This document shows positions 1 to 44,635 of a stretch of DNA of 44,635 bases, in pieces. This DNA is from Ruminococcus sp. (GTDB taxonomy: Bacteria > Bacillota > Clostridia > Oscillospirales > Ruminococcaceae). Position numbers and translations under genes: made by a program. Position 1 is the first letter of the stretch. Each line of letters starts with the position of its first letter. Below the pieces are notes generated by a model. That model saw only the letters and a program-made list of their open reading frames with translations, was not told the origin of the DNA and did not search any database. The stretch spans positions 1-44,635 of the forward strand of contig NZ_JAFUAG010000046.1 in the NCBI RefSeq assembly GCF_017464355.1, in the 5' to 3' direction.

Positions 1-46
1 CCTGCATCACACCGCCGCCGAACTTCTCGACTTTAGTTCTTATCAT
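1..46 (-). CDS. Start of a small element gene, cut by the window edge
   Basis: An ATG at 46 reads leftward (MIRTKVEKFGGGVMQ...) and stays open to base 1. A purine-rich ribosome site (GGTGAGGAAG) lies just upstream, inside the end of the preceding gene, which it overlaps by 14 bases. Tight overlap fits translational coupling in the early operon of the element. Only 15 residues are visible, so no function can be proposed. Confidence 0.45.
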   Translation of the reverse strand, partial: MIRTKVEKFGGGVMQ

Positions 47-143
47 CTTCCTCACCCCTTTCGGTCTCATCGTCCAGCGCCCCGAGGATTATCCTCACAG
101 CAAGCACCGCACCTATGGCGGCGAACACATAAGGGCTAATCAT
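33..143 (-). CDS. 36-residue single-span membrane peptide of the element
   Basis: Reads MISPYVFAAIGAVLAVRIIL... and ends in an acidic tail (DDETERGEEDDKN). Residues 4-21 make one hydrophobic helix, so a small inner-membrane peptide with a charged cytoplasmic tail is likely. The start is backed by GGGAGG eight bases upstream, and the gene overlaps the end of the preceding gene by eight bases, which suggests coupled translation. Short membrane peptides are common in early regions of Firmicute prophages but have no shared assigned role. Function unknown. Confidence 0.55.
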   Translation of the reverse strand: MISPYVFAAIGAVLAVRIILGALDDETERGEEDDKN

Positions 144-375
144 GCCGCATCGCCTCCCTCGTTCTTCGTGCGCAGTCCTGTTCGTAGCGCCTGCGGCGGT
201 GGATCTCCGCATCTAAACGGGCTTCCGCACGCAGGTAAACAGCCAGAACCAGCGTGCTGCACACCATCAGCGTGAAGCCGATAGGTCTGTTGAAAACCGC
301 TGCGATGAACATTCCTGCGTGGAACGCTATCGACCACAGCGCTATCAGTGCCGTTGCTTTGCCTTCGTCGGTCAT
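136..375 (-). CDS. 79-residue small membrane protein of the element
   Basis: The open frame extends back to 423, but the ATG at 375 is preceded by GGAGGTG at 381-387 and is taken as the start (MTDEGKATALIAL...). Two hydrophobic stretches (about residues 6-25 and 30-48) are followed by a basic, arginine-rich C-terminus (HRRRRYEQDCARRTREA). The start overlaps the stop of the upstream gene by four bases (ATGA), so translation is probably coupled. No family is recognised; a phage-encoded small membrane protein is the most that can be said. Confidence 0.6.
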   Translation of the reverse strand: MTDEGKATALIALWSIAFHAGMFIAAVFNRPIGFTLMVCSTLVLAVYLRAEARLDAEIHRRRRYEQDCARRTREAMRHD

Positions 376-599
376 GCGGACACCTCCAGTAAATCTTTGA
401 CTTGCAGACCTATTGCCGAGCATATCAGCTCCACGTCTCTCAACCTCATGTCTGATATGTGGCTGATGGCAAAGCTAAAGCGTGCATCGCTCATGTTGAG
501 TTTTTTCGCTGCCGCTCTTCCTGTCAGCCCTTTCGCCGCCATTGCTGCCTTTATCCGTCTTTTCCGATAGTCATTAGTGGTAAGCTTGGGTGCAGGCAT
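372..599 (-). CDS. 75-residue helix-turn-helix-like protein
   Basis: Begins MPAPKLTTNDYRKRRIKAAM with AGGAGGTGAT upstream, embedded in the end of the previous gene. Residues about 23-65 look like a short XRE-type fold: a GLTGRAAAKKLNMSDARFS segment, then a helix that ends in ELICSAIGLQVKDLLEV, the usual closing helix of Cro/CI domains. Inference: a DNA-binding regulator of the element, perhaps a second Cro-like or excisionase-like protein. The recognition helix is not typical, so the class is tentative. Confidence 0.6.
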   Translation of the reverse strand: MPAPKLTTNDYRKRRIKAAMAAKGLTGRAAAKKLNMSDARFSFAISHISDMRLRDVELICSAIGLQVKDLLEVSA

Positions 600-600
600 A

Positions 601-744
601 TCAGATCACCTCCTGCACGGCATAGATGTGCTCACCTTTGCGCAGTCTGACTCTGGCCACGGCTGTGTGCTTGTCCCCGGAAGACAGCATTATCTTGCGG
701 CGGGCGCCGAAACTATCTTCGATGGTTATGGTATAGTGTTTCAT
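601..744 (-). CDS. 47-residue small element protein
   Basis: The longer frame starts at 792, but the ATG at 744 follows a GAGGT motif at good spacing, giving MKHYTITIEDSFGARRKIML. The predicted protein is strand-rich and basic, ending in RLRKGEHIYAVQEVI. It sits one base from the next gene's start and carries that gene's ribosome site inside its own end. No homologue is recognised. It may be a small accessory or DNA-modulating protein; function unknown. Confidence 0.5.
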   Translation of the reverse strand: MKHYTITIEDSFGARRKIMLSSGDKHTAVARVRLRKGEHIYAVQEVI

Positions 745-773
745 TTGGGTACCTCGCTTTCTTGATGTATTAC

Positions 774-788
774 GTTGCGTAATGCAAC
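774..788. promoter_or_regulatory. Operator copy O4, between the first and second early genes
   Basis: GTTGCGTAATGCAAC is a dyad matching the TTGCA-N3-TGCAA motif seen three more times in the divergent region. It begins right after the stop codon of the Cro-like gene. Probably a distal repressor site or roadblock. Confidence 0.5.
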
Positions 789-995
789 TCACTGAGCAAA
801 AAAATATACACCGAAATCACCCGACTCAATGCCCAGCAGTTTCGCTAACTTTTCTGCTTCGTCAAGGTCGAAAGGTCTGACATTGTTTATCTTCTGATTT
901 GCGGTAGGCTGTGCTATATCAAGACATTTCGCAACATCAGCCTGTGTGATCTCCAGCTCCTTCATTCTGCCCTTTATCTTATTTGTATTGACCAA
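789..995 (-). CDS. Cro-like XRE-family regulator, first early gene
   Basis: 68 residues from a TTG start at 995, preceded by AGGTGAT; an in-frame GTG at 1004 overlaps that ribosome site and is less likely. Residues about 6-58 form an XRE helix-turn-helix: KGRMKELEITQADVAKCLDI then AQPTANQKINNVRPFDLDEA and a closing helix. It lies divergent to the S24-type repressor with shared operators, the classic Cro position. It likely turns down the repressor and favours the induced state. The family call is firm; the Cro role is inferred from position. Confidence 0.75.
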   Translation of the reverse strand: MVNTNKIKGRMKELEITQADVAKCLDIAQPTANQKINNVRPFDLDEAEKLAKLLGIESGDFGVYFFAQ

Positions 996-1018
996 TTTTA
1001 TCACCTGCCTTTCAAATT

Positions 1019-1035
1019 AGTTGCATTATGCAACT
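1019..1035. promoter_or_regulatory. Operator copy O1, near-perfect dyad
   Basis: AGTTGCATTATGCAACT is a 17-base palindrome apart from its centre. It lies downstream of the leftward -10 box, so a bound repressor would block early transcription as a roadblock. Confidence 0.65.
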
Positions 1036-1047
1036 CTCTATGTTTCT

Positions 1048-1076
1048 AATATACCACATCATTTTCGATTTGTCAA
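1048..1076 (-). promoter_or_regulatory. Leftward early promoter
   Basis: On the minus strand TTGACA (1071-1076), a 17-base spacer and TATATT (1048-1053) form a near-consensus vegetative promoter for the small early genes. One operator sits just upstream (1077-1089) and one just downstream (1019-1035). Confidence 0.75.
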
Positions 1077-1089
1077 TAGCATTTTGCAA
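1077..1089. promoter_or_regulatory. Operator copy O2, imperfect
   Basis: TAGCATTTTGCAA differs from the TTGCATTTTGCAA form by one base. It touches the -35 box of the leftward promoter and lies between the two divergent promoters. Confidence 0.5.
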
Positions 1090-1116
1090 CTTTTTTTATT
1101 TTTTTTGAAAAAACGT

Positions 1117-1131
1117 ATTGCATTTTGCAAT
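1117..1131. promoter_or_regulatory. Operator copy O3, overlapping the repressor promoter
   Basis: ATTGCATTTTGCAAT is a dyad whose left half is the -35 box (TTGCAT) of the repressor gene. Binding here would silence the repressor gene, the usual design for autoregulation or Cro control. Confidence 0.6.
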
Positions 1132-1146
1132 TTTATATGATATAAT
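1118..1146 (+). promoter_or_regulatory. Repressor promoter
   Basis: TTGCAT (1118-1123), a 17-base spacer and a perfect TATAAT (1141-1146) stand 26 bases before the repressor ATG. The -35 box is embedded in operator O3. Confidence 0.75.
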
Positions 1147-1172
1147 ACTTATAAAGAAAGTTGGTGATCATA

Positions 1173-1874
1173 ATGGAGAAAAATATTGAAATAGGAAAAA
1201 GAATAAAACAGCGCCGTGAAGAACTCGGCATGACACAAGAAGAATTAGGCAATCTTCTCTGGCTAAACAAGTCGACTATCCAGAGGTATGAAGCGGGGAA
1301 AATAGCTAAAATAAAACTGCCCGTTATTCACGCTATGGCAAAGCAACTTAATGTCAGCCCTGAATGGCTGATACTGCATTCAGATGAAATGGGTAGTTTT
1401 CATGAAAGATTTGACTTGTATAAAGACGGAAAGGCTGAAACGGTAGATGACTTAGAGCCGAGCGCCGTTATCCTCCCCACCGAGAAGATACACATGATAC
1501 CCGTTTTCGGCAGTGTGGCGGCAGGGTTCGGGGCGTATGCGAGCAGTGACATCATCGAGTATATCCCGCTTTATATAGAGAATGATTTCGATGTGGCAGA
1601 CACCATCTGCATCACGGTCAGGGGACAGTCCATGTACCCGAAGATAGAGGACGGCGACCGCATAGTCGTCCGCAGGCAGGACAGCGTTGACAACGGCAGG
1701 ATAGCTGTGGTCATGATAGGTGACGAGGCGGTCGTCAAGCGTGTTGAGTGTGAGAAGAACAAGCTCACACTGATCTCCATAAACCCCGAATACCCGCCCC
1801 GCATCATCGAGGGCGAGGAGCTTGCAAACTGCCGCATTGTCGGACTGGTACAGCAAGTGATAAAGTCGGTGTAA
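1173..1874 (+). CDS. LexA/CI-type repressor: XRE domain plus S24 self-cleavage domain
   Basis: 233 residues from the ATG at 1173, chosen over the upstream TTG because GGTGAT precedes it. Residues about 5-60 are an XRE helix-turn-helix (MTQEELGNLLWLNKSTIQRYE). The C-terminal half is a peptidase S24 domain: an Ala-Gly cleavage site in SVAAGFGAY (A117-G118), the nucleophile Ser153 in VRGQSMYP and the general-base Lys189 in EAVVKRVE. All parts needed for RecA-stimulated autocleavage are present, so DNA damage should induce the element. It most likely binds the TTGCA..TGCAA operators around its own promoter and keeps the leftward genes off. Confidence 0.9.
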   Translation: MEKNIEIGKRIKQRREELGMTQEELGNLLWLNKSTIQRYEAGKIAKIKLPVIHAMAKQLNVSPEWLILHSDEMGSFHERFDLYKDGKAETVDDLEPSAVILPTEKIHMIPVFGSVAAGFGAYASSDIIEYIPLYIENDFDVADTICITVRGQSMYPKIEDGDRIVVRRQDSVDNGRIAVVMIGDEAVVKRVECEKNKLTLISINPEYPPRIIEGEELANCRIVGLVQQVIKSV

Positions 1875-1941
1875 GACCCCGTCAGACGACCGAAGAGGGC
1901 GCTTTAAGCCGCTTTCTTTGCGTGGTCGGAAAGTTGGTCTA

Positions 1942-1979
1942 TAAAAAAACGCTCCCCGGTACGCCAATACCGAAGAGCG
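1942..1979 (-). terminator. Leftward intrinsic terminator
   Basis: A 12-bp stem (1950-1961 with 1968-1979, two G:U pairs) is followed on the minus strand by seven U. It faces the repressor gene from behind, so it would stop transcripts running leftward from the integrase side. Confidence 0.65.
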
Positions 1980-1983
1980 GAAG

Positions 1984-2040
1984 GATAAAAGTATGCTACT
2001 GTACATACCTTAGACAAGTATATTGTAGCATATTTTTATC
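1984..2040. repeat. 57-bp extended inverted repeat upstream of the integrase
   Basis: The arms GATAAAAGTATGCTAC (1984-1999) and GTAGCATATTTTTATC (2025-2040) pair at 15 of 16 positions. The inner part also pairs partly (ATACCTT with AAGTAT). It ends 29 bases before the integrase start. It may be a binding site for integrase or a directionality factor, or an RNA hairpin in the integrase leader. Confidence 0.7.
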
Positions 2041-2069
2041 GGCGTGTCAATAAACAAAGGAGGATAAAA

Positions 2070-3125
2070 ATGGCTACTGCAAGAAAACTGCCCTCGGGCA
2101 GCTGGAGAGTAAGAGCATATCGGAACGGCGAGTGCAGAAGCTTTACGGCGGGCACCAAGCGTGAGGCTGAGTATCTCGCCTCGCAGTGGCTCATCAGCAG
2201 TGATGAGCAGGACACCGAAGACATGACTTTTCGGGAGGCTGCCGAAGCCTACATAGACTCCCGCCGCAAGACTCTCAGCCCGACCACCATACATCTCTAC
2301 GAGGGCTATGTAAAAAATACCACCACACGGCTTAACAACCTGCGGCTCGGCGACATCAAGCCCCAGCTGGTGCAGGACTGGGTGAACGAGCTGACGGTCT
2401 CCAAGTCGCCTAAGCACGTCCACAACGCTTACGGCTTTTTTACCGCAGTCATCTACTATCATGATGTGGATATCAAACTGCGCAAGATAGCCCTGCCGCA
2501 GAAGACCAAAAAATTTAAGCGCCTGCCCACAGCGGATATCGTCATCGAGATATTCAGAGGGACTGAGGTGGAGCTGCCTGTGCTTCTGGGGCTGTGGGGT
2601 GGCCTGCGTATGTCGGAGATACTGGGTATACGCAAGTGCGACATCGAGGGTGATGTGCTGACTATCAACCGTGTGGCGGTCATGGTCGGTCGGGAACTGG
2701 TTTACAAGCCCCACGCAAAAACATATACATCTAACCGCCAGCTGCGGCTCCCTAAGCCTATCCTCGCTCTGATCGAGGCTCTTGATCGTACCGATACCGA
2801 GCCCCTTATCCGCCTTAACCGTGACCAGCTGTATGACCGTTTTACCAAGCCCATGAAAAAAGCGGGGTACAGCATCTGCTTCCACGATCTCAGGCATATC
2901 AATGCCAGCGTCATGGCACAGCTTGGCATACCTGATCTGTACGCTATGGAGAGAGGTGGTTGGTCTAACACCAGCACTTTAAAATCCGTATATCAGCAGA
3001 CCTTTACGACCGCAAGGCAAGAAGTCGATGAGACCATAGATCTGTATTTCCAAAAAATTTACTCTCAAAAGGCAGACACAAAAACAGGCACGGATTTTTC
3101 AAAATCGCCTAAATACGGGACTTAA
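2070..3125 (+). CDS. Site-specific tyrosine recombinase (integrase)
   Basis: 351 residues, start preceded by AGGAGGATAAAA. The N-terminus (about 1-45) resembles the arm-binding strand domain of phage integrases, then comes a SAM-like core-binding domain (about 52-130) and a catalytic domain. Catalytic residues are visible: Arg180 in GGLRMSE, the beta-strand Lys218 in HAKTYTSNR, His272 and Arg275 in HDLRHINAS, Trp298 in the position often held by His, and the nucleophile Tyr308 in KSVYQQT. The gene ends 12 bases before a tRNA 3' fragment, which should be its attachment site. It looks complete and active. Confidence 0.93.
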   Translation: MATARKLPSGSWRVRAYRNGECRSFTAGTKREAEYLASQWLISSDEQDTEDMTFREAAEAYIDSRRKTLSPTTIHLYEGYVKNTTTRLNNLRLGDIKPQLVQDWVNELTVSKSPKHVHNAYGFFTAVIYYHDVDIKLRKIALPQKTKKFKRLPTADIVIEIFRGTEVELPVLLGLWGGLRMSEILGIRKCDIEGDVLTINRVAVMVGRELVYKPHAKTYTSNRQLRLPKPILALIEALDRTDTEPLIRLNRDQLYDRFTKPMKKAGYSICFHDLRHINASVMAQLGIPDLYAMERGGWSNTSTLKSVYQQTFTTARQEVDETIDLYFQKIYSQKADTKTGTDFSKSPKYGT

Positions 3126-3137
3126 AAGCTGTTTTCT

Positions 3138-3162
3138 ATAGGTTCGACTCCTGTCGGGCGCA
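3138..3162 (+). other. tRNA 3'-end fragment: attachment site at the element boundary
   Basis: A T-arm (ATAGG stem, TTCGACT loop, CCTGT stem) runs into the acceptor strand CGGGCGC and a discriminator A. No D-arm or anticodon arm lies upstream; the integrase gene is there instead. This is the 3' portion of a tRNA left by integration, with the full tRNA expected at the far left end of the element. The acceptor CGGGCGC would pair with GCGCCCG, common in tRNA-Arg, but identity cannot be fixed from this piece. Confidence 0.75.
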
Positions 3163-3169
3163 CTGAAAA

Positions 3170-3207
3170 ACCGCCTTTCTGCATAGCAGGAAGACGGTCT
3201 TTTTTTA
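3170..3207 (+). terminator. Intrinsic terminator, probably of the original tRNA gene
   Basis: A 13-base stem (3170-3182 with 3186-3198, including wobble pairs) is followed by a U-rich run (3199-3207). Its place right after the tRNA 3' fragment suggests it belonged to the undisturbed tRNA. Confidence 0.75.
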
Positions 3208-3216
3208 TTCGGCAGA

Positions 3217-4674
3217 CTACTGTCCGTCGGTCCTGTATCTCAGCTCGGTTCTATCAGGCTGCGGCCCTGTGCCGCCATAGCTGATAGTTGTTGTCCCCTC
3301 AAAAACGGGTATCTGCGGCAGGGCTGCAGGCGGTTTTTCGGGGTGCAAGTATCCGGGATATGTAGCGATGAAAGGTGCAAATCCCGTACCGTTTGCATTG
3401 GTGCCGTTACCTACGACAAGTCTAACCGTTAGTGCTGTTTCCTCGGTCAATGTAAACTCCAAAGGGCTATTATTTGGATTACAAACCACCGATATCGGCT
3501 GTAATCTTATACGCACTCCTGTTGGATCATTTAAGGTCTTATCATCGATCCCCCATAAATAATACGTGCCGGCAGGCAGTGTGACAGAACCTACAACTCG
3601 TTCCGCGTAAGCTGCAGCCGTGCCCTCGGCTGTCCATTTTTCGCCGTCAAAGGTAAATGTTATGCCGTTCTGGGTATATGTTGTTCCCTCGGCGGCCGTA
3701 TCGTGATAGAGATTTTCCGTGCGGCGGTACACCTTGTTTTCTGCGCTGTCCACATATTCACCTTTTTCGAGAAGAGCTTCGCCGATATAGATATCTGTGG
3801 TCGGTGCCGCGGTGCAGTATGCCTGCGCATTAAGGGAAACCGATATGACCATATAACCGTCTATTGGCGCAGTGACCAGCCTGAAGCTGTCCGCAAAGGA
3901 ATGGGTGACAGCGTCATAGGCCTGATCCCCCGGGAACGGTTCATCTTCAAAAAATGCGTATCTCATTTCGGAAAATGTTCCTGTATGGAATATCAAGTAG
4001 GATCTGTTTTTCTCAATGCGTACCAGACCGACCTCCTCACGCAGCGGATCCATAGGCATTTCGATCATTCCGTCATACGACAGTGACATACCGTTGGTCT
4101 GTTCGTACACGAGGTTCGGTGCGGTCATGTCGGGGACTTCGGGCAGTGATATGATCGGCAGTCTGCACCCGTAACGCACCTCAGCCGTTGCCCAGGCACG
4201 CTTTACGTAGTTTGAGGCTATCTCATCAACACCCGCAGGAACTACATAGCGCACGGTCGTTTCGGATACTTTAGTGCCTATCAAACGGCCGACATACTGC
4301 CCCTTGCAGTACATAGGTCCGCTACCAAGGCCATCAGCTGACGCATAGATAACATCGCCTGCTTTCACGGGAATGCGCCAGTAGCGATAGTTGCTGTTAT
4401 CAACATAGTTTCCGCTGCCCTGTGCATAGTAGCCGAGATTGTCGCCCTCGGGGTCGAACAGGTTCTCGCCGCTTACACCGACACCGCCCGTGTTGCCCCA
4501 TATCCTGTAACCCCTCAGCCTGCCGGCTATGGTGTTTTCAAGCTCAGCAGGAAGTGTACCCGTATATGTTTCCACGGTGTAGTTTCCCCCGAGCTTGCGC
4601 CCCCATACAGCAGCAACAGGGTCATCAACAGGCAGACCCTTGCCCGCCCTCAGTACATCAGCTATTGATACCAT
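3217..4674 (-). CDS. Tail-fibre-like or adhesin-like protein, isolated
   Basis: 485 residues if translation begins at the ATG at 4674, which has GGGAGGT six bases upstream; the frame stays open to an ATG at 4752 with no ribosome site. The start MVSIADVLRAGKGLPVDDPV is like the N-terminus of baseplate or tail proteins in clostridial prophages. The rest is strand-rich, with Gly, Tyr and Asn, and two similar sandwich-like parts (one around AGDVIYASADGLGSGPMYC, a later one containing GITFTFDGEKWTAEGTA). No catalytic motif is seen. No other tail genes are near and terminators lie on both sides, so it may be a relic of an older prophage or a domesticated surface protein. Confidence 0.55.
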   Translation of the reverse strand: MVSIADVLRAGKGLPVDDPVAAVWGRKLGGNYTVETYTGTLPAELENTIAGRLRGYRIWGNTGGVGVSGENLFDPEGDNLGYYAQGSGNYVDNSNYRYWRIPVKAGDVIYASADGLGSGPMYCKGQYVGRLIGTKVSETTVRYVVPAGVDEIASNYVKRAWATAEVRYGCRLPIISLPEVPDMTAPNLVYEQTNGMSLSYDGMIEMPMDPLREEVGLVRIEKNRSYLIFHTGTFSEMRYAFFEDEPFPGDQAYDAVTHSFADSFRLVTAPIDGYMVISVSLNAQAYCTAAPTTDIYIGEALLEKGEYVDSAENKVYRRTENLYHDTAAEGTTYTQNGITFTFDGEKWTAEGTAAAYAERVVGSVTLPAGTYYLWGIDDKTLNDPTGVRIRLQPISVVCNPNNSPLEFTLTEETALTVRLVVGNGTNANGTGFAPFIATYPGYLHPEKPPAALPQIPVFEGTTTISYGGTGPQPDRTELRYRTDGQ

Positions 4675-4764
4675 GTGCATACCTCCCACGAAATTTGTTG
4701 TTGTGCTTGCATATTCATCTTCTCCTTTCGTTATCTGAAAAACGTTTTTCATTATCAGTTCTGA

Positions 4765-4796
4765 AATAAAAAAAGTTGTACGTTTTTGTACAACCT
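4765..4796 (-). terminator. Leftward intrinsic terminator upstream of the tail-like gene
   Basis: The stem GTTGTAC (4775-4781) with GTACAAC (4788-4794) is followed on the minus strand by a run of seven U. It would separate the tail-like gene from the uronate operon to its right. Confidence 0.7.
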
Positions 4797-4881
4797 TTAA
4801 TGAAATATGTCTTTGTAAGAAGATAAATCATGATATCGCCCAAGTATATCGCAAAGCTTTTGTGGGATATGCCAATTCCAT

Positions 4882-4928
4882 AAAAAGCCGCAGCACCCAC
4901 GGACAGAGGTACTGCGGCTTTCTTTTTA
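4882..4928. terminator. Bidirectional terminator after uxuB
   Basis: The stem AAAGCCGCAG (4884-4893) with CTGCGGCTTT (4912-4921) has U-rich runs on both sides. On the minus strand it begins right after the uxuB stop codon and ends the uronate operon. Confidence 0.8.
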
Positions 4929-6527
4929 TCAGTTCAGTTTTTCTCTGAGAGTTTTTCTTACGGCGCCCTCGCCTGCCAGCATACTGTCAAGGTCTTCGAG
5001 TATCTTATCTGCCAGGCCTGCTTTGACCAGGTCTGTGCCGAAGAGGGTGGCGTTTTTAAGAATTTCCGTTACAGCCGCCCTGTCGCACTTACTGCCGTAC
5101 CATTCGGGGCTGACGGTCTTTTTCAGCTCCTCCAGCATGGGGTCGGCACTGAGTTCCATGGGCTGACCCTTGTCGTCGATAGCTGTAAGATATCTCAGCC
5201 ATGCGGCGATGACCATGGGTATCAGCACAAGGCTCTCGGTGCTGCCCTTGGCGGCATAGGCCTTGATAGTTTCACCAAAGCGGATAGCCAGCTTCTGGCT
5301 GGTATCGGTGGCGATACGCTGGGGTGTATCGGGGAGGTAGCTGTTGGGCAGGCGCTGCTCCAGCACCTCTTTCAGGAAATCCTCGGGACGTATCATGCCG
5401 GGGTCTATGACCACAGGCAGACCCTCCTTGTAGCCCAGGTCGTAGACCAGCTTTTTCAGGTCGGGGTCGTTCATCTCGTCAGCTATCTTGGTGTGACCCA
5501 GCAGGCACCCGAAGACAGCAAGGGCGGTGTGCAGGGGGTTCAGGCAGGTCATTACCTTCATCTTCTCTGCCCTGTCCACGGTCTCGCGGTCGGTCATGTA
5601 TACCCCTGCCTTTTCAAGGGGCGGTCTGCCGTTGGGGAAGCTGTCCTCTATTACCAGATACTGGGGCATCTCCGCATTTACAAAGGGCGCTATGAAAGTG
5701 CCGCGGGTGGTCTTAACAGGCTCCATGCCCTCAATGCCCATGGCGGTCAGTTCGGCGCACACACCTGCATCGGGACGGGGGGTTATCTTGTCTATCATGC
5801 TCCAGGGGAAAGTCACCCTGCCGCTTTCAGTATAGGCAACAAAGTCTGCCCCCACATGACCCTTTTGCTGCCATGCCTTTACTACAGTCATCACGCCCTG
5901 CTTCAGCTTGTCACCGTTGCGGCTGCAGTTATCCATGCTGACCAGTGCCAGGGGCTTCTCCCCAGCTTTGAACCTTGCGTAAAGCAGTGCCGCTATGATA
6001 GACATAGCCGAATTCAACTCACCCCCGGGGCCTGCCTTGATGTCCTCTTCCACAAAGGGGAAAAGCTGACCGTTCATATCCTCCACCGCATAGCCTTTCT
6101 CGGTTATGGTAAAGGATATCATCTGCAGACTGTCGCTCTCGGCATACTTTTTGAGCCTTGCAAAACCCTCGCCCTTAGCGCACTCAGCCCCGCCTATACT
6201 GCCGATGACCCGCAGGTACATCTCGCCCTTTGCAGGCAGACCTACCAGCAGCACCAGGTCATCAAAGGGGTCGTATATCTTCTCGATAGTTTCGTTGTCG
6301 AAGCTGTCCACGGCAACTATGCCGCTTTCCATATCCCCCGACTTTATCAGCTCATCAGCCAGACAGGCTATGTACCCGCGGAAGATGTTGCCCGCCCCGA
6401 AATGGACCCATACGGGGCTGTCGGAGGTCTTCTGCTTTATCTTGTCGGTGTCATACCCCGGCAGTACAAAGCCTTTTTCCTGCCACAGCTGACTCTCGTT
6501 AACAATGCTCTGAGTATTAAGTTTCAT
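4929..6527 (-). CDS. uxuB: Fructuronate reductase (D-mannonate oxidoreductase), mannitol-dehydrogenase family
   Basis: 532 residues, AAGGAGAACACC before the ATG. It reduces D-fructuronate to D-mannonate with NADH in the cytoplasm. An N-terminal dinucleotide-binding motif (VHFGAGNIFRG, residues 41-51) and the polyol-dehydrogenase active-site pattern K-x5-N-x2-H (Lys324, Asn330, His333 in KVMTCLNPLH) are both intact. It is the last gene of the operon, ten bases after kdgK. Tagaturonate reductase (UxaB) belongs to the same family, but a uxuA partner and the lack of altronate dehydratase favour the fructuronate/mannonate branch. Confidence 0.85.
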   Translation of the reverse strand: MKLNTQSIVNESQLWQEKGFVLPGYDTDKIKQKTSDSPVWVHFGAGNIFRGYIACLADELIKSGDMESGIVAVDSFDNETIEKIYDPFDDLVLLVGLPAKGEMYLRVIGSIGGAECAKGEGFARLKKYAESDSLQMISFTITEKGYAVEDMNGQLFPFVEEDIKAGPGGELNSAMSIIAALLYARFKAGEKPLALVSMDNCSRNGDKLKQGVMTVVKAWQQKGHVGADFVAYTESGRVTFPWSMIDKITPRPDAGVCAELTAMGIEGMEPVKTTRGTFIAPFVNAEMPQYLVIEDSFPNGRPPLEKAGVYMTDRETVDRAEKMKVMTCLNPLHTALAVFGCLLGHTKIADEMNDPDLKKLVYDLGYKEGLPVVIDPGMIRPEDFLKEVLEQRLPNSYLPDTPQRIATDTSQKLAIRFGETIKAYAAKGSTESLVLIPMVIAAWLRYLTAIDDKGQPMELSADPMLEELKKTVSPEWYGSKCDRAAVTEILKNATLFGTDLVKAGLADKILEDLDSMLAGEGAVRKTLREKLN

Positions 6528-6537
6528 GGTGTTCTCC

Positions 6538-7551
6538 TTATCGTTGTACCTGTGCCGAACCGCTGCCGAAAGCCAGCGCCTTTACCTCATCTGCGCTCAT
6601 CAGGTTGCAGTCACCCTCCACCGAAAGCTTAAGACAGCTGGCCGCCGCCGCAAAATCCACGGCGGACTGAGTGTCCATGCCCTCACAGAGAGCGTATATC
6701 AGCCCCGCAGCAAAGCTGTCGCCGCCGCCTACGCGGTCAACTATGTGGGAGGTATATTCTCGGCTGTAGCAGTGCTTTTCGCCGTCATACATCATGGCCG
6801 CCCACTTGTTCTCATCGGAGGAAAGGGTGGTGCGCAAAGTGATAGCCACTTTCTTGAAACCGAAGCGTTCACGCAGCTTTTCGGCCACTGCCTTGTAGGC
6901 CTGGTAGTCGCTGTCATCACGGGCATTGGTGGGTATACCGAAAAGCTCCTCCGCCTGGTCACGGCCGCCTATGTAGATGTCCGTGTACTCAAGTATCTCA
7001 GCCATTACCCTGCCTGCTGTTTCCTTGTCCCAAAGCTTGCGCCTGAAATTTATATCGCAGCTCACGGTGATGCCCAGCCTGCGGGCGGTCTTCACCGCTT
7101 CAAGGGAAGCCTTTGCGGCCTCATCACTGAGGGCGGGGCTTATGCCTGTAATGTGGAACCAGCTTGCGCCCTCCAGCAGCTTCTCCCAGTTATAGTCATC
7201 GGCCTTAGCCGTGGCAAAGGAGGAACCTGCCCTGTCGTATATGACCTTGGAGGGGCGCTGGGCTGCGCCTTTCTCCAGGAAATAAATGCCTATCCTGTCG
7301 CCCCCGCGGATTATATCCGTGGTATCAACACCGTACTGGCGCAGGGTATTTATGGCTGCCTGACCTATCTCGTGGTCGGGCAGGCGGCTGACGAATTTTG
7401 CATCATAGCCGAAATTTGCCAGCGATACCGCAGTGTTGGCTTCACCGCCGCCGTACACCGCCCCGAAGCTGTCTGCCTGAACGAAACGGGTGTGTCCCTC
7501 AGGGGAGAGCCTCAGCAGCAGTTCGCCGTAAGTAACTACCTTTTTTCCCAT
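6538..7551 (-). CDS. kdgK: 2-keto-3-deoxygluconate kinase, PfkB family
   Basis: 337 residues with TAGGAGG upstream of the ATG. It phosphorylates KDG to KDPG. The PfkB signature near the N-terminus (YGGGEANTAVSLANFG, residues 33-48) and the C-terminal catalytic motif DRVGGGDSFAAG with the base Asp278 are present. The usual anion-hole sequence DTxGAGD reads DRVGGGD here, a conservative change seen in KDG kinases. It begins nine bases after the aldolase gene, which uses its product. Other PfkB sugar kinases are possible on sequence alone, but the operon fixes the substrate well. Confidence 0.88.
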   Translation of the reverse strand: MGKKVVTYGELLLRLSPEGHTRFVQADSFGAVYGGGEANTAVSLANFGYDAKFVSRLPDHEIGQAAINTLRQYGVDTTDIIRGGDRIGIYFLEKGAAQRPSKVIYDRAGSSFATAKADDYNWEKLLEGASWFHITGISPALSDEAAKASLEAVKTARRLGITVSCDINFRRKLWDKETAGRVMAEILEYTDIYIGGRDQAEELFGIPTNARDDSDYQAYKAVAEKLRERFGFKKVAITLRTTLSSDENKWAAMMYDGEKHCYSREYTSHIVDRVGGGDSFAAGLIYALCEGMDTQSAVDFAAAASCLKLSVEGDCNLMSADEVKALAFGSGSAQVQR

Positions 7552-7560
7552 AGCGGCCTC

Positions 7561-8361
7561 CTATCTGCGCACCAGGCGTATACCTGTGCCGTCTATGCTT
7601 TCAAGGCCTGCATTGCCGTATTTTGCAGTACCCTCATCGAAGCTTGCGCCCCGTCTTGTCATGTGGTAAACTGCTCTCTCGGGCATTTTTGAGGCCAGTG
7701 TTATCCTGCCGTTCTCACAGCTTACGAAGGTCAGCCCCAGCATAGCGTCAACAGCCCTGGCCGTATCTTTGGCTATGCCCTCAAAATCACCCTCAGCCAG
7801 CTTTTTGCCATTGGCCATAAAGCTTCCGCCGCAGGCGATGACACGGGGGTACTCCAGATAGGCGCCTATGTTCTTCTCGTTAAGTCCCCCTGTGGGCATG
7901 AAACTCATGCTCACGAAAGGTGCTGCCATGGCCTTTATCATGGCAAGTCCCCCTGCCTGTTCGGCGGGGAAGAACTTCACCTCTGTAAGCCCCAGCGCCG
8001 CTGCCTTTTCCACCTCTGAGGGTGTGGCGCAGCCTGGCAGCATGGGCACGCCCTTAGCCTGGCAGTGCTTTACCACCTCTTCATCCAGCCCGGGAGAAAC
8101 TATGAACTCTGCCCCCGCAGCAATGGCGGCATCTGCCTGGGCTGTGGTAAGCACGGTGCCTGCGCCCACTATCATATGGGGGCAGGCCTTCTTCATGGCT
8201 GCTATGGCCTTGTCAGCGCCCTCGGTGCGGAAAGTTACCTCCGCCGCAGGCAGCCCCCCTTTGCACAGCGCCTCCGCCAGAGGTGCGGCCTTGTCGGGGT
8301 CTTGTATGACTATTACGGGGACGATGCCTATCTTCCCCAGTTCTTCAATGATCTTATCCAT
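7561..8361 (-). CDS. eda: KDPG/KHG aldolase with a shortened C-terminal extension
   Basis: 266 residues; a stand-alone aldolase of this family is usually about 205-215. Residues 1-208 are the class I aldolase barrel: Glu41 and Arg45 in AAEVTFRT, phosphate-binding GAGTVLT, and the Schiff-base Lys129 in EVKFFPAE. It splits KDPG to pyruvate and glyceraldehyde-3-phosphate. The remaining 57 residues (ERAVYHMTRRGASFDEGTAK...) resemble only the last part of the VOC/glyoxalase-like domain fused to this aldolase in other Clostridia, where the whole protein is about 320 residues. So the extension looks internally deleted. Aldolase function should be unaffected. Confidence 0.88.
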   Translation of the reverse strand: MDKIIEELGKIGIVPVIVIQDPDKAAPLAEALCKGGLPAAEVTFRTEGADKAIAAMKKACPHMIVGAGTVLTTAQADAAIAAGAEFIVSPGLDEEVVKHCQAKGVPMLPGCATPSEVEKAAALGLTEVKFFPAEQAGGLAMIKAMAAPFVSMSFMPTGGLNEKNIGAYLEYPRVIACGGSFMANGKKLAEGDFEGIAKDTARAVDAMLGLTFVSCENGRITLASKMPERAVYHMTRRGASFDEGTAKYGNAGLESIDGTGIRLVRR

Positions 8362-8382
8362 AAATATTACCTCTTCTATCTG

Positions 8383-9801
8383 TCAAGCCTCAAGGCCGAA
8401 AAAAGCCATGGCATTGCAGAAGCTTATGTTTTTCACCATATCCCCCAGCAGCTCTTCGTCCCAGTATATCTCGCCCCTTGCGGCAAGTCCGCCGATGAAG
8501 CTGCAAAGTATCCGCCTGAAATATTCATGCCTTGTGTAAGACAGCATACAGCGGGAATCGGTGAGCATACCGATGAAGTTGCCCAGCACGCCCTGCTCGC
8601 CCAGGCTTTGCAGGTGGGCTCTCATGCCGCCCAGGTTATCGTTGAACCACCAGGCTGCCCCGTGCTGCACCTTGCCGCACACACCCTCCTCGTTGAAGCA
8701 CTTTGCCAGCACATCAAGGGCGGTGTTCATGTTGGGGTCAAGGCTGTAGAGGACGGTCTTCGGCAGGCTGTCAGTCTTGTCCAGCTCATCAAGGAAAGCC
8801 GCCAGGCTCTCCACAGGGGCGCTGCTGTGTATGCGGTCGAAGCCTGTATCTCTGCCCACAGCGGCAAACATACGGGTGTTGGTATTTCTTGCCACCCCGA
8901 AGTGCAGCTGCATCACCCAGCCGTGGCGCTTGTACTCAGCGGCCAGGAACAGCATGGTCTCTGTGATGAAGCCCAGCCTTTCCCTCTCGGTGATCTCACA
9001 GCCTGTCATGGCCTTTTTGAAGACCCCGTCGCACTCCCCCTCTGACATACGCTCGCAGGGGAACATCACAGTGCTCTGGTCGCTGCTGCGGCAGCCGTGG
9101 GCTGCAAAATGCTCCATGCGGGCAGAAAGTGCCTGCTTCATATCGGCAAAGCTTTTTATCTCCATGCCTGCGGCACTGCCCAGACGGCTTATGTAGTCGG
9201 GGAACTCAGCACCCTCCACCAGCAGCACCTTGTCGGGGCGGAAGGTGGGTATCACTTTACAGCCCAGCTCCCTGTCCTCAGCTATGACCTCATGCCAGTG
9301 CAGGTCATCGCAGGGGTCATCGGTGGTGCCTGCCACCTTTACCTTTGACATCTTTATTATCTTCTTGGCGGAAAGCTGGCCGCTTTGCAGTTTTTTATTG
9401 CATATATCGAAGATCTCATCTGCGTTCTTTTCGTTTATGGGCAGGGTGCAGTCAAAGTACCGCTGCAGTTCCAGGTGGCTCCAGTGATAAAGCGGGCTGC
9501 CCACTGCCTGAGAAAGTGTCCTGCACCAGCCCCTGAACTTCTCCCGTTCATCGGCCCTGCCCGTTACGAATTCTTCCGCTATGCCGCACTGCCTCATAGC
9601 CCGCCACTTATAGTGGTCTCCCCCCAGCCATAGCTCTGTTATGCTTTCATAGCTTTTGTCCTCAGCTATCTCACGGGGGTCGATGTGGCAGTGGTAGTCG
9701 ATTATGGGCATATCCTCCGCATATTTATGGAACAGCGTTTTAGCTTCCTCGGTATCAAGGAGGAAATCCTTATCCATAAAGGGTATTCTCTTGGTTTCCA
9801 T
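8383..9801 (-). CDS. uxaC: Glucuronate (uronate) isomerase
   Basis: 472 residues, the normal length for the family. It converts D-glucuronate to D-fructuronate, and galacturonate to tagaturonate. The early motif PIIDYHCHIDPREIAED holds the HxH metal-site pair of the amidohydrolase-like fold, and MQLHFGVARNTNTRMF carries a further conserved stretch. It sits between uxuA and eda and is the entry step of the pathway. The start METKRIPFMDKDFLL has a modest AAAGG ribosome site. A 112-base gap with a hairpin separates it from uxuA. Confidence 0.92.
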   Translation of the reverse strand: METKRIPFMDKDFLLDTEEAKTLFHKYAEDMPIIDYHCHIDPREIAEDKSYESITELWLGGDHYKWRAMRQCGIAEEFVTGRADEREKFRGWCRTLSQAVGSPLYHWSHLELQRYFDCTLPINEKNADEIFDICNKKLQSGQLSAKKIIKMSKVKVAGTTDDPCDDLHWHEVIAEDRELGCKVIPTFRPDKVLLVEGAEFPDYISRLGSAAGMEIKSFADMKQALSARMEHFAAHGCRSSDQSTVMFPCERMSEGECDGVFKKAMTGCEITERERLGFITETMLFLAAEYKRHGWVMQLHFGVARNTNTRMFAAVGRDTGFDRIHSSAPVESLAAFLDELDKTDSLPKTVLYSLDPNMNTALDVLAKCFNEEGVCGKVQHGAAWWFNDNLGGMRAHLQSLGEQGVLGNFIGMLTDSRCMLSYTRHEYFRRILCSFIGGLAARGEIYWDEELLGDMVKNISFCNAMAFFGLEA

Positions 9802-9840
9802 GTTATTGCCTTTCTATAGAAGTTCTTTTTTTCATGACAT

Positions 9841-9874
9841 TCAGCGCCCACAAAATCCCTTTTGCAGGCGCTGA
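9841..9874 (-). other. Hairpin between uxuA and uxaC
   Basis: TCAGCGCC (9841-9848) pairs with GGCGCTGA (9867-9874), loop 18 bases, with no U-run on the coding strand. In the 112-base gap of an otherwise tight operon it may be a processing or stability element that sets different levels of uxuA and the rest. Confidence 0.5.
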
Positions 9875-9913
9875 TATTTTCGTTATTTCGGGGACTTCTC
9901 AGCCGTCCCGCAT

Positions 9914-10981
9914 TCACTGTTTCTTAAGCTTATCCAGCATATCCCAGACACCCAGTATGTACATTATACCCAACGCCCTGTCATAAAGCCCGTAGCCGGG
10001 GCGGCACTTCTCGTTCCAGATATGCCTGCCGTGGTCGGGGCGAATATAGCCGTCAAAGCCGCCGTCGTGGTAGGCCTTGATGATATCCAGTATACCCACA
10101 TCGCCGTCGCAGTCACGGTGAGAGGTCTCGCTGAAATCGCCGTTCTCGAAGTGCTTTACGTTGCGTATATGGGCAAAGGCTATCCTGCCGCAATATTTGC
10201 GCACGATATCAGCCACGTTATTATCGGGGTTTGAACCCAGGGAGCCCGAGCAGAGTGTCAGGCAGTTATAGGGGTCGTCCACCATGGTAACAAAGCGTTC
10301 CACCGCAGCCTCATCGGTGATGAGCCTTGGCAGCCCGAAGATATCCCAGGGCGGATCATCGGGGTGTATGGCCATTTTGATATCGCACTCATGGCAGGTA
10401 GGCATTATAGCCTCCAGGAAGTACTTAAGGTTAGCCCACAGTGCCTCCTTGTCAACGTCCTTGTAAAGTGCGAAGAGTTCTTTCAGGTTAGCCAGCCTTT
10501 CAGGCTCCCACCCGGGCATGGTATAGCCCTTGGTCTCCTTTAGGATATAGGCGGCCATTTCCTCGGGGTCCTGCTTTATCTTGCTTTTTTCGTAATACAG
10601 CGCAGTTGAGCCGTCGGGCAGCGGGTGGAACAGGTCCGTCCTTGTCCAGTCGAACACGGGCATAAAGTTGTAGCACACCACTTTTACCCCGAACTCGCTC
10701 AAGTTCCTCAGGGTCTGCTTATAGTTCTCGATATAGAGGTCACGGTTCTTGCCCGCCGTCTTTATATCGTCATGCACGTTCACAGACTCCACCACGCTCA
10801 TCCCGAAGCCGTAGGCGTCCAGCTCGTCCTTGACCTTCTGTATCTCACTTTTTTCCCAGACTTCTCCGGGCTGCTTATCATGCAGTGCCCAGACTATCTC
10901 GGTGACGCCGGGTATCTGCTTGATATCCGCCAATGAGATACTGTCATTGCCTGTGCCGTACCAGCGGAATGACATTTTCAT
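9914..10981 (-). CDS. uxuA: Mannonate dehydratase, first gene of the uronate operon
   Basis: 355 residues from the ATG at 10981, preceded by GGGAGGT; the frame runs back to 10999. It dehydrates D-mannonate to 2-keto-3-deoxygluconate. Family features seen are the start MKMSFRWYGTGNDSISLADI, the metal-site region KMAIHPDDPPWDIFGLPR, CSGSLGSNPDNN, and the closing segment YIRPDHGRHIWNEKCRPGYG. The length fits the shorter Firmicute form. It lies directly behind the operon promoter, so it should be the best expressed of the five. Confidence 0.93.
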   Translation of the reverse strand: MKMSFRWYGTGNDSISLADIKQIPGVTEIVWALHDKQPGEVWEKSEIQKVKDELDAYGFGMSVVESVNVHDDIKTAGKNRDLYIENYKQTLRNLSEFGVKVVCYNFMPVFDWTRTDLFHPLPDGSTALYYEKSKIKQDPEEMAAYILKETKGYTMPGWEPERLANLKELFALYKDVDKEALWANLKYFLEAIMPTCHECDIKMAIHPDDPPWDIFGLPRLITDEAAVERFVTMVDDPYNCLTLCSGSLGSNPDNNVADIVRKYCGRIAFAHIRNVKHFENGDFSETSHRDCDGDVGILDIIKAYHDGGFDGYIRPDHGRHIWNEKCRPGYGLYDRALGIMYILGVWDMLDKLKKQ

Positions 10982-11016
10982 GTGCTTACCTCCCAACATT
11001 ATTCATATCCGTTCTG

Positions 11017-11045
11017 ATTATACTACACTATGCAAGAAAATTCAA
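11017..11045 (-). promoter_or_regulatory. Promoter of the uronate operon
   Basis: On the minus strand TTGAAT (11040-11045), a 17-base spacer and a perfect TATAAT (11017-11022) stand 35 bases before the uxuA ATG. No clear operator dyad is seen around it and no regulator gene is adjacent. The rest of the 426-base gap up to ppa holds a weak rightward hairpin with six T (11132-11166), the ppa terminator and a repeat element. Confidence 0.75.
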
Positions 11046-11203
11046 GTCGCAGATAGCGATTTGGTCATATATCTTTTGAACCGTTTTTGCCCGAAGCAAG
11101 TTCATTTCGCAAAGTATTTGCCCCCATCTTCCCGCAAAAAAGCTTACCGATTATTGCGGTTTTTTACTCCGATAAATTCCCCCGTTCCCGGGCACACAGC
11201 ATA

Positions 11204-11238
11204 CAAAAAAGGACGGACAGCGTCATGCTGTCCGTCCT
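11204..11238 (-). terminator. Terminator of ppa
   Basis: An 11-bp perfect stem, AGGACGGACAG (11210-11220) with CTGTCCGTCCT (11228-11238), is followed on the minus strand by a run of U. It lies about 170 bases past the ppa stop, with the repeat copy in between. Confidence 0.85.
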
Positions 11239-11306
11239 GCGAATACCCGATATGGAACAAGCCGCCATTTTATACATCAGCAACGCATATCAGATATCTT
11301 TATCAT

Positions 11307-11404
11307 CTCAATTTGGTCGTGTATTGTTTCCCCCGCCGAAGGCGGGGGAAACAATACGAAAAAAGCCATTTCGTATCATCAGCAATACACTTCAAAATCG
11401 GGAG
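11307..11404. repeat. Palindromic repeat element, copy 1
   Basis: About 98 bp with imperfect 20-base inverted ends. A perfect hairpin lies inside: a 17-bp stem GTATTGTTTCCCCCGCC closed by GAA (11321-11357). A second copy in inverted orientation is at 18893-18992 and matches along its whole length with few changes. Here it starts three bases past the ppa stop, so it is part of the ppa 3' untranslated RNA. Confidence 0.85.
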
Positions 11405-11407
11405 TCT

Positions 11408-11938
11408 TTATTTACAGAAATTATCTATGTATCTGTCGATACAGCTTTCAATGACAGACACAGCTTCATCTACGCCCTTTACATCATCGATGACGGTATC
11501 CTTATTTTCCAGTGCCTTATACACTGTAAAGAAGTGTTTCATCTCATCGAAGATATGCTTGGGCAGCTCGCTGATATCCCTGTAGACGTTATAGGTAGGG
11601 TCATTGAGGGGTATGCAGATTATCTTCTCATCGGCGGCGCCGTTATCCATCATCATTATCATGCCTATGGGGTAGCAGTCCACCAGCGAGAGGGGCTCCA
11701 GGGTCTCCGAGCAAAGCACCAGCACGTCCAGGGGGTCGCCGTCCTCGGCATAGGTACGGGGGATAAAGCCGTAGTTTGCGGGGTAGTGGGTGGAGGTATA
11801 CAGTATCCTGTCCATTTTCAGCAGACCTGTTGCTTTATCCAGTTCATATTTTACTTTTGAGCCCTTGGGTATTTCCACCACGGCTGTGAACTTTTCTTTT
11901 GATATCGCCTTAGGCGAGATGTCATGCCATATGTTCAT
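11408..11938 (-). CDS. ppa: Inorganic pyrophosphatase, family I
   Basis: 176 residues from the ATG at 11938 (GGGAGGAAAAACA upstream); the frame extends to 11980 without a ribosome site. It hydrolyses pyrophosphate to two phosphates in the cytoplasm and so pulls biosynthetic reactions forward. The metal-binding signature [12 protein letters not shown] is intact, with other family parts such as [16 protein letters not shown] and [18 protein letters not shown]. It stands alone, with a repeat element and a terminator downstream. Confidence 0.93.
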
Positions 11939-12043
11939 TGTTTTTCCTCCCTGTTTCAATTTACGGACGGGGCTTTTCATGGGGCGGCGGCCGCTCGGCC
12001 GCGGCGGGCCGATGCCTTGGCATTCTGCGGCAGTTTGCTGTTC

Positions 12044-12601
12044 TTATTCGGCCATATACATTCCTGCGTCTGCCAGCAGTGTGGGCAGGTCGTACACTGT
12101 AATGCCGTCAGCCTCCACGGGGCTGAGTATACCCTCATCTTCGTCGGACATATAGTCCCTCAGGCTGTCTGCCTTTTCCTGCTGTGCCACACCTGCTTTG
12201 TCCAGCATTTCACAGAGCTTATCCGCTTTCACGCTGTCGCAGTAGGCTGTGAATTCCTGGAATTCCCCGAACATCATTTCGTCCTCATAAGGGTATCCCC
12301 CGAAGCCAAATCTTGAGGGGCCGTCATTGACAAGGATATCCCCGTAATGGTCAAGCAATGCCAGTGCGACTTTTTTCGTGCAGTCAAGTATATAGGTATC
12401 ATAGCAGTCCTCGCTGTCCTGTCTTGGCAGGTCGATAAAGAAGAACACCTGCTTTGGCAGCAGTGCTATATACTCTCTGGCACAGGTCAGTATCTGCTCA
12501 GCGCTGAGTATGCCGCTTACCTCCCTGCCCTTACAACTATAGCTGCTCCTGACTTTGTCTTCCCCCGGGGAATACACCCCTGCGCAAAGTTTAAAACTCA
12601 C
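12044..12601 (-). CDS. Uncharacterised 185-residue protein at the end of the acylation cassette
   Basis: GTG start with GGGAGGTG upstream. No recognised domain. The protein is soluble and acidic, with a clear alpha/beta start (MSFKLCAGVYSPGEDKVRSS), a central IALLPKQVFFFIDLPRQD strand region and an aromatic patch FGFGGYPYEDEMMFGEFQEF. It has no signal peptide. It follows the carrier-protein gene by 29 bases and has no promoter in between, so it is probably co-transcribed with the MBOAT-FkbH cassette. It may serve the cassette or simply be downstream; the sequence does not tell. Confidence 0.6.
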   Translation of the reverse strand: MSFKLCAGVYSPGEDKVRSSYSCKGREVSGILSAEQILTCAREYIALLPKQVFFFIDLPRQDSEDCYDTYILDCTKKVALALLDHYGDILVNDGPSRFGFGGYPYEDEMMFGEFQEFTAYCDSVKADKLCEMLDKAGVAQQEKADSLRDYMSDEDEGILSPVEADGITVYDLPTLLADAGMYMAE

Positions 12602-12630
12602 ACCGACACCTCCCTTCTCAGGTCAAGGGC

Positions 12631-12876
12631 TTACTTGCCCCTCTCCATTACTATCTTAAGCATATCGCCCACGTTGTTCATGCCCGATACCTCGCCCATT
12701 TTGAACTTCATACCGAACTCTTCCTCAACGGCGCCTATCAGTGTTATATGCTCGATAGAATCCCAGTCCTCGATATCATCTGCGGTGGTATTAGGTGTTA
12801 TGTTCAGGCTGTCGTCATCGAAAACATCTCTGAAAACATCGGTAAGTCTTGTCATTGTCTGTTTGAGAAGAAGCAT
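12631..12876 (-). CDS. Acyl carrier protein, dedicated to the FkbH cassette
   Basis: 81 residues. The 4'-phosphopantetheine attachment site is Ser40 in the motif DWDSIEHI, and the four-helix acidic ACP pattern is clear (EEFGMKFKMGEVSGMNNVGDML). GGAGGGATAAAA precedes the ATG. It lies two bases after the FkbH-like gene, so it should accept the acyl unit that enzyme makes. DSIEH is more like the carriers of D-alanylation and polyketide-type loading than DSL of fatty-acid ACP. A dedicated carrier beside an MBOAT gene suggests delivery of an acyl group to the membrane. Confidence 0.88.
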   Translation of the reverse strand: MLLLKQTMTRLTDVFRDVFDDDSLNITPNTTADDIEDWDSIEHITLIGAVEEEFGMKFKMGEVSGMNNVGDMLKIVMERGK

Positions 12877-12878
12877 TT

Positions 12879-14660
12879 TTATCCCTCCGAATTTACTTTT
12901 ATAGCCTTGTTGCGGTTTTCCTTGTAGTCACAGAGCGCCAGCTTCCATACGGTATCGCCGTTCTCATTCTCGCTCTGCTTATCAAAGCCCAGCTCCCCGT
13001 AGAACTGTGCCACCATTTTATTTTTTGCCGTGGGATAATAGTAGCCCACTATCTCGGTGATGCCTGCATTTGCGGCATTTTTCACCAACTCGTCCAGCAT
13101 GGCATATTCCATGCCCCTTTTCAGCACCCTGCATGACATGAGCCAAAGCTCCATATGCAGCACGCTGCCCTCGATACGGCCTATGACCTCAGATACCACC
13201 CCGTTATCGCCGAACTTGTCCTCCAGCTTGCCGTAGAGGGTGATGTACCCGCTGCTGTTCATGCGCTCTTCCATTTCAGTTACGGTGAAGCGCCTGGTGG
13301 TCAGGTTGAACTGGTTGCTCTTGCCTGCCAGCTGTGCCAGCCGCTGAACGTACATGGGCACAAAGGGCTTTATCTCGCCTTTCATTTCAAGGCTGAGCAG
13401 GTAGTCGTTGTAATCAGCGAAGCTTGCCTGCGCCTGTTTGCGCTTGACGTTCTCAGCGTACATCTCGTTGCGTTTCAGGTCGTCCGCCGAAAGGCTGACG
13501 GTTTCAAAGTACCCCGAACGGTCGATGACACGGATATAGTCCCCCACGTTATCCATATCGGGGGCAGCAAAGCCGCTGCCGCGGACTATCTCTCTTTCAG
13601 CGGGGTTATCGTCTGCCAGCACCATGGCTTCGGGCAGCAGGTCAAGCTCTTTGGCAGTATTTATCAGGTTCTCGCTCTTTGGCTCCCAGTTGGCCTTTAT
13701 CAGGGTGAAGTCCGCGGGCTTAAGGGCGCCCTCGGGGTGTTCAAGACCTGCCAGGGCATTTTCCTCCTCGTTCTTCGAGCATACTGTCAGCAGCACACCG
13801 ATATCTTTCAGACTTTTCACATACTCCTGCCACTGGTAGTAGGCCATAGCCTCAGCGGTCTCCTGGCCTATGGTCAGGTTCTCGGCGCCGTCATCGCCCA
13901 CTATGCCCCCCCAGAGGGTGTTATCCAGATCCAGTGCCAGCACCTTTTTGTTCCTGCCGCAGACAGCCTTTATTATCTTGGCCACCTCAAAGCAGAGGTC
14001 GGGTATAAAGCCGGTATTCAGGCTGTACTTGTAGAGGTACCAGTACTGGGGGTCGCTCCATTCGTCCAGGCCGCACACAGCGGAAAGGTAGTTTATATCA
14101 CACAGGTACACCCCGCTGCGGGCATTTATCTCCTCGGCCAGCCGCAGGTCAAGTCTGCCGACATAGTTGACCAGCCCTCTCGGGTCGCTGCCGCTGCTGT
14201 TGCCCAGCAGCCTTATGCTCGGCAGCTCGAAATTATTCTGTATCACAGGGCAGCCGAAGTTTGCTTTCAGGCTGTCCCACATCTGCACATAACCTGCTAT
14301 CTCGGTTTCAAGGCCCTCGCTTATCTCCTGCGCTGACATGGAAGGTGCAGGCCTGAAGGTCAGGTTGCGCAGGCTCGTGTGCAGGTATACCAGCTCGGGC
14401 TTGAAATCCAGCAGCTCCTGCGAGGGGAACAGCGCTTCCTGTCTGTACTGGTTGTATTCGCATTCGTAGAACTCCGCTTCAATGCCGTAGTTCCTGAGAA
14501 AAAGTCCCAGCACCGTCACGATATCTGCTGTAGTTGAGCCCCCCAGCACTGCGATGCGCTTTTTCATCACAGGGGCGCACTCCTCCTCCAGCCGCCGTTT
14601 CAGCGACTTTTTCTTTTTCATGATAAATTTGCTGTCAAAGGGATATTCAAGCTCTTTCAT
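12879..14660 (-). CDS. FkbH-like HAD-family enzyme (acyl-ACP loading), with GNAT-like C-terminus
   Basis: 593 residues. The middle is a HAD phosphatase domain: motif I LALDLDNTLWGGIVGDDG (Asp244, Asp246), motif II in LLTVCSKN, motif III/IV ADDNPAERE (about 349-357). The N-terminal 230 residues look like the SGNH-like part of long FkbH proteins (VLGGSTTADIV), and residues about 430-580 resemble a GNAT fold. Known FkbH enzymes take 1,3-bisphosphoglycerate, remove a phosphate and load a glyceryl unit on an ACP. The adjacent ACP gene fits this. The start lies three bases after the DHHW gene; the ribosome site is weak, so coupling is likely. The exact acyl unit here is inferred. Confidence 0.82.
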   Translation of the reverse strand: MKELEYPFDSKFIMKKKKSLKRRLEEECAPVMKKRIAVLGGSTTADIVTVLGLFLRNYGIEAEFYECEYNQYRQEALFPSQELLDFKPELVYLHTSLRNLTFRPAPSMSAQEISEGLETEIAGYVQMWDSLKANFGCPVIQNNFELPSIRLLGNSSGSDPRGLVNYVGRLDLRLAEEINARSGVYLCDINYLSAVCGLDEWSDPQYWYLYKYSLNTGFIPDLCFEVAKIIKAVCGRNKKVLALDLDNTLWGGIVGDDGAENLTIGQETAEAMAYYQWQEYVKSLKDIGVLLTVCSKNEEENALAGLEHPEGALKPADFTLIKANWEPKSENLINTAKELDLLPEAMVLADDNPAEREIVRGSGFAAPDMDNVGDYIRVIDRSGYFETVSLSADDLKRNEMYAENVKRKQAQASFADYNDYLLSLEMKGEIKPFVPMYVQRLAQLAGKSNQFNLTTRRFTVTEMEERMNSSGYITLYGKLEDKFGDNGVVSEVIGRIEGSVLHMELWLMSCRVLKRGMEYAMLDELVKNAANAGITEIVGYYYPTAKNKMVAQFYGELGFDKQSENENGDTVWKLALCDYKENRNKAIKVNSEG

Positions 14661-14663
14661 ATA

Positions 14664-17426
14664 CTATCCGCCAAGCTCCTCATCATCATTTTCTCCCGCG
14701 CTGCTGTCGCTGATATCCGAAGCCTCAGCCTCGGGCACAGGCTCTGCGGCGCTCTCAGCAGGCTCATCTGCCTGAGTGGGCAGCGGCGCAGCCGACTCCT
14801 GTATACGGTCGTTGTTTATAGCAGTTATATGCATCTCGGTGGAGCAGGAGGTTATGGAGATCGAGAACAGCAGGTCGGTACAGCCCACAGCACGGCAGAA
14901 GTCTATGGCGTTCTCATCAAAGTATCTGAAATCGCAGACATATATCTTCTCGAAGCTGTGTGTGAAGAAAGGCACCAGCGCATTTCCGAAGCTGTCCTTG
15001 AATATCACCAGCGTCCTGCCGTTATCGGCATCGGTGAGTATCTCGGTTATCTCCTCGTCCTTGCCCATTATTGCGGAGTAGCAGTTGACGCCCTCGGCAA
15101 AGTCAAAGAACAGCGAGCCTTCCTCACCGTTGGTGAAATCGGTGTTGTGGTAGAAAGTCCTGTACTCGTTATCGGGCTTGTAGTAGATAAAGGTATCGGG
15201 GTTAGCCTGCAGCTCGCTGTCGTAGTTGCTGTAAGCGTACATGGTACCCAGGAAGTCCTCTATCTTACACTCTTCATAGGTCTTTAGATCCGCATACTTT
15301 ACCCCCGCCTTTTCAGCGAAGACCTTGCCTGCATAGTAAGCACCCAGGGGCTGCCAGTGGTGGTCTGTGCGGGAGTAGATATACTCGTCCGTATGGGCGA
15401 GCAATTCGTCGTATACATCAACGTTTATTATGCCGCTGAGTTCGGAGGCTATGTTGTCGATGTTGTCCTTCTGGTCGGCAACGGTATCCTTGAAGTTGTT
15501 GGGCATATAGTAAGCCGCCGAGGTAGGTATGGTCATGTTGTACACGTTGACCTCGGGCATAGCTTCCTTGTACTTGTTTATGGTGTGGGCATACAGGGCA
15601 CCTGTTTCAAACATACCGTAGTAGCCTGCCACCGCACGGACGTCCTTGCCCTTGCCGAATACTATGACATCGCCTTCCATGACACCGTCATCAAGTATCT
15701 CGGGAAGCTTCACTACCTCCTCTTTCTTGGTGGTGGCAGTTTCAGCCTTGCTGTTATCGGACTTCTTGGTGGTGGTAGTGGTCATGGCCTTGGGGTCGGT
15801 GTTGGCAGTGACTGTGGTGACAGCTGCCAGCTTTTCCTCGTCCAGCTTTTCCTTTTCAGCGGTCTTGTGGGTACCGCTGACCTTTGCGCCGCCCAGGTCA
15901 ATGCCCTTCATGCGGTCATAGACTGCCGCGAACTGTTTCAGTTCTTCACGGCCGGGTATGGTATCGGTGAAATAGTCATCTATGCCCTTGGTATACTTGC
16001 CCGAGAAATAATCGGATATACTGAATTCAGGGAACTCCGCCAGGTTGCGGTTCTCGGAATTTATAAAGCCTGTTTCCCTCTCCATGAACAGCAGTGAGAA
16101 GAATATGACGAACACCACGCATATGCACATTATGCAGTTTATGAACTGGAACTCCAGCTCGTGGTTGAGGGACTTCTTCCGCTTTGACAGCTTGCGGGGC
16201 TTCATGATATACCGGGGCTCGACACCGTGGCGCTGAGCCTTATCGGTTATCAGGGTATGCTCGGTGGGGTCGCTGTTGTCGAACTCCTCCCGCACCCTGT
16301 CCTTTTTCTCGGCACGCACCTTTTTGAACATGGCCGAGAAATTATACTCGCCGTCCCCTGCGGGCTGCTCGTCTTCCTCGTCCTCATATTCCTCGTCTTC
16401 CTCTTCCCCGTCGGTCTCTTCTTCCGCTTCGGACTCAGCCTCGGGGACTTCTTCCTCTTCGGGAGTTTCCTCTGCTTCCTCCTCAGCTTCGTCTTCTTCG
16501 TAAAGTTCCTGCTTTTTCACCACCTTGTACTCGGCGGTCTTTTCAAGATCCTCCTGCACCGCGGCAGCTTCCTTTGCTGCCTCCTCGTCAGCAGGTGCTT
16601 CAGCCTTTTCGGACTCAGGCTCCTTTTCTTCCTTTTCGGGCTGCAGGTCGTCCAGCTTCATTTTCCACAGAGGCATTTTCAGGGATACCGAACGCTTGGT
16701 GGGGGTATCCTCTTCATAGCCCGACATATCCACCATGACCTTCTGCTTGTTGACAGGTCTCGGCAGTTCGCGCACCCTTGTGTCGCCCTCGGCGTCCACC
16801 CTCATGACAAGCTCCTGCTTGCGGGGCTTTTCGTTGAGCAGCGGCACTACCTGACGGGGCTTTCTGTCACCCAGGGCTTCGTCCACCAGCGCCCCGAAAT
16901 CGGGCACGGGCTCAGGCTCGGGGGGACGGGTCATAACGGGCAGGGGCGCTATGAAATCGGGAGGCAGCTGTTTTTTCTCCACAGGCTGAGGAACGGGTGC
17001 TGCCTGCTTCGGGGCCGCCTTTTTGGAAACGTAGCTGTTCTGCACAGGGCGGGGCTGCTGCACGGGGGCAGGACGCCTTTCGGGAACGCTTGCACCCTCA
17101 TCGGCGTCATCTATCCACACGCTCTTTTTCGGTTTCAGCACAGGGTTGTCCGTCCAGACGCTATGGCTGCGCTTGCGGCGGTCTGCCCTTATCTTATCGA
17201 CTATCTTATCATGCTCGGGGCTTGCTTCTGCCACGGGACGGTAATCTCTGGGCACAAAGCTTTTCAGCTCCCTTTCGGGGGCAGGGGCTGTTTTGCGCTT
17301 TACCTCGGGGGTGGGTATATCCTTGCCGCCCAGGGTAACGTTGTTCAGCGACTGCTCATAGGCTTTTGAGAGCGCCTCCAGGTCAACAGCGGGAGAGCGC
17401 CTGTTATTCTTTTTCATATCACTCAT
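14664..17426 (-). CDS. DHHW-domain (AlgJ-like) membrane protein with a very long disordered cytoplasmic arm
   Basis: 920 residues. Residues 1-425 are low-complexity: Pro/Lys-rich up to about 250, then a strongly acidic Glu/Asp block (about 262-355). One membrane helix follows (about 428-448, INCIMCICVVFVIFFSLLF), then an outside part. The outside part has ENRNLAEFPEFS at 458-469, a Thr/Lys-rich linker (about 536-568) and an SGNH-like DHHW domain with TDHHWQPLG (Asp688, His689, His690) and KDSFGNALVPF (810-820). The tail is Ala/Pro/Glu-rich. DHHW/AlgJ-type proteins work with MBOAT proteins to O-acylate exported glycans. The gene begins 14 bases after the MBOAT gene. Confidence 0.82.
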   Translation of the reverse strand: MSDMKKNNRRSPAVDLEALSKAYEQSLNNVTLGGKDIPTPEVKRKTAPAPERELKSFVPRDYRPVAEASPEHDKIVDKIRADRRKRSHSVWTDNPVLKPKKSVWIDDADEGASVPERRPAPVQQPRPVQNSYVSKKAAPKQAAPVPQPVEKKQLPPDFIAPLPVMTRPPEPEPVPDFGALVDEALGDRKPRQVVPLLNEKPRKQELVMRVDAEGDTRVRELPRPVNKQKVMVDMSGYEEDTPTKRSVSLKMPLWKMKLDDLQPEKEEKEPESEKAEAPADEEAAKEAAAVQEDLEKTAEYKVVKKQELYEEDEAEEEAEETPEEEEVPEAESEAEEETDGEEEDEEYEDEEDEQPAGDGEYNFSAMFKKVRAEKKDRVREEFDNSDPTEHTLITDKAQRHGVEPRYIMKPRKLSKRKKSLNHELEFQFINCIMCICVVFVIFFSLLFMERETGFINSENRNLAEFPEFSISDYFSGKYTKGIDDYFTDTIPGREELKQFAAVYDRMKGIDLGGAKVSGTHKTAEKEKLDEEKLAAVTTVTANTDPKAMTTTTTKKSDNSKAETATTKKEEVVKLPEILDDGVMEGDVIVFGKGKDVRAVAGYYGMFETGALYAHTINKYKEAMPEVNVYNMTIPTSAAYYMPNNFKDTVADQKDNIDNIASELSGIINVDVYDELLAHTDEYIYSRTDHHWQPLGAYYAGKVFAEKAGVKYADLKTYEECKIEDFLGTMYAYSNYDSELQANPDTFIYYKPDNEYRTFYHNTDFTNGEEGSLFFDFAEGVNCYSAIMGKDEEITEILTDADNGRTLVIFKDSFGNALVPFFTHSFEKIYVCDFRYFDENAIDFCRAVGCTDLLFSISITSCSTEMHITAINNDRIQESAAPLPTQADEPAESAAEPVPEAEASDISDSSAGENDDEELGG

Positions 17427-17440
17427 TATCGCTCACCTGC

Positions 17441-18862
17441 TTAAAATCTGAAATAGAGGAAGGGGTTGTTGGTGTTGCCTGACAGCAGCAGGCTGCTGGC
17501 CAGAAGTATCAGCGCATTGCACACAACTCCCGCAGACTGGAAAACATAGGCGCTGCCGGGCTTTTCAAAGGCCTTTTCGCGCAGCTTGGGTATAACGGGC
17601 AGCGAGAAGAATATGGCTGCGATGAACAGGAAGATATTTCCCATGAAGATATTCGCGGTGTAGGAGTCCACAAGGGCATTGCCGTTGAGACCGATGAGCC
17701 CTTTGAAAAATTTAACCAGCTGGGGCAGGCTCTCGAAATAGAAGATACCGAAGCCCAGGAAGATAACTATCTTGGTGTAGAAATGTGCCAGGGGCGCAGG
17801 CATTTTCTTCATGCGCTTTTTGCCTATCATCATCTCCATCATGATGAACAGGCCGTAGTAAAGTCCCCAGAAGATGAAGTTCCAGCTGGCGCCGTGCCAC
17901 AGGCCTGTCAGGAACCACACCAGGAAAAGTCCGCCGTATTTGCGCCTTTTGCCGAAAATGGGTATATACAGCACATAATCACGGAAGAATGAGCTGAGGG
18001 ATATATGCCACCTCTGCCAGAATTCGGAAATGGTCTTGCAGATAAAGGGGTATTTGAAGTTCTCATCAAAGTGGAAGCCGAATATGCGGCCGAGACCAAT
18101 GGCTATATCGGAATAGCCCGAAAAATCGAAGTAATACCACAGCCCCACCAGCACGGCGCCGTACCAGGTGCCCAGCACCGAAAGGGAGCCTATCGACTCA
18201 TACCCGCTTTTGGCATCACCGAAAAGCGATGTCACCACAGAGCTTAAGCTGTTGGCGATAAGCACCTTTTTGCCAAGCCCCAGTATTATCCTGGAGAAGC
18301 CCTCGGAGAAATCCTTGATAGTGGTCTTCCTGCTCTCTATCTCCTCAGCTATGACCGAGTAGCGCACGATAGGCCCTGCCACCAGCTGGGGGAACAGGGA
18401 AACGTACATCAGGAATTTCATGAAATTCCTCTGGGGCTTTACCTTGCCCCAGTAGCAGTCGATAGTATAGGAAATGGTCTGGAAGGTGTAGAAGGATATG
18501 CCTATGGGCAGCCGTATCTGCGGGACGTCAAGCTTAAGCCCCGTGACGGCATTGAGGTTCTCCACAAAAAATCCCGTATACTTGAAGCCGAACAGCAGCC
18601 CCAGGTTGAACACCAGCGACCATGCCACAGCCAGCCTGGCCTGCACGCCCTCGGGGTGCTTTTCTATTATGCGTCCATTGATGTAGTCCACCAGCGCCGA
18701 AACGCACAGTATGCTCACCCACACAGGCTCGCCCCATGCGTAGAACACCAATGAAAATACTATCAGCACCAGGTTGCGTATGGTAGCATTTCGTGTGATG
18801 AAATAGCATATCAGGCAAACAGGCAGAAAAAAGTACAGAAAAAGCAGATCTGCAAAAACCAC
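17441..18862 (-). CDS. MBOAT-family O-acyltransferase (AlgI/DltB type)
   Basis: 473 residues with about ten membrane helices, GTG start with TAGGAGAA upstream. The catalytic His323 lies in TGLWHGASWNFIFWG and the second conserved site in FWQRWHISLSSFFRDY (His286). This is the AlgI layout; such proteins pass an acyl group from a cytoplasmic donor to a partner or glycan outside. It is the first gene of the cassette, behind a strong promoter and a 187-base leader that contains repeat copy 2. With an ACP and an FkbH enzyme downstream, the donor is likely an acyl-ACP, as with DltB and its carrier DltC. Confidence 0.92.
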   Translation of the reverse strand: MVFADLLFLYFFLPVCLICYFITRNATIRNLVLIVFSLVFYAWGEPVWVSILCVSALVDYINGRIIEKHPEGVQARLAVAWSLVFNLGLLFGFKYTGFFVENLNAVTGLKLDVPQIRLPIGISFYTFQTISYTIDCYWGKVKPQRNFMKFLMYVSLFPQLVAGPIVRYSVIAEEIESRKTTIKDFSEGFSRIILGLGKKVLIANSLSSVVTSLFGDAKSGYESIGSLSVLGTWYGAVLVGLWYYFDFSGYSDIAIGLGRIFGFHFDENFKYPFICKTISEFWQRWHISLSSFFRDYVLYIPIFGKRRKYGGLFLVWFLTGLWHGASWNFIFWGLYYGLFIMMEMMIGKKRMKKMPAPLAHFYTKIVIFLGFGIFYFESLPQLVKFFKGLIGLNGNALVDSYTANIFMGNIFLFIAAIFFSLPVIPKLREKAFEKPGSAYVFQSAGVVCNALILLASSLLLSGNTNNPFLYFRF

Positions 18863-18892
18863 GGTATATTTCTCCTAATCATTAATTTATTT

Positions 18893-18992
18893 CTCCCAAT
18901 TTTGAAGTGTATTGCTGATGATACAGAATAGCTTTTTTTTCGTATTGTTTCCCCCGCCTTCGGCGGGGGAAACAATACACAACCAAATTGGG
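18893..18992. repeat. Palindromic repeat element, copy 2, in the MBOAT operon leader
   Basis: About 100 bp, the inverted counterpart of 11307-11404. It has the same 17-bp perfect hairpin (18942-18978, loop TTC) and the same imperfect 20-base ends. It lies between the promoter at 19056-19084 and the GTG at 18862, so it is transcribed as a structured leader of the acylation operon. Confidence 0.85.
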
Positions 18993-19055
18993 ATATTTAT
19001 TTTTTCTCCGTCTGACCCTTTCGACATTTTCCGCCGAAATCGGCCACATACAGTT

Positions 19056-19084
19056 ATTATACCACCTATTTCCCCCAAGGTCAA
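19056..19084 (-). promoter_or_regulatory. Promoter of the MBOAT/FkbH cassette
   Basis: On the minus strand TTGACC (19079-19084), a 17-base spacer and a perfect TATAAT (19056-19061). The start of transcription would be near 19049, giving a leader of roughly 187 bases. Confidence 0.78.
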
Positions 19085-19188
19085 CCTTTTTTTCAAAAAA
19101 AGTGAAAAAAATCGGACTAAAGAACACAGGTTCTCCCGCCGGTCGGACATATGATATCACAAGGTAAACAGCGGGTCTTAAAATACTA

Positions 19189-19217
19189 TTGATTTTTTTT
19201 ATATTTGATGATATAAT
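19189..19217 (+). promoter_or_regulatory. Promoter of the unknown-protein/ABC operon
   Basis: TTGATT (19189-19194), a 17-base spacer and a perfect TATAAT (19212-19217), 68 bases before the ATG at 19286. It is divergent from the MBOAT promoter. Confidence 0.72.
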
Positions 19218-19285
19218 GATATTTATTAATATGGCAGATCAGACAAAAAGTTAGGTAAGATCATAACAAAGAAAAGAGGCAGGAA

Positions 19286-19942
19286 ATGAAGATAATGTGG
19301 AAACGTCTGAACCGCGGCATTATACTGGCCGTGCTGCTGGCAGGCGGTGTGACCGTGTTTGAAGTGGTACAGAACATCAGGTTCAAAAACAACAAGCCCG
19401 TGCTGGCTGAAAGGGTACAGCAGCTGGGCGAAGAAGCCGCAGAGGCCAACATCGGTTCAGGAGAACCTGCAAAGCGCAAACAGCGCGCACTGGTGCAGAA
19501 TAACTATATCGAGGGCGGCTCGACGGCGCTGGATATGATGAATGAGAGTTCCAACAAGGGACAAGTGCTCTACACGCTGAATATGGATCACGGCGAAGAC
19601 GGCACTGTGCTGTCAGCAAAATATGAGCAGATAAGCGCCTCGGTGGAGAGAAGCGGACAGACAGGTGCTGTGGTCTCGGTGGACTACAAGTTCATCATTG
19701 AATGCGACGGTACACCTCAGATATTTGACTTCTCGGGGGCTAACGACATCGGTTGGCTTTTTGAAGACGAAGATCTGGATAAGCACAAGACCATTGAGTT
19801 CAGTGCCTCGGCAGATATCAGGATGGAGCCTGATGGCGGCGAATGGAAGATAGCCTCTGTTACCGTATCACAGTGGGATATGACCGACGTGAAATATGAC
19901 GAGGCTGCCCCCGAAAATGAAGGAGGTGAGCCTGTTGGATAG
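19286..19942 (+). CDS. Membrane-anchored protein of unknown function, co-operonic with an ABC exporter
   Basis: 218 residues. A short basic start and one hydrophobic helix (residues about 10-27, GIILAVLLAGGVTVFEVV) act as a signal anchor. The outside part has a charged helical stretch (about 36-62) and then a strand-rich domain (about 85-205) with alternating polar residues. No family is recognised. Its last eight bases overlap the start of the ATPase gene, so the protein is probably made in step with the transporter. It might be a substrate-binding or accessory subunit, or a resistance sensor; this is inference from position. Confidence 0.7.
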   Translation: MKIMWKRLNRGIILAVLLAGGVTVFEVVQNIRFKNNKPVLAERVQQLGEEAAEANIGSGEPAKRKQRALVQNNYIEGGSTALDMMNESSNKGQVLYTLNMDHGEDGTVLSAKYEQISASVERSGQTGAVVSVDYKFIIECDGTPQIFDFSGANDIGWLFEDEDLDKHKTIEFSASADIRMEPDGGEWKIASVTVSQWDMTDVKYDEAAPENEGGEPVG

Positions 19943-20885
19943 CAAGAAGAACGTGGTGCTGAGCATAAAGGGGCTCAGCAAGACCATAAAGAAAAAGCAG
20001 ATACTGCACAACATCGACATGGAGTGCTATGCAGGCGAGGTCTTCGGGTTTCTGGGACCCAACGGTGCAGGCAAGACCACTACCATAAAAACAGTGGTGG
20101 GTCTGCTGATGCTGGACGAGGGCGAGGTGAGCGTCTGCGGACATGATATAACCAAAGAGTTTGAAGATGCCATGGCTAACGTAGGCGGCATAGTTGAGAA
20201 CCCCGAGGTCTACAAGTATATGACAGGCCGCGAGAACCTTAAGCAGTATGCCCGCATGAGAGGGCTGTCCCTTGAAGAGATAGACAAGGCGGTGGAGGCT
20301 GTGAAGCTTTCAAACCGTATCAATGATAAGGTATCCAAGTATTCGCTGGGTATGCGCCAGAGGCTGGGCGTGGCACAGGCACTTATGCACAAGCCCAGGC
20401 TGCTCATACTGGACGAGCCCACCAACGGCCTTGACCCCCAGGGTATAAAGGAGCTGAGAGATATACTCAAGCAGCTCGCCCACGAGGACGGTGTGTGCGT
20501 GGTGGTCTCCTCTCACCTGATGAGCGAGATGGAGCTTATGTGCGACCGTGTGGGCATAATCGCCAACGGCAGCATGATAGGCACCTACACCATGGAGGAG
20601 ATAGTCAGCCGTTCAAAGGGCAAGTATTCGGAATACACCATCGAGACTGACGATGCTGAGGCTGCAAAGGCTGCCCTGGGCGGCAGTGCAGGGCTCATCG
20701 CCCAGGGAACCACCCTGTTCCTGCGGCTCAATTCCATGTCTGCCAAGGCTGATATAGCGGCAACTATAAAAAATCTGGTAAACAATGGCATAAACATCTA
20801 TTCCGTACACCCCAAGGAAAGTGTAAGTCTGGAAGATGCATTTATCGAACTGACAGGAACGGAAGGAGATGGACAGATTGTATAG
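19935..20885 (+). CDS. ABC transporter ATP-binding protein (BcrA/CcmA-like)
   Basis: 316 residues from the TTG at 19935, which has AAGGAGGTGA five bases upstream; the frame runs back to 19896. Walker A GPNGAGKTTT, Q-loop region, signature YSLGMRQRLGVA, Walker B LLILDEPTNGLDP and the switch His in SSHLMSE are all present. The C-terminal 90 residues are the regulatory extension common to BcrA-type ATPases of ABC-2 exporters. It overlaps the permease gene by 17 bases. Such pairs export peptides or lipids or confer bacitracin-type resistance; the substrate is unknown. Confidence 0.9.
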   Translation: MDSKKNVVLSIKGLSKTIKKKQILHNIDMECYAGEVFGFLGPNGAGKTTTIKTVVGLLMLDEGEVSVCGHDITKEFEDAMANVGGIVENPEVYKYMTGRENLKQYARMRGLSLEEIDKAVEAVKLSNRINDKVSKYSLGMRQRLGVAQALMHKPRLLILDEPTNGLDPQGIKELRDILKQLAHEDGVCVVVSSHLMSEMELMCDRVGIIANGSMIGTYTMEEIVSRSKGKYSEYTIETDDAEAAKAALGGSAGLIAQGTTLFLRLNSMSAKADIAATIKNLVNNGINIYSVHPKESVSLEDAFIELTGTEGDGQIV

Positions 20886-22197
20886 CTTTTTCAATCTTGT
20901 AAAAAATGAGTATATCAAGATCTACAAAAAGACCTCAACGAGGATAATGCTGGTCATATTCTTGGCGGTGTGCATATGCTTTGCCCCGCTGATGAAGCTG
21001 ATAAACCACTTTGCCATACAGGCTTTCGGCGGAGACTTTGATGAGATATCCTATGTACAGGAAACGCTGGAGGACGCTAAAAACGACCTTGACAAAAAAG
21101 AGGATGACCCCCTGAAGGAAGAGCGTGCAGCCCTTATCGAAGTGGTCGACCCCGAAAGCGAATGGCAGTTCCAGGGGTATATCTCAGCTATGGCCTCAAA
21201 CGACAAGCAGAAGATACAGCGCATGACAATGCTCTGCAAGCTGGACGACTGGAGAGGTTTCTGCCAGTATATGACAGATAACGCCATCAGCCAGGGCGAC
21301 CAGTGGGCTTACAGCTACAGGCTTGAACACGAGATCGCTTTCACCGAAGAATTTGAAAAGCAGAACCGCGTCATAGACCAGGTGGCCATGGCCATGAACG
21401 GCATGGCGGAAACAGGGCTGGGCTCCAGCGGGCTCAGCGCTTCAGACCAGATAGCCATAGGCAAGTACCAGCTGGAGAACGGGATATACGACAACACCTC
21501 CACCAAAGGCGGTTCTCTGCTGAACATAGACCCCACTGTCAAAATGGACTTCTGGGCAGTTTACCTGAAGACCCCCTTTGTCGTAACGCTGATAGGCGTT
21601 ATCATGGTGGTGGTAGCAGGCAGCATAGTGGCAGGCGAATTTAGTCAGGGCACCATAAAATTCCTGCTGATAAACCCTGTCAGCCGAGGCAAGATACTTA
21701 TGGCAAAATATGTCACGGTGATGTCCCTGGGGCTTCTGCTGATAATAGCCCTCATGCTCATAAACATACCTATGATAGGCATATTCTTCGGGTTTGACGG
21801 CTTCACCGCACCCTACCTTTATGTAAAGGACGGCGAGGTGCTGAGCCACAGCAGTTTCATCTACCTGTTCAAGTCCTATATGCTGGCAAGCTGTGAGATA
21901 ATCGTGACCACCACCCTTTCATTCATGATATCCTCCATGCTGAGAAGCACAGCGCTGGCCATAGTTGCAGGCTTCCTCACCCGTTCCATAGGCCCCTCTG
22001 TCGTTCAGATAATGGCAATGCTGAAAATGGACTGGGGCAGATATCTCATATTTGCCAACACCGATCTGCTGTCCATTTCCAACGGAGAGTCGGTATTCCA
22101 GCAGCACACCGTGACCTTTGCGCTTGGTGTCGTAGCTGCTCATCTGATAGTCTTCCTGCTCACCGCCTGGGACGGCTTCACACGAAGGTCGGTATAA
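20869..22197 (+). CDS. ABC-2 type transporter permease with a large extracellular loop
   Basis: 442 residues, GGAAGGAG before the ATG, overlapping the ATPase gene. The first helix (about 26-46) is followed by a roughly 185-residue polar loop (about 48-232, outside). Then come about five more helices (about 234-255, 278-304, 331-353, 356-380, 414-434). The motif GEFSQGTIKFLLINPVSRG after helix 2 is typical of ABC-2 permeases. It forms the exporter with the preceding ATPase. A terminator follows at 22232-22269. Confidence 0.88.
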   Translation: MDRLYSFFNLVKNEYIKIYKKTSTRIMLVIFLAVCICFAPLMKLINHFAIQAFGGDFDEISYVQETLEDAKNDLDKKEDDPLKEERAALIEVVDPESEWQFQGYISAMASNDKQKIQRMTMLCKLDDWRGFCQYMTDNAISQGDQWAYSYRLEHEIAFTEEFEKQNRVIDQVAMAMNGMAETGLGSSGLSASDQIAIGKYQLENGIYDNTSTKGGSLLNIDPTVKMDFWAVYLKTPFVVTLIGVIMVVVAGSIVAGEFSQGTIKFLLINPVSRGKILMAKYVTVMSLGLLLIIALMLINIPMIGIFFGFDGFTAPYLYVKDGEVLSHSSFIYLFKSYMLASCEIIVTTTLSFMISSMLRSTALAIVAGFLTRSIGPSVVQIMAMLKMDWGRYLIFANTDLLSISNGESVFQQHTVTFALGVVAAHLIVFLLTAWDGFTRRSV

Positions 22198-22220
22198 TTC
22201 ATAATTCATAATTCATAATT
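22195..22220. repeat. Iterated ATAATTC repeat, left arm
   Basis: Three tandem copies of a seven- to eight-base ATAATTC unit directly after the permease stop. The reverse complement is iterated at 22371-22404, so the two form inverted ends of a roughly 210-bp intergenic segment. Confidence 0.65.
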
Positions 22221-22231
22221 ATTGACATTGG

Positions 22232-22269
22232 CGCAGGTTCCTGCTTTTTGACGGGGACCTGCGTTTTTT
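22232..22269 (+). terminator. Terminator of the ABC operon
   Basis: CGCAGGT (22232-22238) pairs with ACCTGCG (22257-22263), followed by six T. Confidence 0.75.
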
Positions 22270-22292
22270 AAGTGTGCTTCCTATCCTGATAT

Positions 22293-22332
22293 AAACAAAA
22301 AGTGCGTCCACGGAAAGATCCCGTGAACGCAC
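22293..22332 (-). terminator. Terminator of groESL
   Basis: GTGCGTCCACGG (22302-22313) pairs with CCGTGAACGCAC (22321-22332), one mismatch; a U-run follows on the minus strand. Confidence 0.8.
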
Positions 22333-22370
22333 ATACTTTTCTATCATAACTGCGAGCGCAGCGAACACCT

Positions 22371-22401
22371 CAATTATGAATTATGCATTATGAATTATGA
22401 A

Positions 22402-22404
<3 letters not shown>
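22371..22404. repeat. Iterated GAATTAT repeat, right arm, reaching the groEL stop codon
   Basis: AATTATGAATTATGCATTAT and further units form the inverse of the repeat at 22195-22220. The last unit supplies the groEL stop codon (TTA on the plus strand at 22402-22404). Confidence 0.65.
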
Positions 22405-24072
<1,668 letters not shown>

Positions 24073-24103
24073 TTATACGCAAATAAAAATGTACTCAGCC
24101 GTA

Positions 24104-24388
<285 letters not shown>

Positions 24389-24413
24389 TTATATAAAATA
24401 CATTTTGTCGACT

Positions 24414-24440
24414 TTAGCACTCTTGTTTCCCGAGTGCTAA
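24414..24440. promoter_or_regulatory. CIRCE operator (HrcA site) of groESL
   Basis: TTAGCACTC (24414-24422), a nine-base spacer and GAGTGCTAA (24432-24440) match the CIRCE consensus exactly. HrcA bound here represses groESL until heat stress. A leftward promoter (TACAAT at 24446-24451, with TTGCAA about 16 bases further up) overlaps this region. The remaining stretch to 24837 is very AT-rich; a hairpin (GCTGTC..GACAGC, about 24762-24779) lies in the likely leader of the response-regulator gene, but no clear promoter could be fixed. Confidence 0.95.
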
Positions 24441-24837
24441 GTATATTGTACCACGATTTTTCCAAATTGCAATACATACACCTCATTTTTGGAGAATTGC
24501 ACAAAAGAAACTTTATGTTTGCAAGCAAAATTGTGTTAGTATGTGTCTGTTATTTTATGAAAAATTGTGTTATAATTGTCATGAATAGTATATATAACAA
24601 AGTAATATCAGTATGCTGACATTATTATTGATATTTGAACGAATTCAGACATCAATATGTAATTTTAAAAAATCTCCCAAGAAAATTAACAGAATATTCA
24701 CAACAATTGATTGTAAATTTGTTATACTATTATTACCAATTATTATTTTAAATTATTTTTGCTGTCGGCGGTGCTGACAGCGCCAGTTTTAGTGCTGCAG
24801 TCCGGGTCGTGGCTGAGCCGATGAAAGGAAGATGAAT

Positions 24838-25539
24838 ATGTCACTGGGAAGAGTCTTGGTAGTTGATGATGATAAGAATATCTGTGAGCTGCTGCGTCTT
24901 TATCTGGAAAAGGACGGTTATGGCGTTATCCTGGCTCACGACGGCGAAGAAGCAGTTGTTAAGTTCAATGCACTCAAGCCGGATATCATACTGCTTGATA
25001 TCATGCTGCCCGGCATTGACGGATGGCAGGTATGTCGTGAGATCAGAAAGAAATCCAACGTTCCGATAATCATGATAACTGCAAAAGTTGAGACCTTTGA
25101 CAAGGTGCTTGGTCTTGAGCTGGGTGCTGATGACTACATAGTCAAGCCCTTCGACACCAAGGAAGTTATCGCGAGAATAAAGGCTGTCTACAGAAGAGTA
25201 GGCCAGTCCTCTGCGGAGAGCGAGATCAAGGAAGTCAAGTATGACAAGCTTTCTGTCAACATGACAAGGTATGAGCTGAGAGTTGACGGCAAGGTGCTGG
25301 ATACTCCTCCCAAGGAGCTGGAGCTGCTGTTCCACCTGGCATCCAACCCCAACAGAGTTTACACCAGAGACCAGCTGCTGGACGAGGTATGGGGCTTTGA
25401 GTACTATGGTGACTCAAGAACTATCGACGTTCACGTTAAGAGACTTCGTGAGAAGCTGGAAGGCGTTTCGGACAAGTGGGCGCTCAAGACAGTTTGGGGC
25501 GTAGGCTACAAGTTTGAAGTCGCAGAAAACAATGAATAA
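24838..25539 (+). CDS. OmpR/PhoB-family response regulator
   Basis: 233 residues from the ATG at 24838; an ATG six bases earlier touches the AAAGGAAG ribosome site and is less likely. The receiver domain (about 1-118) has the acidic pocket VDDD, phospho-acceptor Asp54 in LLDIMLPGIDG and the conserved Lys in YIVKPFD. The C-terminal winged helix (about 135-228) carries PPKELELLFHLASNPNRVYT and RTIDVHVKRLREKL. The kinase gene overlaps its end by eight bases (ATGAATAA), so the two form a cognate pair. An HtrA protease gene follows, which hints at envelope stress. Confidence 0.93.
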   Translation: MSLGRVLVVDDDKNICELLRLYLEKDGYGVILAHDGEEAVVKFNALKPDIILLDIMLPGIDGWQVCREIRKKSNVPIIMITAKVETFDKVLGLELGADDYIVKPFDTKEVIARIKAVYRRVGQSSAESEIKEVKYDKLSVNMTRYELRVDGKVLDTPPKELELLFHLASNPNRVYTRDQLLDEVWGFEYYGDSRTIDVHVKRLREKLEGVSDKWALKTVWGVGYKFEVAENNE

Positions 25540-26938
25540 CGGCAAAAGTATATTTACAAGGTACTTTGCGATTTGCTCAGCAGTAATACTGATAAGCTTT
25601 TGTTGCTTAGGAACAGTATTACTGCTTGTTTCTTCAAGGTACTTTTTAGATGAGAAAAAGAGCCTTATGCTGAAAGATGCCAGGGCTCTTGCTTCATATA
25701 CACAGGAAAAAATGCTGGAGGAGCCCGACAGCTGGCTGAAGGAAGTCAGGGCGGAGCTGAAGATATACTCCATAAGCAGCAATGCTGACTATATGATATG
25801 CAGCAGCGACGGCTATGTGGTGGCTGTAACAGGCGGAAATGTAGGCGATGTGGACGGCAGCCTGCTGGATAAGTTCAGCGGTGACGGAAAGTATTCCTAC
25901 GATGACCTGGGGGGCGCCCTTGAGGAAGCCTGCCATATCTACGGGGTATCCTTTGTGGCCAACGGGCCCGAGTACTACGTGCTGGCCTATTCGCCGAAGT
26001 CAGAGCAGGACAATTATACCAAGAACATCATGGAGATATTCATGGTATCTGCCATAACAGTGCTGCTGGTGGTCATGTTCCTGGTCTACTTTGCAACGCT
26101 GAAGCTGACCGCGCCTATCACGGAGGTCGCCAATATAGCAAAAAAGCTGGGCAGCGGAGATTTTTCCGTTACCTTCCCCGATTATACCACAAGGGAGTTC
26201 AATGAGCTTTCCGTAGCCTTCAACGAAATGGCGGCCAACCTGAAAAGCTATGATACCATGCGCAACAGCTTCCTGGCAAATGTTTCCCACGAGCTGAGGA
26301 CGCCAATGACCTCCATAGGCGGATTTGTGGACGGCATACTGGACGGCACCATACCCAAGTCCCAGCAGGGGTATTATCTGAGGATAATATCCTCCGAGGT
26401 GGGAAGACTTACCCGCCTGGTAAAGAGTATGCTGAACCTGGCAAAAATAGAAGCGGGCGAGCTTGAACCCAACAAGACCAGCTTCCCTGTGACGGAGCCC
26501 ATACTTGATACTCTGCTCACCTTTGAGCCGAGGATAAACGAGAAGAAGATAGACATACAGGGGCTGGACGTTCAGCGGATAAATATGTTTGCTGACGTTG
26601 ACCTGATACATCAGGTCATGTACAACCTGATAGAGAACGCCATAAAGTTCGTGAACGAAGGCGGGTATATCGCCTTCTCCTTCGCGGAGGACTCAGAGGG
26701 CACCACCGTGACCATACGCAACAGCGGCGAGGGGCTTTCAGAGGACGAGCTCCCCCTGGTGTTCGACAGATTTTACAAGACCGACAAATCCCGCGGCATA
26801 CACGCCCAGGGTCTGGGTCTTGGGCTGAACATCGTGCGTTCCATAGTTGAACTGCACGGCGGCAAGATACTTGTAAAGAGCCTTAAAGGTGAGTATACCG
26901 AGTTTACTTTCACCATACCAAAGGCGGATAATAACTGA
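25532..26938 (+). CDS. Sensor histidine kinase, HAMP-HisKA type
   Basis: 468 residues from the ATG at 25532; the longer frame uses a TTG at 25514. Two membrane helices (about 13-36 and 166-188) flank a roughly 130-residue outside sensor region. Then come a HAMP linker, the HisKA dimer with His253 in NVSHELRTPMTSIGG, and an HATPase domain (N box NLIENAIKFV, then GLGLGLNIVRSIVELHGG). All catalytic parts are present. It should phosphorylate the regulator encoded just upstream. The input domain is not a recognised PAS or Cache. Confidence 0.92.
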   Translation: MNNGKSIFTRYFAICSAVILISFCCLGTVLLLVSSRYFLDEKKSLMLKDARALASYTQEKMLEEPDSWLKEVRAELKIYSISSNADYMICSSDGYVVAVTGGNVGDVDGSLLDKFSGDGKYSYDDLGGALEEACHIYGVSFVANGPEYYVLAYSPKSEQDNYTKNIMEIFMVSAITVLLVVMFLVYFATLKLTAPITEVANIAKKLGSGDFSVTFPDYTTREFNELSVAFNEMAANLKSYDTMRNSFLANVSHELRTPMTSIGGFVDGILDGTIPKSQQGYYLRIISSEVGRLTRLVKSMLNLAKIEAGELEPNKTSFPVTEPILDTLLTFEPRINEKKIDIQGLDVQRINMFADVDLIHQVMYNLIENAIKFVNEGGYIAFSFAEDSEGTTVTIRNSGEGLSEDELPLVFDRFYKTDKSRGIHAQGLGLGLNIVRSIVELHGGKILVKSLKGEYTEFTFTIPKADNN

Positions 26939-26948
26939 ACTTGAAGTC

Positions 26949-26983
26949 GGGGGACTGCTGTTCGCGGCAGCCCCCTGTTTTTC
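26949..26983 (+). terminator. Weak terminator between the kinase and protease genes
   Basis: GGGGGACTGC pairs with GCAGCCCCC and is followed by TGTTTTTC. It is probably partial, so htrA may still receive read-through. Confidence 0.6.
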
Positions 26984-27011
26984 ACTGACTTAGCAGAAAG
27001 GTGAATACCTC

Positions 27012-28379
27012 ATGGACGAGAACGAAAGACTTCCCGAGGGAACTGCCAAGGTGCAGGAGGAAGCCGTAAAAGAAGACCTGACCGATGCGGCGGAGGAGCT
27101 TGCCAAGGGCGCCGAGAACACTTCGGATTACAGCAGGAAATTCTTCACCATGCCCAAGGGCTCGGTGGAGGAGGAAGAGATAGTTGACAGAGATTTCTGG
27201 CGGGGGCTGACCCTGCCCGAGGTAGTCGTTCAGCCAAAGAAAAAAGGCACCGCCAAAAGGGTCGCGGTGAACCTGTTAATGGCGGCGGTCTTTCTAGGGG
27301 TGGGCTTCGGCATAGCCTGCGTCAGCGCCAGAGGGCGGGGCGTGGTATCCAACCTGGTGACAGGAGGCAAGCACATGACTTTCAATATGAAGGTCAGCGA
27401 CCGCCCCGAAACAGGCGACGAGCAGAAAGATGCCGAAGGCCGCTATACTGCCCAGGGCATTGCCGAGGTCTGCGGGCCCTCGGTGGTATCGCTGGATATT
27501 TTTACCGAGATGTCGGATATGCTGCCCACAGGCAAGGGCAGCGGCATAATACTCAGCACCGACGGCTACATAGTTTCCAATGCCCATGTGGTAGACAAGG
27601 GCACCAACGGCATAAAGGTAGTGCTGAACGACGGCAGAGAATATGCGGCTAAGGTCATAGGCTCAGACCCCAGGACGGATATAGCTGTCATAAAGATACC
27701 CGCCGTTGACCTGCAGCCTGCGGAATTCGGCAACTCTGACCAGGTGAAACTGGGCGAGGACGTAGTCTGCATAGGCACCCCTGCGGGATACAGACATTCG
27801 CTGACAAAGGGTGTGGTATCTGGTGTTGACAGACAGGTGATACCCGAGAATTCTTCCCTGCCCGTTTCCTGCTTGCAGGTAGATGCTGCCATAAACCCCG
27901 GTAACTCGGGAGGCGCCATGTTCAATATGTGGGGGCAGGTCATTGGCATAACCTCATCGAAGCTGGCTTCCATAGACTACGAGGGCATAGGCTTTGCCAT
28001 TGCCACCAACGAGGCCAGGAGCATAATCGAGGACCTTATGGAATACGGCGTGGTGCAGGGCAAGGCGAGAATGGGCATAACCTTTATACCTATCTCACAG
28101 TCCACGGCGGAGATAACAGGCTCAAGGGCAGGGCTCATCGTTCAGAGCGTAGCCTCTGACTGCGATGTTTCCAACACAGACCTCCGTGAGGGAGACCTGA
28201 TAACCGAGATAAACGGTGTAGATGTCACTACCATTGAAGATGTGACAGCCTTCGTGCAGGAGATGAAGCCCGACGATGACGTGACCATACACGTTATCAG
28301 GAAGAAAGATGATACCGAAGAGGAATACGACTTCACCTTCAAGCTGATGAACGACCGCGGCTCTCTGGCAGAGGAATGA
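27012..28379 (+). CDS. HtrA/DegP-like membrane-anchored serine protease
   Basis: 455 residues. A long charged cytoplasmic head (1-80) is followed by one membrane helix (about 84-103), a trypsin-like domain and one PDZ domain (about 350-445). The triad is intact: His192 in VSNAHVV, Asp223 in DPRTDIAVIK and Ser299 in NPGNSGGAMF. It degrades or refolds damaged proteins outside the membrane. It sits 73 bases after the two-component pair, with AAAGGTG before the ATG. This neighbourhood is like CssRS-HtrA in Bacillus, so control by the upstream pair is plausible though not shown. Confidence 0.93.
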   Translation: MDENERLPEGTAKVQEEAVKEDLTDAAEELAKGAENTSDYSRKFFTMPKGSVEEEEIVDRDFWRGLTLPEVVVQPKKKGTAKRVAVNLLMAAVFLGVGFGIACVSARGRGVVSNLVTGGKHMTFNMKVSDRPETGDEQKDAEGRYTAQGIAEVCGPSVVSLDIFTEMSDMLPTGKGSGIILSTDGYIVSNAHVVDKGTNGIKVVLNDGREYAAKVIGSDPRTDIAVIKIPAVDLQPAEFGNSDQVKLGEDVVCIGTPAGYRHSLTKGVVSGVDRQVIPENSSLPVSCLQVDAAINPGNSGGAMFNMWGQVIGITSSKLASIDYEGIGFAIATNEARSIIEDLMEYGVVQGKARMGITFIPISQSTAEITGSRAGLIVQSVASDCDVSNTDLREGDLITEINGVDVTTIEDVTAFVQEMKPDDDVTIHVIRKKDDTEEEYDFTFKLMNDRGSLAEE

Positions 28380-28405
28380 GCGCAGCAGGGATAAAATGTA
28401 AAACA

Positions 28406-28440
28406 GCGGATAGTCGGTCAGGCTATCCGCTTTGTGTTTA
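28406..28440 (+). terminator. Terminator after htrA
   Basis: GCGGATAG (28406-28413) pairs with CTATCCGC (28423-28430), followed by a T-rich run. Confidence 0.75.
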
Positions 28441-28465
28441 TTATCTGAGGCTCTCCCCCAAGCAC

Positions 28466-28494
28466 TTGACTTTTGCGGGACTTTAGTGTATAAT
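28466..28494 (+). promoter_or_regulatory. secA promoter
   Basis: TTGACT (28466-28471), a 17-base spacer and perfect TATAAT (28489-28494), 66 bases before the secA ATG. Confidence 0.82.
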
Positions 28495-28560
28495 ATAATA
28501 GTCTATTTGTATCAATTACTTGAAATATATTTTACTGAACAATAAAAAGGTGGCTAGATA

Positions 28561-31209
28561 ATGGGATTACTTGACAAAATATTCGGCAACTACTCTAAGA
28601 AAGAGCTTGCCAAGATCGAACCTATCAAAAATAAGGTGCTCGAACTGGAGGATAAGTATGCCGCAATGTCGGATACCGAACTGGGCGAGCAGACAGCTGT
28701 GCTGAGAAGCAAGCTGGACGAGCTTTCGGGACTGGACGATGTTCTGCCCGATGCGCTGGCAGTATGCCGTGAGGCAGCCTGGAGAGTTCTGGGCAAAAAG
28801 CCCTATCCCGTACAGATAATCGGTGCTATCGTGCTTCATCAGGGACGTATCGCCGAGATGAAGACAGGTGAAGGTAAAACACTGGTGGCTTGTCTTGCAG
28901 CTTACGCAAACTCGCTGACAGGCAAGGGCGTCCATGTAGTTACAGTAAATGACTACCTGGCTAAGTTCCAGTCGGAGGAAATGGGCAAGGTATTCAACTT
29001 TCTCAACACCTCTATCGGCTGCGTGCTGACAGGCATGGACAAGGCTGCCAAGAGAGAGGCATACAACTGTGATATCACCTATGGTACCAATACCGAGCTG
29101 GGCTTTGACTACCTCCGTGACAACATGGTCATCTATAAGAAAGACAAGGTGCAGAGAGAGCATACCTTTGCTATCGTGGACGAGGTGGACTCCATACTCA
29201 TCGACGAGGCGAGAACTCCTCTGATAATCTCGGGTCAGGGCGACAAGTCCACCGAGATGTATTCACTGGCTGACAAGTTCGCCAAGACCCTGAAGCCCGT
29301 TACCGTTATCGAAATGGACGACAAGGCCGACAACGACCTGCTGGACGGCGACTACATCATAGATGAAAAGGCCAAGACCGCTACTATCACCAAAAGCGGT
29401 GTTAAAAAGGCAGAGAAGACCTTCCACGTTGAAAACCTCATGGACGCTGAGAACATGACCCTGGCACACCACATCAACCAGGCTATCAAGGCTAACGGTG
29501 TCATGAAGGAGGGCGTTGACTACATCGTCCGTGACGGTGAGGTACTCATCGTTGATGAGTTCACAGGCCGTGTAATGGACGGCAGACGCTTCAACGACGG
29601 CCTGCACCAGGCTATCGAGGCCAAGGAGGGCGTTGAGGTAAAGCGTGAATCCAAGACCATAGCTACCATAACATATCAGAACTATTTCAGACTCTACGGC
29701 AAGCTGTCGGGTATGACAGGTACTGCACTGACAGAGGAAGACGAGTTCAGGGAGATATACAAGCTGGACGTTATCGAGATACCCACCAACAGACCTGTCA
29801 TCAGAAAGGACCACCCCGATGTGGTCTACAAGACCGAGGCAGGCAAGTTCGATGCGGTCATCGACCAGATAGTTGAATGCCACGAAAAGGGTCAGCCCGT
29901 ACTGGTCGGTACTGTATCTATCGAGAAGTCAGAGTATCTTTCAAAGCTGCTGAAGAAGAAGGGCGTTAAGCACAACGTACTGAACGCCAAGTATCACGAC
30001 AAGGAAGCTATGATAGTTGCACAGGCAGGCAAGTTCGGCGCTGTAACTATCGCTACCAACATGGCAGGCCGTGGTACCGATATAATGCTGGGCGGTAACG
30101 CTGAGTACCTGTCCCTGGCACAGCTGCAGAAAGAGGGCTACACCGAGGAGCAGGCTGTGGAAGCAGCAAGCTACTCCAACACCCAGGACGAAGAGATACT
30201 GGCCGCAAGGGCAAGATACAGAGAGCTTTACAAGAAGTTCGATGATGAGGTAAAGGAAAAGGCCGAGAAGGTAAGAGAAGCAGGCGGACTTTACATCATA
30301 GGTACTGAAAGACACGAGTCAAGACGTATCGACAACCAGCTGAGAGGCCGTTCGGGACGTCAGGGCGACCCGGGTGAGAGCACATTCTTCCTGTCACTGG
30401 AAGATGACCTGATGAGGATATTCGGCGGCGACCGCATAACAGGCATGATGGACAGCCTGAATGTGGACGAGCATACACCTATACAGTCAAAGATGCTTTC
30501 CAGCGTTATCGAGTCTTCCCAGAAGAAGATCGAGGGCAGGAACTTCAATATAAGAAAGAACGTACTGAACTACGACGATGTTATGAACACCCAGCGTGAG
30601 ATAATCTACGGTCAGCGCCAGATGGTGCTGGACGGCGAAGACCTCCATGAGTATATCCAGAACATGATAAACGACTTCGTTGATGATTCGGTAAATATGT
30701 ATGTTCAGGGCGACATCGCCGATGACTGGAACCTGGTAGGCCTTAAGGAAAGGCTGAACGGTCTGCTGACCACTGAGGACGACTTCAACTACACCGCTGA
30801 ACAGCTCGATGAGCTGGATAGAGATGAGATAGTGAACACCCTCCGTGACAGAGCGAAGAAGCTTTACGAAGCAAGAGAGCAGGAGCTGGGCGAAGAGCTG
30901 CTGCATGAGATCGAGAGAGTTTGTCTGCTTAAGGTAGTTGATACCAAGTGGATGGATCATATCGACGACATGGAGGAGCTGAAAAAGGGTATCAGCCTGA
31001 GAAGCTACGGCCAGAAGAACCCTGTTGTTGAGTACCGTATGGAAGGTATGGATATGTTCGATGCAATGATCGAATCTATCCGTGAAGACACCGTGCGTAT
31101 GCTGTTCACCATAAAGGTAAGAACTAACAATGCACCTCAGAGACAGGAAGTCCTCAAGCCTATGGAGAACCACCACAACATGGCTCTGCGCAAGAGGAAG
31201 AAGAATTAA
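28561..31209 (+). CDS. secA: Preprotein translocase ATPase SecA
   Basis: 882 residues. It is the cytoplasmic motor that pushes unfolded proteins through SecYEG. Walker [12 protein letters not shown], the DEAD-like [17 protein letters not shown], the nucleotide-domain 2 segment [13 protein letters not shown] and the high-affinity motif [18 protein letters not shown] are present. The C-terminus ends in a basic RKRKKN tail and lacks the Cys-rich zinc finger found at the end of E. coli SecA. It has its own promoter and a terminator at 31220-31248. Confidence 0.97.
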
Positions 31210-31219
31210 GATATGATAA

Positions 31220-31248
31220 ACAGGGCGGCGCAATGACCGTCCTGTTTT
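31220..31248 (+). terminator. secA terminator
   Basis: ACAGGGCGG (31220-31228) pairs with CCGTCCTGT (31237-31245) through one G:U pair, followed by T. Confidence 0.65.
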
Positions 31249-31289
31249 CGGATAAGGACAAATTTATTTAAGATGGAGCGTGATAAAAG

Positions 31290-32552
31290 ATGTCAACAGC
31301 ATTCAAGGGGGCGGACATACTTCTGCCCAAGGACGCAGATATGCAGAAGTGGGCTGTGGTAGCCTGCGACCAGTACACCTCTGAGCCCGAATACTGGGAC
31401 AGGGTAGAGAAGTATGTGGGCGATGAAAAGAGCGCCTACAACCTCATACTGCCCGAGGTATATCTGGAGCAGCCCGGTGTGGATTACCGCATCGACAGGA
31501 TACACCGCACCATGAAGGAGTATCTGGAGAAAGGCGCCTTCACCGAGTACAAAAACGCTATGGTGTATGTCGAGCGCACTCAGTCTGACGGACGGGTAAG
31601 GCAGGGGCTGATAGGTGCTATCGACCTGCAGGAGTATGAATACTACAAGGGCTCGGAATCTCAGGTGAGGGCTACGGAAGCCACCGTCATCGAGAGGATA
31701 CCTCCCCGCATAAAGATACGCAAGGGCGCACCCATTGAGCTGCCCCATATAATGATACTCATCGACGATGTGAAAAAGCGGATCATCGAGCCCCTGGCGG
31801 ACAAGAAAGATGAGTTCACAAAGCTGTATGACTTCGACCTTATGGAGGGCGGCGGACATATAACAGGCTGGCTGCCGGACAGGGACAGCATGGAGCAGGC
31901 GGAGGCTCTGCTGGAGCGTTTCTCAGGGCAGGAGGCCTTTGACAGAAGATACGGCATCTCGGGCAGAAAGCCCCTGACCTACGCTATGGGCGACGGCAAC
32001 CATTCGCTGGCAACTGCCAAGGAATTCTACGAAACGCTGAAAAGGGCAGACCCCTCTGCCGACCTTTCGGGACACCCTGCAAGGTACGCACTGGTGGAGC
32101 TGGTGAACCTGCACTCCCCTGCCCTGGAATTTGAGGCTATACACCGCATAGTCACCGAGGTGGACGAGCAGGCACTGGTGGACGCCCTGACAGAGGAGCT
32201 TCAGCTGAGCGAGGAAGAGAGCGCCCAGAGCTTCGTCATCGTCAACAACGGCGAGGAGAAGCGGGTGTATATCCACAGGGAAAGCTCAAAGCTCACCGTG
32301 GGCTCACTGCAGAACTTCCTTGACAAGTACACAGGCAAAAACGGCGGAAAGACCGACTATATCCACGGGGCTGAGGTCGTAAGGGAGCTGTCGAAAAAGG
32401 CGGGCTCCATAGGTTTCCTGCTGCCCGATATGGGCAAGGAGGAACTGTTCCCCACCGTTATAGAGGACGGCGCCCTGCCAAGAAAAACTTTCTCCATGGG
32501 CCATGCGGCTGACAAGAGATTTTATATCGAGGCAAGGAAGATATCCGAATAA
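31290..32552 (+). CDS. DUF1015 family protein
   Basis: 420 residues, a full-length member of the DUF1015 (HTH-containing) family. The start MSTAFKGADILLPKDADMQKW and the internal YAMGDGNHSLATAKEFYE are typical of the family, which is widespread in anaerobes and has no proven activity. A GGAG motif lies upstream. The next two genes follow in the same direction with short gaps (36 and 13 bases), so a three-gene operon is likely. Some DUF1015 genes lie near serine or one-carbon metabolism, but nothing here supports that. Confidence 0.85.
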   Translation: MSTAFKGADILLPKDADMQKWAVVACDQYTSEPEYWDRVEKYVGDEKSAYNLILPEVYLEQPGVDYRIDRIHRTMKEYLEKGAFTEYKNAMVYVERTQSDGRVRQGLIGAIDLQEYEYYKGSESQVRATEATVIERIPPRIKIRKGAPIELPHIMILIDDVKKRIIEPLADKKDEFTKLYDFDLMEGGGHITGWLPDRDSMEQAEALLERFSGQEAFDRRYGISGRKPLTYAMGDGNHSLATAKEFYETLKRADPSADLSGHPARYALVELVNLHSPALEFEAIHRIVTEVDEQALVDALTEELQLSEEESAQSFVIVNNGEEKRVYIHRESSKLTVGSLQNFLDKYTGKNGGKTDYIHGAEVVRELSKKAGSIGFLLPDMGKEELFPTVIEDGALPRKTFSMGHAADKRFYIEARKISE

Positions 32553-32588
32553 ACACAAAGCACATCGCCATGTAAAGGAGGATAAACT

Positions 32589-33116
32589 ATGAGCGAGGTA
32601 ATGGAAAAGATAGTCACCAGAAGAAGCGTGCGGGCTTTCACCGATGAGATGCCCACCGATGAACAGCTGGCTGAGATCATAAGGGCGGGCACCTATGCCG
32701 CCACGGGAATGAACAGGCAGTCACCCATAATAATCGCTGTGACCAACAAGGAGATGAGGGACAGGCTCTCGGCCATGAATGCCCGCATAATGGGCAAGGA
32801 GGACGGCTTTGACCCCTTTTACGGCGCACCTGCCGTGCTCATAGTTCTGGCGGACAGGGCTGCACCTACCTACATCTACGACGGCAGCCTTGTTATGGGC
32901 AACCTTATGCTGGCAGCCCACGACCAGGGTCTTGGCAGCTGCTGGATACACCGTGCAAGAGAAGAATTCGACAGTGACGAGGGCAAGGCACTGCTGAAGG
33001 AATGGGGCATCGAGGGCGACTACGAGGGAATAGGCCACTGCGTAGTGGGTCACATCAAAGGGGACTACCCTGCTGACAAGCCCCGCAAGGAAAACTACGT
33101 TTACTATGTAAAGTGA
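32589..33116 (+). CDS. Nitroreductase-family flavoprotein
   Basis: 175 residues, AAAGGAGG upstream. The family pattern is clear: the N-terminal RRSVRAFTDEMPTDEQL binds FMN phosphate, AATGMNRQSP follows, and the C-terminal GIGHCVVGHIKGDYP closes the domain. These homodimeric FMN enzymes reduce nitro compounds, quinones or flavins with NAD(P)H. The compact size suits a basic FMN reductase of anaerobes. True substrate unknown. Confidence 0.9.
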   Translation: MSEVMEKIVTRRSVRAFTDEMPTDEQLAEIIRAGTYAATGMNRQSPIIIAVTNKEMRDRLSAMNARIMGKEDGFDPFYGAPAVLIVLADRAAPTYIYDGSLVMGNLMLAAHDQGLGSCWIHRAREEFDSDEGKALLKEWGIEGDYEGIGHCVVGHIKGDYPADKPRKENYVYYVK

Positions 33117-33129
33117 GGAGGAATATTTT

Positions 33130-33471
33130 ATGCCATTTATCAATGTTAAGACGAACGCAGCCGTTTCGGCGCAGAAGGAAGACTCTATCAAGACCGCACT
33201 GGGTCAGGCTATAACTGCCATACCAGGGAAGTCCGAGAGCTGGCTCATGGTGGGCTTTGAGCCTGAGTACAAGCTGTACTTCAAGGGCACCGCAGACCCC
33301 GCAGCCATGGTGCAGGTAAGCATTTACGGCAGCGCTGACAGGTCTGCCAAGAACAAACTGACAGGCAAGATATCCGAGATACTGGGCAACGAGCTGGGCA
33401 TAAGCCCCTCACGCATATATGTAAGCTACGCCGAGACCCCCGACTGGGGCTGGAACGGGGCTAACTTCTGA
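33130..33471 (+). CDS. MIF-like tautomerase (phenylpyruvate tautomerase family)
   Basis: 113 residues, matching the 110-115 of the family. After removal of Met, Pro becomes the N-terminus (MPFINVKTN), the catalytic base of the tautomerase superfamily. Further family parts include SESWLMVGFEPEY and ISPSRIYVSYAETPDWGWNG. It forms a trimer that interconverts keto and enol forms; the physiological substrate in bacteria is unclear. It is 13 bases after the nitroreductase gene and before a bidirectional terminator. Confidence 0.9.
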   Translation: MPFINVKTNAAVSAQKEDSIKTALGQAITAIPGKSESWLMVGFEPEYKLYFKGTADPAAMVQVSIYGSADRSAKNKLTGKISEILGNELGISPSRIYVSYAETPDWGWNGANF

Positions 33472-33477
33472 TAAAAG

Positions 33478-33527
33478 CAAAAAGCACAGGATAAGCGTGA
33501 AGTGATCTGCTTTCCTGTGCTTTATTT
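33478..33527. terminator. Bidirectional terminator between tautomerase and DHHW lipoprotein genes
   Basis: AAAGCACAGGA (33481-33491) pairs with TCCTGTGCTTT (33513-33523), with A-rich and T-rich flanks on either side. It serves two converging genes. Confidence 0.85.
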
Positions 33528-34666
33528 TACTTATACATATTCTCCTCGATGAGGGATATCTTGTCGTAGCTGCTCGAAGACGCTGCGCCCAGGGCGAACA
33601 GCACATCTGTGGCGCCTACGTTGTGGGCAAAGTCCACCGAGTTTATATCGAAGAACCTGTTGTCACAGAGATATATCTTGCTGAAAGACGAGGTCAGGAA
33701 AGGCACCAGTGCATTCCCGTAGCTGTCCTTGAAGATGACCAGCACACGGCCGTTGTCACAGGCGGTGTCCACTTCAAGGATAGTTTCGTCAGTTCCCACG
33801 AATACGGTGTAGCTGGCCGAGATATCATTGTCCTCATAGAACAGTGAGCCCTCATAGCCCTCGCCGAAGTAGGTATCGTGGTACAGGACTTTCAGCTTAT
33901 CCAGGTCAGCGGGCTTGTAGTAGGTGAATTCATCGGGGTACTCCTCCAGAGGATAAATGCCGTTCACCGAATAGAATGCCCCCAGGTAGCCCTCACGCTT
34001 TACTTCCTCATAGCTGTCAAACTTTGCATAGTCCACACCTGCTGTTTCCTCAAAGGTCTGTGCGGCATAGAAGGCTGCCAGCGGCTGCCAGTGGTAGTCG
34101 GTGCGGGAATAGAGATACTCAGCCTTGTGGGCTTCAAGTACATCGTTTATGGGCACCCCCTTGGCTGAGGTCATCATGGAGTACACCTCATCTGCGCACT
34201 CTTTCTGGTCGGGGTAGCTGTCTTTAAGCTCGCTCGGGATATAAAGCGCCTCCGAGGTCGGTATCATCATCAGGTAGGTGTTGACATTGGCGCCCACACT
34301 GTCAGCGAAGACATCAACGCAGTCCGCCAGATACCTGCCGTTCTCGCTGCTGTAGTAGTATTCCTCCATGGCACGCACCTGAGGTGTGCCGGCGTAGGCC
34401 AGTATACAGCCGTCGATGTATTCGTAGGTCTCCTCCTCGGGGGCCGCTGTGGTGGTCACGGGAGGTGTGGTGGTGGTAGTGGTGGCGGCCTCGGTCGTGG
34501 TGGTGGTCACAGCCTCAGTTTCCTCCTCGGGGGTGGTGTCGGCATCTGTCGGCTGAGTCTTCGGGGTAACAGCCGTCTGCACGCCCTCGTTCTGGGATAT
34601 GGTATTTCCGCAGCCCGCCAGCAGCAGCATTGCCGCAGCGCAGGCTGATATCAGTTTTTTGTTCAT
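33527..34666 (-). CDS. DHHW-domain lipoprotein, paralogue of the cassette protein
   Basis: 379 residues. A lipoprotein signal (LLLAGC, Cys19) is followed by a Thr/Pro/Glu-rich linker (about 38-80), then a DHHW-type SGNH-like domain. The motif reads TDYHWQPLAAF (Asp190), Tyr replacing the first His, and the C-terminal KDSYGNALVPF matches KDSFGNALVPF of the 920-residue protein. The two are alike across their last 280 residues (for example YSRTD-HWQPL, then YKP, then SLF). It is likely anchored on the outer face of the membrane. No MBOAT gene is adjacent, so it may share the partner at 17441-18862 or act alone. Confidence 0.85.
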   Translation of the reverse strand: MNKKLISACAAAMLLLAGCGNTISQNEGVQTAVTPKTQPTDADTTPEEETEAVTTTTTEAATTTTTTPPVTTTAAPEEETYEYIDGCILAYAGTPQVRAMEEYYYSSENGRYLADCVDVFADSVGANVNTYLMMIPTSEALYIPSELKDSYPDQKECADEVYSMMTSAKGVPINDVLEAHKAEYLYSRTDYHWQPLAAFYAAQTFEETAGVDYAKFDSYEEVKREGYLGAFYSVNGIYPLEEYPDEFTYYKPADLDKLKVLYHDTYFGEGYEGSLFYEDNDISASYTVFVGTDETILEVDTACDNGRVLVIFKDSYGNALVPFLTSSFSKIYLCDNRFFDINSVDFAHNVGATDVLFALGAASSSSYDKISLIEENMYK

Positions 34667-34747
34667 GATATTTCTCCTCTTCCCGCAAAGTTCTGCGGGG
34701 CGGTATTCGGCGGCAGACAGTTAGAACACGCCTGCCGCACAAGTTTC

Positions 34748-34777
34748 AGTATACCACAGTTATCGGGCATATGTCAA
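34748..34777 (-). promoter_or_regulatory. Promoter of the DHHW lipoprotein gene
   Basis: On the minus strand TTGACA (34772-34777), an 18-base spacer and TATACT (34748-34753). A possible opposite -10 (TATACT, 34889-34894) precedes the divergent gene but lacks a clear -35. Confidence 0.7.
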
Positions 34778-34928
34778 TAGAAGCAGGGGTTTATTGTGCA
34801 GATAGCACACAGAAAGCTTTTCACCGTACTTCTATATTTTTCACAGATATTTCACCCTTGGCTTAAAGTACATTTAATCCAGCCCCGCTATACTTATAGA
34901 CAAGATAAAGAAAGCGAGGTAATCACTT

Positions 34929-36266
34929 ATGAAAAAGACTAATATCTATACAGCAATAATAGCCCTGATAATGGCAGTTAACCTGACAGCCTGCGCAGGG
35001 ATCTCGGGCACAGTCACAAACACCGAAGAACAGAACACCCTTACCTCGGCAATGGCAGGGGACACTGTAGAAAACGGCACCACCGAAGTAAAGGCCGTGG
35101 TAAATGACGAGGGCGAGACCGTGGAGATAGTTACAGCCTCCTACACGGGCAGCACAGCAGGTATGCTGGATACCTCTGATATGTTCACCGAAAGGGACCT
35201 TGAACAGACCGCAGATGTTTCCGAGGCAAAATATCTTCAGCTGGCTGACGATGACACCCTCACCATTACAGACGGGGGAGTTTATGTCCTCAGCGGCACC
35301 GCAAAGAACTGCACTGTCAGAGTAGAGGCCGACAGCGAAGAAAAGGTTCAGCTGGTGCTGGACGGCGTACAGATAACCAACGAGGACTTCCCTGCTATAT
35401 ACGTTGTAAGTGCGGACAAGTGCTTTATCACCACCGCTGAGGGCAGCGAGAACACCCTGGCGGTAACAGGCAGTTTTTCCGCCGATGCTGACACCAATAC
35501 CGATGCGGTCATATTCTCAAAGGACGACCTGGTATTCAGCGGCCTGGGCACCCTGAACATATCCTCCGCTTACGGCAACGGCATTTCGGGCAAGGACGAC
35601 CTGAAATTCACAGGGGGCACCTACAACATCGCCGCAGCCCTTGACGCAGTTGAAGCCAACGACTCCATAAGGATATGCGGGGGCAGCTACACCATTTCAT
35701 CGCAGAAGGACGGTCTCCACAGCGAGAACGACGAGGACGACAGCCTGGGCTATATCTACATAGCAGGCGGCACCTTCTCCATAAATGTGGCAAGCGACGG
35801 CATACAGGCCACCACCATTGCCCAGATAGACGGCGGCAGCTTTGATATAACAGCCTCCGAGGGCATTGAGGGCACCTATGTGCAGATAAACGACGGCACC
35901 ATAAACATCAGCGCTTCCGATGACGGCATAAACGCTTCAAATAAGAGCAGTGCCTATAATTCGGTCATAGAATTCAACGGGGGCTGTACCACCATAGTTA
36001 TGGGTCAGGGCGACACTGACGGTGTTGACGCCAACGGCTCCATAATAGTAAACGGCGGAACTATCGATGTCACCGCACAGATGTCCTCCTTCGACTATGA
36101 CGGCTCGGCTGAGTTCAACGGCGGAACTATCATCGTCAACGGTGAAGAAGTCGATGAGATACCCATGAGCATGATGGGCGGCGGCCGCGGCGGAATGATG
36201 GGCGGCATGATGCAAGAAGGCGGTATGCAGCGCGGCGGCAGACACGGCATGATGACTTTGACATAA
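34929..36266 (+). CDS. Carbohydrate-binding-domain (DUF4353-like) lipoprotein with Met/Gly-rich tail
   Basis: 445 residues. The signal ends in LTAC (Cys22). After a linker (to about 90) come rungs of a beta-helix-like array with repeated GG-S/T-(F/Y)-x-I units such as GGTYNIAAALDAVEAND, GGSYTISSQKDGLHSE and GGSFDITASEGIEG, roughly 90-400. This is the carbohydrate-binding DUF4353 type. The last 30 residues are Gly/Met/Arg-rich (MMGGGRGGMMGGMMQEGG) and might bind metal or pack on the wall. It is divergent from the DHHW lipoprotein gene. No catalytic residues are recognised. Confidence 0.8.
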   Translation: MKKTNIYTAIIALIMAVNLTACAGISGTVTNTEEQNTLTSAMAGDTVENGTTEVKAVVNDEGETVEIVTASYTGSTAGMLDTSDMFTERDLEQTADVSEAKYLQLADDDTLTITDGGVYVLSGTAKNCTVRVEADSEEKVQLVLDGVQITNEDFPAIYVVSADKCFITTAEGSENTLAVTGSFSADADTNTDAVIFSKDDLVFSGLGTLNISSAYGNGISGKDDLKFTGGTYNIAAALDAVEANDSIRICGGSYTISSQKDGLHSENDEDDSLGYIYIAGGTFSINVASDGIQATTIAQIDGGSFDITASEGIEGTYVQINDGTINISASDDGINASNKSSAYNSVIEFNGGCTTIVMGQGDTDGVDANGSIIVNGGTIDVTAQMSSFDYDGSAEFNGGTIIVNGEEVDEIPMSMMGGGRGGMMGGMMQEGGMQRGGRHGMMTLT

Positions 36267-36302
36267 ACATATCTATATAAATTCTCCCCTTCTCCGACTC
36301 AG

Positions 36303-36340
36303 GCGGCAGCAGAGCTTTCTGCTGCCGCTGTTTTTTGTCC
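36303..36340 (+). terminator. Terminator of the DUF4353-like gene
   Basis: An 11-bp perfect stem, GCGGCAGCAGA (36303-36313) with TCTGCTGCCGC (36318-36328), then TGTTTTTTG. The following stretch to 36563 shows no gene or clear signal. Confidence 0.9.
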
Positions 36341-36563
36341 GTTCAGCCCGACCACTATATGTTGTGGCCAGGCAAAATAAATGGGCAGATGTGGATATCT
36401 CTATCTTCAAATCGTCGAAAATTTAACGAACTGTCCCAAAGCCCGCCGTGTCGGGAAATGCTGCCGCCGAGGGAAAGGCATGATAATAAAATATGAACCC
36501 GCCTTTGTAAGGTGTGCCAAAATTCCGCGGACGTTATTGTGCAACATTAAATGGTAAAAACGC

Positions 36564-36592
36564 TTGACAAATACTACATCTTGTGTTATTAT
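36564..36592 (+). promoter_or_regulatory. Promoter of the NrdD-like small gene
   Basis: Perfect TTGACA (36564-36569), a 17-base spacer and TATTAT (36587-36592), 43 bases before the ATG. Confidence 0.82.
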
Positions 36593-36634
36593 AGAATACG
36601 CAGTACAACATAATGAAGAAAAGAGGAGAAAATC

Positions 36635-36907
36635 ATGATAAATGTAAATGTTAAGAACGGCGAGCTGACCGAAGAAGAGAAGCAGGCTTATATTTCCAGG
36701 GCTCACGACCTTTATCCCGGCAAGGCTATCGACTCTATAGACATCTCACTGGACGGCGACTATGCTGAGGTAGATTATCACTTCTCCGCAGTACCTTTCC
36801 AGAGGATAAGACGTATCACAGGCTACCTGGTAGGCACCCTTGACAGGTTTAATGATGCTAAGCGCCACGAGGTAGAGGACAGAGTTAAGCACGGTATCGT
36901 AAGCTAG
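36635..36907 (+). CDS. Small stand-alone protein like the C-terminal part of anaerobic ribonucleotide reductase (NrdD-like)
   Basis: 90 residues, GAGGAG before the ATG. The C-terminal half (QRIRRITGYLVGTLDRFNDA then KRHEVEDRVKH) follows the pattern of the last segment of class III reductase NrdD, R-RI-GYL, N--K--E--DRVKH. It lacks the zinc-site cysteines and the glycyl-radical loop. The N-terminal half (VKNGELTEEEKQAYISRAHD) is a separate short domain. So it is no reductase by itself. It may be a partner or a repurposed fragment. It is monocistronic with a strong promoter, pointing to real expression. Confidence 0.75.
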   Translation: MINVNVKNGELTEEEKQAYISRAHDLYPGKAIDSIDISLDGDYAEVDYHFSAVPFQRIRRITGYLVGTLDRFNDAKRHEVEDRVKHGIVS

Positions 36908-37096
36908 TTCTGTTTAAATATCGGATAAAATTTATTTTTATTGCAGGCCGTTCCGGAAATATTCGGGGCGGCATTTTTGCGCCCCTGCGGAAACTTTACC
37001 GTTTTCGTAAATTTTTTCTCTGACCTATTGCAATTTCCGACAAAAACGGTTATAATAGTAGAAAAGCCGCAAGGTAACAAAAAGGAGGAAAATAAC

Positions 37097-37306
37097 ATGG
37101 CATATTCTGTTACCAAGGATACCGTTATCGGCGATATCCTCGATACCGATTTTGACGTTGCTCCCCTGTTTCTTGAAATAGGTATGCATTGTCTGGGCTG
37201 CCCCGCTTCAAGAGGCGAGACTATCGAGCAGGCCTGTGCCGTTCACGGCACCGATCCTGAGAACCTCGTAGCCAAGCTGAATGAGCATTTCGCAGCAAAG
37301 GGCTAA
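37097..37306 (+). CDS. DUF1858-domain protein
   Basis: 69 residues from the ATG at 37097 (AAAGGAGG upstream), though the frame runs back to 36941. The whole protein is one DUF1858 domain: VTKDTVIGDILDTDFDVAPL, FLEIGMHCLGCPAS with a CxxC pair (Cys-Leu-Gly-Cys), and a C-terminal helix. The domain is often linked to hybrid-cluster proteins and to sulfur or redox proteins in anaerobes, with the cysteines thought to form a disulfide or bind metal. Here it stands alone and function is open. Confidence 0.88.
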   Translation: MAYSVTKDTVIGDILDTDFDVAPLFLEIGMHCLGCPASRGETIEQACAVHGTDPENLVAKLNEHFAAKG

Positions 37307-37344
37307 AGAAGGCAAAAAAGCAACCGCAGATAAGGTCGTTTTAT

Positions 37345-37389
37345 CATCGGGGGAAACCTTTTTTATAAGGGTGTCCCCCGATGTTTTTT
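37345..37389 (+). terminator. Terminator after the DUF1858 gene
   Basis: CATCGGGGG (37345-37353) pairs with CCCCCGATG (37375-37383), followed by six T. Confidence 0.88.
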
Positions 37390-37451
37390 CGCTATCCCCC
37401 CCCTTTCGGCCGAGTGCGCTGCTGTTCGGGCTGATTTTCACATATATACTA

Positions 37452-37480
37452 TTGACAAGAATTGTGCTAAGTGATAAAAT
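37452..37480 (+). promoter_or_regulatory. Promoter of the diacylglycerol-kinase-family gene
   Basis: Perfect TTGACA (37452-37457), a 17-base spacer and TAAAAT (37475-37480). Confidence 0.78.
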
Positions 37481-37537
37481 CAATATAGATAGATGAGATA
37501 CTTCTGCGCAGCTGCGCGGCAGACATGGAGGACAATG

Positions 37538-38575
37538 ATGAAGAAACTGCTTTTCGTATTCAACCCCTTTGCAGGCAAGGGACAGATCAAAAACGAACTT
37601 TTCAATATAGTGGATATTTTTACCAAGGCAGACTATGATGTCACCGTTTACCCCACCCAGGCTGCGGGGGACGGGGGGCGAAAGCTCCGCGAAGAAGCAG
37701 CAAACTATGATATGGTAGTGGCAAGCGGCGGCGACGGTACCCTGAGCGAAGCGGTATCCGCCATGATAGACCTGGAAAAGAAGGTGCCCCTGGGCTATAT
37801 CCCCGCAGGCTCCACCAACGATGTGGCCATGTCCCTGGGACTGCCCCGCAACCCCGTTGAATGTGCCAATGCCATTATCAACGGTGTGTTCTTCGATTAC
37901 GACATAGGCCTTTTCAACGGCGAGAGGAACTTTGTTTATGTGGCTGCCTTCGGGGCTTTCACCTCGGTCTCCTACGAGACGCCTCAGGAGTACAAGAACC
38001 GTTTCGGCCATGCGGCTTACCTGGTGGAGGCTTTGCGCCGTATCAACGAGATACGGGGCTATGACCTGACTATCGAGCATGACGGAGAGGTCATCGAGGG
38101 CAGCTTTGCCCTGGGGCTCATCTCCAATTCGCAGTCTATCGCGGGCATGAAGAACTTCATTCAGGACGGGGTGTGCTATGATGACGGGCTTTTTGAGGTC
38201 TGCCTGATAAGGACCCCGAGCAACCCTATCGAACTCAGCAGTATACTGGCCGAGGCTGCCATAAACAAGCTGACAGGCCCCAGCTTTGTGACCTTCAAGA
38301 CCTCGCGGCTGACCGTGAAGAGCAAGCAGCCCCTGGCCTGGACCCTGGACGGCGAATCGGGGGGCGTGCATGACGATGTGGAGATACGCAACCTCAAGCA
38401 GGCTATACGGCTGAAAATAGGCTTCAACGAGATAACCGCCGAGCAGGAGTTCGTGCGGCTGCAGGCCCCTGCGGAAAAGCTGCTGAGCCTGAGTGCCGAG
38501 GAATACTTCAAGGACAGGGATATGCCTGACCTGCTACAGGAGAATGATGACATCGCTGAGGACGATGATATGTAA
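37538..38575 (+). CDS. Diacylglycerol/lipid kinase family protein (YegS/DgkB type)
   Basis: 345 residues from the ATG at 37538, five bases after GGAGGA; an adjacent ATG at 37535 and a longer frame from 37493 are less likely. The nucleotide-binding fold shows NPFAGKG, the SGGDGTLSEAV catalytic loop and IPAGSTNDVAMSLGLP, all classic for this family. It phosphorylates diacylglycerol or a related lipid at the inner face of the membrane. The acidic tail (QENDDIAEDDD) is unusual in length. DgkB is the best guess among family members. Confidence 0.9.
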   Translation: MKKLLFVFNPFAGKGQIKNELFNIVDIFTKADYDVTVYPTQAAGDGGRKLREEAANYDMVVASGGDGTLSEAVSAMIDLEKKVPLGYIPAGSTNDVAMSLGLPRNPVECANAIINGVFFDYDIGLFNGERNFVYVAAFGAFTSVSYETPQEYKNRFGHAAYLVEALRRINEIRGYDLTIEHDGEVIEGSFALGLISNSQSIAGMKNFIQDGVCYDDGLFEVCLIRTPSNPIELSSILAEAAINKLTGPSFVTFKTSRLTVKSKQPLAWTLDGESGGVHDDVEIRNLKQAIRLKIGFNEITAEQEFVRLQAPAEKLLSLSAEEYFKDRDMPDLLQENDDIAEDDDM

Positions 38576-38598
38576 GCTGTCTTCGCAGATTTTTTTAT

Positions 38599-38627
38599 TT
38601 GAAATTTCAGGTGTGCTGTGATATACT
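38599..38627 (+). promoter_or_regulatory. Promoter abutting the MITE-like element
   Basis: TTGAAA (38599-38604), a 17-base spacer and TATACT (38622-38627). The very next base starts the palindromic element, so transcripts would begin inside it. Confidence 0.65.
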
Positions 38628-38730
38628 TATAGCAATCCAACTTTTTAAATTCACAAAATCCAGTCGCAAAAGCTCGGATCTATGGATTTTGTGACTGGAT
38701 TTTGTCTGAATTTTAAGGCGGATTGCTATA
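38628..38730. repeat. MITE-like palindromic element, 103 bp
   Basis: The ends TATAGCAATCC (38628-38638) and GGATTGCTATA (38720-38730) are perfect inverted repeats. Inside, AAATTCACAAAATCCAGTC pairs with GACTGGATTTTGTCTGAATTT with few mismatches. It encodes nothing, so it is a non-autonomous element by shape. TA at the tips recalls IS630/mariner-type targets. Position: between a promoter and the gene at 38784. Confidence 0.8.
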
Positions 38731-38783
38731 GTACATCGAAAGACAAAGAAAAAACGAACGAAGACAGAATGGAGTGAACTGTT

Positions 38784-39287
38784 ATGAAGATAACTTCCGC
38801 ACAGGCAGCAAAGATACTTAGAAAATACAACGTTGATTACGCTAACCTGGCTAGTGCCGAGCGCAGCGCAAAGGTCTTCAACGCAGCCGTAGGCGAGGAC
38901 GTTGAGGAGCTGCGTCCCGAATACGACTACACCGATACCCAGCAGAAGCTGGACGAGCTGGACGAGAAGGTGAGAAAGCTGAAGCACACCATAAACATCT
39001 TCAATGCCACCACCGTGGTGCCCGATTTCGGCATGACCATTGACCAGGTACTGGTATACATGGGTCAGCTGAGCAGGAAGATGAACAAGCTGTACGACAT
39101 GATGAGCGTCCTGCCAAAGCAGCGCTGCGAAACTACCCGTTTCAGCAATATAATCGACTACACCTACACCAACTACGACCCCGCACAGGCAAAGGCTGAC
39201 TACGAAAAGACCAGCGATACCCTCGCAAGACTGCAGACAGCTCTTGACCTGGTGAACAGCACCGTGACCTTCGAGGCGGATATCTGA
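38784..39287 (+). CDS. Conserved-looking coiled-coil protein (possibly DIP1984-like)
   Basis: 167 residues, no signal peptide or membrane helix. The middle is helical and rich in Leu/Lys/Asp (TQQKLDELDEKVRKLKHTIN), then IFNATTVVPDFGMTIDQVLVYM, a segment that reminds me of the DIP1984/septicolysin-like family. That assignment is from memory of the motif and is weak. The weak ribosome site (TGGAGTGAAC) and the MITE-like leader suggest modest expression. The protein is likely cytoplasmic; function unknown. Confidence 0.75.
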   Translation: MKITSAQAAKILRKYNVDYANLASAERSAKVFNAAVGEDVEELRPEYDYTDTQQKLDELDEKVRKLKHTINIFNATTVVPDFGMTIDQVLVYMGQLSRKMNKLYDMMSVLPKQRCETTRFSNIIDYTYTNYDPAQAKADYEKTSDTLARLQTALDLVNSTVTFEADI

Positions 39288-39500
39288 TGAAGATATCTGC
39301 CTGACATAAAGGCTTTCCCGTTGCCCCCTGCTACTCAAATATTATGTTTTTTAACAGCGTTCAGTGTTCAGCGTTATCCTTTATAAGTTATTCCCTTTTG
39401 TTATTGAATAAGGTCCAATGTTAAAAAATAGTGTTTTACTGAATTTCGCGCAGGTGCGGCATAAAAGCTTTCGCCGCGGAAGCACGGTCATAAACGGCAG

Positions 39501-39541
39501 CCCCCGTCCGAGGAACACCTCGGGCGGGGGTCTTTGTTTTA
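39501..39541 (+). terminator. Strong intrinsic terminator in the gap before enolase
   Basis: A 13-base stem, CCCCCGTCCGAGG (39501-39513) with CCTCGGGCGGGGG (39518-39530), then TCTTTGTTTTATT. It lies over 200 bases from the preceding gene, so it might end a separate small RNA rather than that gene. The stretch 39288-39500 shows no gene. Confidence 0.85.
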
Positions 39542-39567
39542 TTGGTTTTTACGACAGCTTCCTCCCC

Positions 39568-39596
39568 TTGACAAATAGCGTGAAACGTGGTATGAT
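39568..39596 (+). promoter_or_regulatory. Enolase promoter
   Basis: Perfect TTGACA (39568-39573), a 17-base spacer and TATGAT (39591-39596). Two short palindromes follow in the leader (39606-39621 and 39631-39646). Confidence 0.85.
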
Positions 39597-39604
39597 ATGT
39601 GTAG

Positions 39605-40972
<1,368 letters not shown>

Positions 40973-41005
40973 TCTTTCTTCTCAAACCCTTACTATGATA
41001 CACGT

Positions 41006-41035
41006 CCCCGCAACAGCGGGGGCGCGTTTTTTTTA
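41006..41035 (+). terminator. Enolase terminator
   Basis: CCCCGC (41006-41011) pairs with GCGGGG (41016-41021), then GCGCG and eight T. Confidence 0.85.
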
Positions 41036-41040
41036 CTGCA

Positions 41041-41075
41041 AATAAAAACCCCCGACGGAGCATATCCGTCGGGGG
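41041..41075 (-). terminator. rplJL terminator
   Basis: CCCCCGACGGA (41049-41059) pairs with TCCGTCGGGGG (41065-41075), followed on the minus strand by five U. Confidence 0.9.
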
Positions 41076-41095
41076 AATATCTGCAAAAAGTGAAA

Positions 41096-41467
41096 TTACT
41101 TCAGCTCTACAGTTGCGCCTGCAGCTTCCAGCTTAGCCTTGATCTCCTCAGCCTCAGCCTTAGGAGCAGCCTCCTTGATAGCCTTAGGAGCTTCCTCGAC
41201 CAGAGCCTTAGCCTCCTTCAGGCCCAGACCAGTGATCTCCTTAACAGCCTTGATAACAGCCATCTTCTGATCGCCGAAGGATGCCAGTACAACGTCGAAC
41301 TCAGTCTTCTCAGCCTCAGCTGCTGCGCCGCCTGCTGCGGGGCCTGCTGCTGCTACAACTGCGGTAACACCGAACTCCTCCTGGATAGCGTCAACGAGCT
41401 CTTTCAGTTCGAGAACAGACAGAGTCTTGATCTCTTCTACAAAATTCATAATCTTCTCAGAAGCCAT
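41096..41467 (-). CDS. rplL: Ribosomal protein L7/L12
   Basis: 123 residues. It forms the flexible stalk that recruits translation factors. The N-terminal dimer helices ([20 protein letters not shown]), the Ala/Gly-rich hinge ([18 protein letters not shown]) and the C-terminal domain ([20 protein letters not shown]) are all present. It follows rplJ by 85 bases and precedes a strong terminator, the usual order. Confidence 0.98.
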
Positions 41468-41552
41468 GATTAAAATCTCCTTTATAATATAATAATTTCC
41501 GCGGACTATTTATGCCGCCCGCATTGGCATCATGCTGCTGCGGATATATCCG

Positions 41553-42065
41553 TTAGGCAGCGTCGCCGCCTTCCTTGTCGGCAAGAGCCTGAAGGGTAGC
41601 AGCCAGCTTCTGCATGGGGCCCTGAAGGGAGCCGACCAGCATAGCGAGCAGGGTATCTCTGGAAGGTATCTTGGACAGTGCTGTAACGCCAGCCTCGTCA
41701 TAGATCTCAGAGCCGATGTAACCTGCCTTCAGCTTGAACTTCTCGTTCTTGGTGTCCTCGACGAACTTACCGAGGATCCTTGCGGGAGCAGTCTGATCGT
41801 CATCGGAAACAGCGATAGCAGTTGTGCCTTCCAGCACGCCTGTGATATCATCAAGACCTGCGTTCTTGAATGCAAATCTCAGCATTGTGTTCTTCTCAAC
41901 GAAGTACTTGACGCCAGCCTCTCTCATTTCCTTTCTGAGCTTGGTATCCTCCTCAACGGTGATACCCTCGTAGCTTACCAGAACGCCTGCTGCGGAGTTC
42001 TTGATCAGCTCGGTCAGCTCATTGACTCTTTCCTGCTTGGCAAGTAAAGTCTTCTCACTTGGCAT
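41553..42065 (-). CDS. rplJ: Ribosomal protein L10
   Basis: 170 residues. It anchors L7/L12 dimers to the ribosome and, with them, represses its own mRNA. The start MPSEKTLLAKQERVNELTEL, the central GVKYFVEKNTMLRFAFKNAG and the C-terminal stalk-binding helix (LQALADKEGGDAA) are typical. It has an L10 leader upstream for autogenous control. No rplK-rplA lies upstream in this window. Confidence 0.97.
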   Translation of the reverse strand: MPSEKTLLAKQERVNELTELIKNSAAGVLVSYEGITVEEDTKLRKEMREAGVKYFVEKNTMLRFAFKNAGLDDITGVLEGTTAIAVSDDDQTAPARILGKFVEDTKNEKFKLKAGYIGSEIYDEAGVTALSKIPSRDTLLAMLVGSLQGPMQKLAATLQALADKEGGDAA

Positions 42066-42084
42066 TTCTTAAATTCACCTCTTT

Positions 42085-42225
42085 GCAGTTTTCTCGCAAA
42101 GCGTAATCTAATAAAAAGATCCCTTTCGTCCAAAGACAAAAGAGAACACAAAGTCATTATGACAATGCTTTCTTTTCCTCGGTCGGGCTTACCTTTGTGC
42201 CGACTGTCTTTAGAATACGAATGCT
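42085..42225 (-). ncRNA. L10 leader (autoregulatory rplJL leader RNA)
   Basis: In the 165 bases between promoter and rplJ, the transcribed strand carries AAAGACAGTCGGCACAAAGG and then GTAAGCCCGACCGAGG (about 42178-42212), the conserved core of the Firmicute ribosomal L10 leader. The GTCGG/CCGAC pair is visible. L10-(L12)4 binding here would lower translation of rplJL. Borders are approximate. Confidence 0.78.
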
Positions 42226-42230
42226 TATAT

Positions 42231-42259
42231 ATTATACCAGACCCCCGACATTTTGTCAA
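42231..42259 (-). promoter_or_regulatory. rplJL promoter
   Basis: On the minus strand a perfect TTGACA (42254-42259), a 17-base spacer and a perfect TATAAT (42231-42236). Confidence 0.9.
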
Positions 42260-42338
42260 GGGGTCTGCAAAAATTAATGTAAACTTTTTGTAAACGTCCG
42301 AGCTTCGCCCCCTTTCGCACTATAGCTGCGGTATCATT

Positions 42339-42376
42339 CAGGTGAGCAAACACGCTCTCACCCGTGTTACTCACCT
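42339..42376. other. Long hairpin after spo0A
   Basis: CAGGTGAGCAAACACG pairs with CGTGTTACTCACCTG (one bulge, one G:U), loop of about eight bases. No U-run follows on either strand, so it is not a classical terminator; it may cap the 3' end of spo0A mRNA. Confidence 0.55.
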
Positions 42377-42390
42377 GTCCGCAGAAAAAT

Positions 42391-43173
42391 TCAGGCTGAA
42401 ACTGCCGCGCGGAATTTCAGGCAGATCTTATCGGTTATCAGCGCGATGAACTCGCTGTTGGTGGGCTTGCCCTTGCCTGTGTTTATAGTATACCCGAAGA
42501 AGCTGTTCAGGGTGTCGATATCGCCCCTGTCCCAGGCTATCTCTATGGCATGGCGGATAGCCCTTTCCACACGGGAGGGTGTGGTGGCAAACTTTTTGGC
42601 CACGGCGGGGTACAACAGCTTGGTCACGCTCTCCAGCATCTCCTTGTCGTTCACCGAGCAGATTATAGCTTCACGGAGATAGTGGTAGCCCTTTATGTGG
42701 GCAGGCACACCTATACGGTGTATCATATCCGTGACTATTATCTCCAGGTTGGCGGGGTTCTGCCTTGCTCTGGCAAAATTTCCCTCGGGGGAGATATCGG
42801 TGTCTATATCCAGCATGGCCTTTATGCGGTCGCCCAGCACCTTGACATCAAAGGGCTTTAGCATGAAGTAGGAGGCCCCTGCGGTCATCACCTGGTTTTC
42901 TATAAAGCTGTTCTCGTAGGCGCTGGTCACTATGAAAAGGGGCTTTTTATCCAGCTTTTCGGCCTTGCGGATAAGCTCTATGGCATCAAGCCCCGGCATT
43001 ACCGCGTCAACTATGACCACATCGGGAAGCTCGTTTTTCACCGCATCGTATATGACCAGCCCGTCCTTCTGGCGGGTTATTACAAAGAAGCCTGAGTTCC
43101 TCAGTGTTGCCGCACAGAACACCCCGTACTGCGCTGAATCATCGCCTATAAGTATCTTTATCTTGTTTTGCAT
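42391..43173 (-). CDS. spo0A: Sporulation master regulator Spo0A
   Basis: 260 residues, GGAGG upstream. The receiver has the acidic pair in IGDDSAQYG, phospho-acceptor Asp56 in [12 protein letters not shown] and the Lys in FMLKPFDVK. The C-terminal effector domain is very well conserved: [31 protein letters not shown] and [20 protein letters not shown]. Phosphorylated Spo0A binds TGTCGAA boxes and starts sporulation or stationary-phase programmes. All functional residues look intact. It stands alone; no spoIVB is adjacent in the window, though that is its usual neighbour. Confidence 0.95.
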
Positions 43174-43241
43174 TATGTAAAACCTCCATGTTTATTATTG
43201 TGTTCATATTGCCCGGGTCATTAACTTTATGTCATGCTAAT

Positions 43242-43270
43242 ATTTTAACACAATTAAACTTATAATGCAA
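43242..43270 (-). promoter_or_regulatory. spo0A promoter
   Basis: On the minus strand TTGCAT (43265-43270), a 17-base spacer and TAAAAT (43242-43247), about 70 bases before the ATG. A single 0A-box-like TTCGACA lies upstream at 43300-43306. Confidence 0.6.
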
Positions 43271-43363
43271 TAGGTTTTTCTGAAAATCGCCATAAACTTT
43301 TCGACACAGCCGCGTAAAATGGCTTATATTATCTGCTTGTTTGCGCCGTATCGACATCAGGTG

Positions 43364-43417
43364 AGCCAAAAGCTGTCCGGGCTAATATATTCACATCAGT
43401 TTGACAGGCTTTTGGCT
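43364..43417. repeat. Inverted repeat between spo0A and gtrA
   Basis: AGCCAAAAGC (43364-43373) is a perfect inverse of GCTTTTGGCT (43408-43417), and the inner GTC/GAC extends the pairing. The loop is large. No U-run follows. Apart from promoters, nothing else is seen in 43174-43550. Confidence 0.5.
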
Positions 43418-43487
43418 GTATCATGGCATTTCGTCAATTATCCGACGGTTTTTCGCAATAATCGGCAGGCCGTGACAAGGGCTGTTC

Positions 43488-43516
43488 TTGACGGGCGGGG
43501 CAAAAAAGTGTATAAT
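43488..43516 (+). promoter_or_regulatory. gtrA promoter
   Basis: TTGACG (43488-43493), a 17-base spacer and a perfect TATAAT (43511-43516), 34 bases before the chosen ATG. Confidence 0.8.
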
Positions 43517-43550
43517 GGTAAAGACTTCTTTAATGGAAAGGAAACCGTCA

Positions 43551-44045
43551 ATGGAAACCAACGAAAAGAAAGATATCTTCGATAAGATAATGGGCTGGGG
43601 TTTTCTGAAAGTCTTCGAGCCTTTTTACAGGAAAAACAAGGAGGTACTGCTGTACCTGTTCTTCGGGGTGATGACCACGGTGGTCAGCTTTATCACCGCC
43701 GGCATAGCCAAAGTCCTCCTGGAAAAAATAGGCGCGGGCAGCGGGGTAGTGGTGAACGTAAGCACCGTGTTCTCCTGGATATGCTCGGTGACTTTCGCCT
43801 ACATCACCAACAGGATATGGGTCTTCGAGTCCACTGCAAAGGGCGCTTCTGCCATTATCAGGGAGGGTGCCTCGTTCTACGGCGGCAGGCTTTTCACCCT
43901 GCTGGTGGAAGCCGTCATCATGAACATAGGCTACGACCGCCTGGGCTTCAACTACTGGCTGACCAAGATAGCCGCCAACGTCATCGTTATAATACTCAAC
44001 TACGTCATCAGCAAACTGCTGGTCTTCAGAAAAGCCAAAGACTGA
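43551..44045 (+). CDS. GtrA-family membrane protein
   Basis: 164 residues from the ATG at 43551, with AAAGGAAA upstream and the promoter at 43488-43516 inside the longer frame, which rules out the earlier start. Four membrane helices are visible (about 32-53, 64-85, 104-123, 132-152), with the family features FFGVMTTVVSF, FAYITNRIWVFES and NYVISKLLVF. GtrA proteins are thought to flip polyprenol-linked sugars for glycan decoration. No glycosyltransferase partner is adjacent, and an IS3 element is inserted just downstream, perhaps cutting an operon. Confidence 0.88.
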   Translation: METNEKKDIFDKIMGWGFLKVFEPFYRKNKEVLLYLFFGVMTTVVSFITAGIAKVLLEKIGAGSGVVVNVSTVFSWICSVTFAYITNRIWVFESTAKGASAIIREGASFYGGRLFTLLVEAVIMNIGYDRLGFNYWLTKIAANVIVIILNYVISKLLVFRKAKD

Positions 44046-44093
44046 AAATATAAAGAGCGTCAGCGGGTTGAACCGCCCCAGTAAAAACGTACA

Positions 44094-44122
44094 ATGACAA
44101 AAAGAGCCTCCTATGGTATAAT
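44094..44122 (+). promoter_or_regulatory. Transposase promoter
   Basis: ATGACA (44094-44099), a 17-base spacer and a perfect TATAAT (44117-44122). The -10 box lies in the loop of the palindrome 44107-44137. Confidence 0.7.
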
Positions 44123-44137
44123 AGAAACCATAGGAGG
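44107..44137 (+). promoter_or_regulatory. Palindrome that locks the transposase ribosome site
   Basis: CCTCCTATGG (44107-44116) and CCATAGGAGG (44128-44137) are perfect inverted repeats, loop 11 bases. The right arm holds the AGGAGG ribosome site, eight bases from the orfA ATG. Read-through RNA would hide this site, whereas RNA from the internal promoter lacks the left arm. Confidence 0.75.
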
Positions 44138-44144
44138 TTTTGTT

Positions 44145-44635
44145 ATGGCAAGAAGTTACAAACACATACAGCAGTACGAAAAAGAGATCTTTGAGTTAAA
44201 AGGAAAAGGATTAACATTGAGAGAAATCGGAGAACGATTAGGATTTACCCACAAGCAGTTACATGATTTCATAACCCGATATAATGCGAATCAAAGAAAA
44301 ATAGCCGCAGGAATAGTAATCAAACCGAAAGGCAGACCGCGAAAAGACGGGACGGAATTACCGCCATCGGTACAGCAATTGAGCAAAATAGCGCAATTGC
44401 AGTATGAAATGTCACGCAAGGACGCAAAGATCAAAGCTCTTGAAATGGAAAACGAGCTTATGCGGGATTTTCTCTCGCTTACAGAAAGGAAGTTAGACCG
44501 GAGGTCAAGTTCAGAGTTATCTATCGTCATAAGGACAAGTACAGCATCAGCGAGATGTGCAGATTCTTCGATGTATCTCGCAGCGGCTATTACGGTTTTG
44601 TTCGCCGTATGGGCAAGCCTGCAAAGGATCTGGAG
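44145..44635 (+). CDS. IS3-family transposase OrfA, open to the window edge
   Basis: From ATG at 44145 (MARSYKHIQQYEKEIFELKG). A helix-turn-helix (LTLREIGERLGFTHKQLHDF, about residues 24-43), a basic linker (KPKGRPRKDG) and a leucine-zipper-like helix (about 80-115) are visible, as in IS3 OrfA. After about residue 115 the frame runs on with low-likelihood sequence and no stop to the edge, while the true transposase continues one frame back. So functional protein depends on frameshifting or on a short OrfA that ends beyond the edge. Confidence 0.8.
   Translation, partial: MARSYKHIQQYEKEIFELKGKGLTLREIGERLGFTHKQLHDFITRYNANQRKIAAGIVIKPKGRPRKDGTELPPSVQQLSKIAQLQYEMSRKDAKIKALEMENELMRDFLSLTERKLDRRSSSELSIVIRTSTASARCADSSMYLAAAITVLFAVWASLQRIW
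44444..44635 (+). CDS. IS3-family transposase OrfB, N-terminal part in the -1 frame
   Basis: The -1 frame relative to orfA opens at 44444 and reads ...RKEVRPEVKFRVIYRH, then KDKYSISEMCRFFDVSRSGY, YGFVRRMGKP. This is the HTH_21-type start of the IS3 OrfB integrase; the DDE residues lie beyond the window. It has no start codon of its own near the junction, which supports -1 programmed frameshifting from orfA. The switch should lie about 44480-44492 (ACAGAAAGGAAG). Confidence 0.8.

Follow-up and report, generated by a model that had tools for sequence, protein, structure and literature searches.

The closest described systems each share part of their equipment with the locus analyzed here. In the Dlt pathway (DltA-DltB-DltC-DltX-DltD), which D-alanylates teichoic acids, an MBOAT is fed by a dedicated phosphopantetheine carrier and has an SGNH-type partner outside. 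The AlgI-type MBOAT-SGNH O-acetyltransferases PatA/PatB and PatA1/PatB1 combine an MBOAT that carries a WHG histidine and a C-terminal FXYXXF motif with an adjoining SGNH/DHHW partner bearing Ser-His-Asp; the donor of PatA is acetyl-CoA, and PatA-type systems are said to have no carrier protein (PMC12148441). In the glyceryl-loading pairs of polyketide clusters (FK520, tetronates, bafilomycin), an FkbH enzyme (TIGR01686) adjoins a standalone ACP. Within the literature searched, FkbH and MBOAT come together in the cyanobacterial aeruginosins/suomilides only, where FkbH places glycerate on an NRPS and sugar acylation is the role proposed for the MBOAT.

We analyzed a window of 44,635 nucleotides (the whole stretch of DNA considered here) from Ruminococcus sp., the minus strand of which encodes an MBOAT, a DHHW protein, an FkbH-like enzyme and an ACP in succession. 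Our best reading is a hybrid pathway that would join polyketide-type FkbH loading, Dlt-type transfer from carrier to MBOAT, and a PatAB-type tyrosine shuttle and SGNH-type transferase. No description of such an FkbH-ACP-MBOAT-DHHW route was found in the literature searched.

Results

Operon organization and conserved residues

The operon begins with the MBOAT O-acyltransferase gene (17441-18862; ORF of 473 aa; PF03062, 6.8e-24), followed by genes for the DHHW (SGNH-like) transferase (14664-17426; 920 aa; PF14286, 6.7e-49), the FkbH-like HAD enzyme (12879-14660; 593 aa; TIGR01686, 9.9e-78; PF21211, 6.3e-12) and the ACP (12631-12876; 81 aa; PF00550, 3.1e-5). All four are minus-strand ORFs separated by 14, 3 and 2 bases, in agreement with the original prediction of a single leftward operon with gaps of 2 to 14. 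That prediction also treated 12044-18862 as a four-gene machine; the four genes are there, but so is a fifth, orf5 (12044-12601, minus strand; an ORF of 185 aa after the ACP gene), which belongs to no family (zero Pfam, NCBIfam or PADLOC matches). Its AF2 model is confident and it stays within the same operon in close relatives; of the 60 family loci fetched, four contain it, three of them immediately 3' of the ACP gene. An inorganic pyrophosphatase gene (11408-11980, minus strand; PF00719, 1.6e-60) comes after orf5 and is probably co-transcribed. Pattern matches on the same strand place a promoter-like site before the operon (TTGACC-17-TATAAT with TG, 19084-19056; consensus match) and a terminator-like stem of 12 pairs with a T run after the pyrophosphatase gene (11238-11210). 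A scan of the window against Rfam at gathering thresholds returned zero matches.

The catalytic residues examined in the operon proteins are all intact. The MBOAT possesses the expected catalytic histidine (WHG, His323) and ends in FLYFRF, a match to the FXYXXF shuttle containing Tyr470; both features are general among type A MBOATs of at least 440 aa (WHG histidine in 40/40, FXYXXF in 39/40). By analogy with described shuttles, the acyl group probably crosses the membrane on this tyrosine, which the original prediction had overlooked as a crossing point. The DHHW protein (167.6 bits against PF14286, cut-off 25) has an E/K/P-rich N-terminal region of ~430 residues, a single predicted transmembrane segment (a hydrophobic stretch near 428-446), and an outer domain with D688-H-H690-W691 and Ser812. 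D688, H690, W691 and S812 are kept in 55/55 DHHW proteins. It had been called AlgJ-like, a label that we reject: the nearest relatives are DHHW/PatB1 (PDB 4nzk, 1.2e-76; PatB1 5v8d, 1.5e-7), and the AlgX model reaches only 22.7 bits against a cut-off of 26.5.

The FkbH-like enzyme comprises FkbH_N, HAD-IIIC and a C-terminal part with the MSCRV Cys510. It exceeds the TIGR01686 cut-off (261.5 bits against 146.65), contains both DxDxT and the MSCRV cysteine, and matches PDB 3slr (BF1531) at 5.8e-48; PADLOC gave zero matches to it. D244, D246 and C510 are kept in 138/138 FkbH proteins. The ACP likewise scores above the PF00550 cut-off (24.6 bits, cut-off 20.8) and carries the phosphopantetheine Ser40, as a Dlt-type carrier should; this serine is kept in 122/122 ACPs. 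Its match among PDB chains is 2lml (1.1e-17), a 'putative acyl carrier protein' that we take to be GmACP3.

These features set the locus apart from each of its described counterparts. Compared with Dlt, the loader is FkbH rather than the adenylating DltA, and no DltA adenylation loader was found among the operon genes scanned; the shuttle tyrosine lies on the MBOAT itself rather than on the DltX microprotein; and the partner is DHHW instead of DltD (PF04914), which was not found in the 91%-complete host genome. Although the MBOAT matches DltB chains at 2e-24, it reaches only 142 bits against the DltB model TIGR04091 (cut-off 375). Unlike PatAB, the operon contains a carrier. Unlike the polyketide FkbH/ACP pairs, it lacks ketosynthase, dehydrogenase and methyltransferase genes, its FkbH is a 593-aa protein with an FkbH_N domain, and the acyl group is apparently passed to an MBOAT. 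A further counterpart is PDB 4NZK, an uncharacterized DHHW protein from E. siraeum (PMC9487903). Residues 2-353 of its chain match, with no visible difference, the DHHW protein of one genome in our set (G132), whose gene lies two genes upstream of FkbH; there, in contrast to the present operon, the two MBOATs found are encoded at other places in that genome.

Proposed pathway, acyl group and acceptor

We consider it reasonably probable that a dedicated carrier protein feeds trans-membrane acylation in the order FkbH, ACP, MBOAT, DHHW, extracytoplasmic polymer. Going by its family, FkbH would accept a C3 unit, glyceryl being the likeliest, drawn from 1,3-bisphosphoglycerate with release of phosphate, and attach it through a thioester to the ACP encoded next to it. 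The residues described below suggest that the loaded ACP would dock on the MBOAT from the cytosolic side, at a donor site converted from CoA type to carrier type. As in PatA and DltX, His323 would then mediate transfer of the acyl group to Tyr470 of the MBOAT's own shuttle, from which Ser812 of the DHHW protein, like its PatB1/PatB counterparts, would accept it and esterify the polymer.

Judged by gene content, the group carried is likely to be glyceryl, because no MaoC dehydratase gene occurs in 41 type A loci, versus 26 of the 89 loci classed as 'none' or type B (14/47 'none', 9/32 Bdown and 3/10 Bup). The same machine might instead carry lactyl, pyruvyl or another C3 derivative made by FkbH or unlinked enzymes ahead of the MBOAT. 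Other FkbH-ACP loci do contain MaoC and SDR genes or transketolase-like halves, so that the loaded unit is probably remodeled in those relatives; with MaoC absent from type A loci, an SDR gene within reach in only 1 of 41, and the tetromadurin and bafilomycin clusters encoding FkbH-like proteins that are described as probable glyceryl-ACP makers, we regard a non-glyceryl cargo as unlikely here.

Association of FkbH with one MBOAT clade

Gene order was read in 61 family and 80 named loci (141 in all, with three loci common to both sets). The order MBOAT-DHHW-FkbH-ACP recurs in 21 of the family loci and 21 of the named loci, together 42/141, which argues that the arrangement is not due to chance; the original prediction had proposed a search for these four families in order. 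The ACP gene immediately follows FkbH in 54/61 family and 66/80 named loci. Conversely, 48/141 loci have neither MBOAT nor DHHW close to FkbH, indicating that FkbH-ACP has other uses too, and some further FkbH-ACP loci have a different MBOAT. That many FkbH-ACP pairs lack an adjoining MBOAT had not been anticipated.

One MBOAT subclade is accompanied by FkbH. When genomes were ranked by MBOAT match, FkbH was present in 29 of the top 32 (E up to 2.2e-160) and in 3 of 38 genomes of a second tier (E to 1.2e-130); the boundary between tiers was set once the ranking had been inspected. One clade of the MBOAT tree, with 49 members, includes 40 linked to FkbH, five with FkbH elsewhere in the genome, two with an ACP gene immediately after the DHHW gene and FkbH only at a distance, and two without FkbH, one of these from a 55%-complete genome. 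At two loci (L226 and L227) the ACP adjoins MBOAT-DHHW though FkbH is not adjacent. Mere presence of an MBOAT was uninformative as a test, since 57/57 chosen genomes have one, 12 of them without FkbH.

Two sister genomes, G113 and G192, encode MBOATs 64 and 63% identical to that of the window, beside a DHHW gene and without FkbH; G113 retains orf5 and the pyrophosphatase gene. The MBOAT-DHHW pair therefore needs no FkbH, a circumstance missing from the original prediction, and strict dependence is ruled out.

The FkbH-linked clade shows a joint change at three donor-side positions: Arg138 to Trp, Arg283 to Gln and Gly303 to Phe. At these positions, chosen by scanning alignment columns for contrast, coupled MBOATs have W138 in 47/47, Q283 in 47/47 and F303 in 45/47, whereas uncoupled relatives have Arg at 138 in 15/17, Arg at 283 in 17/17 and Gly at 303 in 17/17. 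All 32 unlinked MBOATs taken together are similar (R or K at 138 in 29 and at 283 in 28; G at 303 in 30), and the two FkbH-less sisters have Arg/Arg/Gly. Tree-based independent pairs are too few for a test of the switch, eight altogether with four of them supported, and none of the tests falls below 0.05. Separate FkbH-linked MBOATs of type B have an aromatic residue at 138 in 29/41 and a hydrophobic one at 303 in 31/41; the change at 283 is less general, a non-basic residue occurring in only 14/41 of type B and also in 6/46 uncoupled MBOATs. The MBOAT of the window lacks both arginines and the IPxGG loop typical of the uncoupled type, a further difference from PatAB. DltB resembles the coupled MBOATs in lacking both arginines and having Phe: its aligned counterparts are D142, N286 and F314, and its contacts with DltC are M302/V305/I306/M309/K312/R317.

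Two other candidate marks of coupling proved unspecific. The spacing between the two MBOAT histidines (type A) is also present in 9/42 uncoupled proteins. Beside the DHHW catalytic residues, Tyr700 is replaced by a small residue and Glu811 by Asp; both FkbH-less sisters have these changes too, so they do not track FkbH.

It is improbable, in our estimation, that MBOAT and DHHW form an ordinary acetyl-CoA-fed O-acetyltransferase next to an unrelated FkbH-ACP pathway. Acetyl is the group moved by the PatA and PatB1 relatives, several genomes of the family have the pair without FkbH, and FkbH-ACP pairs without a nearby MBOAT are numerous; against this, clade-level co-occurrence persists where the genes lie apart, L226 and L227 keep the ACP beside MBOAT-DHHW, and the donor-side change of the coupled clade is absent from the FkbH-less sisters. 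Very little weight can be given to the idea that the glyceryl from FkbH-ACP goes to a transferase of sugars or lipids in the cytosol and that MBOAT-DHHW only modifies the same product: the C. jejuni flagellin glycan does bear di-O-methyl-glyceric acid, to which the fkbH-domain gene cj1302 of its glycosylation region may be linked, but the scan of operon and window genes revealed neither a further acyltransferase nor a glycosyltransferase or PKS/NRPS gene, and the host genome has two PP-binding proteins, a number also making a PKS/NRPS role unlikely. The missing glycosyltransferase speaks against the carrier-fed pathway as well; the single FkbH of the host genome, its two PP-binding proteins and the failure to find DltD there speak for it.

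Discussion

The original interpretation is borne out in part. Coupling of FkbH-ACP to MBOAT-DHHW is supported by conserved gene order, co-occurrence at clade level, operons that are split yet retained within one genome, and a donor-side change that tracks FkbH; order, co-occurrence, this change and the intact residues were computed directly. Glyceryl would be the acyl group, and a surface glycan may be the acceptor.

If the carrier-fed pathway is correct, three known half-pathways would be merged into one that has no description in the literature searched. It would supply a candidate donor for glyceryl esters of bacterial polymers and a residue-level test of MBOAT donor choice, CoA versus carrier. 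With the sister genomes G113 and G192 and the solved but uncharacterized structure 4NZK, the pathway can be tested now. We see about an even chance that these loci represent a new class of surface acylation in Clostridia, in which an FkbH-loaded glycolytic intermediate would be exported by an MBOAT switched from CoA to carrier donors, with three residues recording the switch, and in which the MaoC/SDR genes and transketolase halves of sister loci would lead by the same route to surface groups of lactyl or longer hydroxyacyl type. In this gut-type bacterium, a C3 acid from sugar breakdown probably passes by way of a carrier across the membrane to the cell surface.

A predicted six-gene operon encodes the MBOAT, DHHW, FkbH and carrier proteins

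The original prediction described an acylation machine encoded by adjacent genes for an MBOAT protein, a DHHW membrane protein, an FkbH-like enzyme and a dedicated acyl carrier protein (ACP). The ORF listing bore this arrangement out, placing all four on the minus strand (17441-18862, 14664-17426, 12879-14660 and 12631-12876, respectively) with gaps of 14, 3 and 2 bases, and Pfam and NCBIfam confirmed the MBOAT, DHHW, FkbH and PP-binding identities. The same interval includes a fifth gene, orf5 (12044-12601, minus strand; 185 aa), which has no family match in Pfam or NCBIfam and a confident AF2 model (mean pLDDT 91.9, from 5 sequences). A pyrophosphatase gene (11408-11980) follows after 63 bases, and the six genes are enclosed by minus-strand promoter-like (19084-19056) and terminator-like (11238-11210) sites, both consensus matches only.

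Among solved sequences, the MBOAT is closest to DltB, the DHHW protein to 4nzk and B. cereus PatB1, FkbH to 3slr and the ACP to 2lml. We take 2lml to be the Geobacter carrier GmACP3, which, by the title of its paper, reportedly has a putative role in lipopolysaccharide synthesis. In the DHHW protein, about 430 Glu/Lys/Pro-rich residues precede the predicted transmembrane stretch; this region, present in some relatives only (total length 461 to 920 aa), could act as a cytosolic tether. The operon is flanked by two inverted copies of a stem-loop repeat roughly 105 bases long (11305-11404 and 18890-18996), one of them in the leader ahead of the MBOAT gene. The repeat had no Rfam match in the window scan, and at least 40 near-full copies occur in the genome at 92-100% identity (40 of 139 candidates scored).

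The operon is surrounded by genes for hexuronate catabolism, an ABC transporter, a two-component system, SecA, enolase and Spo0A; no glycosyltransferase was found among the window genes scanned. A second DHHW protein (33527-34666) has no adjoining MBOAT gene in the window. The genome as a whole encodes one FkbH, two PP-binding proteins and three other MBOATs, of which one lies close to a GDSL gene and another adjoins a DHHW gene; no DltD was found in it.

The gene order recurs within and beyond the family

FkbH protein matches occurred in 75 of the 197 genomes of the family. We read the surroundings in 60 of the 74 besides the window's own (most of the 14 omitted had a match that was partial, weaker or at a contig edge), and used the best 80 of at least 570 FkbH loci confirmed in a scan of named genomes; three loci are common to both sets, and genes in all 141 were called by a crude script. 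Because contig ends truncate 36 of these loci (10/61 family, 26/80 named), the counts of arrangements are lower bounds. The predicted order of the four families, hereafter type A, recurred in 21 of 61 family loci, the window included, and in 21 of the best 80 named loci, among them Ruminococcus flavefaciens 007c and Neglectibacter sp. X58. The remaining family loci comprised 2 with DHHW without MBOAT, 5 with MBOAT downstream and 33 with neither within 6 genes; the corresponding named loci numbered 6, 28 (including Eisenbergiella tayi) and 15, plus 10 with MBOAT upstream. An ACP gene lay directly 3' of FkbH in 54/61 family loci and 66/80 of the best named loci. The uncharacterised E. siraeum structure in PDB entry 4NZK is that of the DHHW protein encoded two genes upstream of FkbH-ACP in locus L048 (12173-13327).

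Catalytic residues are conserved across these loci, three duplicates being left out of the tallies. The FkbH DxDxT aspartates, Lys328, Asp350, Asp351 and Cys510 are invariant in 138 proteins; the ACP serine is kept in 122/122, and DHHW Asp688, His690, Trp691 and Ser812 in 55/55.

A distinct MBOAT clade accompanies FkbH

We searched the 197 genomes with the window MBOAT and set the result against the FkbH match list. FkbH was present in 29 of the 32 best-matching genomes (E up to 2.2e-160), the exceptions being G113, G192 and the 55% complete G016, versus 3 of 38 in the second tier (2.3e-159 to 1.2e-130; Fisher p 5e-13, a value that ignores relatedness and uses a tier cut drawn post hoc). In a tree of 117 MBOATs, one branch (SH-aLRT 100) separated all 40 type A rows from 32 unlinked proteins. 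After 20 further MBOAT loci were read, a further tree gave a clade of 49 (SH-aLRT 99) holding 40 linked MBOATs. Five other members keep FkbH elsewhere in the genome (G162, G071, G103, G132 and G015; in G071 and G015 the match is at a contig edge), two (G188, G108) have an ACP gene directly after DHHW and only a distant FkbH, and two lack FkbH, namely G016 and the long-branched G065.

The sister of this clade, G113 plus G192, has MBOAT-DHHW without FkbH, which argues against a strictly four-part machine: the pair is viable alone, and FkbH and ACP seem to have joined it when it already existed. G113 also retains the genes for orf5 and the pyrophosphatase, in unchanged order.

Donor-side residues differ in FkbH-linked MBOATs

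We compared 47 coupled MBOATs with the two sisters and 17 uncoupled relatives, of which 9 come from MBOAT-DHHW loci lacking FkbH and 8 belong to the 32 unlinked paralogs. Position 138 is Trp in 47/47 coupled proteins but Arg in 15/17 uncoupled ones and both sisters; position 283 is Gln (47/47) rather than Arg (17/17, 2/2), and position 303 is Phe (45/47) rather than Gly (17/17, 2/2). All 32 unlinked MBOATs together have Arg/Lys at 138 in 29, Arg/Lys at 283 in 28 and Gly at 303 in 30. Since a column scan picked these positions for contrast, their mere existence is weak evidence, and other sequences provide the test. Forty-one FkbH-linked MBOATs of different type (type B), placed elsewhere in the tree, have an aromatic 138 in 29 and a hydrophobic 303 in 31, but a non-basic 283 in only 14. 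Overall, linked and unlinked MBOATs differ at 138 (aromatic, 76/88 versus 2/46), 303 (hydrophobic, 77/88 versus 2/46) and 283 (non-basic, 61/88 versus 6/46); the one unlinked protein with all three changes comes from the incomplete G016. Independent contrasts were few (4 supported, 8 in all), and no sign test of the switch was significant.

A short IPxGG loop occurs in 37/46 uncoupled, 4/41 type B and 0/47 coupled type A MBOATs. Most type B proteins have a longer stretch between the two His, of 57 residues in 30 of the 39 that were measured, against 37 in all 47 type A; we rejected this spacing as a type A hallmark because 9 of 42 measurable uncoupled MBOATs (of 46) also have 37, the other 33 having 40.

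In carrier-fed DltB the residues aligned with positions 138, 283 and 303 are Asp142, Asn286 and Phe314, the last less surely because of nearby gaps. According to PMC11035591, DltC docks on DltB Met302, Val305, Ile306, Met309, Lys312 and Arg317, which belong to the same cytosolic stretch and lie at the donor-tunnel entrance. In the coupled DHHW partner, Tyr700 and Glu811, typical of uncoupled proteins (9/9), become a small residue (Ala in 42/46) and Asp (45/46); both FkbH-less sisters share these changes (Gly at 700, Asp at 811).

A proposed carrier-fed route for glyceryl or larger acyl groups

Type A MBOATs of at least 440 aa retain the WHG His (40/40) and a C-terminal FXYXXF (39/40), the hexapeptide that PMC12148441 describes as an acyl shuttle in PatA and DltX. 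In contrast to the PatA and DltX systems, this operon has both a carrier protein and the shuttle motif on the MBOAT.

For the tetromadurin and bafilomycin clusters, published work (including PMC3679948) presents the FkbH-like proteins as probable producers of glyceryl-ACP. MaoC and SDR genes lie near FkbH in 14/47 and 12/47 loci with neither MBOAT nor DHHW nearby, in 9/32 and 3/32 with MBOAT downstream, and in 3/10 and 2/10 with MBOAT upstream; some non-type-A loci carry transketolase-like halves. We infer that such genes could serve to convert glyceryl to lactyl or a larger unit. Because type A loci have MaoC in 0/41 and SDR in 1/41, plain glyceryl is the simplest reading for their candidate acyl group.

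Among the other loci, L117 (by Pfam) and L119, L128 and L161 (by profile or layout) show FkbH, two transketolase-like halves, a MaoC dehydratase and, further on, ACP and MBOAT genes; this layout might yield larger acyl groups bound to a carrier. FkbH-ACP-MaoC-SDR sets (L088, L116, L123 and others) form a possible lactyl-ACP route, and in some of them the next gene encodes a protein of about 330 aa that has no Pfam match. In L099, a distant FkbH gene (7145-8353) lies two genes from 2,3-bisphosphoglycerate-independent phosphoglycerate mutase, which acts in the same segment of glycolysis.

Glyceryl groups are known on exopolysaccharides, such as the L-glycerate of gellan (PMC4432689). C. jejuni has an fkbH-domain gene, cj1302, and its flagellin bears di-O-methyl-glyceric acid, according to PMC7099621 and PMC3068675, respectively. 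No description of an MBOAT-DHHW-FkbH-ACP pathway appeared among the matches listed in open-licence PubMed Central, a collection mostly outside which subscription papers lie. Together, the results indicate that this gene set is real, widespread and coherent, and it is best read as a putative carrier-fed MBOAT-SGNH pathway with FkbH as its loader.
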